From positions 186,001 to 250,000 of the forward strand of contig NZ_LAPV01000093.1 of assembly GCF_000971275.1 (NCBI RefSeq): 64,000 bases of DNA, read 5' to 3'. Each line of letters begins with the position of its first letter. Positions within the stretch are counted from its first letter, which is position 1. Source of the DNA: Devosia psychrophila. GTDB lineage: Bacteria > Pseudomonadota > Alphaproteobacteria > Rhizobiales > Devosiaceae. The notes beneath the pieces are model-generated. The model worked only from the letters and a program-made list of their open reading frames with translations, was not told the origin of the DNA and did no database searches. Below are positions 1 to 64,000 of the stretch, piece after piece. The position numbers were made by a program, and so were the translations under genes.

Positions 1-1021
1 GATCGATATAGTGCAGGGCGACTTGAGAGGCGCCGGTGCGCATGTTGGCCAGCGCCTGTCCCAGTCTGTCTTCGAACAGGGCCCTGTTTGCCAGGCGGGT
101 CATCGGATCATGAAATGCAAGGAATGAAGCTTGCGCTTTTGTGTCTTCCAACTGCGCTGAGGTTCGCTTCAGCCTTCTCAGCAGCAAGAACATCACAAGG
201 GCTACAAGCACAAGTCCGATGGTGATGGCGGGCATTGTCTGGCGGACCAGGTCGTAAGCGGGCTCTTCGGGTATCCATGTAAAAAAGCCAACGGAACGGC
301 CACGACCGTTCAATATGGGCGAGGATATCCGTTCGCCGTCGTCCGCTGCGTCTTCCTGAAACAGCAAGCCGGGAATTTCGTATCGCTGACTGATCTCCTG
401 TGCGACGGACTTGTTGATAAGCCGCACCGAAATGTGGAGAAATTCCGTCCCCGGAGCTTGGGAAACAGCGTCCGTGCTTGGAACGATTGGCCTGACGCTG
501 ACAATCGCGGGCACGCCATCAGCCAGAGCGACCAAGTCCTCCACGCCTAGCCCAGTGACTTCCGCCGTTGAGTCAGGGAGCCCGTCGGAGACCTTAGCCA
601 TCCGTGCTCGGAGATCTTCCACCAGTGGCCGAAGAGCACTCGCGTCATCGTAATAAAGCTCGTTGCCAACGAGCTTCCCCTCTGAAACGACGCGTACGGG
701 CAGATCGCGGGCATCCAGGAGGTAGACGCGGTCGTGGCCAAAATACTCGCTTATCCATTCGGCTAGATTCTCCGCGATCCAAGCCGGGTTCCCAGCTCTG
801 AGGTTAACGACGGAATCGTCCCAGATGGCGGAGCTGTCCTGCTCTATGGGCATCCGCTCCATAATATCGGTGAGACCGTGCTGAACCGCTCTCGCCTGGC
901 GAGCCATGGATCGATCGTCGATGCTTGAGGCTGCCCACCAACCGAACGATCCTAACACGGTCACCAAAACCGTAGCGAAGGCGAAGATCAGGTGGCTGAT
1001 TTGGCGGGATAGCGATGTCAT
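1..1021 (-). CDS. CHASE4-GGDEF signalling protein (3' end outside window)
   Basis: Read on the minus strand from an ATG at 1019-1021, the frame stays open to the left edge (340 codons). The N-terminus has one membrane segment (LIFAFATVLVTVLGSFGWW) and is followed by a periplasmic domain of about 220 residues with the pattern of CHASE4 sensors (AVQHGLTDIMERMP, SAIWDDSVVNL). A second membrane segment follows (AITIGLVLVALVMFLLLRR) and then the start of a GGDEF domain (FHDPMTRLANRALFEDRL). GGDEF proteins make cyclic di-GMP; an EAL domain often follows in this architecture but lies outside the window. The catalytic GGDEF motif itself is not reached, so activity cannot be judged. Topology suggests an inner-membrane protein sensing a periplasmic signal. 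Confidence 0.8.
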   Translation of the reverse strand, partial: MTSLSRQISHLIFAFATVLVTVLGSFGWWAASSIDDRSMARQARAVQHGLTDIMERMPIEQDSSAIWDDSVVNLRAGNPAWIAENLAEWISEYFGHDRVYLLDARDLPVRVVSEGKLVGNELYYDDASALRPLVEDLRARMAKVSDGLPDSTAEVTGLGVEDLVALADGVPAIVSVRPIVPSTDAVSQAPGTEFLHISVRLINKSVAQEISQRYEIPGLLFQEDAADDGERISSPILNGRGRSVGFFTWIPEEPAYDLVRQTMPAITIGLVLVALVMFLLLRRLKRTSAQLEDTKAQASFLAFHDPMTRLANRALFEDRLGQALANMRTGASQVALHYID

Positions 1022-1240
1022 TTCTTGCGCCTTGGGGGCAGGAACAGACCATTGACACTAGTGGTCAACCCCTAAGGAACCATGGAATGGAAGCGATAAT
1101 TTGCAATCGTGAAGTCTGAACCGTCCAAATCTGCTAATCGAACAACAGCAGCCGCCGGGCCATCAGCCGCTGAAAATCACACCACGGCGAGCTCCGCACG
1201 AGATGCCTGCTTCAGGTGTTGGACCGGCTCCGGTTGTTCC

Positions 1241-1876
1241 TCAGCCCGCCAGCACAATCCGCATCAGGTCGGCCGTGTTGCGGGCGCCGAGTTTTTCCAT
1301 GACGCGCGCCCGGTGCACTTCTATGGTGCGCGGGGAAATGCCCAGTTCGCGACCGGCTTCCTTGTTGGACTGACCGTTGGTGATCAGTTGCAAGACCTGG
1401 CGTTCACGCGGGGTCAGCTCGGAAAAACCCCGTAGTTCGACGGAGCGTCTGCCTGCTTGCGTAACGTCCAAATTCGCATCGAGACGCACAGCATCGCGCA
1501 GCACGCTGAGCAGATAGTCGGTGTCGATCGGCTTGGAGACGACATCGGTGGTGCCCAGCTTCATCGCCGTAACCGCTGACGAAATTTGCTGCGCGTCGGT
1601 CAGCATGATCACCGGGATGCCGACCCGCATCGCCTTGATGCGGCGCAACAGGCCCAGCCCGCTCTCGCCGCTGACCAGCATGTTGATAACGAAGGCGTCG
1701 GGCCGGCGGCGCTCGAGGTTCAGGAAAAACTGCTCGATATCGACCGAAAACGAGGTCTGGAAGCCCTCCAGGCGGAACAATACGCTCAGCGCCTCGCAGG
1801 TCGGCAAGTCACCATCGACGATATGAACCATCCGATCCCTATTGAGAAATGAATGGTAGTAGATCTCTTCGCTCAT
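1241..1876 (-). CDS. FixJ-family LuxR-type regulator with degenerate receiver
   Basis: A receiver-like domain (residues about 16-130) is followed by a C-terminal LuxR/GerE helix-turn-helix (LTPRERQVLQLITNGQSNKE, then SPRTIEVHRARVMEKLG). The layout and length (211 residues) match FixJ-type response regulators that bind DNA and activate transcription. The receiver is abnormal: the phosphoacceptor Asp expected in a TDxxMP-like strand is Asn (VINMLVSG, about residue 65), and the acidic cluster reads VDGD rather than VDDD. The conserved Thr and Lys (MLTDA, SKPID) remain. Regulation by phosphorylation is therefore doubtful. The ATG at 1874-1876 was chosen because GAGGGG lies about 9 nt upstream; an upstream in-frame TTG at 1904-1906 lacks an obvious ribosome site, and a later ATG at 1829-1831 is possible. 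The divergent region upstream carries an inverted repeat. Confidence 0.85.
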   Translation of the reverse strand: MSEEIYYHSFLNRDRMVHIVDGDLPTCEALSVLFRLEGFQTSFSVDIEQFFLNLERRRPDAFVINMLVSGESGLGLLRRIKAMRVGIPVIMLTDAQQISSAVTAMKLGTTDVVSKPIDTDYLLSVLRDAVRLDANLDVTQAGRRSVELRGFSELTPRERQVLQLITNGQSNKEAGRELGISPRTIEVHRARVMEKLGARNTADLMRIVLAG

Positions 1877-2022
1877 TTTGCCCGTCCCCTCGGCAAGTTC
1901 GCTCAAGTCAAACTACTCGCGCGATGGCCGAGATACTTGCAATGCAATCACTGCGTCAAGGACTCGGGAACCATCGCGAGGATAGTCTGCACTAAGTGTT
2001 CCTGCCGTCCGATACGGAAAAC

Positions 2023-2044
2023 ACGTAGGATGAACCACCTACGT
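2023..2044. promoter_or_regulatory. Inverted repeat ACGTAGG-N8-CCTACGT
   Basis: Perfect 7-bp arms (2023-2029 and 2038-2044) around an 8-nt spacer lie between the 3' end of mscL and the 5' end of the FixJ-like regulator. Read on the minus strand the second arm is followed by GTTTT, so it could be a weak terminator for mscL. It could equally be an operator about 150 bp upstream of the regulator gene. The sequence alone does not decide. Confidence 0.4.
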
Positions 2045-2106
2045 AATAGGAGTAATTACCCATCACCTGGTTGTCAACGGATTTTCATCCTAACGTATTT
2101 GGGTAT

Positions 2107-2544
2107 TTATACGCGGGGATTGGCGCGCATTGCATCGCGGATTTCGGTGAGCAGTACTTCCTCCCTGCTGGGCGCTGGCGTGGTGGCGACGGGTTCGGCA
2201 GCGGCCTGGCGCTTCAGGCGATTGATGCCCTTGACCACCATGAACAGCACGAAGGCGATGATGGCGAACTTGACCACCGCATTGATGAACAGGCCGATAT
2301 TGAGCGTTGCGACGCCAGCAGCCTTGGCCGCGGCAGTCGAAGGAACTGCGATGTTGTCGGGATTGGACAGCACCACGAATAGGTTGGAAAAATCGATGCC
2401 ACCAATGATAAGCCCAATCAGCGGCATGAACACGTCATCGACAATGGACGACACGATAGCGCCGAAAGCGGCACCAATGATCACGCCGATAGCCAAATCG
2501 ATCATGTTGCCCTTGATGGCAAAATCCCTGAATTCCTTGAACAT
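2107..2544 (-). CDS. mscL: Large-conductance mechanosensitive channel MscL
   Basis: MscL forms a homopentameric inner-membrane channel that opens under high membrane tension and releases solutes during hypo-osmotic shock. The 145-residue protein has the family N-terminus (FKEFRDFAIKGNMIDLAIGV), the pore helix IIGAAFGAIVSSIVDDVFMP, a periplasmic loop, a second membrane helix (FAIIAFVLFMVVKGINRL) and a charged cytoplasmic tail ending LLTEIRDAM. The length is normal for the family. The ATG at 2542-2544 is preceded by AAGGGGG at suitable spacing. It appears to be a single-gene unit: the neighbour downstream on the same strand is about 230 nt away, and the upstream neighbour is divergent. Confidence 0.97.
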   Translation of the reverse strand: MFKEFRDFAIKGNMIDLAIGVIIGAAFGAIVSSIVDDVFMPLIGLIIGGIDFSNLFVVLSNPDNIAVPSTAAAKAAGVATLNIGLFINAVVKFAIIAFVLFMVVKGINRLKRQAAAEPVATTPAPSREEVLLTEIRDAMRANPRV

Positions 2545-2635
2545 AGTCTAGCCCCCTTGTTTAATATCCACCCCTTCCCCGGGTGTCCATGCGACCTGCG
2601 GGGTTCAAGAAAACCTTACCCGGAAGGCAATTGCA

Positions 2636-4339
2636 ATGGGCCGAGAGTCGGTCTTGCGCAGCTTTGTCGCGGGGCCGATAGTCCCGGCGCCACCCCAAGG
2701 GAGCAGGATGCCCGAAATGCCCGCGCCAACGCCTGACGTCGCCGCCAACCTGTGGCAGGCGATCGACCATATCCCCCAGGGTATTGCGGTGTTCGATGCC
2801 GGCTTGCGCCTCGTCACGTCCAACAGCCGCTACAACGTGATGCTGGCTTTGCCTGACGAGCTAATCAAGCGCGGTACGCCGCTGTTCGATATCGCCCTGT
2901 TCCTCGGCGATCGCGGCGATTTTGGCCCCGGCGATGCGGCCCGGCTGGCCATCGAGCGCATCAACATTCTAACCGCCGCACCCACCACCGTGACCCAACG
3001 GCTCGGCAATGCCGGACAAACACTGGAATTTCATTCGAGCCGGTTGCCCGATGGTGGACTGGTGATCAGTTTTTCCGATGTGACGGCCCGCGTGCGAGCC
3101 GAGAAAGCGCTGGAGGGCGTCAACCAGTCGCTGGAAGAGCGGGTGCAGGAGCGCACCGCCGCATTGACCCGGGTCAATGCCGAGCTGGAAAGCGCTCGCG
3201 CCAAGGCCGATGCCGCCAATCACGACAAGACGCGGTTTCTCGCAGCCGCCAGCCACGACCTGCTGCAGCCGCTCAATGCCGCACGGCTCTATACATCAAC
3301 ACTGATCGAGCGTGCGAAATCGACCGGATTGGCTGATTTGGCCAATTCCATCGAAGCCTCGCTCACCGCCGTCGAGGACATCATGGGCGCGCTGCTCGAC
3401 ATTTCCCGCATCGACAGCGGCGCGCTGAAACCCATTCCGGGGCCGGTGGCTGGGCGTGATATTCTCAAGAAGATCGAGGTGGAATTCGGCCCGATGGCGC
3501 GCGAGCGCAATATTTCGCTGCGCATCGTCGCCACCGATGCGACGGTGATGGTGGACCGGGCGCTGGTGGGTCGCATCGTTCAGAACCTTGTCTCCAACGC
3601 CATCAAATATACCGCGCCGGGCGGTAAGGTGCTGGTCGGCCTGCGCAAACGCGGCAACCGCATGCGGCTCGATGTGATCGATACCGGCATCGGCTTCAAC
3701 AAGGACCAGCACCGCCTGTTGTTCGCCGAGTTTTCCCGTCTGGAACGCGGCGCCCGCATGGCGCAGGGCCTTGGTCTCGGCCTGTCCATCGTGCAACGGC
3801 TGGTGACAGCGCTAGGCCTGACGCTGGAACTGGATAGCCACGAGGGCCGCGGTTCGCGTTTTTCGCTGTTCCTGCCGGCGACACGAGGCATTCGCGCCGC
3901 GGCCGAAACCAACGTGGCGCAGCCGGAAATCAGCTTTGGCATGCAGGGGCTGAAAATCCTCTGCGTCGATAATGAAGCGGCCATCATCGAGGCGATGGAG
4001 GGCCTGTTGCGGCACTGGGGCTGCGATGTGCGCAGCGCGCTATCGCTCAAGCAGATCGACCGCGAACGGCTGCTCGAAGGCTGGTATCCTGACCTGGTGC
4101 TGATGGACTATCATCTCGACCAGACCTCGGGCCTCGATGCCATCGAATGGCTACGGCACAATCTGGGCGGTCACCTGCCGGCAGCGCTGGTGACCGCCGA
4201 TCGCAGCCCGGCGGTGCGGGCGCTGGCCGAGGAGCGCGGGATAGCTGTGGTCACCAAGCCGGTGAAACCTGCAGCTTTGCGGGCGGCGATTAGTGGACTG
4301 GCGAACCAGAGTCGAAGCCCTGCGAAGCGGGTGGGATAA
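2636..4339 (+). CDS. PAS hybrid histidine kinase/response regulator
   Basis: This 567-residue cytoplasmic protein has a PAS domain (about 35-150, QGIAVFDAGLRLVTSNSRYN), a coiled coil (VNQSLEERVQERTAAL), a HisKA domain with the phosphorylated His near residue 207 (AAASHDLLQPLNAARL), a HATPase domain (N box VSNAIKYTAPGG, G boxes DTGIGF and GLGLGLSI) and a C-terminal receiver with Asp near 491 (LVLMDYHLD). No membrane segment is visible. The HDLLQPLNAARL box is characteristic of hybrid kinases that usually work with NarL- or FixJ-like regulators; candidates nearby are the divergent 1241-1876 gene and 14592-15263, but pairing is inference. GGAAGG lies 8 nt before the ATG at 2636. An ATG at 2708 with AAGGGAG upstream is a good alternative and would drop a low-complexity 24-residue extension. 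Confidence 0.9.
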   Translation: MGRESVLRSFVAGPIVPAPPQGSRMPEMPAPTPDVAANLWQAIDHIPQGIAVFDAGLRLVTSNSRYNVMLALPDELIKRGTPLFDIALFLGDRGDFGPGDAARLAIERINILTAAPTTVTQRLGNAGQTLEFHSSRLPDGGLVISFSDVTARVRAEKALEGVNQSLEERVQERTAALTRVNAELESARAKADAANHDKTRFLAAASHDLLQPLNAARLYTSTLIERAKSTGLADLANSIEASLTAVEDIMGALLDISRIDSGALKPIPGPVAGRDILKKIEVEFGPMARERNISLRIVATDATVMVDRALVGRIVQNLVSNAIKYTAPGGKVLVGLRKRGNRMRLDVIDTGIGFNKDQHRLLFAEFSRLERGARMAQGLGLGLSIVQRLVTALGLTLELDSHEGRGSRFSLFLPATRGIRAAAETNVAQPEISFGMQGLKILCVDNEAAIIEAMEGLLRHWGCDVRSALSLKQIDRERLLEGWYPDLVLMDYHLDQTSGLDAIEWLRHNLGGHLPAALVTADRSPAVRALAEERGIAVVTKPVKPAALRAAISGLANQSRSPAKRVG

Positions 4340-4385
4340 AGAGCAGGACGAATGGGTACTGCTAGGGAGCCTCTGTGCCTCCCAT

Positions 4386-4500
4386 CACCCCACCCTCATT
4401 CCCTCCCCATTCAGGGAGGGAGGCGCAGGTACGACCGTCCGTGTTCATCGTCTCCCTCCCCCTTGTGGGGAGGGATCAAGGGTGGGGGTGGTTTGGCCCC
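4386..4500. repeat. Dispersed palindromic repeat, copy 1
   Basis: Two palindromic modules with CCCTCCCC and GGGGAGGG arms (around 4410-4431 and 4454-4474) lie between outward CACCCTCATT and AAGGGTGGGGGT flanks. The copy fills most of the 194-nt gap between the convergent hybrid kinase and P-loop kinase genes, where it could also act as a bidirectional terminator. Confidence 0.8.
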
Positions 4501-4533
4501 AATTTTCAGACGGCTCGGCAGCGGATATTCTTC

Positions 4534-5208
4534 CTACCCAAACACATCCATTGAAATCACCACATCCGCCCGATCCTGCGACAAACACACCAGATCATAA
4601 TTCGGCAGATCATTGCGCTCGATATGCGCGCGATTACGTTCCTCGGTGAACAGCCCTTCCTCACCATGCCGCTTCATCAGTCGCGCCTGCACCACGTCGC
4701 GGGGCACGTCGATGAACACGCTATAATCCAGGAGCGGCTTCACCCCGGCCCAGGGGCCCTCGGTCAGCAGCAGGTAGTTGCCCTCGACGATCAGGATGCG
4801 CGCTTCGGGCTGCACGGTGAAGGCATTCTCGACCGTATCCTCGATCTTACGCGAATAGCCGGGACCGCTGACTGGGCCGGTGGCGAGTTTCAGATGATGC
4901 AAGAAGCTGACGAAATCGGCGCCCTCGAAGGTATGTGGCGCGCCTTTATAGTCCACCTGCCCCATGGCTTCGAGCTTGGCGTGCTTCATATGAAAGCCAT
5001 CCATCGGCACCAGCGCGGCAATGCCCGGATGGGTAGTATCGAGCGTCGTGACCAATTCGGCGGCGAGTGTCGACTTGCCGGTACCCGGACCACCAGCGAG
5101 GCCGATGGCGATGCGCTGGCCATGCGCCTTGCTGGCGAGGTCGAGGATATGCGGCACCAGCCGCGACAGGGCCTGTTGTGGCGTCAGCTTGAGCTGGACG
5201 GGAGCCAT
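4534..5208 (-). CDS. Nucleoside/nucleotide kinase family P-loop protein
   Basis: A 224-residue P-loop kinase of the uridine kinase/phosphoribulokinase-like superfamily. The Walker A motif GGPGTGKST lies near residue 39, a substrate loop VPMDGFHMKH near 87, and a Walker B-like strand ILIVEGNYLLL near 155; RLMKRHGEEG resembles the lid. Homologues are annotated as nucleoside/nucleotide kinases or as sugar-transport-associated kinases such as FrcK; the actual phosphate acceptor cannot be read from sequence. The start overlaps the stop of the upstream membrane-protein gene by one base (TGATG), so the two are probably translationally coupled. No sugar transporter is adjacent. Confidence 0.8.
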   Translation of the reverse strand: MAPVQLKLTPQQALSRLVPHILDLASKAHGQRIAIGLAGGPGTGKSTLAAELVTTLDTTHPGIAALVPMDGFHMKHAKLEAMGQVDYKGAPHTFEGADFVSFLHHLKLATGPVSGPGYSRKIEDTVENAFTVQPEARILIVEGNYLLLTEGPWAGVKPLLDYSVFIDVPRDVVQARLMKRHGEEGLFTEERNRAHIERNDLPNYDLVCLSQDRADVVISMDVFG

Positions 5209-5507
5209 CAGCGTGCCTTGGCGAGCCGGATCAGAAACCAGATCGGCACCACCAGAACCGCGCCGGTCAGGATATAGGCCCCGATATTGCGGAACACGCC
5301 AAAGCCGTCGCGCATTGCATCACGGAACAGATTGATGGCGCCATCGACCACATCCAGCGGACGCACGCCGAACACGCTCATCAGGAAGCCAACCACCAGC
5401 GACAATAACAACAGGCGGACAATGACGCCGCCGGGGCTGCCGCCAAAAAACCGCTCGATGCCGCTGCGGCGGCGCGGCGTGGTTTCGCTGGGATATTGAT
5501 CGCTCAT
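5208..5507 (-). CDS. Small membrane protein, DUF6460-like
   Basis: A 99-residue protein with two hydrophobic segments: VIVRLLLLSLVVGFLMSVFG (about 28-47) and AYILTGAVLVVPIWFLIRLA (about 77-96). The N-terminus is charged (TTPRRRSGIERFFGGSPGG). The pattern resembles the DUF6460 family of small Hyphomicrobiales membrane proteins; that name is from memory and the function is unknown. It is the first gene of a two-gene unit with the P-loop kinase, overlapping it by one base. The upstream gap to the Lhr helicase gene holds a dispersed repeat. Confidence 0.7.
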   Translation of the reverse strand: MSDQYPSETTPRRRSGIERFFGGSPGGVIVRLLLLSLVVGFLMSVFGVRPLDVVDGAINLFRDAMRDGFGVFRNIGAYILTGAVLVVPIWFLIRLAKAR

Positions 5508-5650
5508 CAGTGTTCTCCGCCGCCCTGTCGTGAAGTTGGGTGATCATATAGGCTGTTTTATGATTTGCAGAAGATGTGAGTTGCCTAGTTTGTGGTCTGC
5601 CGGAATGCTGCAGTGCTTCCAGCGGTTCCAGTTGTTTACGGCGCCAGTTT

Positions 5651-5755
5651 TCATCCCTCCCTCCCTCTTGAGGGGAGGGCCTGGGAGGGGGTCGCTTCGT
5701 GCACCACTGACCGACCCCCACCCTCATTCCCTCCCCTCAAGGGGGAGGGAAGCGA
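5651..5755. repeat. Dispersed palindromic repeat, copy 2
   Basis: The first module (CCCTCCCTC, TTGAGGGGAGGG) is followed by GGGAGGGGGTCG, and the inverted module ends CTCAAGGGGGAGGG. It is read through in frame by an upstream extension of the helicase gene, which explains the proline/glycine-rich false N-terminus if that gene is started too early (5592). Confidence 0.8.
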
Positions 5756-5798
5756 AGGAGCCGAACCGCTGTGGCCAATCGGCAAACTGGGTCCACCC

Positions 5799-8285
5799 GT
5801 GACTACCCTCCCCCGCGTCATCACCGACTGGTTCGCCCGCAAGGGGTGGGCGCCTCGACAGCATCAGCTCGACGTGCTGGAAAGCTGGCAGGCCGGGGCT
5901 TCGGCGCTGCTGATCGCCCCAACGGGCGCGGGTAAGACGCTGGCGGGCTTTCTCCCGACGCTGGTCGATCTCGCGGATGGCAAGTTCGAAGGCCTGCATA
6001 CGCTCTATATTTCCCCACTCAAGGCGCTGGCGGTGGATGTGCAGCGCAACCTCAATGCGCCGATTTTCGAGATGGGCCTGAAGATCAGCGCCGAGACCCG
6101 CACTGGCGATACCCCTGCCAGCAAACGTGCGCGGCAGCGGGCGAAGCCGCCGCATATCCTGCTGACGACGCCGGAACAGCTAGCGCTGCTGATCAGTCAT
6201 CCGCATGCCGAGCTGTTCTTCGGCTCCCTCAAGCGGATCGTGCTGGACGAATTGCATGCGCTGGTGACGTCGAAGCGTGGCGAGTTGCTGTCGCTGGCGC
6301 TGGCACGGATCGCCAAGCTAGCGCCGGGCCTGCAGATCACCGCGCTGAGTGCCACGGTGGCGCGGCCGGACCTGATGCGGGACTGGATCGCCCAGCCAGT
6401 GCCGGGGCGGGAAACCCATTTGCTGACATCGTCGGGCGGGGCGCCGCCGGTGCTGGAAATCCTCGAAACTCAGCAGCGCCTGCCGTGGGCCGGGCATTCG
6501 GCCAATTATGCCCATCAAGACCTCTATGAGGTGATCAAGCAGCACAAGACGACGCTGCTGTTCGTCAACACGAGATCACAGGCCGAAATGCTGTTCCAGG
6601 GTCTGTGGGCGGTCAATGACGACATGCTGCCGATCGCTTTGCACCATGGCTCGCTCTCGGTGGAGCAGCGGCGCAAGGTCGAGAATGCCATGGTGTCGGG
6701 ACAGCTCAAGGCTGTGGTCTGCACTTCGACGCTCGATCTCGGCATCGACTGGGGCGATGTCGACCTCGTGGTGCAGGTCGGGGCGCCCAAGGGGTCCTCG
6801 CGCATGCTGCAGCGCATCGGTCGCGCCAATCACCGGCTCGATGAGCCGTCCAAAGCGATGCTGGTGCCGTCCAATCGGTTCGAGGTGCTGGAATGCGAGG
6901 CGGCGCTTGAGGCGGTCGCCGAGAACCACCAGGATAGCGAAGACCCGGTCAATGGTGGCTATGACGTGCTGGCGCAGCATGTGCTGGGCATGGCCTGCGC
7001 GGCGCCGTTTGCCGCCGATGACCTCTATGACGAAGTACGGCTCGCATGGCCCTATCGCGACCTGCCGCGCAAACAGTTCGACAGGGTGGTGGAATTGGTT
7101 GCCACCGGTGGTTATGCGCTACAGGCTTATGAGCGCTATGCGCGGCTGAAGCTGACCGAGAAAGGGCTGTGGCGCGTCGCCAATCCCCAGGTGGCACAAC
7201 AATACCGGCTCAATATCGGCACCATCATCGAGGAGCCGATGGTGCGGGTGCGGCTGATCCGAACGCGGGGGCTCAAGAAGGGCGTGCAGAGCCCGGTGGG
7301 CGCTGGCGGGCGCGTGCTGGGCGAAATGGAAGAGTATTTCTTCGGCACGCTGCTGGTCGGCGACACCTTCATTTTCGGCGGTGAGATCGTCGCTTTCGAG
7401 GGCCTCAAGGACAATGAGGCGTATGTGTCGCGCGCACAGTCGGCCAATCCGAAAATCCCGAGCTATATGGGCGGGCGGTTTCCGCTCTCGACTTACCTCG
7501 CCGACCGGGTGCGGCTGATCCTCGACAGTCCCGACGATTGGGGCAAGCTGCCCGATCAGGTCAGCGACTGGCTGCGATTGCAACGCGACGTCTCGGTGCT
7601 GCCCAAGCGCGATAGCCTGTTGGTCGAGACGTTTCCGCGCGGCACGCTGAACTACATGGTCTGCTACCCGTTCGAGGGCCGGCTGGCGCACCAGACGCTG
7701 GGCATGCTGCTGACCAGGCGGCTGGAGCGGTCCCGCGCGCGGCCGCTGGGTTTTGTGGCGTCGGAATATACGCTGGCCATCTGGGGGCTGGGCGATCTGT
7801 CGGGGCTGATCCGCACTGCTCGGCTGTCGCTGGACGAGTTGTTTTCCGAGGACATGCTGGGCGACGATCTGGAGGACTGGCTCGACGAGTCAGCGCTGAT
7901 GAAGCGGACCTTCCGCAACTGCGCCATCATCTCGGGGCTGATCGAGCGACGGCATCCGGGCAAGGAAAAAACCGGGCGGCAGATCACCATGTCGTCGGAC
8001 CTGATCTATGACGTGTTGTATCAGCACGAGCCGGACCACATCCTGATCCAGGCGACGCGCCGTGATGCGGCGCGCGGGCTGCTCGATATCGAGCGCCTCG
8101 GCGACATGCTGCGCCGCATTCGCAGCCACATCGTGCATAAGCCGCTGCAGCGCGTTTCACCTCTAGCCGTTCCCATCCTGCTCGATATCGGTCGCGAGCC
8201 GATTTTTGGCGAAGGCCGCGAATCTGCTATGTCGGACGCTGCCGATGAATTGATGCGGGAAGCTCTTGGGTCAGACCCTATATAA
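5799..8285 (+). CDS. Lhr-type DEXH helicase, ligase-associated
   Basis: A superfamily 2 helicase of 828 residues. It has Walker A APTGAGKT, a DELH-type Walker B (VLDELHAL), motif III SATV, and motif VI QRIGRANHR, followed by the long C-terminal region typical of Lhr-like proteins named ligase-associated DNA damage response DEXH box helicases. These act with PdeM, and elsewhere with an ATP-dependent ligase and an exonuclease, in DNA repair. Here only pdeM follows, overlapping by 20 bases. The GTG at 5799 was chosen: the frame continues upstream to 5592, but that part is translated dispersed repeat. The ribosome site before the GTG is weak, so the exact start is uncertain. Confidence 0.92.
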   Translation: MTTLPRVITDWFARKGWAPRQHQLDVLESWQAGASALLIAPTGAGKTLAGFLPTLVDLADGKFEGLHTLYISPLKALAVDVQRNLNAPIFEMGLKISAETRTGDTPASKRARQRAKPPHILLTTPEQLALLISHPHAELFFGSLKRIVLDELHALVTSKRGELLSLALARIAKLAPGLQITALSATVARPDLMRDWIAQPVPGRETHLLTSSGGAPPVLEILETQQRLPWAGHSANYAHQDLYEVIKQHKTTLLFVNTRSQAEMLFQGLWAVNDDMLPIALHHGSLSVEQRRKVENAMVSGQLKAVVCTSTLDLGIDWGDVDLVVQVGAPKGSSRMLQRIGRANHRLDEPSKAMLVPSNRFEVLECEAALEAVAENHQDSEDPVNGGYDVLAQHVLGMACAAPFAADDLYDEVRLAWPYRDLPRKQFDRVVELVATGGYALQAYERYARLKLTEKGLWRVANPQVAQQYRLNIGTIIEEPMVRVRLIRTRGLKKGVQSPVGAGGRVLGEMEEYFFGTLLVGDTFIFGGEIVAFEGLKDNEAYVSRAQSANPKIPSYMGGRFPLSTYLADRVRLILDSPDDWGKLPDQVSDWLRLQRDVSVLPKRDSLLVETFPRGTLNYMVCYPFEGRLAHQTLGMLLTRRLERSRARPLGFVASEYTLAIWGLGDLSGLIRTARLSLDELFSEDMLGDDLEDWLDESALMKRTFRNCAIISGLIERRHPGKEKTGRQITMSSDLIYDVLYQHEPDHILIQATRRDAARGLLDIERLGDMLRRIRSHIVHKPLQRVSPLAVPILLDIGREPIFGEGRESAMSDAADELMREALGSDPI

Positions 8286-8973
8286 AGCCGAGATCACGGA
8301 GACGCCGATCCTGCGCTTTGCCGGAAACAATTTCGAACCCCTGCCCTCGGGAGGCCTCTACTGGCACGCCCAGCAGACGCTGCTGGTCGCCGACCTGCAT
8401 TTCGAAAAGATGGCGAGTTTTGCGCGGCGCGGCCAGATGCTGCCGCCCTACGATACCGGCCTGACCCTGGCGCGGCTCGAAGCCGACCTGCGGCGCACCG
8501 GGGCCAAGCGCATGGTGTCACTCGGTGACAGTTTTCACCGCGCCGATGCTAGCAGTCTGCTCACCAATTCGGACCGTATGCGGCTCGATACGCTAACGGA
8601 TCTGGTCGAGTGCATCTGGCTCTCGGGCAACCATGATCCAGCGCCACACTCCATCGGCGGCACCTGCCTGCCCGACCTTATGCTCGACGGATTGATACTA
8701 ACGCACGAGCCAAAGCGTGGCGCAACCGGCCTGATGGCCGGACATCTGCACCCCGCGGCGCATATCCATATCGAGGGGCGCTCGACCCGTCGGCCGTGTT
8801 TCGTGCACGACAATCGCCTGCTGATCTTGCCGGCCTACGGCGCCTCGACAGGCTCGATCAATATCCTGTCGCCAGCCTTTGTCGGGCTGTTCCACTGGCC
8901 CGCGCTGGAGGTCACCATGCTGGGCAAAGACCGGACTTACCCGGTCAGCACCAAGCGGCTGGTGCGAGGCTAG
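8266..8973 (+). CDS. pdeM: Ligase-associated DNA damage response endonuclease PdeM
   Basis: A calcineurin-like metallophosphoesterase of 235 residues. The metal-binding motifs are in order: VADLHFEK (DxH), SLGDSFHR (GDxxxR-like), LSGNHDP (GNHD), LTHEP and GHLHP. These mark the PdeM family that neighbours Lhr-type helicases and is annotated as a DNA-damage endonuclease/phosphoesterase. It begins with TTG at 8266, inside the last 20 bases of the helicase gene, so the two are probably co-translated. No ligase or exonuclease partner follows; the next gene is on the other strand and ends 4 bases inside this one (8970-8973). Confidence 0.92.
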   Translation: MGQTLYKAEITETPILRFAGNNFEPLPSGGLYWHAQQTLLVADLHFEKMASFARRGQMLPPYDTGLTLARLEADLRRTGAKRMVSLGDSFHRADASSLLTNSDRMRLDTLTDLVECIWLSGNHDPAPHSIGGTCLPDLMLDGLILTHEPKRGATGLMAGHLHPAAHIHIEGRSTRRPCFVHDNRLLILPAYGASTGSINILSPAFVGLFHWPALEVTMLGKDRTYPVSTKRLVRG

Positions 8974-9728
8974 CGCTTGAAAAGTACGCCGCCGAACCAG
9001 CCGGTGACCAGCGCAAGAAGCACACAAACCAAGCCGTAAAGCAGCGGCTGCTGGGTCGACGAGAGGGCGAGGAAGCGCTCGAAACCTATTTTGCGCACCG
9101 CGAATCCCTCCGATCGGCGGGCGATTATGGCGCCGTGCTTGAATACATAGGTCAGCGCGATATAGGGACCGGGCGGCGCATTGCTGGGCAGGGTCAGGCG
9201 TGCCGAATAGAAGGTGTCGGACAGGAAGTTGACGCCGTTTTCCTGCACCCCGAATAGCCCCTGCTCGGTCATCAAACGCACCAGTTGCTGGCCATAGACC
9301 GCGCTGCGCCACCAGTCGTCGGTGTTGACGACCAGCGTGTGGGATTCAGGCAGGATGTAGTTGGTGGTGAGCGTCGTGATGTCCGTGATCTCGCTCAACC
9401 GGCCGCTGGACAGCACGTGGAAGTAGCTGGGAAAGTTCTTGAACTCCAGCTGCCCGGTATTGCTCCAGATGCCGAAATTGTTGGTCATTTGCCGCGCGAT
9501 GCGGTTTTGGGTCGGGCCGAGGACGACGACCACGACCTGGAACGGCCCGGTGATCGCTTCAGCCGAGCCGACGTCGGGCACGATGGTGCCAAAGAAATTC
9601 ATCCGCTCGCCATCAAAGCTCGAGGTGATCTCGACGCTGTCGTTGGAGACCTGCGAAATAAGACGCGCCGCCTGGGCAGGCGCCAGCAGGCCAGCCACAA
9701 ACAGCAGGAGCAGAACGAGTCGCTTCAC
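8970..9728 (-). CDS. TIGR02186 family membrane-anchored protein
   Basis: A 252-residue protein with a cleavable signal peptide (MKRLVLLLLFVAGLLAPAQA), a beta-rich periplasmic domain, and a C-terminal membrane helix (LLYGLVCVLLALVTGWFGGV). This matches TIGR02186, an alphaproteobacterial family nearly always encoded next to a TauE/SafE permease. Its start overlaps the stop of the permease gene by four bases (ATGA), so the two form one operon with the permease first. It is probably a periplasmic partner of the permease; the function is unproven. Confidence 0.87.
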   Translation of the reverse strand: MKRLVLLLLFVAGLLAPAQAARLISQVSNDSVEITSSFDGERMNFFGTIVPDVGSAEAITGPFQVVVVVLGPTQNRIARQMTNNFGIWSNTGQLEFKNFPSYFHVLSSGRLSEITDITTLTTNYILPESHTLVVNTDDWWRSAVYGQQLVRLMTEQGLFGVQENGVNFLSDTFYSARLTLPSNAPPGPYIALTYVFKHGAIIARRSEGFAVRKIGFERFLALSSTQQPLLYGLVCVLLALVTGWFGGVLFKR

Positions 9729-10651
9729 CGCATGCCTCCCACCACTGCCATGGAAAACAGGTCGCTCGGAGTGATGACCAGCGACAGGCCGAAGCGAATG
9801 GCCACGGCCAGAACCAGCAATGCCAGAAGCCCACGCAATTGTTCACCACGCAGGTATTTGCCGGCTGACGCACCGAACTGTGCACCCGCCGTGCCGCCGA
9901 CCATCAGGCAGAAAGCCAGCAAGATATCCACGCTCTGGCTCTGCACCGCGTGCAGAACGGTGGTCGCTGCCATCATCGCCACCACCTGCGCCAGCGAGGT
10001 GCCAATCACCACATTGCCCGGCACGCGCAGTAGATAAACCAGCGCTGGCACCATGATAAAGCCGCCGCCGATGCCGAGCAGCGAGCCAACAAAGCCGATG
10101 AAAAGGCCGATCACCAGCACCGGCAGCACGCTGATATAGAGGCGCGATTTCTTGAACCGCACCCGCATCGGCAGGCCGTGGATCCAGTTATGCTGGTTGG
10201 GGAGGCGCTCGCGGACCACGATGCCTTTGCGCTGCTTGAGGATCGCTCGGGAGCTTTCGACCAGCATCAGTGTGCCGACCGAGCCGAGCAGGATCAGGAA
10301 GCCGAGGGAAATGACCAGATCAAGCTGGCCGGCATCGCGCAGCAGCGCAAACACCGCGACACCGCCAAAGGCCCCCAACACGCCAGAAAGCACCAGATAC
10401 ATGGCGAGATGCAGATCGACGGCGCCGCGCCTGTAGTGTGCCAAGGCGCCGGAGGTCGATGCCGCCACGACCTGGCCGGTAACGGAAGCCACGGCCACAG
10501 GCACCGGCACGCCGGAGAAAATCAGCAGCGGCGTCAGCAGGAAACCACCACCCACGCCGAACAGACCCGACAAAAATCCGACTGCCCCTCCAATCCCCAC
10601 GAGGAAAAAGAGGTTCACCGACATTTCAGCGATCGGCAGATAGATCTGCAA
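9725..10651 (-). CDS. TauE/SafE family sulfite or anion exporter
   Basis: A polytopic inner-membrane protein of 308 residues with the two-fold repeat of TauE/SafE proteins: GFLSGLFGVGGGFLLTPLL in the first half and GFVGSLLGIGGGFIMVPAL in the second. About eight hydrophobic segments are visible. The family exports sulfite, sulfoacetate or related organosulfur anions; the substrate is not evident here. The start is a TTG at 10649-10651 giving MQIYLPIAE; an in-frame ATG at 10622-10624 is the alternative. It is the first gene of an operon with the TIGR02186 gene. Confidence 0.9.
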   Translation of the reverse strand: MQIYLPIAEMSVNLFFLVGIGGAVGFLSGLFGVGGGFLLTPLLIFSGVPVPVAVASVTGQVVAASTSGALAHYRRGAVDLHLAMYLVLSGVLGAFGGVAVFALLRDAGQLDLVISLGFLILLGSVGTLMLVESSRAILKQRKGIVVRERLPNQHNWIHGLPMRVRFKKSRLYISVLPVLVIGLFIGFVGSLLGIGGGFIMVPALVYLLRVPGNVVIGTSLAQVVAMMAATTVLHAVQSQSVDILLAFCLMVGGTAGAQFGASAGKYLRGEQLRGLLALLVLAVAIRFGLSLVITPSDLFSMAVVGGMR

Positions 10652-10719
10652 GACCGGACCCGTTCAAGACATTACTACGTCACACGACCATACAGGACCG
10701 TGCGTCAACAATAGGTCAA

Positions 10720-10742
10720 AGGCTCCGCCTTGCGGCGGAACC
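10720..10742 (-). terminator. Intrinsic terminator after PodJ-like gene
   Basis: On the minus strand GGTTCCGCC and GGCGGAGCC form a 9-bp stem (one G-T pair) closed by a GCAA tetraloop and followed by TTT. It sits about 50 nt after the stop of the 10794-14381 gene. Confidence 0.7.
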
Positions 10743-10793
10743 TTCAATGGGGCTTAAGACGGCCCGGAGTCGGTGTCAAACGACAGTTCAATG

Positions 10794-13700
10794 TCAGACC
10801 GGCTGACTGCCCAGAACCGCCAGAAGACGCGGATTGATGGCGCCGGTTTCGGTCATGCCGGTGCCGCGCTCAAAGGCCTTGATGGCAACGGCGGTCTTGG
10901 GACCGGCAACACCGTCGGCGGTACCGACATCGAAGCCGAGCTTGTTGAGCACCAGTTGCACCTTGGAAACGACGTCCCGCGTGGTGATTACCTGGCCCGG
11001 ATCGAAGGTCTTCGACCAGGTGCCAAGCGGTGCGAAGTTAACGGCCAGATCGAGCGGCTCGGATTTCCAGGCACCGACTTCTGTATTGATCGTGCTGACC
11101 TGCTCGGCATTGAGCGACTTTGCCATGTCGTCGCGCGCCTGGGCCGCGTCCTTGTCGCCATTGCGGGCGGCCAGGGAGAACCACTTGTAGGACTGGGCAA
11201 AGTCCTGCTCGACGCCGAGACCGCGGGCATAAAGCATGCCGAGGTTGAATTGGCTGTCGGTCATGCCCTTGGCGGCAGCCTGGGCAAACCACTCGGCGGC
11301 GGTTTCGAACTGCTGCTCGCCGAGCAGGCCACCCGCGTAGAGCGCGGCCAGGTTGTGCATGGCCATGCGGTTGCCGGCTTCGGCCGCACGCTGGTACCAG
11401 AGCTTGGCGACTTCGATGTCTTTTTCGACACCCTGTCCCGCCTCATAGAGATTGCCGAGACGATATTGCGCGGGAACAAAACCCTGCGCCGCCGCACGTT
11501 CGTACCATTTGCCCGCTTCGGCATAGTCCTGGGTAACAGCGCGGCCTTCGGTGTAGATGGCGCCCACTTCGAACTGGGCCCGGGCATCGCCATTGGCCGC
11601 GGCCTGGCGCAGATCGAGCGGACCAACGGCTTCCGCGGGCAGTTCAAACGTCTGCGGTTCGGTGCTGGCTGGAATGCTGGCGACGACGTCCTGCGCGGTT
11701 TCGGCTGGCGCATCAAGCGGCACGATTTCGGCCGAGCCACCGGTTGAGGCCAGCAAGGTCGACGGCATCGGCGAGATATCGGACTTGGTAAAAGTCCTCC
11801 CTGCATTGGAATTGATTGAGCCGGTGGGGGTGCCATCGATCATGTCGATGACGCGCGGCTCGGGGCGGACTAGCGATATGTCGCCGGCTGTCGGGTCGGC
11901 AGCGGGAGCAATTTCCACTTGCGGCGCGGCTTGCGGTTCAGGCGCGTCGCTGTTCATGCGCTGGATCAGCAGATTGAGCGCCAGCATCGAAACGGCGATC
12001 AGCGTCGCAGCCAGCAGCAGCGGGCGGCGATGACGGGTGAGGAAGCTCTGCTGTTCGAGCGGCGCATCGGCTTCGCCATCGCCAAAAGTCGGCGCGACGG
12101 CAGACGCAACGATCGGCTTTTCCTTCTTTTGCTTGACCGGCTTGGAGGCCTTTGCCGGCTTTTCCGCCGTGGACGGCGCAGCGATGTCGGCAGCTTCCAG
12201 GCTGGGAGCGGCAGCGGGTTGAGACGGCATGACGCGCGACAAGGCGCGGCTGATCAGTGAATTGCTGGTGGCACCAGTAGCCGTGCTGGTCTCCTGACGG
12301 GCACGCTGGGCACGGCGCGCGGCAGCAACGAAAGTGCTGGTGCTGCTGGCATTGGTCGGAGAATCAACCGCGGGAACGGCCGCGGCCGAAGGAGCGGTAA
12401 AAGGATCGCTTTCCACCTTGGCAAAGCTGGACTGCGGGCGCGGCGGGCGCTCGACCATGCTCGGATCAAATGCGGGCGTCTCTGCAGCGTCGGGCGGTGC
12501 GACAGGCTGTTGTGCAACAGGCGGGCGCGAAGTAACGCCGACCTTGGCCTCAAGCGCCGAACGCACTGGGCCTTGATCCTTAAAGCCGGGATCGACCAGC
12601 GGTGCGTCATCGCCCGGATTGGCCGGCATGATGTCGCTCTTGGCCGCCGAACGCGGACCGGAGAGAGCCGACAGCATGGCGTCGAAACGGTCATTGACCA
12701 TATCGTCTTCGCGAGCGGTCGCCTTGACGAATGCGTCTGCGGGAGACGGCGTCTGTGGCGCTGGAGCGGCGGCGCGTGGGGCGGCGAAGGGCGTCGGTGC
12801 GGGGCGTTCAGCCTGTTCGGCGAGCGTCGCTTCCAGGCGCGCCAGTCGCTCGGCCGTGTCCCTGCCAGCAGTGTTGAACAAAGCCGACATGCGCTTTTCG
12901 ATCTGGCCCATGCTTTCTTCGCTGAGGCCACCCGAAGCGGCGGGTTCAGCGGAGCGGGCAAAGGCCTCGGAAGTGCGCTCGGCAACCATATCGGCAAGCG
13001 TTTCGTAGTCAGGCGTCTTGCCGGCCGATTTGATCAGACCGGTGAGACGGTCCTCGATGCTCTTGAGGCTATCTGCACCAAACATGGCGACCGGAGCCGG
13101 CGCCTTGCGGCTAATGGCATCGCTGGTGCGCTCGGCAACCAGGGTTGCCATGGCTTCGAGACCGACCGGATCGGACTGGCTGGAGGAATAGAGCTTGGCC
13201 AGTCCATTGAGCTGAGTGCCGGTCTCGTCCATGCGGGTCATCAGCAGCTTGAGCTGGCTTTCGACCTGGCCGGTATCGGCGGGCATGCGATCGGACAAAG
13301 CTTCAATCTGGCTTTCGATGCGCAGAAAGCGCGGCTCCATGCCGGCCAAGACAGCGTCGCGCAGCGAAGCGATATCCTGCTTGAGGCCGGTCACGTCGCC
13401 ATTGGAATTATCGAAGCCACCGATGCGGGCGGCAAGCGCATCGACCTTGGCCACCAGCCTGCCGGGCGCGACGTCGCTGTCCTTCATCACTTGGGTGAAG
13501 GCAGCCATTTCGGCGGTCAACCGCTCGAAGTCGCCCGAAGATAGCGTGACATTGCGCTCGATGGAATCGATGCGGTCATAGACGTTGCGCACGCTTGCCT
13601 CGATGGCAATCATCGCCGGAGCGATGGTATCGGGCGACTTGGCCTTGCGATCTTCGCGTGCAATCTCGCGCTCCATCTGCTGGGCTTGCAGTTCGGCCAG

Positions 13701-14381
13701 CTTGCCAACGGTGGCGGAGACGTCGTCAAGGCGACGGTTGAGCGTCGAATGATCAACCTTAGGGCCGCTTTCGATCAGGGCGGCGAGCGCACCGATCTGC
13801 GATTCGAGCCGCTTGACCTGGCCGGTCTCGCCGACGGCACCAGCCAGCAATTCAACGACGTGGGTTAGTTGCTCGATCTGGCTAGCGACTTCGCTGACGC
13901 TGCCATTGTTGGCGCGCTGCGTCTTCAGTTCGCCCTCAAGGCGCTCAAGACGGCCCGACAGGCCCGAGACCAGCGAGGTGAGTTCACGGAATTCGGGCTG
14001 ATCGCTGGCGCGACTGCCCAGGGCTGCCGCGGACCCGGACATCTGGCGACCGCGGATTTCGGCAATGGCATTGCTCAGCGCGTCGCGCTGTTCGTGGTCA
14101 TGAGCGTCGTCGCGCTCGCTAAAGCGATCAACGGCGCGCTTTACGGTGCGCAAGGCTTCACGGCGGCGCACTGACGGTTCCGGAACGACGACTTGGTCGC
14201 GCAGATTGCGAATACGACGCGAGATGCCGGTCAGTGCAGGCTCGGCTTGCTCGGCATCGGCATAGCGGCCCTCGACATGATCGAGCAGGGCCACGAGTTC
14301 GCCACGCAGCGCCTGCCACTCACCGGGATGGGGCTCCTGTGCCAGATCGGACAGGTCTGGATTTGGGTAGGCGCGGGCCAT
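10794..14381 (-). CDS. PodJ-like polarity protein with Sel1 repeats and PG-binding domain
   Basis: A 1195-residue protein built like rhizobial PodJ. A long N-terminal cytoplasmic part is rich in heptad/coiled-coil sequence (about 1-560) and followed by a proline/alanine-rich linker. One membrane helix (PLLLAATLIAVSMLALNLL) lies near 785. The periplasmic part has at least four Sel1/TPR-like repeats (about 930-1085, for example GAIYTEGRAVTQDYAEAGKW) and a C-terminal PG_binding_1 domain (VQLVLNKLGFDVGTADGVAG). PodJ organises the cell pole in Caulobacter and Agrobacterium; assignment here rests on architecture, not on a search. AGGGA lies 9 nt before the ATG. An intrinsic terminator follows. The divergent neighbour is a NarL-type regulator. 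Confidence 0.8.
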   Translation of the reverse strand: MARAYPNPDLSDLAQEPHPGEWQALRGELVALLDHVEGRYADAEQAEPALTGISRRIRNLRDQVVVPEPSVRRREALRTVKRAVDRFSERDDAHDHEQRDALSNAIAEIRGRQMSGSAAALGSRASDQPEFRELTSLVSGLSGRLERLEGELKTQRANNGSVSEVASQIEQLTHVVELLAGAVGETGQVKRLESQIGALAALIESGPKVDHSTLNRRLDDVSATVGKLAELQAQQMEREIAREDRKAKSPDTIAPAMIAIEASVRNVYDRIDSIERNVTLSSGDFERLTAEMAAFTQVMKDSDVAPGRLVAKVDALAARIGGFDNSNGDVTGLKQDIASLRDAVLAGMEPRFLRIESQIEALSDRMPADTGQVESQLKLLMTRMDETGTQLNGLAKLYSSSQSDPVGLEAMATLVAERTSDAISRKAPAPVAMFGADSLKSIEDRLTGLIKSAGKTPDYETLADMVAERTSEAFARSAEPAASGGLSEESMGQIEKRMSALFNTAGRDTAERLARLEATLAEQAERPAPTPFAAPRAAAPAPQTPSPADAFVKATAREDDMVNDRFDAMLSALSGPRSAAKSDIMPANPGDDAPLVDPGFKDQGPVRSALEAKVGVTSRPPVAQQPVAPPDAAETPAFDPSMVERPPRPQSSFAKVESDPFTAPSAAAVPAVDSPTNASSTSTFVAAARRAQRARQETSTATGATSNSLISRALSRVMPSQPAAAPSLEAADIAAPSTAEKPAKASKPVKQKKEKPIVASAVAPTFGDGEADAPLEQQSFLTRHRRPLLLAATLIAVSMLALNLLIQRMNSDAPEPQAAPQVEIAPAADPTAGDISLVRPEPRVIDMIDGTPTGSINSNAGRTFTKSDISPMPSTLLASTGGSAEIVPLDAPAETAQDVVASIPASTEPQTFELPAEAVGPLDLRQAAANGDARAQFEVGAIYTEGRAVTQDYAEAGKWYERAAAQGFVPAQYRLGNLYEAGQGVEKDIEVAKLWYQRAAEAGNRMAMHNLAALYAGGLLGEQQFETAAEWFAQAAAKGMTDSQFNLGMLYARGLGVEQDFAQSYKWFSLAARNGDKDAAQARDDMAKSLNAEQVSTINTEVGAWKSEPLDLAVNFAPLGTWSKTFDPGQVITTRDVVSKVQLVLNKLGFDVGTADGVAGPKTAVAIKAFERGTGMTETGAINPRLLAVLGSQPV

Positions 14382-14591
14382 GTTCTAGTCCCTGTCATAA
14401 AGCGACGACCCTTCGCGATTCAACACGAAGGCGTGGCGCTTACTCTTGGTAAAACATGGTAAAGATCAGGTTAAGTGCTGCCGCAATGTGCAGCTACCCG
14501 CACCGGCAAGGCGGCTCTGGTGGACGAAAGACGTGGTCGACTCAAGTCCCCGGATTGGTCATAGACTAGGTCAAGAGGAGCTTGCTGTGCC

Positions 14592-15263
14592 ATGACCCGC
14601 CGCCGCATCATTATTGTCGACGATCATCCGCTGTTCCGCGCAGCCCTGCGGCAGACCCTGTCAGGCGGCGATGCCACCGTAACGGTGGAAGAGGCGGGCG
14701 ATCTCAATGGTTTAAGCGCAGCGCTCGATGCCGATCGCGATTGCGACCTGGTGCTGCTGGACCTCAACATGCCGGGAGTGCGCGGCTTCTCGGGCCTGCT
14801 GCTGCTGCGGGCGCAATATCCCGATATTCCGGTGATGATCATCTCGGCGGTCGAGGACAATACGGTGGTGCGCCGGGCGTTCGAACTGGGCGCGGCGGGC
14901 TATCTTCACAAATCCGTCGGTCCGACAGAAATTCGGCGCGCCATCGAAACAGTGCTCTCGGGCGAGGTATTCGTACCCGAGGGGACTATGCTCGGTGCCG
15001 ATGATGGCCACACCGCACTGATGCGTCGCCTGTCGACACTGACGCCACAGCAGGTGCGCGTGTTGATGATGCTCAGCGACGGGCTGATGAACAAGCAAAT
15101 CGCCTATGAGCTGACGATTTCGGAAGCCACGGTGAAGGCACACGTGTCGGCAATTTTGCAGAAGCTGGACGTGGATAGCCGCACGCAGGCGGTGATCGCC
15201 GCGGCGCGGATCGAGGATGGGCAGTTCGAAGCTTTGTTCTCAACGGGAGCCGAGAAGGCCTAG
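14592..15263 (+). CDS. NarL/LuxR-family response regulator
   Basis: A 223-residue two-domain response regulator. The receiver has IVDDHPLFR (acidic pocket), the phosphoacceptor Asp near residue 57 (LVLLDLNMP) and a Lys in YLHKSV. The LuxR-type helix-turn-helix follows (LTPQQVRVLMMLSDGLMNKQ, then SEATVKAHVSAILQKL). It resembles regulators of the AgmR/ErdR group that pair with orphan or hybrid kinases. No kinase is adjacent; the hybrid kinase at 2636-4339 is one candidate. A GAGGAG ribosome site lies somewhat far upstream (about 12 nt). The stop overlaps the end of convergent pyrD by four bases. Confidence 0.9.
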   Translation: MTRRRIIIVDDHPLFRAALRQTLSGGDATVTVEEAGDLNGLSAALDADRDCDLVLLDLNMPGVRGFSGLLLLRAQYPDIPVMIISAVEDNTVVRRAFELGAAGYLHKSVGPTEIRRAIETVLSGEVFVPEGTMLGADDGHTALMRRLSTLTPQQVRVLMMLSDGLMNKQIAYELTISEATVKAHVSAILQKLDVDSRTQAVIAAARIEDGQFEALFSTGAEKA

Positions 15264-16372
15264 TTCAACCGCGCTCTGCCTGCTGCCCAATCATCCACCT
15301 GGGTGCCTACGATTTCGGAAATATTGGTCTTGCCTTCGGCGCGAACGGCAGCGACGAGCCCTCGCTTGAGCTGATCGAGCATGTCGAGGCCGCCGAAGAC
15401 CATGGCCGAATAGAGCTGGATGGCATTGGCGCCAGCCTGGACCTTTGCCAAGGCCGATTGCGGCGAGTGAATACCGCCAACGCCAATGATTGGCAGTGCG
15501 CCGACCCGTTGGCGCGTCTGGGCCAGGCGCCGGGTCGAGAGATCGAACAGCGGTTTACCGGAAAGACCGCCGGTTTCCGAGGCATTTTCGAGCCCTGCCA
15601 CCGCATCGCGGGCGATGGTGGTGTTGGAGACGATTAGGCCATCGAGGTCGGTGGCCAGCACGACAGCCGCAAGGGCGTCGAGTGCGGCTTCATCAAGGTC
15701 AGGCGCGATCTTGAGGAAGACCGGGACGCGGGTCTTGGCCTTTGCCCGAGCAGCAAGCACCTCGCCGAGCAGGCGGCGCAGCGCTTCATCGGCTTGCAGG
15801 TTGCGCAGTCCGGGCGTGTTGGGCGATGAGACGTTGACCGTCAGGTAATCGGCCAGGTCGGCGAAGCGTCGCACGCCGAGCACATAATCGAGGACGAAAT
15901 CATCGCTGTCCTTGTTGGCGCCGATATTGACGCCCAGCGCCGCCGGAATGCGCTGACCCTTGAGGCGCGCAAAGGCCGCGTCATGGCCCTCATTGTTAAA
16001 GCCCATGCGGTTGATGACGCCTTCGGCGCTGCCGATGCGGAACAGGCGCGGCCTGGGATTGCCGGCCTGCGGACGCGGCGTGACCGTGCCAATTTCCACC
16101 ATGCCGAAGCCCATCAGCGCCAGCGGGCGCGGCACTTCGGCATTTTTGTCGAAGCCGGCTGCCATGCCGATGGGATTGGTCAGGTCGAGGCCACAGAGCG
16201 TAGTGCGCAGTTCGGCGCCGTCAGGATGGCTTTGCTCGGGTGCAAGGCCAAGTCGCAGCGCTGTGATGGTGGCGCCGTGGGCGGTTTCCGCATCCATCTT
16301 GAGCAGGGCTTCACGCGTCAGGCCTGACAAGGCCGGAATGCGCAGCAATGGCGACAAGGCAGAAAAGATCAT
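15260..16372 (-). CDS. pyrD: Dihydroorotate dehydrogenase (quinone), class 2
   Basis: PyrD oxidises dihydroorotate to orotate in pyrimidine synthesis, passing electrons through FMN to the quinone pool at the inner membrane. The 370-residue length and the N-terminal membrane-associating helical region fit class 2. Visible motifs are the FMN/substrate regions NPIGMAAGFDKNAEVP, RMGFNNEG, NVSSPNTPGLR with the catalytic Ser of class 2 enzymes, VSNTTI and the C-terminal GVGGIHS and GANAIQLYSA phosphate-binding loops. The start overlaps the stop of the DUF952 gene by four bases, so the two are co-transcribed. Confidence 0.97.
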   Translation of the reverse strand: MIFSALSPLLRIPALSGLTREALLKMDAETAHGATITALRLGLAPEQSHPDGAELRTTLCGLDLTNPIGMAAGFDKNAEVPRPLALMGFGMVEIGTVTPRPQAGNPRPRLFRIGSAEGVINRMGFNNEGHDAAFARLKGQRIPAALGVNIGANKDSDDFVLDYVLGVRRFADLADYLTVNVSSPNTPGLRNLQADEALRRLLGEVLAARAKAKTRVPVFLKIAPDLDEAALDALAAVVLATDLDGLIVSNTTIARDAVAGLENASETGGLSGKPLFDLSTRRLAQTRQRVGALPIIGVGGIHSPQSALAKVQAGANAIQLYSAMVFGGLDMLDQLKRGLVAAVRAEGKTNISEIVGTQVDDWAAGRARLN

Positions 16373-16725
16373 CGAACGGCCTCGGGCAGCGTGCAGGAGC
16401 CGTCGGTCGCGACGCTGAGCGGCGCCTCCCAGGCGATGGAACTGGTCGGAAGCGAGCCACCATAGAGATGGGGAAACAGCGCGCCACCGCGGGATGGCTC
16501 CCAGACAAGCGCATCACCCAGATCGGCGGTGCGGATTGCCAGCAAGACCAGATCGTCCTGACCCGCGAAGTGGAGCCGCAGCGTTTCGCGCAGCTGGTCA
16601 GCGGTCGAGAAATGCAAGTATCTGTCGGCGGCATCGATGGGCATGCCAGCGAAATGGGAGGCATTCCGGGCCGGCGCGAAAGTGGCTTCGGCAGCGATCT
16701 TGTAGACGAATTCTGTGGTGCTCAT
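16369..16725 (-). CDS. DUF952 domain-containing protein
   Basis: A 118-residue cytoplasmic protein with the DUF952 pattern: VYKIAAEATFAPA at the start, YLHFSTADQLRETLRLHFAG and LVLLAIRTADLGDALVWEPS in the middle, and FPHLYGGSLP toward the end. Function is unknown, though the fold is related to ADP-ribosyltransferase-like proteins. The ATG at 16723-16725 (MSTTEFVYK) is preferred over an upstream in-frame start that would add 12 residues. It lies upstream of pyrD in the same transcription unit (four-base overlap), an arrangement common in alphaproteobacteria, and is divergent from the S24 repressor gene. Confidence 0.88.
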   Translation of the reverse strand: MSTTEFVYKIAAEATFAPARNASHFAGMPIDAADRYLHFSTADQLRETLRLHFAGQDDLVLLAIRTADLGDALVWEPSRGGALFPHLYGGSLPTSSIAWEAPLSVATDGSCTLPEAVR

Positions 16726-16819
16726 GCGCGCGAACCTAATGGGGCCGAGAACCGCCTGCAAGCTGGCGACGGGGCTTTACAACCGAAAGAGACAAGCTTA
16801 AGAATAGGACTTAATTCCG

Positions 16820-16832
16820 TATATAAGATATA
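16820..16832. promoter_or_regulatory. AT-rich dyad in promoter of S24 repressor
   Basis: TATAT-AAG-ATATA, a 5-bp inverted repeat, sits 21 nt upstream of the S24-regulator start in an otherwise GC-rich divergent spacer. It may contain the -10 element, a site for autoregulation, or both; this is a weak call. Confidence 0.3.
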
Positions 16833-16853
16833 TTTCCTCGTCCGGGTTCTGCC

Positions 16854-17495
16854 ATGCTGTCACACCGAGCTGTTTGGGATGGGATCGACGCGCTTGCGCG
16901 CCGGCATGGTCTTTCAGTGTCAGCGCTCGCTAAGCTGGCCGGCCTCGACGCGACGGCGTTCAACGTATCCAAGCGGATCAGCAAGGACGGCCGGGAGCGC
17001 TGGCCATCCACTGAGAGCATTGCCAAGGTCCTCGAAGCCACCAGCGAGAGCTTTGATGTGTTCATTGCCGGCACGGGTGCCTATCTGCAATCGAATGACA
17101 ATCAGCCCAGTCGCAGCGTCCCGCTGTTGGGCCTCGCGCAGGCGGGTACCGGTGGTTTTTTTGACAGCGCTGGCTTCCCCGCAGGTCAAGGCTGGGACGA
17201 AATCGCCCTGCCCGCGCCCGGTGAAGGCGGCATCTATGCGCTTGAGGTACAGGGCGACTCCATGGAGCCGCTGTATCGCGAAGGCGACCGCATCGTGGTT
17301 TCACCCACCGAGCAGGTGCGCCGCGGCGACCGCGTCGTGGTCAAGACCAACGACGGCGAGGTCATGGCCAAGATCCTGCATCGCCAGACCGGCAAGCAGA
17401 TCGAACTGCACTCGATCAACCTGGCCTATCCACCCCGCATCCTCGACCTCGCCGACGTCGAATGGGTGGCGCGGATCATCTGGGCGAGCCAATGA
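16854..17495 (+). CDS. LexA/CI-like HTH regulator with S24 peptidase domain
   Basis: A 213-residue repressor-like protein. The N-terminal helix-turn-helix (about 5-65, LSVSALAKLAGLDATAFNVS) is joined to a C-terminal S24 domain. It keeps a possible self-cleavage site Ala97-Gly98 (GLAQAGTGG), the nucleophile Ser136 in GDSMEP, and the catalytic Lys173 in EVMAKIL, as in LexA and CI. It could therefore be inactivated by RecA-stimulated self-cleavage, but this is inferred from residues only. The start of the AAC(6')-like acetyltransferase gene overlaps its stop by four bases (ATGA), so both are expressed together. The HTH differs from canonical LexA, so it is probably not the main SOS repressor. 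Confidence 0.85.
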   Translation: MLSHRAVWDGIDALARRHGLSVSALAKLAGLDATAFNVSKRISKDGRERWPSTESIAKVLEATSESFDVFIAGTGAYLQSNDNQPSRSVPLLGLAQAGTGGFFDSAGFPAGQGWDEIALPAPGEGGIYALEVQGDSMEPLYREGDRIVVSPTEQVRRGDRVVVKTNDGEVMAKILHRQTGKQIELHSINLAYPPRILDLADVEWVARIIWASQ

Positions 17496-17941
17496 TCACC
17501 ATCGCCGCCATGGCTATCGTGGATGTAGATGACTTTGCCGCCCTGCGGCATGCCCTGTGGCCCAATGACAGCGTCGCCGAACACCGAGAAGAACTGGTCA
17601 AGGCCTTGGCAGCACCGGCACGCTGCATCAACCTGATCGCCAGGTGGCAGGGTGGAACTGCCGCGGGCTTCGCTGAGGCCAGCATCCGCCACGACTACGT
17701 AAATGGCTGCCACACGTCCCCAGTAGGTTTCCTCGAAGGCATTTATGTCGACCCGCACTATCGTCGAGCAGGGGTAGCCAGCCAACTGGTTCTGGCGGTC
17801 GAGGATTGGGTACGGCGGAACAACTGCACGGAGCTGGCATCCGATGCTGCTCTCGACAACGATCAGAGCCACGGAATGCACGATGCGCTCGGCTTTATCG
17901 AGACCCAGCGCGTGGTTTATTTCCGCAAGGCATTGCTCTAG
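17492..17941 (+). CDS. GNAT acetyltransferase, AAC(6')-I type
   Basis: A 149-residue GNAT N-acetyltransferase. It carries blocks shared with chromosomal aminoglycoside 6'-N-acetyltransferases such as AAC(6')-Iy (compared from memory): [42 protein letters not shown] with the acetyl-CoA loop RRAGVA, and [15 protein letters not shown]. Such enzymes acetylate the 6'-amino group of aminoglycosides, but chromosomal members may have another natural substrate. The ATG at 17492 overlaps the stop of the S24 regulator, indicating a two-gene operon. An in-frame start 30 nt further up lies inside the regulator gene and is less likely. The stop overlaps the convergent end of lysK. Confidence 0.85.
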
Positions 17942-19548
17942 CTAAGCAGTTTTCCCGCCAGCGCGGTTGCGATCAGCTTGCGGGTCTCGGCCACGCCGAA
18001 CAGGGCGATGAAGGAGCCGAAGCGGGGCCCCTGGTCTTCGCCGAGCAGGACTTGGTAGATGGCCTGGAACCACTCGCGCAGCGGCACGAAACCATGCCCA
18101 TTGCCGATGGCATAGACGACATCCTGCAAGGCTTTGCCATCAGTCGAGCCTTCATAGTCGGCCAACTGGTCGTGCAGGTCCTGCAGGGCAAACCGCTCTT
18201 TCTCGGTGGCCGCGCGATAGACCTTGGCGGGCTTTACCTTGTCGTTGAAGTAACGCACCGCATAGCCGGCCAGCCGGTCGATCTCGGGATGGGTCTGGGC
18301 CGTGGCGCCCTTGAAGTAGCGCGAGATGAAGCCCCAGAGCACCTTAGTGTCTTCCGCATTGGCTGTCGCCACGAGATTGAGCAGCAGTGCGAAACTGAAC
18401 GGCATGTCGGGGTTTGGTACAGCGCCGTAGTGGACGTGGAACACCGGGTTTTCGAGCCGGGCCGCGACGTCTTGGGTCTGATAGGCCTCGATGAAGCTGT
18501 AATATTCATCCACCGCGCGCGGAATGACGTCGAAGTGCAGGCGCTTGGCGGTGCGCGGCTTCTGGAACATGTAGAGCCCAAGGCTCTCGTTGCCGGCATA
18601 GGTCAGCCATTCATCGATGGTCAGGCCATTGCCCTTGGACTTGGAAATCTTCTGGCCCTCGCTGTCGAGGAACAGTTCATAGACATAATGCTCGGGCGCC
18701 TTGCCACCGAGGATTTCACAAATCTTGTCGTAGATCGGTGCGTTGGTCTGGTGGTCCTTGCCGAACATCTCGAAATCGACCCCGAGGGCTGCCCAGCGCA
18801 TGCCGAAATCGGGCTTCCACTGCATCTTCACATGGCCACCGGTGACCGGCACGGTGGTGTCGCGGCCATCTTCGTCGGCAAAGGTGATCGTGCCGTCCTT
18901 GGCGTTCACTTCCTTCATCGGCACGTAGAGCACGCGGCCGGAAATCGGCGAAATCGGCAGGAAGGGCGAATATGTCGCCTGACGCTCGGCGCCGAGCGAG
19001 GGCAGCATTACCTTCATGATGTCGTCGTAGCGCTCGGCAGCGCGCATCAGCACGGCGTCGAACTTGCCCGACTTGTAATAATCAGTGGCGCTGATGAATT
19101 CGTAGTCGAAGCCGAAGGTATCGAGGAAGCCGCGCAGCATGGCGTTGTTGTGGTCGCCAAAGCTTGGATACTCATTGGTCCAGGGATCGGGCACCGAGGT
19201 CAGCGGCTTTTGCAGATGCGGCTCCATGGCCTCCTTGGAGGGCACGTTTTCCGGGATCTTGCGCATACCATCAAGATCATCGGAGAAGCAGATCAACCGC
19301 GTCGGAATCTGGTCGCGGGTCAGCAGGCGAAAGGCCGTACGCACCATGGTGGTGCGCGCCACTTCGCCGAAAGTGCCGATATGAGGCAGGCCGGACGGGC
19401 CATAACCGGTCTCGAACAGCGCCTCTTGCTTGCCGGACTTTTCCAGCCGCTTGACCAGTTTGCGCGCCTCTTCAAACGGCCAAGCGCGGGCAGTCTGGGC
19501 AGCGTCGAAAAAAGCTGGGTCGAGAACGGGTAAAGGTGCGGACGACAA
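17938..19548 (-). CDS. lysK: Class I lysyl-tRNA synthetase
   Basis: This charges tRNA-Lys with lysine. It is the archaeal-type class I enzyme used instead of class II LysS in many alphaproteobacteria. The Rossmann catalytic domain has a HIGH-type motif GLPHIGTF near residue 50 and a KMSKS-type motif KISKSKG near residue 285; the C-terminal helical region binds the anticodon. The length is about 536 residues. No ATG lies near the expected N-terminus. The TTG at 19546-19548 ([13 protein letters not shown]) was chosen because AAGG is 9 nt upstream; the frame stays open to another TTG at 19606-19608, which would add 20 residues of poor quality. Confidence 0.95.
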
Positions 19549-19683
19549 GGGTGCAAGCCTTTCGGAAACGGGAGTGCGGTGTGTTGCATCCCCCAAGCCC
19601 TGCGTCAACTTTTTGCCGACGCGCTTGCCAAGGCGCCATAGCGCGCCTAGCTATCGGGGCACAGCCAGAACGGGAAATGCCTG

Positions 19684-20103
19684 ATGCCCAATTCCGCCCA
19701 TGACGCCCTGATCCACCTGATGATCCTCGCCGCCTCGTCCGACAGTAGCATGACGGAAAAGGAATTGGTGCGCATCCAGGCGCTGATCGGCCGGCTGCCA
19801 GTGTTCGAGGGCTTCGATGGCAATCGCTTTGCCGCGGTGGCCAATAGCTGTGCCGACAAGCTCAATGGCGCCGGCGGACTGGACCAGGTGATGGACGACG
19901 CCATCGCGGCCTTGCCCAAGAAGCTGCAGGATACCGCCTATGCCGTGGCGGTCGAGATCACCTCGGTCGATCTGCATCTTGAGCAGGAGGAACTGCGCTT
20001 CCTCGAACTGCTGCGCGACAAGCTCGATCTTGATCGCCTGACTACCGCCGCCATCGAAACGGCAGCGCGGGCGCGGCATCGTAGGATGCCTGCATCTGCT
20101 TAG
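19684..20103 (+). CDS. TerB family tellurite-resistance-like protein
   Basis: A 139-residue all-helical protein with the TerB-like pattern. The N-terminal part reads LIHLMILAASSDSSMTEKEL, an EF-hand-like acidic loop; a second acidic segment is SVDLHLEQEELRFLELLRDK. TerB-family proteins are metal-binding, membrane-associated stress proteins; single-gene copies like this one, outside a full ter operon, have no defined role. The start follows the divergent lysK gene by about 135 nt. Confidence 0.8.
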   Translation: MPNSAHDALIHLMILAASSDSSMTEKELVRIQALIGRLPVFEGFDGNRFAAVANSCADKLNGAGGLDQVMDDAIAALPKKLQDTAYAVAVEITSVDLHLEQEELRFLELLRDKLDLDRLTTAAIETAARARHRRMPASA

Positions 20104-20150
20104 GCGCGCGTTCGAAGCACCAACTGGCCGCCGCTTTTCCTCAACGCGCT

Positions 20151-20999
20151 TTAGTAGAACCCCACTGGGAACCAGCGCAGGTAAAGCTCGTCCAGCGCGC
20201 CATTGTCCTTGAGGCGTACCAGAGCCCAGTCGATGGCGTGGCGAATGGCGTCCTTGCCTGCGGGTACGGCGACGGCCAGGCCTTCCCCGAACAGTTGCGG
20301 GCGAAAATAGGGATCGCCGGCAAAGCCGCAGCAATCGAGATTTTCGTTAAGCCAGAACGAGGCGCGCATGGCGTCCCCGAAGAAGCTGTCGGCGTCGCCA
20401 TCGCGCATGGCTACCAGGCCTTCGATTTCGCTATCGAACGGCACGATGCTCGCTTCAGGCAGGTAGCGCTTGAGAAAGGTCTCATGCGTGCTGCCGCCGC
20501 GTACGGCGACTTTCTTGCCGGTGAGCGTGCTGGCGTCGAAAATGCCGATATCAGGCGCGCGGGTGACGAAGCGACCGGGCAAGGCCAGGTAGGTCGAGGA
20601 AAAATCAAAGCTTGCCCCGGTTTCGTCCGACATGGCCAGCCCGGCGATCAGCGCATCGCCCTGGCTGTCGCTGAGGGCATTGGTAGCCTGTTCCCACGGC
20701 CAGGCCTGGATGGTGCAGGCGACATTGACCTCGGCGCAGATACGCTTGGCCAGATCGACATTGAAGCCGATTAACTCGCCGCTGCTGTCGCGGAAGTTGA
20801 AGGGCGGGAAATCGGCGGTGGTCAGGAACCGGATCGCCGGCACCGCATTGGCGCTCGGCAGCACTTCGCGGGCGCTTGGATCGGAGTGGTAGGGGAGCGT
20901 CTGGGCGAAGGCAGGTGTGGCCAGGAGCAGTGCCAACGTCGCTACTTGGAGCAAGACCAGACCCCCACCATTGATCCTTTTCGCCTCAGATCGCTCCAC
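20151..20999 (-). CDS. Periplasmic amino-acid-type binding protein (PBP2)
   Basis: A family 3 solute-binding protein of about 282 residues. It has a signal peptide (h-region LVLLQVATLALLLA, cleavage after PAFA) and two-lobed PBP2 sequence (IRFLTTADFPPFNFRDSSGE, then GFNVDLAKRICAEV, then GKKVAVRGGSTHETFL). Related proteins bind polar amino acids or act as stand-alone sensors; no ABC permease is adjacent. The start is doubtful. The frame runs up to 21149 through a dispersed repeat; the GTG at 20997-20999 gives an n-region with Arg/Lys and a normal signal peptide, but it lies at the centre of a 27-nt palindrome and has no clear ribosome site. Confidence 0.8.
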   Translation of the reverse strand: MERSEAKRINGGGLVLLQVATLALLLATPAFAQTLPYHSDPSAREVLPSANAVPAIRFLTTADFPPFNFRDSSGELIGFNVDLAKRICAEVNVACTIQAWPWEQATNALSDSQGDALIAGLAMSDETGASFDFSSTYLALPGRFVTRAPDIGIFDASTLTGKKVAVRGGSTHETFLKRYLPEASIVPFDSEIEGLVAMRDGDADSFFGDAMRASFWLNENLDCCGFAGDPYFRPQLFGEGLAVAVPAGKDAIRHAIDWALVRLKDNGALDELYLRWFPVGFY

Positions 21000-21012
21000 T
21001 GGAGCGATCTGA
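20986..21012. repeat. Perfect 27-nt palindrome at gene start
   Basis: The 13-nt arm TCAGATCGCTCCA, one central C, and the exact complement TGGAGCGATCTGA. It abuts repeat copy 3 and covers the only plausible start codon of the binding-protein gene. It may be part of a longer repeat unit or an operator. Confidence 0.75.
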
Positions 21013-21027
21013 CCTTCGGTACGGCTC

Positions 21028-21120
21028 GAAGCCCACAAGGGGGAGGGAGACCATGAACACTGAGGGCTGCGCTTGCGCCGCCCTCCCCTGAATGGGGAGG
21101 GACCGAGGGTGGGGTGATGG
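21028..21120. repeat. Dispersed palindromic repeat, copy 3
   Basis: CACAAGGGGGAGGGAGACC is followed after about 35 nt by CCCTCCCC-TGAAT-GGGGAGGG and GAGGGTGGGGTG. It lies between the binding-protein gene and metZ, just after the metZ stop, and could terminate metZ transcription. Confidence 0.75.
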
Positions 21121-21145
21121 TTGGGCAATATGCTTATGGGGAGCC

Positions 21146-22354
21146 TCAAACCTGATCTAGCCCAAACATCAGGTCGGCAATCAAATCATCGCTGGATTCC
21201 AGCCCAACCGATAGCCGCAGCAGGCCTGGGGTAACCCCCGTTTCCAAACGCGCTTCCTCGGTCAGGCGTGCGTGGGTGGTGGTACGCGGGTGGGTAATCA
21301 GCGACTTGGCATCGCCCAGATTGTTGGAAATCAGGATCACCGCCAGGCTGTCCGACAGGGTGAAGGCCGCTTCCTGGCTGCCCTTGAGTTCAATGGCCAG
21401 CAGCGTCGAGCCGCGCGTCATCTGGCGCTTGGCCAGCTCATATTGGGGATGACTTGGATGGTGCGGATAGATGATGCGGCTGACCTTGGAGTGCGAAGCC
21501 AGGGCCTCGGCGACCTTTTCGGCGCTGTCGGTCATCTGGCGGATGCGCAGCTCGTAGGTTTCCAGCCCCTTGAGCAGCACCCAGGCGTTGAAGGCGCTCA
21601 GCGTTGCGCCGGTCTGGCGCAGGAAGGTGTGGACCTCGCCTTCGATCAGCGCTTTTGAACCCAGCACGATGCCGCCAAGCACCCTGCCCTGCCCGTCGAC
21701 ATGCTTGGTGGCCGAATAGACGACCAGGTCGGCGCCGAGTTGCAGCGGCTTCTGGTAGAGGGCTGTCGAGAACACGTTGTCAACGATGAGCTTGGCGCCG
21801 TGGGCGTGGGCAATCTCGGCGACGGCCTTGATATCGACCAGTTCCAGCGTCGGATTGGTCGGGGTCTCGATGAACACGACCTTGGTATTTGGGCGCATGG
21901 CGCGGGCGAAATTCTGTGGATCGCGGCCATCGACCAGCGTCGATTCCACGCCGAAGCGCGGCGCGTAGTCTTCGACCACATAGCGGCAGCCACCGAACAG
22001 CGCCTTGGCAGCGACGATGTGATCACCCGCGCGCACCTGGCTCATGATCGCATTGGTCACCGCGGCCATGCCGGAGGCAAAGGCTCGGCCGGCTTCGGCG
22101 CCTTCGATCAGCGCCATGCGCTCCTGGAACATGTCGACGGTGGGGTTGGCGAAGCGGGAATAGTTGTGGGCGCCCGGTATCTTGCCCTGGAACAGCTCCT
22201 CGGCATGTTCGGAGCTCGGATAGGAATACCCCGAATTGAGGAAAATCGCCTCGCTGGTCTCGTTGAAGGGCGAGCGCTTGCCGCCACCATGCACCATCTG
22301 GGTCGCGGCGCCGAGCTTGGTGGGATCGAGGAGAGGGTTGTTATCGCGGGACAT
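21146..22354 (-). CDS. metZ: O-succinylhomoserine sulfhydrylase
   Basis: MetZ is a PLP enzyme of the Cys/Met metabolism family that makes homocysteine directly from O-succinylhomoserine and sulfide in methionine synthesis. The 402-residue protein has the family landmarks: YSRFANPTVDMFQERM, FASGMAAV, ETPTNPTLELVD, VDNVFSTALYQKPL and the PLP-binding Lys217 in YSATKHVDGQG. The ATG at 22352-22354 (MSRDNNP) has GAAGG 8 nt upstream. The frame extends to 22420, but that part is the 5' leader holding a SAM-II riboswitch and terminator, so it is untranslated. Expression should fall when S-adenosylmethionine is plentiful. Confidence 0.97.
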   Translation of the reverse strand: MSRDNNPLLDPTKLGAATQMVHGGGKRSPFNETSEAIFLNSGYSYPSSEHAEELFQGKIPGAHNYSRFANPTVDMFQERMALIEGAEAGRAFASGMAAVTNAIMSQVRAGDHIVAAKALFGGCRYVVEDYAPRFGVESTLVDGRDPQNFARAMRPNTKVVFIETPTNPTLELVDIKAVAEIAHAHGAKLIVDNVFSTALYQKPLQLGADLVVYSATKHVDGQGRVLGGIVLGSKALIEGEVHTFLRQTGATLSAFNAWVLLKGLETYELRIRQMTDSAEKVAEALASHSKVSRIIYPHHPSHPQYELAKRQMTRGSTLLAIELKGSQEAAFTLSDSLAVILISNNLGDAKSLITHPRTTTHARLTEEARLETGVTPGLLRLSVGLESSDDLIADLMFGLDQV

Positions 22355-22369
22355 GAGCAAGGCCTTCAA

Positions 22370-22401
22370 ACAAAAAACCGGCACGCGTGTGGCGGCCGGT
22401 T
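22370..22401 (-). terminator. Intrinsic terminator in metZ leader
   Basis: On the minus strand AACCGGC and GCCGGTT (7 bp) enclose a 12-nt loop with inner CGC/GCG pairing, directly followed by a T-run. It lies 7 nt past the riboswitch 3' element and 16 nt before the metZ start, so it is a likely attenuator controlled by the SAM-II aptamer. Confidence 0.8.
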
Positions 22402-22407
22402 CCATAA

Positions 22408-22487
22408 CGGTCTTTAGCATTTGTTTTTACGAGTTCATGTCGAATGACCTCGTAGTGGCTGCAAGCGACCGGCCAAATCACCACTGG
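22408..22487 (-). ncRNA. SAM-II riboswitch (metA motif)
   Basis: The minus-strand leader contains the conserved SAM-II segments in order: GTGATTTGG, CTTGCAGCCAC and GCTAAA. P1 is formed by AGTGG (22481-22485) with CCACT (22454-22458). The H-type pseudoknot pairs CGGTC (22467-22471) with GACCG (22408-22412). SAM-II occurs almost only in alphaproteobacteria before metA, metZ or metC and binds S-adenosylmethionine to repress the gene. The predicted start of transcription coincides with its 5' end. Confidence 0.93.
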
Positions 22488-22493
22488 ACTGTG

Positions 22494-22522
22494 ATCTAAA
22501 GCCAATTGCCAGTTGGCGTCAA
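22494..22522 (-). promoter_or_regulatory. Promoter of metZ leader
   Basis: Minus-strand -35 TTGACG (22517-22522) and -10 TTAGAT (22494-22499) are separated by 17 nt. Initiation about 7 nt further down would be at about 22487, exactly where the riboswitch begins. An inverted repeat GCCAA-N7-TTGGC (22501-22517) fills the spacer and could be an operator. Confidence 0.55.
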
Positions 22523-22570
22523 TTGCCGAGATTGGTAGGGAACACCAGCACAGCCAGGAAACACGACAGC

Positions 22571-23683
22571 ATGGACAAGCAACAGACCTGGCCGCAGGGC
22601 GTATTCCCGGCGCGGCTGATCGAGATGCTGCACAAGCAGGGCTCGATTCAAGCGAGCCGGCCGTTCGATGCCGACCAGGTGCAACCGGCCAGCCTCGACC
22701 TGCGATTGGGCGACGTGGCATTTCGGGTTCGCTCCAGCTTCCTGCCCGGCCCGAGCCATTCGGTGTCCGAGCGCATCGAAGCGTTGAAGCTGCACGAGAT
22801 TGACTTGAGCAACGGCGCCGTGCTGGAGCGCGGCTGCGTATACCTCGTGCCGCTGCAGGAAAGCCTCGACCTGCCCGACGCGGTCAGTGCTTCGGCCAAT
22901 CCCAAGAGTTCGACCGGGCGATTGGACGTTTTTACCCGCGTTATCGGTGATCGGGCGCGCGGCTTCGATCAGATGCCGTACGGCTACAAGGGTCCGCTTT
23001 ATCTCGAAGTCAGCCCCCGCACCTTCCCGATCCTCGTGCGCACCGGTTCGCGGCTCAGCCAGATGCGGTTCCGCTCCGGCGACAACCGGCTGACAGTTGC
23101 CGAGCATCAGGCGCTGCATGCAAGCGACACACTGGTGTTCAAGAACGACGTGCCGGTCGGCGAAGGCGTAGCGCTGTCGATCGACCTCAAAGGCCTTGGA
23201 CGCGACGGGTTGATCGGCTTTCGTTCGCGGCGCCATACGGCCGTGGTGGACGTGGACAAGAAGGCGACGCTCGACGTGCTCGACTTCTGGGACCCGCTGT
23301 TCAATCGCGGGCGTGAGGAGCTGATCCTCGATCCCGACGAATTTTATATTCTGGTCAGCGACGAGGCAGTGCATGTACCGCCTACACATGCAGCCGAAAT
23401 GGTGCCGTTCGATCCGCTGGTGGGCGAATTCCGCGTACATTATGCGGGCTTTTTCGATCCCGGCTTTGGCCACTCACCGGCTGGCGGCACGGGCAGCCGC
23501 GCCGTGCTCGAAGTACGCAGCCGCGAAGTGCCGTTCCTGCTCGGCCATGGCCAGACTATTGGCCGCCTGATCTATGAACGGCTCGCCGAAGCCCCGGACC
23601 GGCTGTATGGCTCGGCGCTCGGCTCGAACTATCAGGCGCAGACCCTGAAGCTGTCCAAGCACTTTAAGCCCTATACTGGCTAG
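22571..23683 (+). CDS. dcd: 2'-deoxycytidine 5'-triphosphate deaminase (long form)
   Basis: This deaminates dCTP to dUTP, feeding dTMP synthesis. At 370 residues it is twice the length of typical Dcd and belongs to the alphaproteobacterial long family, which carries two dUTPase-like halves in one chain. Visible motifs: VQPASLDLRLGD near the start, ASANPKSSTGRLDVFTR (the PKSSTGR signature) in the first half, and RSREVPFLLGHGQTIGRL in the second. The ATG at 22571 follows GGAA; an in-frame start 48 nt earlier lies in the divergent promoter region. The stop overlaps the end of the chemotaxis operon by four bases. Confidence 0.93.
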   Translation: MDKQQTWPQGVFPARLIEMLHKQGSIQASRPFDADQVQPASLDLRLGDVAFRVRSSFLPGPSHSVSERIEALKLHEIDLSNGAVLERGCVYLVPLQESLDLPDAVSASANPKSSTGRLDVFTRVIGDRARGFDQMPYGYKGPLYLEVSPRTFPILVRTGSRLSQMRFRSGDNRLTVAEHQALHASDTLVFKNDVPVGEGVALSIDLKGLGRDGLIGFRSRRHTAVVDVDKKATLDVLDFWDPLFNRGREELILDPDEFYILVSDEAVHVPPTHAAEMVPFDPLVGEFRVHYAGFFDPGFGHSPAGGTGSRAVLEVRSREVPFLLGHGQTIGRLIYERLAEAPDRLYGSALGSNYQAQTLKLSKHFKPYTG

Positions 23684-25413
23684 AAGAAGATATCGTCGGC
23701 CTCTTCAGTCGCTTCCGCGGCAATTGGAGCCGATAGATCGGCGCCGAAGATCTTCTCGTGGATGCGGCGCTCGGCGTCCATTGTATAGCGCTTGCGATGC
23801 GCGGCCAGCAGGTCCGCCACCTCGCCCGTCGGCTTGGCTGAGCTATGCTCGGGGCATTCGGCCGCCAGTTGCAGCTGCAGATCGCGCATGGTTTCGGCAA
23901 TGTCGGTGAGGCCGCCAAAGGTTTGAGCGGCTGCGCCCAACAGGTTGATGACGCTGGGGCCATCTCGGTTGAGCGTGCCAAGGGCCTCGGCAAGCGACTT
24001 GTCGACACGTTGCAGCAGGACCAACGAGGCGCTGGCTTCCTGTTCGAGCTGGCCGACCCGGCCGGCCGTGTCGCCATTGGCGGCCGCGCCGAAGGACTGG
24101 GCAAGACCGGCTGCCTTGTGCAGACCGGTCATGGCGGCCTCGGCGGCAGCGACGGTTTCGCCGGTCAATTCGCGGAGCTGGCGGGCGATGACGTTGAGGG
24201 CTGCGCCGCGCGGCCCGAGCTGGGCGCATTTGACGGCGGCGTTGAGGCTGACGAGGCGCATGTTGGCCTCGATTTCCTGCACCGCTTCGACGTGGCTGAG
24301 CAGCACGCCAACGGTACCGAGCACAGCAGTGGCGACGACTTCCAGCTTGCCGCGTTCAACTTCGCAGTCGCGCAGCACCAGGGCTGCGTGGCGAACGGCG
24401 TCGCTCAGCGTGGCCAGCGAGGAGGTCTTGGCATCGCCCTTGCCGTAGACGGCGCGGCTCTGGCTCATGATGGCGCTGGCGTCGGCAGCCAGATCGCGCA
24501 GGGCGTCACCTGCCTCGGCCACGTCACTCTCGAACGCGTCGGCTGCAGAGGATAGTTGCGCCACCTGGAGGCCACCCATGGCAGCGCGGGCCATGACGGC
24601 ATCGTCGGCGGTCATCAGCCTGGCTTCGATCTGGGCGCTCAGCGCTTCGATACCGCTCTCGACATGCTCGATGCGCTGGCGCGTCGCATCACCGACCTGC
24701 AAGGCCATGACGGCGCTGGCAATCCGCCCAAAAATTTGACGCGAAACGCGGCCGGTTTCGGCAGTGCTATCAACCGAGACGGCGCGCTGGCGGGCGAGAT
24801 CGGCCAAAGCCTCATCCATGCCCTTGGCCAGCTCGACGAGCGTATCGGCATGGGCATTTTCGAATTGACCGCGCTGGCGAGCCGCCTGGCCCACCTCGTC
24901 GGTCAAGCGACGATAGGCGGCGGTGAAAGCCTGGATAGTCGAGGTGGCGCTTTCGGACAGCTTGGCGATGTCGGTGGTGAAGACGTCGAAGTCTTCACCA
25001 TCACCGACGACGCTGGCCGCCACGACGCGGGCATTGATGGAGACGATGCCCATCATCTTGACGGTGCGGCGCAGCTCGGAAATCGGATGCGACGCAGCGG
25101 CGACGACCTCCACCAGGCGCCCTAGATCGGCCTGCTCGGTGGCAAACATTTCGGCAATGGTGCGGGCCTGCTCGCCGACATTGGCTAGGCGGCTGGAGGC
25201 TTCGAGGAGTTCAGGGCTCTGCAGTTCGGCAGGCAGGGCTTCGAAGACCTTGGTGACCTTGTTGAGCATGCCGGCGCCTTCGGACAGGCGCCCACCGACT
25301 GCAAGGAAGGTGGTCTCGATCTGCTCGCGCGGCTCGGCCAGCGCGACACCGAGGGCGCGAACGCTGGCCTCATTGCTATTGGCAGCGGGAAGGGAAACGG
25401 CGAGAGCGGTCAT
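23680..25413 (-). CDS. Soluble chemotaxis protein with two MCP-like hairpins
   Basis: A 577-residue all-helical cytoplasmic protein, the last gene of the chemotaxis operon, overlapping cheB by four bases. Two segments look like degenerate MCP signalling tips: residues 121-154 ([11 protein letters not shown] ... [14 protein letters not shown]) and 384-417 ([11 protein letters not shown] ... [13 protein letters not shown]), compared with the usual LLALNAAIEAAR ... GFAVVAxEVRKLA. Between them [14 protein letters not shown] (239-252) contains Asp242-x-Thr-x-Gln246, the spacing of the CheZ catalytic DxTxQ. The chain ends EEADDIFF, an acidic-aromatic tail like the CheY-binding tail of CheZ. There is no membrane segment, HAMP domain or methylation-site match. 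It could be a CheY phosphatase, a soluble receptor or a scaffold; the family is not recognised. Confidence 0.75.
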
Positions 25414-26540
25414 GAAGTTTGTCCCGTGCGAGGCGCGAGGCGTGCATATATTTCGATCTCGTGCGCTACCCGGTTGAGCGGCACGATCTTGACGGCGGCG
25501 CCGCGCTGAATGGCTTCCTTGGGCATGCCAAACACCACGCAGCTATCTTCGTCCTGTGCGATCGTGTGGCTGCCAGCCTGGCGCATTTCCAGCAGGCCAC
25601 GAGCCCCGTCGTCGCCCATGCCGGTCAGGATGATGCCCATGGCATTGCGTCCGGCAACCTGTGATGCCGAGCGAAACATCACGTCCACCGAGGGGCGATG
25701 CCGCGAGACGTGCGGGCCTTCGACGATATTGACGGTGTAGCGGCTGCCGGCGCGATGGATCACCATGTGCTGGTTGCCGGGGGCGATCAGCGCGAGGCCA
25801 GGCCGCAGCACGTCGCCGTCTTCGGCTTCCTTGACCTCGATGGCGCACAGCGTGTTGAGACGCCGGGCGAAGGCGTTGGTGAACTTTTCCGGCATGTGCT
25901 GCACGATGACGATGGCCGGGCTGTTGGCCGGCAGCTTTTCCAGCACGTCGCGTAAAGCTTCGGTGCCGCCGGTCGAGGCGCCGATGCAGATGATCCGATC
26001 TGTCTCGGGGAGCTTTGCCTTGACCGAGGCGGCGCGCGATTCCGAAAACGGCGGCAGGATCGCGTCAGCGGTGAGCTTGGCCTCGACATTCATCGGCGGC
26101 GGCGGCGCCTTCTTCACGCCGCGGAATTTTGCATGGGCCGCAGCCTTGGCGGCGTCGCAGATGCGCATGCGGGATTCTTGCAAAAACGCGGTGGTATCGA
26201 CGCGCGGCTTGGCCACCACATCGACAGCACCGGCTTCGAGCGCCTGCATCAGCGACTCCGAACCGGCTTCGGCAAGGCTTGAACAGATCACCACCGGAAT
26301 GGGCCGCTGGCTCATGATCTTGCGCAGGAAGGTCAGCCCGTCCATGCGTGGCATCTCGATGTCGAGAAACATCACGTCGGGCACTTCCTGGCGGATGCGC
26401 TCGACCGCGACATAGGGGTCGGCGGCTGTCGCCATGACTTCGAGATCGGGATCGCTGGCGATGATCTCGCTCAGCGTCATGCGGACGGAAGCGCTGTCAT
26501 CGACGATCAGGACGCGGATTTTGCGGCTGGTGCCTGGCAT
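25410..26540 (-). CDS. cheB: Chemotaxis protein-glutamate methylesterase CheB
   Basis: This removes methyl groups from receptor glutamates and deamidates glutamines during adaptation. The 376-residue protein has an N-terminal receiver (IVDDSASVR; phosphoacceptor Asp60 in [15 protein letters not shown]) and a C-terminal esterase domain with the catalytic triad regions [11 protein letters not shown] (Ser), [11 protein letters not shown] (His) and [12 protein letters not shown] (Asp). The linker is longer than usual (about 55 residues, with PPPP). It lies 10 nt after cheR and overlaps the next gene by four bases. Confidence 0.96.
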
Positions 26541-26550
26541 TGGAGAACTT

Positions 26551-27435
26551 TCAGGCCTTCTGGAATACGGCGGGCGCGACCTGACGCATGGTCACGGCAG
26601 TTCCGATCATGGACTCCGAATGCCCAAGAATAAGATAACCGCCGGGGCGCAAATGCTCGACTAGACGGAGGATGACCTTTTCCTGGTCGGCCTTGTCAAA
26701 ATAGATCAGCACATTGCGCAGGAAGATGACGTCGATATCCCTGTCGAAGGGATAGGTCTTGTCCATCAGGTTGAGCCGCGCAAAACGCACCAGGCGACGC
26801 AATTCGGGCACGATGCGCACTTCGGCACGCGCGCCGGGCTTCCGGGCGTGCATCAGGTAGCGTTGCGCCTTGGCTGGCGGTACGGGCGCCAACAACTCGG
26901 TGGCATAGACGGCGCGTTCGCCCTGCTCCAGCACCGTGGTGGAAATGTCGGTGCCAAGGATGGCGAAGCGGAAATCATTGCGCTGCGCCATCAGGTCGGC
27001 CAGCACCATAGCCAGCGTGAAAGCCTCGGCGCCGGTCGAGCTGGCCGCGCTCCAGATTTTGAGCATCGGCTGGCGCTCGCCGCGCCGCAGTGCGATCAGG
27101 TCGGGGACCAGCTTTTGTTCGAGCAGGTCGAAATGCTCGGGCTCGCGGAAGAAGTCAGTTTTGTTGGTGGTGACGGCGTTGATCAGATGAGGCCGCTCGG
27201 CGCGCAGGCCGTCGGTCTGGAACAGATAGGCGCTGTAAGCATCAAGACTGGGCAGGCCAAGCGCGCGGACACGCTTGCGCAGGCGACCTTCGATCATCAG
27301 GCGCTTGCCGGGGGGCAGCTTGATGCCGACCTCGTCGCCGATCAGGTCGGCAATGCGCTTGAAATCGCGTGCCGAAAGATGGTCGTCGTCGGCACTCTCG
27401 ATGCGGGCAACTGCAGAATTTGACATTGGGGGCAA
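26551..27435 (-). CDS. cheR: Chemotaxis protein methyltransferase CheR
   Basis: This transfers methyl groups from S-adenosylmethionine to receptor glutamates. The 294-residue protein has the N-terminal helical domain ([20 protein letters not shown]), the [14 protein letters not shown] motif, the SAM-binding [17 protein letters not shown] and [13 protein letters not shown], and [14 protein letters not shown] near the end. The start is either TTG at 27433-27435 with GGAGAG about 6 nt upstream, or ATG at 27424-27426, three codons later. It is followed by cheB. Confidence 0.96.
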
Positions 27436-27493
27436 GGGACGCTCTCCGGCCGATGGACGGCACGCGATCGCGGGGATCGCGTGCCGGTTGGGT

Positions 27494-27955
27494 TCAGGCA
27501 GCCTGGGTGATGGTCTCGACTTCGCCGAGCAAGCGCTCGAGATCGAGCACCGTCACGAAGCGGCCATTGCGACGGCCGAGGCCGGCAATGCAGTGGCCCG
27601 ACCAGGCACCACCGACCGCCGGGGGTGGATCGAGGTCGTCCTCGTCGAGAATGGTCACCTCGAATACCCGGTCGGCGCGCAGACCGAGCCGCAGGTCGCC
27701 ATTCTGGCCCGCAAGGGTCAAGACGATGATGCGGGTGTTCTCGTTGTCGGGTGCCGATGGCAGGCCGAGCGTCAGACGCAGATCGACCACCGGAATGCCC
27801 TGCCCGCGAACGTCGATCATGCCGAGCAGGGTGTCAGGCGCCTGGGGCAAACGGGCGATAGGCCGCATGTCCAGGATTTCCTGTACCTTTTCGACGGGCG
27901 CCGCGAACAGTTCATCGGCAACACCCAGGGTAACGTATTGGGCTCGTTCAGCCAT
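27494..27955 (-). CDS. cheW: Chemotaxis coupling protein CheW (second copy)
   Basis: CheW links receptors to CheA in the signalling array. This 153-residue copy has the double SH3-like fold pattern: YVTLGVADELFAAPVEKVQE, IDVRGQGIPVVDLR and LRLGLRADRVFEVTILDEDD. The ATG at 27953-27955 (MAERAQYV) has AAGGAG upstream; the frame continues further but into the end of the MCP gene. It lies between MCP genes and cheR and differs clearly from the other CheW at 32004-32504, so the two may couple different receptors. Confidence 0.93.
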   Translation of the reverse strand: MAERAQYVTLGVADELFAAPVEKVQEILDMRPIARLPQAPDTLLGMIDVRGQGIPVVDLRLTLGLPSAPDNENTRIIVLTLAGQNGDLRLGLRADRVFEVTILDEDDLDPPPAVGGAWSGHCIAGLGRRNGRFVTVLDLERLLGEVETITQAA

Positions 27956-27965
27956 GATCCGCTCC

Positions 27966-29810
27966 TTATGCCGCGCCGCGGCGGCTGAATTCGCCGTCGA
28001 GAGCGTCGGCTCCGTCATCGAGGTCGAGGTCGAAACCGCCGCCATTGGCGGAGCGGCCCACGTGTTTGGCTTCACTCATCTGGGGCGCGCCGGCCATGAT
28101 CGCATCACGTAGACCGGCACGGGCCGGCCGGGACTTGGCCTGAGCCTGCGCCACGACCTTAGGTTGCTGGCGGGCGTCGATGCGGAAGTAGCTGATGGCG
28201 GCCTGGAGCTGTTCGGCCTGGCCGGCCAACTCCTCTGACGTCGCCGACATCTGTTCGGCGGCCGAGGTATTCTGCTGGGTGACCTTGTCGAGCTGCTGGA
28301 TGGCGGTGTTGATCTGGGCTGCACCGGCATTCTGCTCGCGGCTGCCGGCGGAGATTTCTTCCACCAGTTCAGCAGTACGCTGGATGTCGGGGACCAACTT
28401 GCCGAGCATTTCGCCGGCGGACTGGGCAGCCTTGACCGTGGTGCCCGAGAGCGTCGAGATTTCGGCAGCGGCAGCCTGGCTGCGTTCGGCGAGCTTGCGC
28501 ACTTCGGATGCCACGACCGCAAAACCGCGGCCATGTTCGCCGGCACGAGCGGCTTCCACCGCGGCGTTGAGGGCGAGCAAGTCTGTCTGGCGGGCGATTT
28601 CCTGCACAACCATGATCTTTTCGGCGATGGTCTGCATGGCGGTCACAGCCTTGTTGACCGCTTCACCCGAGGCGATGGCGTCGGCTGCGGACTGACGGGC
28701 GATCTTTTCGGTCTGGCTGGCATTTTCAGCCGACTGCTTGATGGTCGAGGCCATTTCTTCCATCGAAGCCGAAGCCTCTTCGGTCGAGGAAGCCTGTTCG
28801 GTAGCGCCCTGGCTCAGCTGTTCGGCAGTTGCCGACATTTGCTGGCTGCCAGCAGCGACGTTGTTGGCGGCCTGCCGGGCATCACCAATGACTTCGCGTA
28901 GCTTATCGAGCATGCGGACTAAAGCCAGACCCAGCGTATCCTTGTCGGACAATGCGACAGCTTGCACTGTCAGGTCACCATTGGCGATCTGGTCGGCAAC
29001 ACCTGCGGTGGTGCGCAGGTTCTGGGTCATCATGTTGAGCGCGTCGACAAGCTCCTCCACCTCATCACGGGATGTTACAGTTGCGGTAGCCGAGACATCA
29101 CCAAGCGCCACAGCATTGGCCAGGCCGATGGCCGATGCCAGGTTTCGCTTGATAGTGTTGGTGACGAGCACAACGATACCGATCGCGACGAGGGTAACAA
29201 TCAGCGCGACGCCAAGGATCATCAAAGTGAGGAATTCGAACAGAGACTGGCCTTCGCTCCGCAGCGTTTCTGCCTGAACGAGCTGATACGACGAAAGTTC
29301 GTCAATCGTGGCATCGACGGGATCAGTGGCGCCGTAAAGCTGGGTTCCAACAAACTGCTGCAGGGCCGGCATGTTGCGGTTTTCAAGCAGTGTCGCCAAC
29401 TCGGCGATTTTGGGCATGGCACCGGCCAGTGCCGTCTTGACCTCGGCAACCAGCACCTGTTCGGCGTCCGTCATCTGCGTGCCGAGATAGGAGTTCCAAT
29501 TTTCATCGATGGCAGCCTGAGCGCCCTCGATACTATCGCTACCCTCCGACCAGGTCATCTGGCCGCCAGCTACCTTGCTTGCCGCACCGACAACGTCGGC
29601 AAAGAAGGCGTCCGACACGGTCTTCAACTGCTGGAGCGGCACAACGCGATCATCATAGATCGAGGCCATTTGGACGGCCATCTGACTCATGCCGAAATAT
29701 CCCATACCACCAACGGTAATGGCTATGGTCAACGCAGACGCCAGCTGAACCATCAGTACCTTGGCCGATATGCTGGAGAATTTTGAACGCCGGGAGGAAT
29801 GAACAGTCAT
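27966..29810 (-). CDS. Methyl-accepting chemotaxis protein (614 aa)
   Basis: A membrane receptor with an N-terminal membrane helix (about 17-39), a periplasmic helical-bundle sensor of about 155 residues, a second membrane helix (about 193-215), a HAMP domain (two HAMP-like segments around 215-325) and a cytoplasmic signalling domain with the hairpin tip [20 protein letters not shown] and [16 protein letters not shown]. It ends [10 protein letters not shown] without the NWETF tether pentapeptide. Over about 245 residues the signalling domain differs from the neighbouring MCP at only about five positions, whereas the sensor domains are unrelated. It lies 82 nt after that MCP and 10 nt before cheW. 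Confidence 0.95.
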
Positions 29811-29892
29811 CGCAAATCTTCTTTATGGCATGACGTATTGAGGAAGGCGGTGCCGCGACTGGGGCGCGGCACCAATCGTTCACGTCCGGAGA

Positions 29893-32007
29893 TCAGGCAG
29901 CACTGCGCCGAGTAAAGTCGCCGTCGAGTTCGTCGTGACCGTCGTCCATGTCCAGATCGAAACCGCCGCCATTCGACTTGGCCGGCTTGCGGGTCGCGAC
30001 ATGGGGTGCGCTGGCCATAATGGCTTCACGAAGATCGCGGCTGGCTGGTGCCTTGCCCTTGGACTTTGCCTTGGCGGGAGCGGCAGCGGGAGCGGCAGAA
30101 GCCTGTTCGGCACGACCATCGATGCGGAAGTAGCTGATGGCGGCCTGGAGCTGTTCGGCCTGGCTGGCCAACTCCTCGGAGGTAGCCGACATTTCCTCGG
30201 CTGCCGAGGTATTCTGCTGGGTGACCTTGTCGAGCTGCTGGATCGCCGTGTTGATCTGGGCGGCACCGGCATTCTGCTCGCGGCTACCGGCGGAGATTTC
30301 TTCCACCAGTTCAGCCGTGCGCTGGATGTCAGGGACCAGCTTGGCCAGCATGTCGCCAGCAGATTGGGCAGCCTTGACCGTGGTGCCGGAGAGCGTCGAG
30401 ATTTCGGCGGCGGCAGCCTGGCTGCGTTCGGCGAGTTTTCGAACCTCAGAGGCGACAACCGCAAAGCCACGGCCATGTTCGCCGGCACGGGCGGCTTCCA
30501 CCGCGGCGTTAAGGGCGAGCAGATCGGTCTGGCGGGCGATTTCCTGCACGACCATGATCTTTTCGGCGATGGTCTGCATGGCCGTCACAGCCTTGTTGAC
30601 CGCTTCACCCGAGGCGATTGCGTCGGCTGCGGACTGACGGGCGATCTTTTCGGTCTGGCTGGCATTTTCAGCCGACTGCTTGATGGTCGAGGCCATTTCT
30701 TCCATCGAAGCCGAAGCCTCTTCGGTCGAGGAAGCCTGTTCGGTAGCGCCCTGGCTGAGCTGCTCGGCGGTTGCCGACATTTCCTGGCTACCGGCAGCAA
30801 CGTTACGGGTTGCGGTGGTGACTTCGCTCACCACTTCGCGCAGCTTGCGGGTCATGCCGTTGAGGGCGTCGATCAGGTCCTTGATTTCGTCATCACCCTT
30901 GACCGAAGCAGTGGCGCTGAGATTGCCGTCGGCAACTTCATTGGCCAGGCGAACGGCGCTGGTGAGAGCCTTGGAGATCGACATGACGATCCAGGTGGCG
31001 GCAACCAGAGCGATCAGCGCGGATGCGACCAGCAGAGCGATCAGCATTGTGCGGGTCGAATCGTAGAGTTGCTGAGACGTCGCGAGCGCATTCTGGACCA
31101 CAATGCTATTGCGCTCCACGATTGCATCCAGGAGCGTGTTGGCCTGGGCCCGCAGTGGGACGGCAGTATTGGTCAGGATGCTGTTAGCGTTGTACTGCGA
31201 GCGCTCGGAGGCAGCCGCATTGCCCTTGTTCATTGCGGCAAAGAGCGCGTCGACATCGGCGCGGAAATCGTTCGCCAACGCGGCTTCGGCGGGACCGACC
31301 TGGCGAACCAGGCGATCCACATTGGGCTGAATGCGTTGAAATGCGCCGTTGAAGTCGGCGAGCCACTGATCTTGCTTAGCTGGATTGTTGGAGGCAAGCA
31401 GCACATTGCGATGCTGACGAAATGCGTCGCTGGAATCCAAGAACAGGGAGCTTGCAGTTTCATAGGCCGGGAAGGCGGTTTGGTCGCCAGCATTAACGCG
31501 AGCGGCCAGTGCGGGCAGTAGCTTGCCCATCGTCTCTTCCACCGCAGTGATCGCCGCGCTACCTTCAGAGGTGGTTATAGCAAAGGCGGTGGTCTCGGTG
31601 TTCTTGATTGCCTCGGTCTGAGCTTGTTCCAACGCTGCCCAATAGGCGTCGATGGTCGTGATGAAGCCATTCATGTCGGTGACGTTGTCGGGATTGGTGA
31701 ACTTGAGCACCAGATCATGAGCGCTTGCGCTCAAATCGGTGTAGTTCTGCTGCATGGAGGCCTGTAGCTTCTCCATGGCCGGTACGTCCGTGCTCAGGAT
31801 CATCGCGCGGATGTCGCTGGCAATGGATGTCATCTTGAACTGGATCTGCTTCAGCCCCTGGGATCGTTGCACCGGACCATCAATCACGCTGCCCATGGAC
31901 GCGTTTATATTACCCAGGCCTTGGAGTGCCAGGAACATGCTGGCGCCCGATAGCGCGACCACGACGGTGAACACCGCCGCCAGTTTTGTCTTGATAGTCA
32001 GTCTCAT
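29893..32007 (-). CDS. Methyl-accepting chemotaxis protein (704 aa)
   Basis: A receptor with a membrane helix near residues 10-30, a long periplasmic helical sensor of about 270 residues (longer than a simple four-helix bundle), a second membrane helix ([20 protein letters not shown], about 317-336), one HAMP domain, and the same signalling domain as the 614-residue MCP. The tail, [15 protein letters not shown], resembles that of its neighbour. The start overlaps the stop of the upstream cheW by four bases. The long sensor suggests a double helical-bundle ligand domain, but the ligand cannot be predicted. Confidence 0.95.
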
Positions 32008-32504
32008 GACGCAGACCTCTCTTCTGATGCTGCCAGATGCGCGCTTCTGGCGCCCTGTGTTTCGAAAATTCGTCCCAGGTTGGGGATAATGATGAAGCCG
32101 CCATTGCGCTTGCCGATGCCCTTGATGAATTCGGGGCGCCAGCGCATGCCGACCTTTGGAGCGTCCTCGATGGAGGCCGCTTCGATGTCTGTGACGTCAT
32201 GCACTTTGTCGGCGAGAATGCCGGCAATGGTGGGCTCGCCGTCGATGTCGATTTCCATGACGACGATGCGGGTGTCCTGGTTCGGCTCGGGCCGATCCAT
32301 GCCGAACATGACGCGGAGATCGGCCAGGGGCACGACGCGGCCGCGCACATTGATCAGCCCAGCGACGAACTCGGGTGCATTGGGCACTTCGGTGATCGGC
32401 ACCAGGTCGAGTATTTCGCGGACGCTGCCGGCCTCGACGGCGAACAGTTCGTCCTGCAGCCTCAGTGTGAGCGCTTTCATCGGCGCCTTTGGTGCACTGC
32501 TCAT
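32004..32504 (-). CDS. cheW: Chemotaxis coupling protein CheW (first copy)
   Basis: A 166-residue Che[39 protein letters not shown] and [17 protein letters not shown] mark the SH3-like subdomains. The C-terminus carries an extra tail of about 20 residues. It overlaps cheA (four bases) and the 704-residue MCP gene (four bases), so it is translationally coupled to both. It is expected to join these receptors to CheA. Confidence 0.94.
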
Positions 32505-34540
32505 GCTGCTCTCCCCTGATCGACATAGGTCTGGCCGAAGGCCACGAGATGGGCGGTATCGAGGATCAGGGCCACCGTGCCATCACCGAGGATGGTGGCG
32601 CCCGAGAAGGACTTGATGCCCGAATGCAGCTTGCTCAACTGCTTGATGACGGTCTGGTTGTTGCCGATGATCTGATCGACCACGAGGCCGACGCGACCTT
32701 CGCCGGACGAGACGATGACCACCTTCTGGTGCGGCTCGATGGGAGCCTTGGTGCCAAACACCTCGCGCATCCGCAGGAAGGGGACGAGACTGCCGCGGAT
32801 ATCGAGGAAATTGCGCCCACGCGCATTGGCCTCGACCCCATCGGGCAGTTCGACGCATTCTTCCACGGCGGCCAGCGGAATGGTGTAGCGGCCGTTGCCG
32901 ACCCGCACGAGCATGCCATCGATGATGGCCAGCGTCAGCGGCAGGCGCAGGGTCATGGTCGAGCCCTGCCCGGCCTTGGTGGTCACATCGATTGAGCCGC
33001 GCAGGCCATCGATGGTCCGCTTGACCACGTCCATGCCGACGCCGCGCCCCGAAAGCGAGGTCACTTCCTTGGCAGTCGAGAAGCCGGGCGCGAAAATCAG
33101 GTGGTTGAGTTCCTGCTCGGTCAGCTTCTGCTCGGGGGTAATGATGCCGTTCTCTTCGGCCTTGGCGCGGATGCGCTCGGCATTGAGCCCGGCGCCGTCA
33201 TCGGTCACCGAAATCTTGACTTCGGCACCGGCATAGACCGCCGAGAGACGCACCGTGCCCTTGGCTTCCTTGCCCGCCGCGAGACGCTTGTCAGCACTTT
33301 CAAGCCCATGATCCACCGAGTTGCGGATCAAGTGGACCAGCGGATCGGCAAGGCGCTCGATCATGGTCTTGTCGAGCTCGGTATCTTCACCTGTGGTGAC
33401 GAACTCGATTTCCTTGCCCAGATCGCGCGACAGGTCGTGAATCAGGCGGCGGAAGCGGCCGAACAGCGTGCCGATCGGCACCATGCGGATGCCCATTGTG
33501 GTATCGCGCAGGCCCGAGCTCAGGCGTTCGAGCTCTTCGGCAATGGTCTTGAGATTGCCGTCCTGGCTCATATTGGCGATCTGGGTCAGGCGGGCCTGGG
33601 CAATCACCAGTTCGCCGACACGATCCATCAGTTCGTCGAGGCGTTCAGCATCGACACGCATGGAGGAGGAAGCCGCAGGCGCGGGCTCCTTGTCGGCAAC
33701 TTTGGCCACTTTGGCCCTTGGAGCCGGTTCCGCTGCAGCCTTGATCGCTACGGCAACGGGCAATTGCACCGCCGCGGCTCCTTCAGGCACGGGCTCGGAT
33801 GCGGGCGCGGCAGCCTCTTCCGCCAGCGGCTCGACCGACAGCTCCATGCCGTCCTTGAGGAACAGGAAGACGTCGTCGATAGCTTCACGCGGATCGTCGG
33901 CGACCATGTCGATCTGCCAGCCGATATAGGGGACTTCCGGGTCGATGACATCGAGCGACGGAATGGTGTCGGTCAGCGCCACAACGGTACAAGGACCCAG
34001 CGCGCGAATCTCGTCGAGCAGCAGCAGCGGATTGGTGCCATAAACCAGTGAATCACCCGGCAGGCGGAAGCGGATGCGCCAGCGCTGTTCGCCAGTAGCA
34101 ACCGGAGCTGCCTCGGCAATGGACGCGGCCGGTGCCGGAGCCTCGTCGAGGACGATGTCGGCACCCGTGCCGCCAGCGATGACGATGCGGAGCGCTTCGA
34201 GAATAGCCTGGCCGCCGGTTTGCGGCGCATCGGGCTCTTCGATCAGCTTATGAATATGGTCCTTGGCATCGAGCGCCACGCCGATCAGTGCGGGCGTCGC
34301 CGGGGACTGGCCCTTGCGCACCTGGTCGAAGGCGGTCTCGAATTCGTGCACGAAGGCGGCAACGGCGGTGAAGCCAAACATCGCGCCAGAACCCTTGATG
34401 GTGTGGAGGGCGCGGAAGGTGGAATTGATCAGGTCGTCGTTTGCGGGGTTCTGCTCCAGGTCGAGCAGGCCGAGTTCGAGCTGCTCCAGCAATTCCCGGG
34501 CTTCCTGACGGAATGTTTCGGTGGGATCAGGGAAGCTCAT
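32501..34540 (-). CDS. cheA: Chemotaxis histidine kinase CheA
   Basis: CheA autophosphorylates in response to receptors and passes phosphate to CheY and CheB. The 679-residue chain has P1 with His46 (FRALHTIKGSGAMFGF), a ferredoxin-like P2 (RWRIRFRLPGDSLVYG, about 170-260), a proline/alanine linker, P3 dimerisation (RLDELMDRVGELVIAQARLT), the P4 ATPase (LIRNSVDHGLE, DDGAGL, FSTAKEVTSLSGRGVGMDVV) and a CheW-like P5. The ATG at 34538-34540 (MSFPDP) overlaps the cheY stop by ATGA; an earlier in-frame start would lie inside cheY. Confidence 0.97.
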   Translation of the reverse strand: MSFPDPTETFRQEARELLEQLELGLLDLEQNPANDDLINSTFRALHTIKGSGAMFGFTAVAAFVHEFETAFDQVRKGQSPATPALIGVALDAKDHIHKLIEEPDAPQTGGQAILEALRIVIAGGTGADIVLDEAPAPAASIAEAAPVATGEQRWRIRFRLPGDSLVYGTNPLLLLDEIRALGPCTVVALTDTIPSLDVIDPEVPYIGWQIDMVADDPREAIDDVFLFLKDGMELSVEPLAEEAAAPASEPVPEGAAAVQLPVAVAIKAAAEPAPRAKVAKVADKEPAPAASSSMRVDAERLDELMDRVGELVIAQARLTQIANMSQDGNLKTIAEELERLSSGLRDTTMGIRMVPIGTLFGRFRRLIHDLSRDLGKEIEFVTTGEDTELDKTMIERLADPLVHLIRNSVDHGLESADKRLAAGKEAKGTVRLSAVYAGAEVKISVTDDGAGLNAERIRAKAEENGIITPEQKLTEQELNHLIFAPGFSTAKEVTSLSGRGVGMDVVKRTIDGLRGSIDVTTKAGQGSTMTLRLPLTLAIIDGMLVRVGNGRYTIPLAAVEECVELPDGVEANARGRNFLDIRGSLVPFLRMREVFGTKAPIEPHQKVVIVSSGEGRVGLVVDQIIGNNQTVIKQLSKLHSGIKSFSGATILGDGTVALILDTAHLVAFGQTYVDQGRAA

Positions 34541-34905
34541 GCGCCGGTGACCTTCTTGATCACCGACAGCAACTGGTCCTGCTTGAACGGCTTGACGATC
34601 CATCCGGTAGCACCGGCTTCCTTGGCCTGACGCTTGAGTTCGTCGTCGGACTCGGTGGTCAGAAGGATGATCGGAATGCCCTTGCTGGAGGGATGCTGGC
34701 GATATTTGCGGACGAACTCGATGCCGTTCATCACCGGCATGTTCAGATCGGTAATTACCGCATGAATGGTGTTGGAGATCGCCTTGTCATAGCCGTCAGA
34801 GCCGTTGATGGCCTCGATGACATCAAGCCCGGCGCTGGTCAACGTCATCGAAACCATCTGACGGATGGAGGCTGAATCATCGATGGTGAGGATGGTCTTG
34901 CTCAT
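34537..34905 (-). CDS. cheY: Chemotaxis response regulator CheY
   Basis: A single-domain receiver of 122 residues. The acidic pair lies in TIDDSASIR, the phosphoacceptor Asp53 in VITDLNMP, the conserved Thr in LTTES and the Lys in IVKPF. Phosphorylated by CheA, CheY would act on the flagellar motor or another output. It overlaps the STAS gene upstream and cheA downstream by four bases each, so the first four genes of this operon form one tightly coupled block. Confidence 0.95.
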   Translation of the reverse strand: MSKTILTIDDSASIRQMVSMTLTSAGLDVIEAINGSDGYDKAISNTIHAVITDLNMPVMNGIEFVRKYRQHPSSKGIPIILLTTESDDELKRQAKEAGATGWIVKPFKQDQLLSVIKKVTGA

Positions 34906-35243
34906 GCTGCCTTGCCCTTGGCTGGTGATGGGGTCCAGAAATCGCCGTCCGGCGTCAGTGCGCGGCCTTGGGCATCGAGAAACCCGGTGTGCGTCAGCAA
35001 GTCGCGCAGCACGCCCTTGGGCTTCGCGGTGAGGCGCAATGACTTGCCCGAGGCCTGCGCCAGTTTGCTGGCGGCCAGAAGAAGTTGAATTGTAGTGATA
35101 TCGGCGCTGGTGATCGCGTCTGTCGCGATGGCGATTTCATCTTGCGTGGAGATGGCATGGCGCAGTGTAACGGCGAGTTCCTGGGCCGCCTTCAAGCCGG
35201 CATCGCCGGTAATTTCGACAACATGGGCGCTATCTCTGGTCAT
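34902..35243 (-). CDS. STAS domain protein at head of chemotaxis operon
   Basis: A 113-residue single-domain protein with the STAS pattern of anti-sigma-factor antagonist-like proteins: a leading strand VEITGDAGLKAAQEL, a central strand-loop AITSADITTIQLLLAASKLA and the final helix GVLRDLLTHTGF. The Ser/Thr residues in the TSADITT loop lie where SpoIIAA-type proteins are phosphorylated. The ATG at 35241-35243 is preferred over a GTG 24 nt upstream. It is the first gene of the operon, overlapping cheY by four bases. Its role in chemotaxis is unclear; a switch protein interacting with a kinase or the array is one idea. Confidence 0.82.
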   Translation of the reverse strand: MTRDSAHVVEITGDAGLKAAQELAVTLRHAISTQDEIAIATDAITSADITTIQLLLAASKLAQASGKSLRLTAKPKGVLRDLLTHTGFLDAQGRALTPDGDFWTPSPAKGKAA

Positions 35244-35746
35244 GGCTATGACCGAGCCCAAAAGCACAATAGGCAGTACATAATGTTACGCTACCGATGG
35301 ATGGATTGGAACGGGGCCCGAAGACAGTCTGTTTCCAGACCGCAAAGGCTCGTTCAGACGCTGTTTACTACTTCGAATTCTCGCACCGTATTCCCATCCG
35401 ATGCATTACCATCCGTATCGAAAGTTGATTAAGGCCATCTTACTTCGCCTTATTTTCTCCATACATTTATATGCTTGAATTTCGCGCTAAATATTTCGGT
35501 CGTGATTCAGAGTCATTGCAACAAATCGTCGATTGTCTTGAATCTTGATTCACCCAAGCTGAGTCTTCGATTCAGGCGGCAGAGTCCCCCCGGAGTCTCT
35601 GCTCAAGTAATACTGAAAGTAATTCTCCGGCAAATATTTCGACCGGCCCATAAACTGGCTCAAAATATCCTTCGCGTGCCGAATGACGACACAAATTTTG
35701 CCGTCGCGGGAATGCGCATGGAACAAATGCAGCCCTGTGATCCAGC
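35244..35746. other. Gene-free AT-rich stretch upstream of chemotaxis operon
   Basis: About 500 nt between the STAS gene and the terminator of the HD-GYP gene. It is visibly richer in A/T than its surroundings, especially 35440-35560. It must hold the chemotaxis-operon promoter, but no convincing -35/-10 pair or conserved RNA was recognised. Small open frames here (for example 35475-35774 plus) have no credible protein features. Confidence 0.5.
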
Positions 35747-35781
35747 CAAAAAAGCAAAGGCGCGCCATTTCTGACGCGCCT
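35747..35781 (-). terminator. Intrinsic terminator of HD-GYP regulator gene
   Basis: On the minus strand AGGCGCG and CGCGCCT form a 7-bp stem (35775-35781 with 35758-35764) around a 10-nt loop, followed by TTTGCTTTTTTGG. It starts 24 nt after the gene's stop. Confidence 0.8.
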
Positions 35782-35804
35782 GACAGTTCATCGAAAAGAC
35801 AGTC

Positions 35805-36851
35805 TTAGAAGCCGACGGCCTGGTTGACGTTGCCGCCCATGATGGCCTCGATCTCTGACCACTTGGTGCAAAATGAAGCAACACACGCCGGATCGAAGTG
35901 CGTGCCGCTACAGGCAAGGATCTCGGCATAGGCCTTGTCGATCGGCCAGGCCTTCTTGTAAGGCCGCTCGGAACAAAGCGCGTCGAACACGTCGGCAATG
36001 GCCACGACACGCGCCTCGATCGGAATATCAGTGCCGGACAGCTTGTCGGGATAGCCCGCCCCGTCCCAGCGCTCATGATGGCTCTGGGCAATCAGTTCGG
36101 CGATCTTGATTAGCTCAGAAGAGCCGTTCTCCAAAATCCGCGCGCCGATGGTTACATGCTCGCGCATGATACCGAATTCTTCCGGCGTCAGCTTGCCCGG
36201 CTTGCCCAGGATGGCATCGGCAATGCCGATCTTGCCAATATCGTGCAGCGGCGCCGCCAGGTAGATGGTGCGGCAACGCTGCGGGCTGAGCCCGATGCCG
36301 CGGGCAATGAGTTGGCTTATCTGGGCGACGCGCGAGACATGCCCGCCGGTATCGCCATCACGATACTCGATGGCGCGCGCCAGCCGCCAGATGATCTCTT
36401 CCTCGCGCTGCAGCAGATGGGCGGTGGCCTGCTCGACCTCGCGCGCCAGCCAGTTGGCACGATCGGCCAGTTCCACCTGTGCCGCGCGCAGGCTCAACAG
36501 GTTGGCGACGCGCGCCTGCAGTTCGGTTGGATCAAAAGGTTTGTTGACGAAATCGGTGGCCCCCGCACGGATAGCCTCGATGCGGGTGTTCCTGTCCATA
36601 TCGGAGGTGACCATGATGATGGGCACGAGCCGATAAGAATCGCGGGCCCGCAGCGCGCCGGTGAACTGCACGCCATCCATCTCAGGCATGATGTGATCTA
36701 CCAGCACCAGATCATATTGCGTTGCCAGGCTGCGTTCGAGAGCATCGAAGGGATGGGTGCAGCTATCGATATCCGCATTGGTCGCGGCCTTCACAATCGT
36801 TCCGATCATGGCAAGGCTCGAACGGCTGTCATCGACAATCAAAACACGCAT
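35805..36851 (-). CDS. RpfG-like response regulator with HD-GYP domain
   Basis: A 348-residue protein with an N-terminal receiver (LIVDDSRSSL; phosphoacceptor Asp52 in LVLVDHIMP; VNKPFD) and a C-terminal HD-GYP phosphodiesterase domain (APLHDIGKIGI, REHVTIGARIL, SHHERWDGAGYPDKLSGTDI, DVFDALCSERPY). HD-GYP proteins hydrolyse cyclic di-GMP, so phosphorylation probably tunes its level. It is a single-gene unit with its own terminator. Its position beside the chemotaxis operon suggests a role in motility-to-surface switching, which is inference. Confidence 0.95.
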   Translation of the reverse strand: MRVLIVDDSRSSLAMIGTIVKAATNADIDSCTHPFDALERSLATQYDLVLVDHIMPEMDGVQFTGALRARDSYRLVPIIMVTSDMDRNTRIEAIRAGATDFVNKPFDPTELQARVANLLSLRAAQVELADRANWLAREVEQATAHLLQREEEIIWRLARAIEYRDGDTGGHVSRVAQISQLIARGIGLSPQRCRTIYLAAPLHDIGKIGIADAILGKPGKLTPEEFGIMREHVTIGARILENGSSELIKIAELIAQSHHERWDGAGYPDKLSGTDIPIEARVVAIADVFDALCSERPYKKAWPIDKAYAEILACSGTHFDPACVASFCTKWSEIEAIMGGNVNQAVGF

Positions 36852-37121
36852 ATCCGCCCCGGATTTTGCGCCAGACTAGGTAGAAGCCGTTATGCAGCCG
36901 TTAATTGCATCGACTTCCAATGGATAAAACCGACGTATAATTACGGCTGGACTGCAATAGCCTGAGTTACGCCGCCGCAGCAGTGCCGGCGTGGCGCTCG
37001 ACTGCCTGTCTTTGAACACTGGCACGGCGCGATGCGAGATCAGCAACCCCGTCCCCGTCGCCCGAAGACAATCACCACCGCCTTGACGCCTAGACGGATT
37101 TCCAGCATCTAGTACCTGCAT

Positions 37122-37195
37122 GCGGGTGTAGCTCAATGGTAGAGCAGAAGCTTCCCAAGCTTACGACGAGGGTTCGATTCCCTTCACCCGCTCCA
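37122..37195 (+). tRNA. tRNA-Gly (anticodon CCC)
   Basis: A 74-nt cloverleaf including encoded CCA: acceptor GCGGGTG pairs with CACCCGC, D arm GCTC-AATGGTA-GAGC, anticodon stem AAGC/GCTT with loop TTCCCAA (CCC at 37154-37156), and T arm GAGGG-TTCGATT-CCCTT. The adjoining lower-GC islet suggests that its 3' end may have served as an integration site, but no duplicated 3' end was found downstream. Confidence 0.95.
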
Positions 37196-37272
37196 TGGTT
37201 TGAATGCTTGGCGATAGCTCGGCTACTTTTTCACTTCTATTCCACTCTGCAATTTTAGCTTATGACGAACCT

Positions 37273-37590
37273 CTAATCGGTTGCGCCGATAGCGAGGGGG
37301 TCACGATCCCACATGAAATTCTGAATGTCCGGGTGACGTTCGAGGTGCTTAGCAAATCGCGCACTCATCACAGTGATACCATGTGTAACATAACAGGGCT
37401 GGTAGTACTCTTTTACTTCGGTGCACGTATAAGTCGCTTTGCGGAGCTTATCTCGCGATTGGAACTTGAAGGGCACGATCATCTTGTACCCCATGTCGAT
37501 CCAATTCTTGGGTCGTCCCACGGCGTACGGCCGAAAGTTGCCGCACAAATATAGCTCGTTCGAATGAATGCAGGTCATGCGTACATTCAA
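37273..37590 (-). CDS. Hypothetical protein in tRNA-adjacent islet
   Basis: An open frame of 105 codons beginning with TTG (or ATG at 37576-37578). The product is plausible as a globular protein (for example PKNWIDMGYKMIVPFKFQS, EYYQPCYVTHGITVMSARF) but no family was recognised, and no good ribosome site is seen. Codon use is less GC-biased than in the surrounding genes, which fits acquired DNA. It may be a gene remnant. Confidence 0.35.
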   Translation of the reverse strand: MNVRMTCIHSNELYLCGNFRPYAVGRPKNWIDMGYKMIVPFKFQSRDKLRKATYTCTEVKEYYQPCYVTHGITVMSARFAKHLERHPDIQNFMWDRDPLAIGATD

Positions 37591-37629
37591 GCACGAGCCT
37601 ACAAACGTGCAAGCGAGGGGTGTGGATAA

Positions 37630-38093
37630 CTATGGACGTATTCGTACACCTGTAATCTGACGTACGGCAGCACATGTAGTTTCTCGTAAGCTAGTCGCAG
37701 TGCGTTCGAGTGCTTCGGTAGTCGGAGTACGAAACGCACCTGTTCGTATGTATCGGCTCTTCATAACGATGTCGGTCTGCTCCATGTAGGCAAACACCTC
37801 CAAATCCTCGTCCATGAGATCGAAGCCGAGAGCAGTGACGCGCTTCCTCATGCGTTTGATGTCGTGCCGAAACTTCTTTTCCAAGTCCTCGACCGTATGG
37901 GCGTGTAGCCGGAGATAGGTTTTGAGGAAGAGTTCGATGGCGTGAAAATAAGAAACGAAATCGGGGCGTGAGCGTGAGTGGTTCTCACGTTCGCGGCTTC
38001 GAGCGCCTTGGCAACATCGTGATAGGATCGGGCGTAATGATAGAGGCCGACGGCGGTCGTTCTGTCGTCGTCAGTCTTAAAAGGGTCTGCCAA
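37630..38093 (-). pseudogene. Frameshifted gene for helical (HEPN-like?) protein
   Basis: Two minus-strand frames join into one protein if one base is restored in the G-run at 37963-37966. The first frame starts with TTG at 38091-38093 (ADPFKTDDDRTTAVGLYHYA), preceded by a strong AAAGGAG site at 7 nt. After the shift the second frame reads SYFHAIELFLKTYLRLHAHT, then VEDLEKKFRHDIKRMRKRV and YIRTGAFRTPTTEALERT. The helical HAIELFLK pattern is like HEPN-type proteins, a tentative assignment. Restored length is about 154 residues. A homopolymer sequencing error would produce the same picture. Confidence 0.6.
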
Positions 38094-38272
38094 TCTTCAC
38101 TCCTTTTTCACTCCCAAATCACGTGGTTATAGGCGAGAAACCATGAGGAAGCTAAGCGCAGGAAATGCTGGGGGCACAATGATGTCACCCATCACTGCAT
38201 CATGGTAAGCCAATGCTTTCCGATGTCTATTTTTTGTGCGCTTCGTCTCGGGAATCATCGGTTCTCCGTTGA

Positions 38273-38983
38273 ATGAGCGCCGTGCTGGCCAGGACGCTGG
38301 TTGGCGCGAGGGCATCCTACCAGGGCTCGGTGACCTCGACCAAGCTCAAGGTCACCGGTATCGATCTGTTCTAGGCCGGCGATTTTGCCGAGGCGCAAGA
38401 TCGCGAGGAGATCGTGCTGCGCGATGCCGCCGCCGGCGTCTACAAGCGGCTCGTTCTCAAGGACAATCGCATCATCGGCGCGGTGCTTTATGGCGAGAGC
38501 GCCGATGGCCCGTGGTATTTCGACATGCTCAAGCGCGGCGTGGATAGGCGCGAACTGCGTGACACGCTGATCTTCGGCCAGGCCTATCAGGGCGGCAGCC
38601 CGCTCGACCCGACCGTTGCCGTCGCCGCCCTGCCTGACGAAGCCGAAATCTGCGGCTGCAACGGCGTGTGCAAGGGCAAGATCACAGGTGCCGTCACCGT
38701 CAAGGGCCTGACCACCCTCGGCGGCGTTCGCGCCCACACCAAGGCCTCGGCCTCATGTGGCTCCTGCACGCATCTGGTCGAACAGTTGCTGCAGGTGACG
38801 CTGGGCGACAGCTACAATCCGGCCTCGCTGCAGCCGATGTGCGCCTGCACCGAGTTGGGCCACGATGACGTCCCGGCCGGTACCATCCGTCCCGTGGCCG
38901 AACGGCTGCGCTTCTGGCAAACCACCAGTCTGGTGCTGGTCTGCGCGGTCGGCGTGTTGCTGCTGGTTTTGGCGGTGCGCTGA
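38273..38983 (+). pseudogene. Truncated NirB/NasB-like nitrite reductase flavoprotein
   Basis: Only the C-terminal part of a NirB-type NAD(P)H nitrite reductase/flavoprotein remains. The frame aligns with SVTSTKLKVTGIDLF-stop-AGDFAEAQ, where TAG at 38372-38374 replaces the usual Ser codon. It goes on through the BFD-like [2Fe-2S] domain (ICGCNGVCKGKI, ASCGSCTHLVEQLLQ). It then ends with a hydrophobic segment (LVLVCAVGVLLLVLAV) instead of the sulfite-reductase-like domains of full NirB. The FAD- and NAD-binding N-terminus is missing, and lower-GC DNA lies directly upstream. A 189-residue product could still start at GTG 38414. Its position beside nasT-nasS suggests a former nitrate-assimilation operon. 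Confidence 0.75.
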
Positions 38984-39050
38984 TGCAAGCAGCCAAGCCA
39001 TGCAGTCATAAGTGTTGTCCCTGGCGTCCCGCAGTGGATAACTGCTGCCG

Positions 39051-39641
39051 ATGAGTGCATCCGAGCTTTCGATCCTGATCATCGACGAAAATCGCATCCG
39101 CGCCTCCATCATCGAGGACGGGCTGCGCGAGGCTGGCCATATGCGCGTCGTGGTGCTGCATGACGTCAATCAGGTGGCACGAACCATTCAGGACAGCGAT
39201 CCGGACGTGATCGTCATCGACCTCGAAAATCCCCAACGCGATACGCTCGAGCATTTTTTCTCGCTCTCCAAGGTCGTGCAGCGTCCTATCGCCATGTTCG
39301 TCGATCGCTCCGATGGCGCGATGATCGAGAAATCGGTCGAGGCTGGCGTCTCCGCCTATGTTGTCGATGGCCTGCGCAAGGAGCGGGTCAAGCCCATCCT
39401 CGACATGGCGATTTCGCGCTTCAACGCCTTTGCCAAGCTGCGACAGGAACTCGCCGATGTTCGCAGCGAGCTCGAAGATCGCAAGCTGGTTGATCGCGCC
39501 AAGGGCATTCTGATGAAGACGCGCGGCGTTGGCGAGGCCGATGCCTATGCGCTGCTGCGCTCCGCAGCCATGAACCAGAACCGCAAGCTGGTCGAGATCG
39601 CGCAAAGCCTGATCACCGCGGCCGACCTGCTCGGACCATAG
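39051..39641 (+). CDS. nasT: Nitrate-responsive antiterminator NasT
   Basis: A 196-residue ANTAR response-regulator protein. The receiver (ILIIDENRIRASIIEDGLRE; Asp57 in VIVIDLENP) is followed by a coiled coil and the ANTAR RNA-binding domain (LVDRAKGILMKTRGVGEADA, YALLRSAAMNQNRKLVEIAQ). NasT binds two-hairpin leader RNAs and prevents termination before nitrate/nitrite assimilation genes. It is held inactive by NasS until nitrate or nitrite is present. nasS follows after 8 nt, and a fitting leader lies between nasS and cysG. Confidence 0.94.
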   Translation: MSASELSILIIDENRIRASIIEDGLREAGHMRVVVLHDVNQVARTIQDSDPDVIVIDLENPQRDTLEHFFSLSKVVQRPIAMFVDRSDGAMIEKSVEAGVSAYVVDGLRKERVKPILDMAISRFNAFAKLRQELADVRSELEDRKLVDRAKGILMKTRGVGEADAYALLRSAAMNQNRKLVEIAQSLITAADLLGP

Positions 39642-39649
39642 GAAGAGCC

Positions 39650-40876
39650 ATGTCCACCACCCGTTTGACCGCCGGCTTCCTTCCTCTGTTCGACAGCGCT
39701 CTCTTGGTGCTGGCCCGCGAGCGCGGCTTTGCCGAAGCCGAAGGGCTGGATATCAATCTGGTGCGCGAGACTAGTTGGGCCAATATCCGCGACCGGGCCG
39801 CAATCGGGCATTTCGAAATTGCACAGATGCTGGCGCCCATGCCGCTTGCTGCCAGCCTCGGCCTGACGCCAATTCCAACACCCATGATCACGCCGGTGGT
39901 GCTTGGCCTTGGCAATAATTGCGTTACCGTCAGCGACACACTCTGGCAGGCCATGCTGGCAGAGGGTGCGCCGGGAAATCTGGTGGCAGGACTGACCGGG
40001 CTGGCACTGGCCAGGGTCGTTGCCGCATCGCCGCGCAAGCTGCGCTTCGGCGTGGTGCACCAGACCTCGTCGCATAATTACGAGCTGCGCTACTGGCTAG
40101 CCGCCAGCGGCGTGCATCCCGATCGGGATGTCGAAATTGTCGTACTGCCACCGCCGCTGCTACCCGATGCCTTGGGCGCCGGAGGCATCGATGGTTATTG
40201 CGTCGGCGAGCCATGGAACAGCGTCGGCGTCGCCACCAAGGGTGCGCATATCGCTACGGTGAAAGCATCGATATGGCAGTCGAGCCCCGACAAGGTTATC
40301 GGCATGCGTGCCAGTTGGGCGGAACAGCACCCCGAGCTGGTCAGCGCCGTGATCCGCGCCATCTACCATGCCGGAGCGTGGTGCGCTGACCCCGCCAACC
40401 ATGACGAGGCTGCCCACATCATGGCCGGCCCGGCCTATCTCGATCAGCCTGTCTCCCTCGTGCGTCGGGCGCTGTCCGGCGCGCTGGATACGGGCGCCGG
40501 CGTTTCGCAAACCGTGCCTGGCTTTTTCGTGCCCCATGCCAGCGCAGCCAACTTCCCTTGGCAGAGCCACGCGCTCTGGTATTACAGCCAGATGGTACGG
40601 TGGGGCGAACTCAAGGGCAGCCCGCAATCGGCTGCGATTGCCGCTGCCAGTTTCCGGCCGGACCTGTATAGGGCTGCCCTGGCGCCGCTTGGCGTCGATT
40701 TGCCACTGGCCGACAGCAAAATCGAAGGCGCCCGGCAGCAGCCCGAACAGATTGCCGGCGCCCCCTCGCCTGTGGCCATGCTGCCAGACCGGTTCTTTGA
40801 CGGCGCAGTGTTCGATCACGACCAGCTCGGCGCCTATATGGCTCGCCAGCAACAAGCCGATCTGCCTGCCACATAG
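39650..40876 (+). CDS. nasS: Nitrate sensor NasS (CmpA/NrtA-like)
   Basis: A 408-residue protein of the CmpA/NrtA nitrate-binding family without a signal peptide, so it is cytoplasmic as expected for the sensor NasS and unlike the lipoprotein NrtA. Family segments are LTAGFLPLFDSALLVLARER, ETSWANIRDRAAIGHFEIAQ, GVVHQTSSHNYELRYWLAAS and GYCVGEPWNSVG. NasS sequesters NasT in the absence of nitrate. It begins 8 nt after nasT. Confidence 0.92.
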   Translation: MSTTRLTAGFLPLFDSALLVLARERGFAEAEGLDINLVRETSWANIRDRAAIGHFEIAQMLAPMPLAASLGLTPIPTPMITPVVLGLGNNCVTVSDTLWQAMLAEGAPGNLVAGLTGLALARVVAASPRKLRFGVVHQTSSHNYELRYWLAASGVHPDRDVEIVVLPPPLLPDALGAGGIDGYCVGEPWNSVGVATKGAHIATVKASIWQSSPDKVIGMRASWAEQHPELVSAVIRAIYHAGAWCADPANHDEAAHIMAGPAYLDQPVSLVRRALSGALDTGAGVSQTVPGFFVPHASAANFPWQSHALWYYSQMVRWGELKGSPQSAAIAAASFRPDLYRAALAPLGVDLPLADSKIEGARQQPEQIAGAPSPVAMLPDRFFDGAVFDHDQLGAYMARQQQADLPAT

Positions 40877-41004
40877 GCAGTCCGCTGGGCGATTGCGCAT
40901 CGGCGAGATAAGCCGTGTTTGGTTCGCTTCAGCCAAGCCACTGGCAAAGCGTGGCTTTTCGCCGAGACCTCGGTGGCACGAGTTATGCATAGCCTGGGCC
41001 ACTC

Positions 41005-41024
41005 GGTGTCCAGTGACGGGCACC
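41005..41024 (+). promoter_or_regulatory. ANTAR-type hairpin in cysG leader
   Basis: Stem GGTGTCC/GGGCACC (7 bp, one G-T pair) with hexaloop AGTGAC, which has A at position 1 and G at position 4 as ANTAR proteins require. It lies 9 nt before the leader terminator. A second hairpin with the same loop rule, expected upstream, was not found with certainty. Confidence 0.6.
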
Positions 41025-41033
41025 ACAGGCAAA

Positions 41034-41090
41034 GCCGCCAACCGCTGCATCCGGGTCATCGCGACCGGGGTGCAGCGGTTGGCGGCTTTT
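41034..41090 (+). terminator. Strong leader terminator before cysG
   Basis: A 16-bp perfect stem, GCCGCCAACCGCTGCA (41034-41049) with its complement (41071-41086), and a 21-nt loop, followed by TTTT. It ends 23 nt before the cysG start. With the ANTAR hairpin upstream it forms a classical NasT antitermination site. Confidence 0.88.
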
Positions 41091-41113
41091 CATCTTCCGT
41101 GGAGTTGAAACAC

Positions 41114-42568
41114 ATGGCCCGTTCCGCATCCATCGAGCTCGTCCCGACGCAACGCCTGCCAGACCGCATGGCGCCGCTCGCGGTTTTGCCGCTGTTCCTC
41201 GACCTGCGCGGCAAGCGCGCCGTCGTCATTGGCGGATCGGAACCAGCCTGCTGGAAAATCGAGCTGCTGGCGGCTGCCGGTGCGCAAGTCGATGTGTATG
41301 CGCCCGTGGCAGACCGCTGCAGCGAGCTGGAGGCTCTGGCCGATCGGGTCAACCTTATCGACCGCCACTGGTGCGCAGCGGATCTGCAAGGTGCGGCTTT
41401 TGCCGTGGCAGACATCGAGCATGACGACGAGGCCAAGGCGTTCGTAGAGGCGGCGCATGCCGCCGGGGTGCCCTCCAATGTCATCGACAAACCGGAATTC
41501 TGCCAGTTGCAGTTCGGCGCCATCGTCAACCGCTCGCCCCTCGTGCTCGGCATCTCGACCGCTGGCGCCGCGCCGATCCTCGGGCAGGCGGTGCGTCGCC
41601 GCATCGAGATGCTGCTGCCGCGAACGCTGAGCGACTGGGCCCAACTTGCTGCCACCATCCGCCCAAAGGTGATGGCACGGCTACCGGCCGGCCCCTTGCG
41701 CCGCGCCTTCTGGGAACGCCTTGCCGAGCAGGCTTTCGGCCCGGCCGCCCCAGAAGCCGAGGACCACGACGCTGCGCTGCTAGCGCCGGCACCCAGCCAT
41801 GGCCGCGTAACCTTGGTTGGTGCCGGCCCCGGCGATGCCGATCTGCTTACCATCAAGGCAGTCCGTGCCCTGCAGTCGGCCGATGTGATCCTGTTCGACG
41901 ACCTGGTCTCGGGGGAAGTGCTGGAACTGGCGCGGCGGGAGGCCAAGCGCATGCTGGTGGGCAAGCGTGCCGGACGCGACAGCTGCCGGCAGGAGGATAT
42001 TAACCAGACCATGCTGAAGCTGGCCCAGCAGGGCAAGCACGTCGTTCGCCTCAAGTCCGGCGACCCGATGATCTTCGGCCGCGCGGGCGAGGAAATCGCC
42101 ATGCTGGAACAGCACGGCATCAGCGTCAGCGTGGTGCCAGGGATCAGCGCAGCGCTGGCACTGGCCAGCGGCCTCGGCATATCGCTAACCCACCGCGATT
42201 GCGCTCAGGCCGTGCGCTTCGTCACCGGACATTCCCGCAAAGGCGTGTTGCCCGACAACCTCGATTGGCGCTCGCTGGCCGATCCCGCCACCACCAATAT
42301 CTACTACATGTCGCGCCGCACCCTGCCCGACATTGTGCAACGCCTGCTCGACGGCGGCATGGCGCCCACGACCCCCGCAGTCATCGCCAGCGATATCAGC
42401 CTGCCAAACCAGAAGACCTGGCGTGGCACTATCGCGGACTCGACAACAGCTGCCACGGATTTCGACCTGTCATCCCCAACGCTATTCGCCGTAGGCACTG
42501 CATTGGGCCTGAAGGCCGCGAGTGAGGTGTATTACGAGCAACCGGCGGCCCTCGCCGCTAGCCGCTGA
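41114..42568 (+). CDS. cysG: Siroheme synthase CysG (multifunctional)
   Basis: This makes siroheme, the cofactor of nitrite and sulfite reductases, from uroporphyrinogen III. The 484-residue chain has the N-terminal precorrin-2 dehydrogenase/ferrochelatase part (Rossmann strand KRAVVIGGSEPACWKIELLA, then VIDKPEFCQLQFGAIVNRS) and a C-terminal SAM uroporphyrinogen methyltransferase part (VTLVGAGPGDADLLTIKAV, VVRLKSGDPMIFGRAGEE, VPGISAALALASGLGI). The ATG at 41114 has GGAG about 10 nt upstream. Expression should depend on nitrate through the NasT-controlled leader. No nitrate or nitrite reductase gene follows; the next gene is convergent and overlaps the end by 11 nt. Confidence 0.95.
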   Translation: MARSASIELVPTQRLPDRMAPLAVLPLFLDLRGKRAVVIGGSEPACWKIELLAAAGAQVDVYAPVADRCSELEALADRVNLIDRHWCAADLQGAAFAVADIEHDDEAKAFVEAAHAAGVPSNVIDKPEFCQLQFGAIVNRSPLVLGISTAGAAPILGQAVRRRIEMLLPRTLSDWAQLAATIRPKVMARLPAGPLRRAFWERLAEQAFGPAAPEAEDHDAALLAPAPSHGRVTLVGAGPGDADLLTIKAVRALQSADVILFDDLVSGEVLELARREAKRMLVGKRAGRDSCRQEDINQTMLKLAQQGKHVVRLKSGDPMIFGRAGEEIAMLEQHGISVSVVPGISAALALASGLGISLTHRDCAQAVRFVTGHSRKGVLPDNLDWRSLADPATTNIYYMSRRTLPDIVQRLLDGGMAPTTPAVIASDISLPNQKTWRGTIADSTTAATDFDLSSPTLFAVGTALGLKAASEVYYEQPAALAASR

Positions 42569-42968
42569 CCTGTTCCAGTTCGATCAGCGTGCCGTCGAAA
42601 TCCTTTGGATGCAGGAACAACACCGGCAGCCCATGCGCGCCGGTCTTGGGCTTTCCATCGCCCAGCACCCGCGCTCCACCTGCTGTCAGCGTCGCCGCAG
42701 CGGCAAGAATATCCGGCACCTCAAAGCAGATGTGATGCATGCCACCGCTGGGGTTCTTGGCAAGAAAGGCCGCAATCGGCGAGCTTTCACCCAACGGCTC
42801 CAACAGCTCGACCTTGCTGTTGCCGGTGTCGATAAACACCACCGTCACCCCATGCTCCGGCAGCGCCTGCGGCTGACCGACATGCGCGCCGAGCAGGTCA
42901 CGATAATTCGCCGACGCAGCCGCGATGTCGGGCACAGCGATGGCGATGTGATTGAGGCGACCGATCAT
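42558..42968 (-). CDS. mce: Methylmalonyl-CoA epimerase
   Basis: This interconverts (S)- and (R)-methylmalonyl-CoA between propionyl-CoA carboxylase and the mutase. The 136-residue vicinal-oxygen-chelate protein has the metal ligands and fold marks [10 protein letters not shown] (His), [15 protein letters not shown] (Glu), [13 protein letters not shown] (His) and [18 protein letters not shown] (C-terminal Glu). It overlaps the mutase gene upstream by four bases, so the two are co-translated. Confidence 0.95.
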
Positions 42969-45085
42969 CGATTGCTCAGCCTTCCCTCGATCTGGCTCAG
43001 CACCGAAAACGCGGCGCTCAACACATTGGTGCCCGGGCCGAAAATGGCCGCAACACCGGCGTCGAGTAGAAAATCATAATCCTGTTCGGGGATGACGCCG
43101 CCGACGATGACGGTGACCTCGCCAAGTTCGCGATCCTTCAAGGCATTGATCAATTCAGGCACCAGCGTCTTGTGCCCCGCGGCCAGCGATGACACGCCGA
43201 CCGCATCGACCTTGAGCGCGTCGACATGTGCGGCGACTTCCGGCGCCGTCTCGAACAGGTCGCCCATATGCACCGAAAAGCCCAGATCGGCGAAGGCGCT
43301 GGCAATCACCTTGGCGCCCCGATCATGCCCATCCTGCCCCATCTTGGCGATGAAGATCGACGGCGCTCGGCCCCGAGCCGCCTTGAAGCTCTCGATGCGG
43401 CCGGCGATGGCGGCAAATTCGGGATCGTCGCCATACCCCTCTGCATAGACGCCCGAAATAACGCGGGTGACCGCGGCGTGGCGGCCAAACACATCTTCCA
43501 TTGCCAGGGAAATCTCGCCCAGCGTCGCCCGCGCCCGCGCCGCCTCGATGGCCGCTTCAAGCAGGTTGCCCTCGTCCTTGGCCGCATATTCGCGCAGTGC
43601 CGCCAGCAGCGACTGGCATTTCGCCTCGTCACGGCTGGCCCGGATGCGCTGGAGTTGCGCCACCTGCTCCAGCCGCACCTTGGCATTGTCGATGTCGCGC
43701 ACCTCGATGGGGTCTTCCACGTCCAGCCGATAGCGGTTGACCCCGACGATGACATCCTCGCCGCGATCCACCCGGGCCTGGCGCTGTGCCGCCGCCTTTT
43801 CGATCTCAAGTTTCGGCCCGCCCGACTGCACCGCCTTGGTCATGCCGCCCTGCGCCTCTGCCTCGCCGATCAGCGCCTTGGCACCGGCGACCAGCTGCGC
43901 CGTCAGCGCCTCGACATAGTAAGACCCTCCGAGAGGGTCGACCACGTCGGTAATGCGCGATTCATGCTGCAGGATGAGCTGGGTATTGCGCGCGATGCGG
44001 CTCGAAAACTCCGTCGGCAGCGCGATGGCTTCGTCGAAGCTGTTGGTGTGGAGGCTCTGCGTGCCGCCCAGCGTCGCGGCCAAGGCTTCGATAGTGGTGC
44101 GCACGATATTGTTATGCGGGTCCTGCTCGGTCAGCGATACGCCCGAAGTCTGGCAATGGGTGCGCAGCATTTTCGAGCGCGGGTCTTTCGCCCCAAGCCC
44201 GGTCATGATCTCGCTCCACAGTTGCCGCGCGGCGCGCAGCTTGGAAACCTCGAGAAAGAAGTTCATGCCGATGCCGAAAAAGAAGCTCAGCCGCCCGGCA
44301 AAGGCATCGATATCGAGCCCCCGCGCTTGGGCCGCGCGGACATATTCCATGCCGTCGGCCAGCGTATAGGCCAGCTCCTGCACCGCCGTCGCCCCGGCCT
44401 CGTGCATGTGGTAGCCCGAGATCGAGATCGAGTTGAACTTGGGCATGTGCCGCGCCGTATGGGCGATGATGTCACCGACGATCCGCATCGAAGGCTCCGG
44501 CGGATAGATATAGGTATTGCGGACCATGAACTCCTTGAGGATGTCGTTCTGGATGGTCCCCTCCAGCTTGCCCTGCGGCACGCCCTGCTCTTCGGCCGCC
44601 ACGATGAACATCGCCAGCACCGGGATCACCGCGCCATTCATGGTCATCGACACGCTCATCTGATCGAGCGGAATGCCGTCAAACAGCACCTTCATGTCCT
44701 CGACCGTGTCAATGGCCACTCCGGCCTTGCCGACATCGCCGATGACGCGCGGATGGTCGCTGTCATAGCCGCGATGGGTCGCCAGATCGAAGGCGACCGA
44801 CAATCCCTTCTGCCCCTTCTCCAGCGCCTGCCGGTAAAACGCATTGCTCTCGCGCGCCGTCGAAAACCCGGCATATTGCCGAATGGTCCACGGCCGGTTG
44901 GCATACATGGTCGCCCGCACGCCGCGGGTAAACGGCTCGACGCCGGGTGTTTCTGCATTGTCACCGAAGTAAACCGGCTTGACGGGGATGCCGCCATAGT
45001 CGCGGTCAAGCGACGCGACCTGAGTATCGCGCAGTTCCTTTTGGGCGAGCGTGGCCCAGTGGGCGAAGGTGGCTCGTTCAGTCAT
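42965..45085 (-). CDS. scpA: Methylmalonyl-CoA mutase
   Basis: A cobalamin-dependent isomerase turning (R)-methylmalonyl-CoA into succinyl-CoA. The single 706-residue chain contains the TIM-barrel substrate domain ([56 protein letters not shown]) and the C-terminal B12 domain with the DxHxxG motif ([11 protein letters not shown]) and SSLAAGHK. The length is typical for the homodimeric large-subunit type. It overlaps the epimerase gene; repeat copy 4 separates it from pccA upstream. Confidence 0.97.
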
Positions 45086-45106
45086 GCGCTATTCTCCCGC
45101 ATCCAC

Positions 45107-45220
45107 CGAACGGTACCTCCCCCTTGACGGGGGAGGCTAGGTGGGGGTGTCGTTTAGCCCCGATGGGGCCAAACGCCCCCCACCCTTGATCCCTCCCCGC
45201 AAGGGGGAGGGTGTCGACTG
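45107..45220. repeat. Dispersed palindromic repeat, copy 4
   Basis: CCTCCCCC-TTGAC-GGGGGAGG with GGTGGGGGTG, then about 35 nt further the inverted module ending GGGGGAGGGTGTCGACTG. Both edges, GGTACCTCCCCC and GGGTGTCGACTG, also occur in copy 6, so the two are close relatives. It separates pccA from the mutase gene. Confidence 0.82.
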
Positions 45221-45247
45221 GACTATCGAGCGCGAAATCCAGCACCA

Positions 45248-47266
45248 TCACACCGCCTCGAATTCGAGGATGACCGCATCCACCGCCAGCACCGCACCGG
45301 CCACCGCATGCACCTTGCTCACCCGCGCCCGCTTCTCGGCCTTGAGCACGTTTTCCATCTTCATGGCCTCGACGATGGCCAGCGTCTGGCCATCCTCGAC
45401 AATATCGCCTTCGACAACATCGATCCGCACCACCTGCCCCGGCATCGGGCAGAGCAGGAAACGGCTCATGTCGGGCGGTACTTTCACCGGCATATGGACC
45501 AGCAACGCCGCGACATGCGGCCGAACCACCATCACCTTGAGATCGGCACCGCGATAGCGGATGCGGAAACCAGCGGTGGTCGTCGCGACCTTAAGCACCG
45601 AAGCCGGCCCGGTCGACCAGGCAATGCTGGCCAGCGTGCCACCCGGCTGCCAGTCGAAGCCATTCGCCGTCAGCGCAGTGTCGAACAGGTTCAACTCCCA
45701 CACACCCGCCGGATCGAGCCGATGCAGTTTGACCGGGATCTGCTCGCCGCCGATGACCACGACGAATTCGCCATACAGTTCGGACGTCGAAACTAGTGGT
45801 GTATGCGCCACCAGCCCTTTCCGATCCTCCTGCAGCAGCCGCATCATCGCCGCTGCCGCCACCACTTCGATCAACCGCCCACGCGGCAGTTTGGCGCCAT
45901 GGAAACCGTCGGGAAATTCCTCGGCGATGTAGCCCGTCGTCAACCGCCCCTCGCGGAAACGATCCTGATCCATCACCGTGGAGAGAAACGGCAGGTTGTT
46001 GCCGACCCCTTCGACCTCGAAACTGTCCAGCGCCGTGGCCATGGCGTCGATTGCCTCAAGCCGGGTCGGCGCCCAAGTGCACAGCTTGGCGATCATCGGA
46101 TCGTAAAACGTCGAAATCTCGCCGCCTTCGAACACACCGGTATCGTTGCGAACCGCCAGCGTTTCGGTGGCAAACTCCTCCGGTGGGCTGTATCGGGTCA
46201 GCCGCCCAGTGGACGGCAGGAAATTGCGATAGGGATCCTCGGCATAGAGCCGGCTTTCGATGGCCCAGCCGTTGCGCTGCACCTGGTCCTGCGTCAGCGG
46301 CAGCTTTTCGCCATTGGCCACGCGCAGCATCAGCTCCACCAAGTCCAGCCCGGTGATTAGCTCGGTCACCGGATGCTCCACCTGCAGCCGCGTGTTCATT
46401 TCGAGAAAGTAGAAATTGCGCTCGCCATCGACAATGAATTCAACCGTGCCGGCGCTGGTGTATCCCACCGCCTTGGCCAGCGCGACCGACTGCTCGCCCA
46501 TGGCTTTTCGCGTTGCCTCGTCGAGGAAGGGCGACGGCGCCTCCTCGATGACCTTCTGGTTGCGGCGCTGAATCGAACATTCGCGCTCGTTGAGAAAGAG
46601 CACGTTGCCAAAACTGTCGCCGATCAGCTGGATTTCGATATGGCGCGGCTCGGTGACGAATTTTTCAATGAAAATCCGATCGTCGCCAAACGACGACGCG
46701 GCCTCGGATTTGGAGCGCTCAAAACCCTCCCGCGCCTCGGCATCGTTCGAGGCGATGCGCATGCCCTTGCCGCCACCGCCGGCCGATGCCTTGATCATCA
46801 CCGGATAGCCGACGGACTTGGCAATCGTCACCGCGTGCTCGGCATCGTCGATCAGGCCCATATGGCCCGGCACGGTCGAAACACCCGCCGCCGCCGCCAG
46901 TTTCTTGCTGGTAATCTTGTCGCCCATCGCCTCGATGGCCTTCACCGGCGGCCCGACGAAAATGATCCCGGCCGCCTCCAGCGCCGCCGCGAACTTCGGA
47001 TTCTCGGACAAAAATCCATATCCCGGATGCACCGCCTGCGCGCCGGTCTTCCGGCAAGCCGCAATGATCTTGTCGATCTGCAAATAGCTGTCCTTGGCCG
47101 GCGACGCCCCGATATGCACCGCCTCATCCGCCATCCGCACATGCAGCGCCTCGCGGTCGGCGTCGGAATAAACCGCGACGGTCGCAATGCCCATGCGCTT
47201 GGCAGTCTTGATGACGCGACAGGCGATTTCACCGCGATTGGCGATGAGGAGTTTGGTGATTGTCAT
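45248..47266 (-). CDS. pccA: Propionyl-CoA carboxylase, alpha (biotin) subunit
   Basis: This carboxylates biotin with bicarbonate and ATP and carries it to the beta subunit. The 672-residue protein has biotin carboxylase (LLIANRGEIACRVIKTAKRM; ATP-grasp KASAGGGGKGMRIA; EMNTRLQVEHPVTELITG) and a C-terminal biotinyl domain with the modified Lys in EAMKMENVL. The middle region is the BT domain of propionyl/methylcrotonyl-type enzymes. The ATG at 47264-47266 (MTITKLL) overlaps the end of the DUF559 gene by four bases. Normally pccB directly precedes it; here a nuclease gene and two repeats intervene. Confidence 0.96.
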   Translation of the reverse strand: MTITKLLIANRGEIACRVIKTAKRMGIATVAVYSDADREALHVRMADEAVHIGASPAKDSYLQIDKIIAACRKTGAQAVHPGYGFLSENPKFAAALEAAGIIFVGPPVKAIEAMGDKITSKKLAAAAGVSTVPGHMGLIDDAEHAVTIAKSVGYPVMIKASAGGGGKGMRIASNDAEAREGFERSKSEAASSFGDDRIFIEKFVTEPRHIEIQLIGDSFGNVLFLNERECSIQRRNQKVIEEAPSPFLDEATRKAMGEQSVALAKAVGYTSAGTVEFIVDGERNFYFLEMNTRLQVEHPVTELITGLDLVELMLRVANGEKLPLTQDQVQRNGWAIESRLYAEDPYRNFLPSTGRLTRYSPPEEFATETLAVRNDTGVFEGGEISTFYDPMIAKLCTWAPTRLEAIDAMATALDSFEVEGVGNNLPFLSTVMDQDRFREGRLTTGYIAEEFPDGFHGAKLPRGRLIEVVAAAAMMRLLQEDRKGLVAHTPLVSTSELYGEFVVVIGGEQIPVKLHRLDPAGVWELNLFDTALTANGFDWQPGGTLASIAWSTGPASVLKVATTTAGFRIRYRGADLKVMVVRPHVAALLVHMPVKVPPDMSRFLLCPMPGQVVRIDVVEGDIVEDGQTLAIVEAMKMENVLKAEKRARVSKVHAVAGAVLAVDAVILEFEAV

Positions 47267-47721
47267 GCTGGCCTCGATGGTGGAGCGACCACCGGGTCGC
47301 ACCCTCCCCCTTGCGGGGAGGGCTGGGGAGGGGGATTGCCGCGAAGACGCGACGGGTTGGACCCTAGTGCCGCAACGATGGTGTCAAACACCCCGTCGGG
47401 ATTGTGCAGCACGTCATCATTGGTGAACCGCAACACCGCGAACCCACGGGCATTCAGATACTCGTCGCGCGTTCGGTCATTGGCCAGAGCGATGTCGCCA
47501 CCATGCGTGTCGCCGTCCACCTCAATGACCAATTGCCCATGAATGCACGCGAAATCGACGAAATAGCTGCCGATCTGCTTCTGCTTGCGAAAATGGTAAC
47601 CGCCGGTGCGGAGCGACCACAACAACTGCCATAGCGCCCTTTCGGCAAGCGTGGGATTGGCGCGGAGTTTCTTTGCGAGTTCGATGCTCATCGGGCGCCG
47701 CACAGATCTCGCCACGGCCAC
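47263..47721 (-). CDS. DUF559 (Vsr-like) nuclease-fold protein
   Basis: A 152-residue protein of the DUF559 family with a restriction-endonuclease-like (Vsr/MTES) core: LRANPTLAERALWQLLW, GYHFRKQKQIGSYFVDFAC, then QLVIEVDGDTHG with the catalytic-type Asp/Glu residues and AVLRFTNDDVL. Function is unproven. Both ends touch dispersed repeats. The GTG start at 47719-47721 has its GGGGAGG ribosome site inside copy 6; an ATG at 47689-47691 is an alternative. The C-terminal tail (NPPPQPSPQGGG) is translated copy 5. The gene sits between pccB and pccA, overlapping the pccA start by four bases, which looks like an insertion into the operon. Confidence 0.82.
   Translation of the reverse strand: MAVARSVRRPMSIELAKKLRANPTLAERALWQLLWSLRTGGYHFRKQKQIGSYFVDFACIHGQLVIEVDGDTHGGDIALANDRTRDEYLNARGFAVLRFTNDDVLHNPDGVFDTIVAALGSNPSRLRGNPPPQPSPQGGGCDPVVAPPSRPA
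47288..47340. repeat. Dispersed palindromic repeat, copy 5 (half unit)
   Basis: CCCTCCCC-CTTGC-GGGGAGGG followed by GGGGAGGGGG; only one module is present. It encodes the proline/glycine-rich C-terminus of the DUF559 protein. Confidence 0.78.
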
Positions 47722-47724
47722 GAA

Positions 47725-47836
47725 GCGGTACCTCCCCCTTGACGGGGGAGGCTAGGAGGGGGTGCGAGAGCCCCGATATTGGGACTAACCGCCCCCCTCC
47801 CTGACCCTCCCCGCGCGGGGGAGGGTGTCGACTGAA
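47725..47836. repeat. Dispersed palindromic repeat, copy 6
   Basis: Two modules: CCTCCCCC-TTGAC-GGGGGAGG then CCCTCCCC-GCGC-GGGGGAGGG, sharing both ends with copy 4. It occupies the gap after pccB and directly precedes the DUF559 gene, to which it supplies the ribosome-binding region. Confidence 0.82.
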
Positions 47837-47857
47837 ACATCTTCATCCTCGCCCCCT

Positions 47858-49390
<1,533 letters not shown>

Positions 49391-49504
49391 GGCGACAAGG
49401 GTCCGGTGTTGGTGCCCGATCCGACCACAGCGCGGCGCTATTTCCAAGACGGCAAAAGACATTGTTGCTAGTTCTGAACGCCATAGGGAAATGAGGAGGC
49501 AGAC

Positions 49505-50554
49505 TTGGCTATCGACAGTGCAACCACCATCAAGGTGCCCGAGGCCGTTCTGGCCGAGCGGGTCGCTGCCGCCCTGCGCGAGGCCGGGGCCAGCGAGGCA
49601 TCTCTCGCTGCTGCCACGCGCGCCATGCTGCATGCTTCGAGACATGGCGTGGATAGCCATGGAGTGCGGCTGACCGAGCATTACTGCCTGATGCTGGCGG
49701 GTGGGCGGCTCAACAAAAATCCGCAACTGCAGATCGATCACAAGGCCGCGGCCAGCGCTGTGGTCGATGGCGACGACGGGCTGGGGCACTACGCGGCCTA
49801 TCGCGCCATGGAAGTGGCCTGCGAGATGGCGAAGACTTCGGGTATTGCCGCCGTCGGGGTGCGCCGCTCGTCCCACCTCGGCGCAGCGGGCGCCTACGCG
49901 CTGGCCGGCGCCGAAGCGGGTTGCATTGGCTTTGCCACCACCAATACCGATTCCATGGTGGCGCTGTTCGATGGGGCGCAGCGCTTTCATGGCACCAATC
50001 CGCTGGCTTTTGCCGCACCGGTGCCGGGGCAAAAGCCATGGTTTGTCGACATGGCGACCTCGTCCATTCCGATGAACCGGGTGCTGCTGCATCGATCGCT
50101 CGGCACGCAATTGCCCGAGGGCATTGCGGCCAACGCCGAGGGCATTCCGGTGACCGATCCGGCCGAGGTGAATATGCTGCTGCCGCTTGGCGGCGCCGAT
50201 TATGGCTACAAGGGCGCGGCGCTGGCGGGCGTCGCCACCCTGCTCTCGGCGATCCTGATGGGCACGACGCTCGATACCGACTTCATCCCGATGTATGATG
50301 CCGAAGATACCTCGACGCCGCGCAATATGGGACACTTCTTCATGGCCATCGACCCAGGGCACTTTGTTGGGACCTCGGCATTTGGCGACGGCATGCTGCG
50401 CTATCTCAAGGGCCTGCGCGGTGCTCCTGCCCGTCCCGGCGGCCAGACCATGGCACCAGGCGATCGCGAGTGGACCATTGCCGAGCAACGCGTCGTGGCG
50501 GGCATTCCCATTGATCCGGACACGGCGCGGTTTCTCGGGCTGGCTGAGTTTTAG
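49505..50554 (+). CDS. Ldh_2 family (malate/lactate/ureidoglycolate-type) dehydrogenase
   Basis: A 349-residue NAD(P)-dependent oxidoreductase of the malate/L-lactate dehydrogenase (Ldh_2) family. It has the conserved [12 protein letters not shown] near residue 45, [35 protein letters not shown] and the C-terminal [12 protein letters not shown] region. Substrates in the family include malate, lactate, ureidoglycolate and 2,3-diketo-gulonate; this one is not assigned. The TTG start at 49505 has GAGGAGG 5 nt upstream, the same GAGGAGGCAGACTTG context as the rhamnosidase gene. It stands alone and its end overlaps convergent treY by four bases. Confidence 0.85.
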
Positions 50555-52962
50555 CGATAGCCGACGAAGATCGATGCCATCGCCGGTGAAGCCTTGGTGT
50601 AGCCGAGAGCACTGCTCCAGTCGCCAAGCCCCTCAGGAATGACGACCGGCTTGCCGTCTGCTGTGAGATCAGCAACGATCAATAATTCGTTGTCAGCATT
50701 GGCGCGACGGAAGGCGATGGCGTCCGGTCCGCAGGGGATCGGCTCATAGCTGCCGCGGGCAAACAGGTCTGGCAGCTTCTGGCGCAATTGCAGCAATCGC
50801 TGCGTCAGCACCAGCTTGTCGTCACGCGGGCCGGCTGGAGCCGCAAGCCGCTGCTTGAGACCGGCAAAATCCACCGGGCGCCGGTTGTCGGGATCGACGA
50901 AACTCTGCTCCCAGTCCTCGGCACCGCGATAGATGTCCGGCATGCCCGGCACCGTCAGCTTGAGCGCCGCCTGTACCAGCGCCTTACGCAGTCCGGTCTG
51001 CAGGATTGCCGCGCGATCCTGCTCGAAACGCGCCATGAAATCCCGGTTTGCCAGTGTCGCATCGATGAACGCGTCGACACCGCTCTCGTATTCCGTATTG
51101 TTGACGCCCCAATCGGTCCGCTCGCGCGCCTCGCGCAGGGACTTCATCATGGCGCCCTTGATGCGCCTGCCAAAGTCATCCGGCGCGCCGAAAGATGGCC
51201 AGCCGCCGAGCAACAGCTGGAAAAACAGGTACATGTCGTTTGGGTGGATCGGGTTAGCGGCCAGCAGATCCCGCCAGCCCTTAACCGCCCGGTCCCACTC
51301 TGCCGGGTGTTCTGAGATGGCGCCGACAATGGCGCGGATATCCTCGCCGCGCTTGGTGTCATGCGTCGAGGTGCCGAGCATGGCATCGGGGCTTTCCACC
51401 AACCGGCGCTGGTTGGCATCGTGGAACGCCGCGACGCTTATGGAGAAGCGTTCGGGATGGGCGCCGACCTCATTTAGGGCCACCAGACGGTGGTGGCGAT
51501 ACACGGCGGTGTCCTCGAGCCCCTTGGCCATGGCCGGGCCGGTGTATTGCTGGAATTTTCCGATGGCGGTGATGACCAGGCGCGGATCGTATTCAGCGCC
51601 GAGATGGCCACCGAGCAGTTCTTCGAGGAAATCTAACAGTTCCGGCGCAAAATTCGGCTGGGTCTTTCGAGCCTTGGCGATGGCGAGACCAATTTCGCGA
51701 CGGTCGCGATTGGAGACCCCGCTGTCGTCGATATAGGTGCGATAGACGGTGAGGTGGGCGATAACTTCGCGCATTGCCTTGCGCAGCCCGTTCTCGGTCA
51801 GGTCGCGGGTTTCAGAATGCGACCAAGCAACAGCGGACAGATGCCGCGCCAAAGCTGCCAGTTCGGCTGCCAGCTCATTGTCCATCACCCGCAGCTTGCA
51901 GCTGTATTCCAGACCGACCGGGTCCGGCACCGGGCCGATGAAATCGGCATAGGTTTGGGTTAGGGCCGCTTCGGCATCTTCCGGGACCAGCAGCCGCGTC
52001 AGCAGGGCGCCGAATTCATAACCGGTGGTGCCGTCCACCGGCCAGTCCGGCCGCAACCTTTCGTACGGCGCGAGGATTTTTTCGATGGCCAGATAAATCG
52101 GCCGCGGCGACTTGGCGCGCAGGTTTTCGATATAACCCTTGGGGTCGAGCAGGCCGTCGACATGGTCGATGCGCAGGCCCTGCACCAGTCCTTCCTCGAT
52201 CAGCTGGAAAATCAGCTGATGGGCATGGGCGAACACATCGGGCCGGTCGATGCGAATGCTGGCGAGGTCGCTGTTGATGAAAAAGCGACGATAGTTGATC
52301 TCGTCGGCCGCGGCGGAATGATGCACCAGCCGCCAGTGCTGGCGCTGGATCAAGGCGTCGAGCGCGGCGTGTCCGGACGGTTCCGAAAGCGCGGCTATCG
52401 CCGCGTTCAGACTACCGTAAGTCTCGTTCAGAATCCGTTCATCTTCGGGCCGGAGCGGCAGCTTTTCGCTGCCATTAGCCCAGATTGAACCATCTGCACG
52501 AAGCTCGATATCGCCCGCAGCAAGTGCCTCGGCGTAGCTTTTGCCTAGGAACGGGACCAGCAATTTTCCCGACATTTCCGCCCGCGGCGGGTTCCAGTCG
52601 ATGTCAAACCAGTCCGCATATTTGCTGTCGGGACCATGCTTGAGCACATCCAGCCACAACTCGTTATGCGCCCCGCCGACGCCCATGTGATTGGGCACAA
52701 AATCTAGAATAACGCCCAGTCCCGCAGCCTGGACGACGCCAACCATCTGGCGGAACTCATCAATCGTCCCAAGCTCCGGATTGATCCGCGCATGATCCAC
52801 CGTATCGTACCCATGCGTACTCCCCGGTCGCGCCATCAGGATCGGCGACAGGTAGACGTGGCTGATACCCAGGTCAGCCAGATAGGGCACCAGCGCCGTA
52901 GCACCGGCAAAGGTGAAATCCTGGCTGAGCTGGAGGCGATACGTGGCGCGGAGGGAGGTCAT
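50551..52962 (-). CDS. treY: Malto-oligosyltrehalose synthase
   Basis: A GH13 enzyme that isomerises the reducing-end linkage of maltodextrins to the trehalose type, the first step of the TreY-TreZ route. The 803-residue chain has [17 protein letters not shown], the barrel motifs [28 protein letters not shown] and [20 protein letters not shown] (catalytic Glu), and [15 protein letters not shown] late in the protein. The ATG at 52960-52962 ([11 protein letters not shown]) is preferred over an earlier start that adds 19 residues. The treZ and treX partners are not in the window. Confidence 0.95.
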
Positions 52963-52994
52963 GCCAGCGCAACGGCAGGTAAGCCGCTTCGTTC

Positions 52995-53735
52995 CTACGA
53001 AAGTGCCGCCACTACACAAGCTTCGTCGAGATCGATGACCTGTTCGACGATCATACCAGCGCCAGCTGAATCACTGTCGCCAATGGCGGTTACCAGCGCG
53101 GTCAGGGTTTCCAGCGACGCCTGCAGGTAAGCCTCTGCGCCGGTCTTGCCGACCTGGCGCAGTGCCAGCGCCAGTGTCAGTTCAACGATGCCGGTAACCG
53201 AGCGCAGAATGGCATTACCCGATGTATCGGCCACTGCGCGGTGGATTTCCAACGCGGCGATACCATGGTTTTCGAGATCGCCACCAGCCGAGTCCATCTG
53301 GTGCAGCCAGTATTTCATGACGCGGATATTCTCGGCGGTGCGGCGCTGCGCGGCCAAAGCTGCAGCGCGGGTTTCGAGCGCCCGACGCACATCGAACAGG
53401 CTTTCATAGAAGCGCCGGTCTGGCTTGGCGTAATAGTGCCATGAGAGGACTTGGGGATCAAAGAGGCTCCAGCGGCTGGTGGGTGAAACGCGCGTGCCGA
53501 CCTTGGGCCGCGCCTCGACCAGGCCCTTGGCTTCGAGCGTCTTCAGCGCCTCGCGCAGCACGGTGCGCGAGACGCCATAGCTTTCCATCATCACCGCGTC
53601 GCTGGCGAGGATCGAGCCGACAGGAAACTTGCCTGTGACGATGCCCAGACCGATTTCGTTGATGACGAAAGTGTGGAAATTCCGTGCAGCGGGTCGCCCT
53701 GAAAGTGAGCGAATAAGGCTGCCTGCTTCGATCAT
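52995..53735 (-). CDS. FadR/GntR-family regulator (FCD domain)
   Basis: A 246-residue repressor-type protein. The winged helix (about 20-80) contains LASDAVMMESYGVSRTVLRE and LKTLEAKGLVEARPKVGTRV; the helical FCD ligand domain follows (LFDVRRALETRAAALAAQRR, with His residues in LENHGIAALEIHRAVADTSG that usually bind a metal). It lies 13 nt after the last gene of the sugar ABC transporter on the same strand, so it probably senses that pathway's substrate or an intermediate. The ATG at 53733-53735 was chosen; an upstream in-frame start overlaps the permease gene. Confidence 0.9.
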   Translation of the reverse strand: MIEAGSLIRSLSGRPAARNFHTFVINEIGLGIVTGKFPVGSILASDAVMMESYGVSRTVLREALKTLEAKGLVEARPKVGTRVSPTSRWSLFDPQVLSWHYYAKPDRRFYESLFDVRRALETRAAALAAQRRTAENIRVMKYWLHQMDSAGGDLENHGIAALEIHRAVADTSGNAILRSVTGIVELTLALALRQVGKTGAEAYLQASLETLTALVTAIGDSDSAGAGMIVEQVIDLDEACVVAALS

Positions 53736-53748
53736 ACCAGAACCAGTT

Positions 53749-54726
53749 CTACGCTTTCTCGGGCTTCTCTTCGCCCGGGGCGGAAGCCGCAAATATGATG
53801 CGCTGCAAGACTATGAACAAGAACAGCAAGACGCCGATCACGATCTTGGTCCACCAGCTCGACAGCGTTCCGTCGAAGATGATGTAGGTCTGGACCAGAC
53901 CGAGCAGCATGACGCCAACGAAAGTTCCCAGCACAAAGCCGTAGCCGCCGGTCAGCAGCGTGCCGCCGATCACCACCGCGCTGATGGCGTCGAGTTCCAC
54001 GCCCACCGCCGCAAGCGGATAACCCGCCGAGGTGTAGAGCGAAAACACGATGCCCGACAAGGCGGCAAGTACGCTCGACAGCATATAGATTTGCACGGTT
54101 GTTCGCGCCACCGGCACGCCCATCAGCAGGGCGGAGACCGGGTTTCCGCCCAATGCGTAGACGTATGAACCGAAGCGGGTACGGTGGGCCAGCAACGCGC
54201 CGAGAAGGAAAATCGCGACCATCAGAAGGCCGATGAAACTCAACCGTCCGCCCCCCGGCAGGCGGATCATCAGGTCGGAAATGGCGCTATAGAACTCGTG
54301 ATTGATGGGCACGGAATCCTGGGTGATGACCGAGGCACCGCCTCGCGCTAGGAACATGCCGGCCAGGGTGACGATGAAGCTGGGCACCTTCAGATAATGG
54401 ATGGCGGCCCCCATAGCCGCGCCGAACAGCGCCGCGACACCCAGCACGATGACGAAGGCCAGCAGCGGATGCACCCCGAGCCAGGAGATCAGCACCGCCA
54501 CCAGCACGCCGGTAAAGCCGATCACCGCGCCGACCGACAGGTCGATGCCGCCCGAGATGATGACGAAGGTCATGCCGACGGCGGCAATGCCGAGAAACGC
54601 ATTGTCGGTGAGGAAATTGCCCAGCACCCGCGTCGACAGCATACTGGGGAACTGCAGCACGCTAGCCGCGTAGGCGATGATGAAGATAACGGCGGTGGCG
54701 GCGAGGGGACGAAGACTGCGTTTCAT
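53749..54726 (-). CDS. yjfF: Sugar ABC transporter permease, YjfF-like
   Basis: A 325-residue BPD_transp_2 permease with about nine to ten hydrophobic helices (for example LAATAVIFIIAYAASVLQFP, GMTFVIISGGIDLSVGAVIG, LDAISAVVIGGTLLTGGYGF). IISGGIDLSVGA is the EAA-like signature of ribose/galactose-type permeases. Its partner is the permease just upstream (four-base overlap). With YtfQ, YtfR and YtfT homologues in this order it matches the E. coli galactofuranose transporter. The start MKRSLRP at 54726 was chosen over an antisense-derived extension. Confidence 0.92.
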   Translation of the reverse strand: MKRSLRPLAATAVIFIIAYAASVLQFPSMLSTRVLGNFLTDNAFLGIAAVGMTFVIISGGIDLSVGAVIGFTGVLVAVLISWLGVHPLLAFVIVLGVAALFGAAMGAAIHYLKVPSFIVTLAGMFLARGGASVITQDSVPINHEFYSAISDLMIRLPGGGRLSFIGLLMVAIFLLGALLAHRTRFGSYVYALGGNPVSALLMGVPVARTTVQIYMLSSVLAALSGIVFSLYTSAGYPLAAVGVELDAISAVVIGGTLLTGGYGFVLGTFVGVMLLGLVQTYIIFDGTLSSWWTKIVIGVLLFLFIVLQRIIFAASAPGEEKPEKA

Positions 54727-55727
54727 TTGGAAACCACCCGCTTGTCGTCGCGCTTGAAGAAGCCGACGGCGGTGCCGACCAGCGGGGATTGCAGCATCAG
54801 GATCAGGATGATCATCCCGGCCTTGACGATGAGGTTGAATTCGGGCCGGAAACCCGAGACCAGGATGCCGGTGTTCATCGCCTGGATGATGATGGCGCCC
54901 ACCACGGCGAGGGGTATGGAGAACTTGCCGCCGAGCAACGAGGTACCCCCGATGACTACGGCGAGGATGGCGTCGAGTTCGAGCCAAAGGCCGGAATTAT
55001 TGGCGTCGGCGCCGCGAATATCGGCGGCCACGAGGATGCCGGCGATGGCAGCACAGAAGCCGCTCAGGCCGTAGACCAGCATCAGCAGGATGCGGCTATT
55101 GATGCCGGCCAGCGAAGCTGCGGAGCGATTGACGCCGATGGCCTGAATGAACAGGCCGATGGCCGTTCGTTTCACCACTAGCGTGACGAGGATCATCAGC
55201 ACCAGCGCGATCACCGCCGCCATGGGAAAGCCCAGCAACGAGCCGGTGCCGATAAAGATCAGGGTCGGATCGTTGAAGGTGACGATATACCCCTCGGTAA
55301 TCAGTTGGGCGATGCCACGCCCGGCCACCATCAGCACCAGCGTGGCAATGATGGGCTGGATATCGAGCACGGCAACGAGGAAGCCGTTCCACAAGCCACA
55401 CACGATCCCGACGCCGAGCGCAGCAGTCACGGCGATTGGCGTTGGATAGCCCGCCACCACCATGGTCGCGGCCACCGCGCCGCAAACGGCCATGATGGCG
55501 CCGACCGACAGGTCGACGCCCTTGGTGGCGATGACGCCGGTCATGCCGATTGCGAGAATTGCTACCGGGGCGCCGCGATTAAGCACGTCGATGGCGCTGC
55601 CGAACAGCCGCCCGTCCTGCCAGGTGATGCGAAAGAAATTGGGGAACAGCGCCCAGTTGATGAGCAGCACGGCGGCAAGCGCCAGCAATTGCGGATTGGC
55701 CAGACGTTCGAGATGGAGCCGCTTCAT
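54723..55727 (-). CDS. ytfT: Sugar ABC transporter permease, YtfT-like
   Basis: A 334-residue inner-membrane permease of the same family as its neighbour, with the signature GVIATKGVDLSVGAIMAVCG and LELDAILAVVIGGTSLLGGK. It overlaps the ATPase gene and the YjfF-like permease gene by four bases each, so stoichiometric translation is likely. The two permeases would form the heterodimeric channel. Confidence 0.92.
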   Translation of the reverse strand: MKRLHLERLANPQLLALAAVLLINWALFPNFFRITWQDGRLFGSAIDVLNRGAPVAILAIGMTGVIATKGVDLSVGAIMAVCGAVAATMVVAGYPTPIAVTAALGVGIVCGLWNGFLVAVLDIQPIIATLVLMVAGRGIAQLITEGYIVTFNDPTLIFIGTGSLLGFPMAAVIALVLMILVTLVVKRTAIGLFIQAIGVNRSAASLAGINSRILLMLVYGLSGFCAAIAGILVAADIRGADANNSGLWLELDAILAVVIGGTSLLGGKFSIPLAVVGAIIIQAMNTGILVSGFRPEFNLIVKAGMIILILMLQSPLVGTAVGFFKRDDKRVVSK

Positions 55728-57241
55728 GCGACAGCCTCGTCAGGGTTATTGGCGATCGCCTGGACGATGACGCCGGGATTGATGTTCTTGCCGCGCAGTT
55801 CGGCGACCATTTCGCGATCACGCATCACTACGATGCGCGAGCTGTAGGCCACCACTTCGTCGAGTTCAGAGGAGATCACCAGCATGGCCATGCCCTCGTC
55901 GCGCAGGCGATTGATGGTGCGGACGATTTCGGCATGGGCGCCGACGTCGATGCCGCGCGTCGGCTCGTCGAGAATGAGAAAGGCCGGGTCGGTGGCCAGC
56001 CAGCGCGAAAGGATCACCTTCTGCTGGTTGCCGCCCGAGAGAAGTTTTACCGGCATGTCGAGCGAGGCGGCGCGGATATCCATGGACTCGCCGAAGCGGC
56101 CGGCGATTTCCATCTGTTCGTCGCGGTTGAGCGCCTTGAACCAGCCGAGCTTGCCCTGCAATGCGATGATGATGTTTTCCCGTACCGACAGGTCGCCGAG
56201 AATGCCCTCGGCCTTGCGGTCTTCCGGGCAGAAACCAAAGCCGTGCTTGATGGCGTCGGTAGTCTTGCGGATGGCGCTCGGCTTGCCGTTGACGCTTACG
56301 GTGCCCTGGTCGGCCGGGTCGGCGCCGAACATGATGCGTGCCACTTCGGTGCGGCCGGATCCCAGCAGGCCGGCGACACCGACCACTTCGCCCTTGTGGA
56401 TGGTCAGATCGAACGGCAGCACACTGCGCTTGCGGCCATAGCCCTTGAATTCGACTAGCACCTCGTTAGGCGCCTCGCCCGGCTCGACATCAGTGGCGCC
56501 GGAAAAGGCTATGTCCTTGCCCAGCATGAGGCGGACAACGTCGGTACGGGTCAGCGCATCAAGGGCGCGGGTTTCGATCAGTTTGCCATTGCGCAACACG
56601 GTGACCCGGTCGGAGATGGCAAAGACCTGATCGAGAAAATGGGTGATGAAGATGATGGCCAGCCCCTTGGCCTTGAGGCCGCGAACCACTTCGAACAGGC
56701 GCTCGACCTCGTTTCGATCAAGGCTGGCGGTGGGTTCGTCGAGGATCAGCACCTTGCCTGAAAGCTGCACGGCTCGGGCGATGGCGACGATCTGCTGTAC
56801 GGCCACCGAATGGGTGCCGAGTTCGCTGGAGGGATCGATGTTTAGGTCGTAATTCTTGAGGATAACCCTGGCGTCCGCTTCCATCTTGCGGAAATTGACG
56901 AAGCCGAAGCGCAAAGGCTGGTGCCCGAGGAACAGGTTTTCCGCCACGGACCGGTTCGGCAGAAGGTTCACCTCCTGATACACGGTGCCGATGCCAAAGG
57001 TCTGGGCGTGCAGTGGATTGTCGAGCGAGACCTGCGTGCCATCGACATAGATGCCACCGCCATCGGGCTGGTACGCGCCGGTCAGGATCTTGATCAGCGT
57101 GGATTTACCGGCGCCGTTTTCGCCGAGCAGGGCGTGCACTTCGCCAGCCTTGAGGCCGAAATCGACATTGTCGAGCGCGACATGATTGCCGAAAATCTTC
57201 ATGACGCCGCGTGCTTCGAGCACGTAGTCGCTATCAGCCAT
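55724..57241 (-). CDS. ytfR: Sugar ABC transporter ATPase, YtfR-like
   Basis: A 505-residue double ATP-binding protein of the ribose/galactofuranose type. The first cassette has HALLGENGAGKSTLIKILTG, an atypical signature (HSVAVQQIVAIARA) and LILDEPTASLD. The second has GVAGLLGSGRTEVARIMFG with a degenerate Walker A, LLSGGNQQKVILSRWL and LILDEPTRGIDVGA. Asymmetry between the halves is normal for this family. The ATG at 57239-57241 has GGGGG just upstream. Repeat copy 7 separates it from the binding-protein gene. Confidence 0.94.
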   Translation of the reverse strand: MADSDYVLEARGVMKIFGNHVALDNVDFGLKAGEVHALLGENGAGKSTLIKILTGAYQPDGGGIYVDGTQVSLDNPLHAQTFGIGTVYQEVNLLPNRSVAENLFLGHQPLRFGFVNFRKMEADARVILKNYDLNIDPSSELGTHSVAVQQIVAIARAVQLSGKVLILDEPTASLDRNEVERLFEVVRGLKAKGLAIIFITHFLDQVFAISDRVTVLRNGKLIETRALDALTRTDVVRLMLGKDIAFSGATDVEPGEAPNEVLVEFKGYGRKRSVLPFDLTIHKGEVVGVAGLLGSGRTEVARIMFGADPADQGTVSVNGKPSAIRKTTDAIKHGFGFCPEDRKAEGILGDLSVRENIIIALQGKLGWFKALNRDEQMEIAGRFGESMDIRAASLDMPVKLLSGGNQQKVILSRWLATDPAFLILDEPTRGIDVGAHAEIVRTINRLRDEGMAMLVISSELDEVVAYSSRIVVMRDREMVAELRGKNINPGVIVQAIANNPDEAVA

Positions 57242-57275
57242 GCTGCCCCCATTCATTGATCGCAACGCCCCCAGT

Positions 57276-57386
57276 CGGCACCCTCCCCTTGCGGGGAGGG
57301 ATCAAGGGTGGGGGTCGGCTGGCCCCAATATCGAGGCCAAACCACACCCCCAACCAACCTCCCCGTCAAGGGGGAGGTGCCGTCCG
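57276..57386. repeat. Dispersed palindromic repeat, copy 7
   Basis: CCCTCCCC-TTGC-GGGGAGGG with AAGGGTGGGGGT, then the inverted module ACCTCCCC-GTCAA-GGGGGAGGT. It lies between ytfQ and ytfR, where a stem-loop could lower downstream expression relative to the binding protein. Confidence 0.82.
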
Positions 57387-57408
57387 GTGGTTAAACGAGC
57401 TTCGTTGC

Positions 57409-58383
57409 TTAATAGCCCAGGCCCTTGCGGGTATCATACTCGCCCTGGGGATTGTCGGCAGGCGTGTACAGCTTCGACTCGGTGATGATGAACTTTGCGG
57501 GTTGGGTGCCATCGGCGAGGAAGGCCGAGAGCGCATCGAAGGCGGGACCGGCCATGTTGGGGGTCAGTTCCACGGTAGCATTGGCTTCGCCGGCAACCAT
57601 TGCAGCGAAGATGTCCGGCACGCCGTCGATCGAGACGACCTTGATGTCGGTGCCGGGCTTGAGGCCAGCGTCCTTGATGGCCTGGATGGCGCCAACGGCC
57701 ATGTCATCGTTGTGGGCATAGACCGCGCAAATATCGGCGCCGCCGTTTTCGGCCTTGATGAAGCCTTCCATGACTTCCTTACCCTTGGCGCGGGTGAAAT
57801 CACCGGTCTGGCTGCGGGCGATGGTCAGGTTGGCGTGGCCGACAATGGCTTCTTCGAAGCCCTTCTTGCGGTTGATGGCCGGGGTGGAGCCGACGGTGCC
57901 CTGCAGCTCGACGATCTTGCAATCGGCATCGCCGACTTCCTTGACCAACCAGTCGCCAGCGGTACGGCCTTCGAGCACCTGATCGGAAGCAACCGAGGTC
58001 AGGTAAAGGTCTTCCGGCGCGTCAACGCCGCGGTCGAGCAGCATGACGGGGATTTCGGCTTCCTTGGCTTCGGTCAGCACGTCGTCCCAGCCGGTCGCAA
58101 CGACAGGAGCCACGATGATTGCGTCGACGCCCTGAGCGATGAAGCCGCGGATGGCCTTGATCTGGTTTTCCTGCTTCTGCTGCGCATCGGCAAATTTGAG
58201 GTCGATGCCGCGCTCTTCGGCCTGCTGCTTGGTTACCGAAGTCTCAGCGGCGCGCCAGCCGGATTCAGAACCAATCTGGCTGAAGCCGATGGTCAACCCC
58301 TTCAGATTGTCCTGCGCGATGGCGACAGAAGTCAAAGCGGTAGCGAGGCTTGCCGCGATGGCAAGCTTGGAAATGATGGTCAC
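57409..58383 (-). CDS. ytfQ: Periplasmic sugar-binding protein, YtfQ-like
   Basis: A 324-residue periplasmic binding protein of the ribose/galactofuranose class, with a signal peptide (SKLAIAASLATALTSVAIAQ) and the family segments LTIGFSQIGSESGWR, AIIVAPVVATGWDDVL, MLLDRGVDAPEDLY and VVSIDGVPDIFAAMVAGEAN. It resembles YtfQ, which binds galactofuranose; the sugar here is not proven. The start is GTG at 58381-58383 with GGGAGG upstream. It is the first gene of the transporter operon. Confidence 0.93.
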   Translation of the reverse strand: MTIISKLAIAASLATALTSVAIAQDNLKGLTIGFSQIGSESGWRAAETSVTKQQAEERGIDLKFADAQQKQENQIKAIRGFIAQGVDAIIVAPVVATGWDDVLTEAKEAEIPVMLLDRGVDAPEDLYLTSVASDQVLEGRTAGDWLVKEVGDADCKIVELQGTVGSTPAINRKKGFEEAIVGHANLTIARSQTGDFTRAKGKEVMEGFIKAENGGADICAVYAHNDDMAVGAIQAIKDAGLKPGTDIKVVSIDGVPDIFAAMVAGEANATVELTPNMAGPAFDALSAFLADGTQPAKFIITESKLYTPADNPQGEYDTRKGLGY

Positions 58384-58429
58384 GATGTCCTCCCAATGTG
58401 GCGCCACGGCGTTTTCACCTGCAGCGATA

Positions 58430-58470
58430 ATGGGGACGCTACATAAAGTACTATTATATGTAAATAGCGA
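58430..58470 (-). promoter_or_regulatory. Candidate promoter of the ytfQ operon
   Basis: The gap between ytfQ and the lacI-type gene is AT-rich here; on the minus strand it contains TATAAT followed by AGTACT, with TTTTCG about 17 nt upstream as a poor -35. The AGTACT palindrome could be a regulator site. This is a weak call. Confidence 0.35.
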
Positions 58471-58540
58471 AAACCGTACCCACGCCGGCGCTCGAATGAA
58501 GTGTCTTGTCGGGTGATTTTTGTGGCTTCCAGCCAGTGCC

Positions 58541-59563
58541 TTAGCCTAGCCTGTCGGCCGAGCTGTTGCGCGCCACGACGCGCGGCGTGACGACGAAATG
58601 CTCGGACTCGGTGCGGCCCTTGATGCGCTCGATCAACAGGCGGACCGATTGCAGCCCGAGCAGTTCGCCGGATTGGTCGACGCTGGTTAGGCTGTTCTGG
58701 GCAAAGTCGCAGTACATCGTGTTGTCATAGCCGACCACCGCCAGATCGCGCGGAATGGACAGACCCATCTCGGTCGCCACGCTGATGACCTCAAGGGCGA
58801 TAAAGTCGGTCCAGCAGAAGATTGCCTCGGGACGATCGGGAGCCTCAAGCAGCTTTTTTGCAGCGATCTGCACTTCGCGCATGGTCTGGCGAGCTCTAAC
58901 TACGTTGATATACGAGCCCAGTTCCTGCTCCATCATCTCGCGCCGGTAACCGAGTTCGCGCTGCGTGATGATGGTCGATTCGGTGATCAGGCTCAGCATG
59001 GCGATGTTGCGGTAGCCGTTGCTCGACAGGTGTCTGACAGCCAGGGTGCCGCCCTCGTAGTCGTCATTGTTGACAGTATCGTAGCTTGAGACGCCGGGAG
59101 CATGATTGCCGATCGTGGCAAGCGGTTTGCGCTTGGCAATGTCCAGCAATTGCTGCTGGTCGGTGGGACCGATCAGGATCAGGCCATCCATTTGCCGGTC
59201 GATCATGGAATCGACCAGGGCATCATCGAACGTGGTCCCGGATTGGCTGACCCCGAGCAGCACCTGGTACTGGGTCCGCTCCAGTGCCGAATTTACGCCG
59301 GCAAGGATGTCCGAGAAAAACGGGTTGCGCAGATCGGGCAATATCATGCCGAGTGTGAAGGTTTGCCCGCGCATTCCCCGCGCTGCCGTATGCGGACGAT
59401 AACCCAGCTTGGCCATCGACTTCCGAACCTTGAGGCGCATCGACTCGCTGACGCCGTAAGCGTCCCGCAATACCTTCGAAACCGCGGCGACGGAGACGCC
59501 GGCATCTATCGCAACCTCACGGATGGTGACGCGTGACGGCTTCTGGACGGCTGGTTTTTCCAT
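58541..59563 (-). CDS. LacI-family transcriptional regulator
   Basis: A 340-residue repressor. The LacI helix-turn-helix and hinge lie at the N-terminus (VTIREVAIDAGVSVAAVSKV, KVRKSMAKLGYRPHTAAR). The periplasmic-binding-protein-like effector domain follows (LGMILPDLRNPFFSDILAGV, LILIGPTDQQQLL, VGYDNTMYCDFAQNSLTSVD). The ATG at 59561-59563 (MEKPAVQ) has GGAG 5 nt upstream. It is divergent from the rhamnosidase gene and upstream of the ytfQ operon, so it could control either or both. Confidence 0.92.
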   Translation of the reverse strand: MEKPAVQKPSRVTIREVAIDAGVSVAAVSKVLRDAYGVSESMRLKVRKSMAKLGYRPHTAARGMRGQTFTLGMILPDLRNPFFSDILAGVNSALERTQYQVLLGVSQSGTTFDDALVDSMIDRQMDGLILIGPTDQQQLLDIAKRKPLATIGNHAPGVSSYDTVNNDDYEGGTLAVRHLSSNGYRNIAMLSLITESTIITQRELGYRREMMEQELGSYINVVRARQTMREVQIAAKKLLEAPDRPEAIFCWTDFIALEVISVATEMGLSIPRDLAVVGYDNTMYCDFAQNSLTSVDQSGELLGLQSVRLLIERIKGRTESEHFVVTPRVVARNSSADRLG

Positions 59564-59663
59564 GCAACTCCAAGGGTCAGAACCCTGCATTTCGGGGCTG
59601 GTCGCGGCTTGCCAGCTCGTTCCGTCTACATCAGAAAATTCCTATTGCCAAAAAACTTGGAAT

Positions 59664-59684
59664 GTAGAACGATACACGTAGAAC
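59664..59684. promoter_or_regulatory. Tandem GTAGAAC elements upstream of rhamnosidase
   Basis: GTAGAAC occurs at 59664-59670 and 59678-59684, 14 nt apart, each followed by a TA(C)AC-like half (GATACAC and ATTATACAC). They lie in the lacI/rhamnosidase divergent spacer, an apt position for an operator or for part of a promoter. Confidence 0.4.
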
Positions 59685-59740
59685 ATTATACACCTCGCAA
59701 ACGAGGTTGCCGTCAACCGGACGGCGTGGAGGAGGCAGAC

Positions 59741-62134
59741 TTGACCGACATGACGAGCACGCTGGTGCGGGCGAACCCGACTTCTGCGCGACAGGCGCCT
59801 TGGGCGGCAGCCAGGATGATCCGTCCGCTGGTCGACAAGGGTGTAGGCATGCCTGCCTCGTTCGTCTCGACTGATTTCAGCATTGAACGCGTTGGCGGCG
59901 ATGAGACACTGCGCATCAGCGCTCTCGGGCTCTATCGCTGCTTCATCAACGGCAGACGCGTCGGCAACGACCTGCTCACCCCGGGCTGGACTAGCTACGA
60001 AACCCGCCTCAGCTACCAGACCTATGCCGTCGCCGACCTGCTGGTGGCAGGCACCAACCACATCGAGATCTGGCTGGCCGATGGCTGGTTGCGTTCGCAG
60101 ATGATGTGGGGCAATGCGCCGATCTTCAACACCTGGGGCAGCGAGATTGGCGCCATTGCCGAACTGACTTCGGACGCGAACGGCGGCAAGACGCTGCTGG
60201 TCACCGACGACAGCTGGAAAAGTGGCGAGTTGCCCATTCGCAAGTCTGGCATCTATTTCGGCGAGGTTTTCGACGCGCGGATCAAGCCAGTGGTTTCCTC
60301 AGGCACCGCTGCGATCGACTTCGACGTGGTCAGGCTCATTGCCCACGAAACCACTCCGGTGCGCGAGCTGGATGCGCTGGCCGTGGTCAAGCAATGGACC
60401 GATGCCGATGGCCGCACGGTCTATGACTTCGGCCAGAATATTGGCGGCTATGTCGCGTTTACCGTGCGCGGCGAGGCTGGCGCCAAAGTCACCGTCGAAC
60501 ATGCCGAAGTGCTCGATAAGGATGGCAATTTCTACAACGTCAACTATCGCACTGCCGAAGCGCGGATCGAATATACGCTGAGCGGCAATGGCGACGAGCA
60601 ATTCCGCCCGCACTTCACCTTCCAAGGTTTCCGATATGCCCGCATCACCATCGAGAGCAAGGCCGAACTGACCAGCGTGGTCTCGGTGCCGATCAGTTCG
60701 GTCACGGAGGTCAAGTCCAGCTTCACCTCAGCCAACAAGCTGGTCGACCGGCTGTTTCTCAACACCGTCTGGTCGCAGCGCGGCAATTTCATCGAAGTGC
60801 CGACCGATTGCCCGCAGCGCGACGAGCGCCTGGGCTGGACCGGCGATGCGCAGGTTTTCGCAGGCACCGCAATGTATCTGGCCGATGCGCAGAATTTCTT
60901 CCGCAAGTGGATCCGCGACGTCATGGCAGACCAGCGCGAAGATGGTGCGGTGCCCCATGTGGTGCCGGACCCAACCAAGATGCAGCCCAAGGATTATCCG
61001 GGCTTTTATGGCAGCACCGGCTGGGGTGATGCGATCGCTGTGGTGCCGTGGCAGATGTATCTGCACTACGGCGACACCGACTTTTTGGCCGAGACGCTAC
61101 CGGCGATGGTGAAGTGGGTCGATTTCGTGTGGTCCATCAGCGAGGGCCCGATCGTCAAGCCACCGCGCGCCTGGGGCGGTCGTGGTTTCTCGTTTGGCGA
61201 CTGGCTGCAGCCCAGCGGCCCGAGCGCCAAGCCGCTGCCGACGATCAGCGACGACGCTGCGGCGACGCTGTATCTGCATATCACCTCGGCAATGGTTGGC
61301 AGGATTGCCGGCATCGTCGGTGACACGGCGACTGCCCAGCGGATGAGCGACATCGCAACGAAGGTGAAGAACGCCTTTGCGCTCGAGTTCATCACCCCGG
61401 CAGGACGCGTGGCGGGCGACGACCAGACATCCTATGCACTGGCGTTCCTGCATGACCTGATCCCGGCCGACAAGCAGGACGCGGCCAAGGCGTATTTCAA
61501 GAATGCCATAGCCCGCACCGATGGGCGGATCGGCACCGGTTTCATCGGCACCCCTGCCCTGTTGCCGGCGCTAGTCAAGATTGGCGAAGCCAACCTTGCC
61601 GCTGACGTCTTCTTGCAGGAAGAAGTTCCCGGCTGGCTGTATCAGGTCAAGATGGGGGCCACGACGATCTGGGAGCGCTGGGACGCGATCCAGGCCGATG
61701 GCTCGATCTACAATCCGCAGATGAATTCCTACAATCACTATGCCTATGGCGCGGTGTGCCAGTGGCTGCTCGAAGGGGTCGCCGGGTTCCGGCCGGACCC
61801 CGAGGCGCCAGGCTTTGCCACGGTGATTTTCGAGCCGATCATCATTGGCGCGCTATCGCCGGTGAAGGCTAGCCACGCCAGCCCCAAGGGTCTCATTCGC
61901 GCTGAATGGACGGTGGATGGCGATGCAGTTCGCTACGAGGTCGAGGTGCCTGGCGGCTCGAACGGCGTGCTGCGGCTGGCGGCCGGCTATCGCAACATCA
62001 CGGTCGATGGTGCGGCGTGGGACGGCAAGGGCGACCATGCCCTCGCAGCGGGCAGCCATGTCATCACCTTCGATCACACACCGGCACAGCGCAAAGCGGC
62101 TGCCGAACACAGCATCAATACCCGTACGCCCTGA
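59741..62134 (+). CDS. GH78 alpha-L-rhamnosidase
   Basis: A glycoside hydrolase of 797 residues releasing terminal alpha-L-rhamnose. It has an N-terminal beta domain (SALGLYRCFINGRRVGND, then LTPGWTSYETRLSYQTY), a second beta domain (VYDFGQNIGGYVAFTVRGE) and the (alpha/alpha)6 catalytic domain with the acidic cluster VPTDCPQRDERLGWTGDAQ that supplies the general acid in this family. A C-terminal beta domain follows (after MNSYNHYAYGAV). There is no signal peptide, so it is probably cytoplasmic and acts on imported oligosaccharides. The TTG at 59741 has GGAGGAGG 5 nt upstream; the ATG at 59750 is too far from that site. The CUT1 transporter genes follow at 57 nt. Confidence 0.94.
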   Translation: MTDMTSTLVRANPTSARQAPWAAARMIRPLVDKGVGMPASFVSTDFSIERVGGDETLRISALGLYRCFINGRRVGNDLLTPGWTSYETRLSYQTYAVADLLVAGTNHIEIWLADGWLRSQMMWGNAPIFNTWGSEIGAIAELTSDANGGKTLLVTDDSWKSGELPIRKSGIYFGEVFDARIKPVVSSGTAAIDFDVVRLIAHETTPVRELDALAVVKQWTDADGRTVYDFGQNIGGYVAFTVRGEAGAKVTVEHAEVLDKDGNFYNVNYRTAEARIEYTLSGNGDEQFRPHFTFQGFRYARITIESKAELTSVVSVPISSVTEVKSSFTSANKLVDRLFLNTVWSQRGNFIEVPTDCPQRDERLGWTGDAQVFAGTAMYLADAQNFFRKWIRDVMADQREDGAVPHVVPDPTKMQPKDYPGFYGSTGWGDAIAVVPWQMYLHYGDTDFLAETLPAMVKWVDFVWSISEGPIVKPPRAWGGRGFSFGDWLQPSGPSAKPLPTISDDAAATLYLHITSAMVGRIAGIVGDTATAQRMSDIATKVKNAFALEFITPAGRVAGDDQTSYALAFLHDLIPADKQDAAKAYFKNAIARTDGRIGTGFIGTPALLPALVKIGEANLAADVFLQEEVPGWLYQVKMGATTIWERWDAIQADGSIYNPQMNSYNHYAYGAVCQWLLEGVAGFRPDPEAPGFATVIFEPIIIGALSPVKASHASPKGLIRAEWTVDGDAVRYEVEVPGGSNGVLRLAAGYRNITVDGAAWDGKGDHALAAGSHVITFDHTPAQRKAAAEHSINTRTP

Positions 62135-62191
62135 TAAACAGGCGGCGGCTGAGACGGCCCGCATGGTGCGGGTAAATGGGAGAGAGACCAA

Positions 62192-63490
62192 ATGACCAAG
62201 ACGACACGCAGGACCGCGCTTACCGGCTTCGCCGCCGGTCTGCTGGCCTTGACTGCCCTGACCGGCGCAAGCTTTGCCCAGAGCACTACACTGACCTACC
62301 TGATCCCCAGCGGCGCCGATGGCGTGGCCGTGGCCGAGGAGCTGGTGAAGAGCTTCGAAGCCGCCAACCCGGATATCAATATCGAGATCGAAACCCGTCC
62401 AGGCGGCTCGGAAGGCGACAATCTCGTCAAGACGCGGTTGGCCACCAGCAGCATGGCCGACGTGTTCCGCTACAATTCCGGCTCGTTGTTCCAGGCCATC
62501 AACCCGCAGCAGTTCCTGGTCGACCTGACCAACGAACCCTGGCAGGCCGATGTGCAGGACAGCTTCAAGCAGGTGGTGACGGCATCGGACGGCACCGTGC
62601 GCGGCGCGCCGATGGGCGCGGCCATGGGCGGCGGCATCTATTACAACAAGGCAATCTATGCCGAGCTGGGCCTGACCGTTCCCAAGACCTGGGCCGAGTT
62701 CATGGCCAACAATGAAAAGATCAAGGCCGCCGGCAAGGTCGCCGTGGTCCAGACCTATGGCGATACGTGGACCAGCCAGCTGTTCGTGCTTGCCGATTAT
62801 TACAACGTCTCGGCTGCCGAGCCGGACTTTGCCGCCAACTACACCGCCGGTACGGCCAAGTTCGCGACAGACAAGGTGGCACAGCGCGGCTTCGACAAGC
62901 TGCAGGAAACCTTCGACGCCGGCTATTTCAACGAAGACTTCGGCGCCGCCAAGTATGACGACGGGCTGCGCATGGTGGCATCGGGTGAAGGCGCCCACTA
63001 CCCGATGCTGACCTTTGCCACCACCGCCATCGTCGCCAGCTATCCTGACCTGATCGACAATGTCGGCTTCTTCGCCCAGCCGGGCGACGACGCCGCCAAG
63101 AACGGCCTGACGGTGTGGATGCCGGATGGCATCTATATCCCCAACACCACGTCGAATCTTGATGCCGCCAAGAAGTTCGTCGCCTACGTCGCCAGCGTCG
63201 AAGGTTGCGAAGCCCAGACCCGGGCCGGTGGCGCTTCGGGGCCGTACCTGATCAACGGCTGCACGCTGCCAGCCGACGTGCCGCCAGCCGTGACCGACAT
63301 GCTCCCCTACTTCGCAGATGGCGGCCAGAACGGGCCGGCGCTGGAGTTCCTGTCGCCGATCAAGGGCCCGGCACTCGAGCAGATCACCGTTGAAGTCGGC
63401 TCGGGCATTCGCCCCGCCGCTGATGGCGCGGCGCTCTACGACGAAGACGTTCGCAAGCAAGCCCAGCAACTCGGCCTCCCAGGCTGGTAA
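62192..63490 (+). CDS. Extracellular solute-binding protein, CUT1 sugar family
   Basis: A 432-residue periplasmic binding protein. A twin-Arg-like n-region (MTKTTRRTAL) precedes the hydrophobic signal segment, with cleavage after GASFA. The mature part has the family 1 pattern (LTYLIPSGADGVAVAEELVK, SSMADVFRYNSGSLFQAI, MGGGIYYNKAIYAELGL, PKTWAEFMANNEKIKAAGK). It probably brings in rhamnose-containing or related oligosaccharides given the adjacent rhamnosidase; this is inferred from context. GGGAGAG precedes the ATG. Confidence 0.92.
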   Translation: MTKTTRRTALTGFAAGLLALTALTGASFAQSTTLTYLIPSGADGVAVAEELVKSFEAANPDINIEIETRPGGSEGDNLVKTRLATSSMADVFRYNSGSLFQAINPQQFLVDLTNEPWQADVQDSFKQVVTASDGTVRGAPMGAAMGGGIYYNKAIYAELGLTVPKTWAEFMANNEKIKAAGKVAVVQTYGDTWTSQLFVLADYYNVSAAEPDFAANYTAGTAKFATDKVAQRGFDKLQETFDAGYFNEDFGAAKYDDGLRMVASGEGAHYPMLTFATTAIVASYPDLIDNVGFFAQPGDDAAKNGLTVWMPDGIYIPNTTSNLDAAKKFVAYVASVEGCEAQTRAGGASGPYLINGCTLPADVPPAVTDMLPYFADGGQNGPALEFLSPIKGPALEQITVEVGSGIRPAADGAALYDEDVRKQAQQLGLPGW

Positions 63491-63503
63491 GCGCTTGCCG
63501 ATA

Positions 63504-63544
63504 GGCGGCTCCGGGTGCCTGGTCTCACCCGGGGCTGCCGCTTT
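63504..63544 (+). terminator. Stem-loop between binding protein and permease genes
   Basis: Arms 63504-63517 and 63526-63541 contain CCGGGTG/CACCCGG plus GCGGC/GCTGC-type pairing around an 8-nt loop and are followed by TTT. Such intercistronic hairpins often stabilise the binding-protein message or partly terminate transcription before the permease. Confidence 0.65.
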
Positions 63545-63558
63545 GAGGAGGAACATAG

Positions 63559-64000
63559 ATGGCCGTGATGACTGAAACCGCAGCGGCCGTGCCCGTGGTG
63601 CAGGTGCCTAAGCGCCGCTCGCCCTATCCGGCCTCGTTCTTTCTTCCCGCCGCCGTCATCTATGGCGTGCTGTTCCTGCTGCCGACCTTCGCATCGCTGT
63701 ATTTCAGCCTGACGCGCTGGACGCTGTTCAACTCCACCTTCATCGGGCTGGATAATTTTGCGCAATTTCTGCGCGAGCCGTTCCTGATCAAGGGGCTGAT
63801 CAATACAGTGCTGTATGCGGTAATCACCTCCGGCCTCAAAGTTGTGCTCGGACTGCTGCTGGCGGTGTTGCTGACCAGCCAGATCGCGGCGCGCGGCTAT
63901 CTGCGCTCGGTGGTGTTTTTCCCGGTGCTGGTTTCTACCGTCGGCGTCGGCATCACCTTCACGATTTTGATGCACCCCACCCAGGGCATGATCAATGAGG
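63559..64000 (+). CDS. CUT1 sugar ABC transporter permease (3' end outside window)
   Basis: The frame is open from ATG 63559 (GAGGAGG 6 nt upstream) to the right edge (147 codons). After a short cytoplasmic N-terminus it has a first membrane helix (SFFLPAAVIYGVLFLLPTFA), the MalF-type segment LYFSLTRWTLF and further helices (LINTVLYAVITSGLKVVLGL, VVFFPVLVSTVGVGITFTIL). This is the MalF/UgpA-type partner of the binding protein just upstream; a second permease gene would be expected next. Confidence 0.9.
   Translation, partial: MAVMTETAAAVPVVQVPKRRSPYPASFFLPAAVIYGVLFLLPTFASLYFSLTRWTLFNSTFIGLDNFAQFLREPFLIKGLINTVLYAVITSGLKVVLGLLLAVLLTSQIAARGYLRSVVFFPVLVSTVGVGITFTILMHPTQGMINE

Follow-up and report, generated by a model that had tools for sequence, protein, structure and literature searches.

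A tandem chemoreceptor-hairpin protein with a CheZ-like motif, a candidate receiver phosphatase, closes a che operon of Devosia psychrophila

The window analysed here, namely, 64,000 nucleotides of contig NZ_LAPV01000093.1 of Devosia psychrophila, contains a che operon that is closed by an open reading frame whose product we call protein X (Table 1). The CheA, CheB, CheR, two CheW and CheY genes named for this operon in the original prediction were all recovered with Pfam, to which two MCPs and a STAS gene must be added. The second CheW probably starts further downstream than its reading frame, since this frame overlaps that of an MCP, and no receiver domain was found with Pfam in the CheA. 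It had also been stated that cheZ, cheC, cheX and cheD are missing: Pfam detected no CheZ (at E 0.001), CheC or CheX anywhere in the genome, but CheD, although absent among the operon proteins scanned, is present in a second che cluster (L118), which carries two CheY-like genes as well.

Table 1. Features of protein X and of the surrounding che operon (window positions).
Feature	Positions	Strand	Basis and remarks
Protein X	23680..25413	-	577 aa, ATG start; tandem MCP-hairpin; CheZ-like D...Q motif; acidic-aromatic tail
X residues 29-40	25294..25329	-	E33, F36, G40 conserved; probably opposite D242/Q246 by hairpin register
X residues 110-164, first (degenerate) MCP tip	24922..25086	-	Profile comparison; predicted turn 136-140
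X residues 239-250, CheZ-like motif	24664..24699	-	D242 codon 24688-24690, Q246 codon 24676-24678
X residues 368-428, second MCP tip (second copy)	24130..24312	-	Profile comparison; without D...Q at equivalent +115/+119
X residues 542-553, second most conserved stretch	23755..23790	-	Alignment
X residues 569-577, acidic-aromatic C-terminal tail (...EEADDIFF)	23683..23709	-	Putative receiver-binding peptide
CheB	25410..26540	-	Pfam; 4-base overlap with X start
CheR	26551..27435	-	Pfam
Second CheW	27494..28075	-	Pfam; true start probably downstream of 28075
MCP (4HB, HAMP, MCPsignal)	27966..29810	-	Pfam
MCP (4HB, HAMP, MCPsignal)	29893..32007	-	Pfam
CheW	32004..32504	-	Pfam
CheA (Hpt, dimerisation, HATPase, CheW)	32501..34603	-	Pfam; true start probably slightly downstream of 34603
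CheY	34537..34905	-	Pfam; likeliest candidate X substrate
STAS-domain protein	34902..35267	-	Pfam
Receiver-HD-GYP response regulator, upstream of operon	35805..36851	-	Possible alternative X substrate

Translation of the X reading frame bore out both the Asp-x-Thr-x-Gln, formed by Asp242 and Gln246 between two MCP-tip segments, and the terminal EEADDIFF. Neither Pfam nor NCBIfam places X in any family, although it is one member of a broader family and not the isolated oddity that the label 'unrecognised' had implied. The Pfam MCPsignal model matches X alone at residues 375-425, below threshold (E 0.014; 15.7 bits, where 34.6 are required), the CheZ model gives no match at E 0.1, Pfam scans found neither a CheC or CheX match nor a sensor domain, and the single NCBIfam match, to GroES at E 0.088, is a chance one. 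Where the gene of an X homologue is listed, it is named 'hypothetical protein', 'chemotaxis protein' or 'type VII secretion target'.

Eighty X loci were collected with the pattern DxTRQR[IL]EH, and these supply the A2 alignment and most of our 91 X rows, three of which are a gene reached twice (88 distinct); L081, which is broken, and L105, which has a frame change, are left out. In 72 of the 80 loci X and CheB are neighbours on one strand. Motif conservation among these loci is selected, because they were found by the motif itself, and the only motif-blind members of the family are 13 sequences. In all 13 of them D242 and Q246 are kept, in agreement with what the original prediction demanded of homologues, and no other 12-mer of X has a mean entropy as low as that of residues 239-250 (0.40 bits; 1.0 for the next best). 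The Asp and Gln are invariant there along with flanking Arg, Glu and His, and on the N-terminal side E33, F36 and G40 are invariant in the 13-row alignment and at least 90% conserved in a 42-row alignment.

Both MCP tips proposed for X were detected by profile comparison, with the qualification that they look like a tandem duplication of which only the first copy carries D...Q. Using hhalign, the X family aligned with the MCP profile at residues 368-428 (P 2.3e-8, probability 95) and, more weakly, at 110-164 (P 8e-4, probability 24). An AlphaFold model of X (pLDDT 85.9, pTM 0.61) predicts a turn at the first tip, followed by a long helix, 141-263, on which Asp242 and Gln246 lie four residues apart, as in CheZ, whereas helix 332-446 runs unbroken through the second tip. 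Foldseek gave no match in the PDB at E 0.001; the top matches were long-helix proteins, some of them models of MCPs, the MCP crystal structure 2ch7 appeared at E 0.05, and no CheZ structure was among the best 50 of 574 matches.

The residues of canonical MCP tips contact CheA and CheW. It could be proposed that X serves as a soluble receptor, or as a part of the array, whose two tips bind CheA and CheW, the motif being incidental, and the detection of tips in X, together with canonical tips and MCPsignal matches in 23 of 23 of the shorter relatives described below, speaks for this. However, the tips of X depart from the canonical sequence, neither of them resembling EAARAGEAGxGF, the consensus of these one-tip relatives; X has no sensor domain that we could find; and its best conserved part is the motif, not the tips. 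Moreover, among 124 ordinary MCPs of the same loci (four of 128 MCP frames, with no readable tip or too short, were left out) five have a DxxxQ that begins between +100 and +126 of the tip. We consider a receptor role for X quite unlikely. The Asp itself lies at +115 from the tip Asn column in 37 of 42 X proteins and in 19 of 23 one-tip proteins; the ordinary MCPs have Ser there in 99 of 124 cases, with Gln usual at +119. X resembles the MCP signalling domain (PF00015) in its hairpin tips and in the Gln 119 residues past the tip Asn, but differs from PF00015 proteins in lacking a detectable sensor domain, in its degenerate tips, in having Asp for Ser and in its CheZ-like tail.

The tail recurs across the family, for example as DLDALFF and DDIDAFLF, although two relatives, L064 and L087, end without it. 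Two rules for recognising it were used, both drawn up after the tails had been inspected. The first was satisfied by 77 of 91 X rows, 20 of 23 one-tip proteins and 18 of 24 CheZ, and by none of 128 MCP frames or 2659 other frames, but failed to catch the tail of X itself in the window. The other picked out 71 of the 91 X rows, or 68 of the 88 distinct ones, along with 19 of the 23 one-tip proteins, and again none of the 128 MCP or 2659 other frames, the control frames being stop-to-stop frames of at least 200 aa from the 80 loci, many of which are not genes. This acidic-hydrophobic tail is similar, as far as sequence tells, to the C-terminal CheY-binding peptide of CheZ; presumably it may also be likened to the N-terminus of FliM.

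X might instead bind CheY~P without hydrolysing it, as a docking or buffering element at the array, with D...Q serving structure or binding. No other part of X is as similar to known receiver-binding peptides as the tail, which most members retain together with the motif, and the replacement of FQ by VG next to the Asp could mean that catalysis has been lost. Against this, an invariant Asp and Gln with flanking Arg, Glu and His exceed what docking needs, and at the equivalent +115/+119 of the second copy D...Q is found in 0 of 42 X proteins, from which we conclude that D...Q is not needed by the scaffold as such. Docking without hydrolysis is unlikely in our judgement.

A CheZ-type phosphatase, which is the reading that we favour, calls for comparison with CheZ (PF04344) itself. 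X shares with CheZ a D-x-x-x-Q-R on a helix, an acidic tail with a hydrophobic or aromatic end, and a chemotaxis setting. Conversely, it does not match the Pfam CheZ model, is over twice the length of those CheZ proteins compared here that lack long extensions, and has two MCP tips and a YTMxxERxxH ahead of the tail; stretches like the latter (YTM..ER or YVM..ER, at residues 542-553 of X) occur in some one-tip and two MCP-less relatives. A further discrepancy lies before the Asp, where AXXFQ is expected in CheZ according to the description in PMC7750401 and is not found in X. In 15 of 19 loci (L025, with no motif found, was dropped from an initial 20), alphaproteobacterial CheZ has FQDxTGQR and a tail of the QDDIDALF kind, whereas X has VGDATRQR. 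In X the residues before the Asp are A-L-Q-V-G, and in the motif-blind set the Ala is kept in 10 of 13 and FQ in 0 of 13, the family carrying Val/Ile/Ala-Gly where CheZ has Phe-Gln. The motif AxxFQDxTxQ is present in no reading frame of the 80 X loci.

Direct profile comparisons gave the following results. First, full-length X and CheZ profiles matched weakly, with P 0.025, and a coiled-coil match was better at 0.006; as proof of kinship this comparison was rejected, since it does not beat coiled-coil noise. Second, motif segments of X and CheZ, both cut on the motif beforehand, gave P 0.002 and probability 14. Third, when X was scanned with a position matrix of the CheZ motif, the top-scoring window fell on D242 and led the runner-up by about 9.5 bits, and in 72 of 91 X rows the top window is on the motif, although the absolute score is not rare, being equalled or exceeded in 8 of 2659 other frames and 14 of 128 MCPs.

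A link between X and CheZ is provided by intermediate proteins, namely, a wider family, found starting from X, of shorter proteins whose MCP tip is canonical and which carry QFQDxxxQ and end in an IELF-type tail. The 23 proteins counted here as one-tip, among them L181, which is itself tandem, carry FQ ahead of the Asp (VQ in two); L186 (FQDLTGQRI), whose frame is cut by a contig edge, was left out of the scan. The nearest named relatives of one such protein are called 'methyl-accepting chemotaxis protein'. Compared with CheZ, the one-tip family gave P 7.6e-6 and probability 84 for segments cut on the motif, and P 0.0013 and probability 18 uncut, against 0.011 for an MCP-CheZ control. A profile built from two one-tip MCP relatives, termed A3, was searched in whole genomes, where it retrieved CheZ proteins at E 4.8e-7, 2.2e-5, 6.2e-5, 8.1e-5 and 2.8e-4, matches that are independent of how the profile was built; all five of those scanned exceed Pfam's own CheZ cut-off. 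It also retrieved X at E 5.7e-6, a match that is not independent because both A3 proteins had been found with an X profile, and nothing credible in the PDB. In addition, L193, a one-tip MCP relative from outside the class, matched Pfam CheZ below threshold at E 0.0017, and the other five MCP relatives in that scan gave no CheZ match.

Each half of X aligns with the one-tip family, with P 1.1e-13 and 4.5e-14, so X looks like a tandem fusion in which one site has been kept and the other lost. X shares with this family the tip-to-Asp spacing, the D...Q, the acidic tail and profile similarity. By sequence, the broader family comprises one-tip, tandem and MCP-less forms, and X is one member of it. 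The original prediction had rightly cautioned that DxTxQ also occurs in MCP-like proteins; those motif-bearing examples read here have a similar tail, and they look like the same family as X.

The distribution of these proteins does not make them general substitutes for CheZ. A CheZ match is present in 17 of 19 one-tip genomes as compared with 130 of 366 others (19 of 23 when four weaker one-tip cases are included), as counted per genome and not gene by gene. Simple replacement of CheZ is not supported for the one-tip relatives, because they usually coexist with it, and was rejected as a general rule. For X the trend is the opposite, with CheZ in 4 of 13 X genomes against 122 of 186 (Fisher p 0.017, uncorrected for phylogeny).

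Of the two roles originally offered, a CheY phosphatase on an MCP-like scaffold and a soluble receptor that recruits CheY, the former gains most as a hypothesis, given D242 and Q246 invariant in the motif-blind set, a recurrent tail and intermediate MCP-signal proteins that reach CheZ in a whole-genome profile search. We assign a probability of roughly 0.65 to X being a CheZ-type phosphatase that is built on a chemoreceptor signalling hairpin and acts on a phosphorylated receiver, most probably the CheY of its operon. By analogy with CheZ-like tails, the low-confidence and probably disordered end of X, DDIFF, would dock on the receiver; Asp242 and Gln246, separated by a single turn of the predicted helix, would reach its active site; and Gln246 would position the water that attacks the aspartyl phosphate, as in the known CheZ mechanism. 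The N-terminal arm with Glu33, Phe36 and Gly40 may pack across from the motif, as the register suggests, and shape the site. If, as the profile alignments indicate, X arose from two fused one-tip units, the first would have retained the site and the second lost it, and the latter may complete a four-helix bundle, much as the second subunit does in a CheZ or MCP dimer.

The phosphatase could also serve another substrate, namely, the receiver of the HD-GYP protein upstream or CheB, in which case it would control cyclic-di-GMP or adaptation rather than the motor. The HD-GYP gene precedes the operon, an HD phosphohydrolase gene likewise precedes the operon of Agrobacterium leguminum, and the genome has further CheY-like genes in its second che cluster. 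Nevertheless, the operon encodes a CheY of its own, and CheZ enzymes whose tails are of this kind are described as acting on CheY (PMC7750401), which makes this alternative very unlikely.

Two alphaproteobacterial systems resemble X, as judged by their descriptions only. CheT of Sinorhizobium meliloti, also a che-operon protein with a DXXXQ motif, speeds dephosphorylation of one of two CheYs, and no MCP homology is mentioned for it in the available part of the source (PMC12654446). CheA3 of Rhodobacter sphaeroides has a 794-residue linker with a CheY6 phosphatase domain (PMC2829493, PMC6829392), which like X belongs to an alphaproteobacterium without a CheZ homologue among its che genes, but is part of a CheA. 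According to a survey, the phosphatases of most chemosensory systems are CheZ or CheC/CheX, and these were lacking in 811 of 871 genomes that have a single CheA with a receiver domain (PMC10782961).

An MCP-shaped phosphatase, if real, would fill part of such a gap, and the wider family may explain signal termination in some systems without CheZ. It would also mean that some annotated chemoreceptors are not receptors, and would make the origin of CheZ testable. In this respect, we offer only tentatively, as a possibility that we still doubt, that receiver phosphatases derived from the chemoreceptor hairpin form a large family with one-tip, tandem and MCP-less forms, to which CheZ belongs or from which it descends. 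In this family the methylation helix would already have had the Gln, and the catalytic Asp would have taken the place of one of its Ser residues. Should this be the case, the receptor that controls the kinase and the phosphatase that opposes it would share a common origin.

The last gene of the minus-strand che operon encodes the 577-residue protein studied here, hereafter X, for which the original suggestion was a CheY phosphatase on an MCP-like scaffold or else a soluble receptor recruiting CheY. The profile search proposed there, against the MCP-signal and CheZ families, did not assign X: MCPsignal remained below threshold, CheZ was absent and no curated family was matched, the best named relative (96% identity) coming from a Devosia MAG. 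A protein search blind to the motif found X in 13 of the 199 genomes of the order. In the resulting 13-row alignment the candidate pair, D242 and Q246, proved to be conserved, both residues being invariant, as are R245, R247, E249 and H250, with T244 present in 12 of 13. Mean entropy is lowest in the 12-mer 239-250, at 0.40 bits; residues 542-553 come next at 1.0, then the two tips at 1.16 and 1.20. A collection scan, using a pattern taken from the motif itself, confirmed at least 497 loci, of which 80 were kept, mostly from Devosia and Bradyrhizobium, with others from Azospirillum, Rhodobacter, Sphingomonas, Jiella and Litchfieldella. CheB is the neighbour of X, in the same orientation, in 72 of these 80 loci and is divergent in three; it was not seen in five, of which four lie at the edge of a contig. 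The CheZ motif AxxFQDxTxQ occurs in none of the ORFs of the 80 loci. Two of seven Shinella homologues (H5 and H8, on plasmids) carry the annotation 'type VII secretion target', which is probably an error caused by coiled-coil similarity.

The operon runs receiver-HD-GYP, STAS, CheY, CheA, CheW, MCP, MCP, CheW, CheR, CheB and X, the last two overlapping by four bases. The reported absence of cheZ, cheC and cheX extends beyond it, as Pfam finds no CheZ, CheC or CheX anywhere in this genome, which has a flagellin frame and two CheA genes. Agrobacterium leguminum carries an HD phosphohydrolase gene at the place equivalent to that of the receiver-HD-GYP gene, and these two genes hint at c-di-GMP output. 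In the same Agrobacterium locus, X and the divergent che operon are separated by a ParA-family gene, reminiscent of the ParA-like PpfA, which is described as positioning a chemoreceptor cluster in Rhodobacter sphaeroides (PMC6829392).

Coordinates and profile matches of features related to X (L-numbers, loci in other genomes or, for L118, elsewhere in the same genome)
Feature	Position	Strand	Length	X-profile positions	E	Remark
Receiver-HD-GYP gene	window 35805-36851	-				heads che operon
CheD, second che cluster of same genome	L118:11567-12241	+				Pfam; C-terminus PIDDIELF
ParA-family gene, A. leguminum	L125:13749-14450
L133			398 aa	9-260	2.3e-22
L147			416 aa	73-262	3.5e-16	directly after CheB
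L190 short frame	L190:1501-1989	-				without MCP match
L196 short frame	L196:981-1760	-				without MCP match

A profile of 42 X proteins (alignment A2), searched in 385 alphaproteobacterial genomes, matched in 191 at E 0.001. Apart from full-length matches, those listed further down fall mostly on positions 280-525, the region of the second tip, as expected of ordinary MCPs; among the matches listed, two, L133 and L147, fall on the N-terminal half. Both carry a canonical MCP tip, recognised by Pfam MCPsignal, together with a YT(M/L) stretch and IELF at the C-terminus, and the motif reads QFQDRTKQRLEHV or QFQDRAQQQLESV. A second profile, A3, was built only from the motif-to-tail regions of these two proteins, with no CheZ in it. 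At E 0.01 it matched in 53 of the 385 genomes of the same class, retrieving further MCP-like proteins, X (E 5.7e-6, a non-independent value, since the A3 rows came from the X-profile search) and proteins with lengths of about 200-260 aa. The A3 loci include six of these last proteins; all five that were scanned are CheZ over the Pfam cut-off, and the remaining one, truncated at a contig edge, has FQDLTGQRI. Thus A3, made with no CheZ sequence, retrieves X as well as Pfam-grade CheZ. Direct comparison of X with CheZ is much weaker than this link, which counts against a CheZ-type phosphatase, as does the loss in X of the FQ pair. The uncut one-tip family, to which L133 and L147 belong, aligned with CheZ at P 0.0013 (probability 18), with the motifs in register, versus 0.011 for the MCP-CheZ control. 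A relationship between X, the one-tip family and CheZ is strongly hinted at, short of settled homology.

The one-tip alignment (n = 23) comprises L133, L147 and 21 more proteins from the A3 search, including a 705-aa tandem (L181). Pfam MCPsignal is found in all 23, Q318, Q320, D321 and Q325 are invariant, and 22 end in (I/V)(E/D)(L/M)F, the exception (L160) having DDDILFF and then extra residues. At phylum level (E 1e-4), A3 matched in 16 of 398 genomes, eight of them outside the class, where L191, L192, L193, L195 and L197 have canonical tips, QFQDR(V/T)SQ and a terminal (D/E)ITFF; the nearest named relative of L192 (52% identity) is annotated as a methyl-accepting chemotaxis protein on a Pseudomonas plasmid. 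The short frames L190 and L196, with no credible Pfam match, retain MQFQDxTRQQLEHV, GYVMESERxRHD and a DLF tail, and may represent this protein in minimal form.

The two MCP-like tips originally claimed were recovered by profile comparison, the one at 368-428 clearly (P 2.3e-8, probability 95), the one at 110-164 with a weaker match (P 8e-4, probability 24). From the tip Asn column, occupied by Ser in seven of 42 X proteins, the Asp lies 115 residues away in 37 of 42, the others having 114-116; in the one-tip proteins the distance is 115 in 19 of 23 and 110-116 in the others. Of 124 ordinary MCPs from the same loci, 99 have Ser at +115 and Gln at +119, in a stretch that belongs to the methylation helix. 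The break predicted at 136-140 in the structure model of X suggests that the chain turns 10-11 residues beyond the Asn; with such a turn, residue 33 or 34 would face D242. Glu33 is invariant in the 13-row alignment, conserved at 90% or more in the 42-row alignment, and exactly 94 residues before N127 in all 42 proteins, a register that would set its region opposite D242. Against a CheZ-type phosphatase, no CheZ appears among the structural matches listed.

In profile alignments the first half of X (residues 74-264) pairs with 153-343 of the one-tip family (P 1.1e-13) and the second half (residues 283-552) with 89-378 (P 4.5e-14); the two halves also match each other (P 3.8e-6). After the second tip, Asp at +115 with Gln at +119 occurs in none of the 42 A2 rows, and some DxxxQ at +110 to +124 in seven. 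Since both halves align with the one-tip family and with each other, and the second site is missing, X appears to be a fusion of two units, one of which has retained its site while the other has lost it.

In most X proteins the C-terminus is an acidic stretch that closes with hydrophobic or aromatic residues. A strict tail rule was satisfied by 71 of 91 X rows (68 of 88 distinct), compared with none of 128 MCP ORFs and none of 2659 other ORFs. The 20 rows that fail mostly end in FML or carry fewer acids. In a Devosia relative (L004) the tail is longer and contains several DDIFF-like repeats, which gives the impression of multiple added docking sites, and the CheD tail, the same as in the one-tip family, suggests a shared docking peptide. 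Two X relatives (L064 and L087) without a tail speak against a CheZ-type phosphatase.

The analysis shows the conservation of X, its architecture by profile, its operon position and its profile relationships. As a CheZ-type phosphatase, X would dock on a receiver through its tail, and D242 and Q246 would catalyse as in CheZ; the substrate would be CheY or, alternatively, the HD-GYP receiver or CheB. No MCP-shaped CheY phosphatase is described, by title or start of abstract, in the largely open-access literature searched. Also counting against a CheZ-type phosphatase, 17 of 19 genomes with one-tip proteins have CheZ matches as well, which suggests that the one-tip family has a role of its own in them, such as array-bound dephosphorylation.
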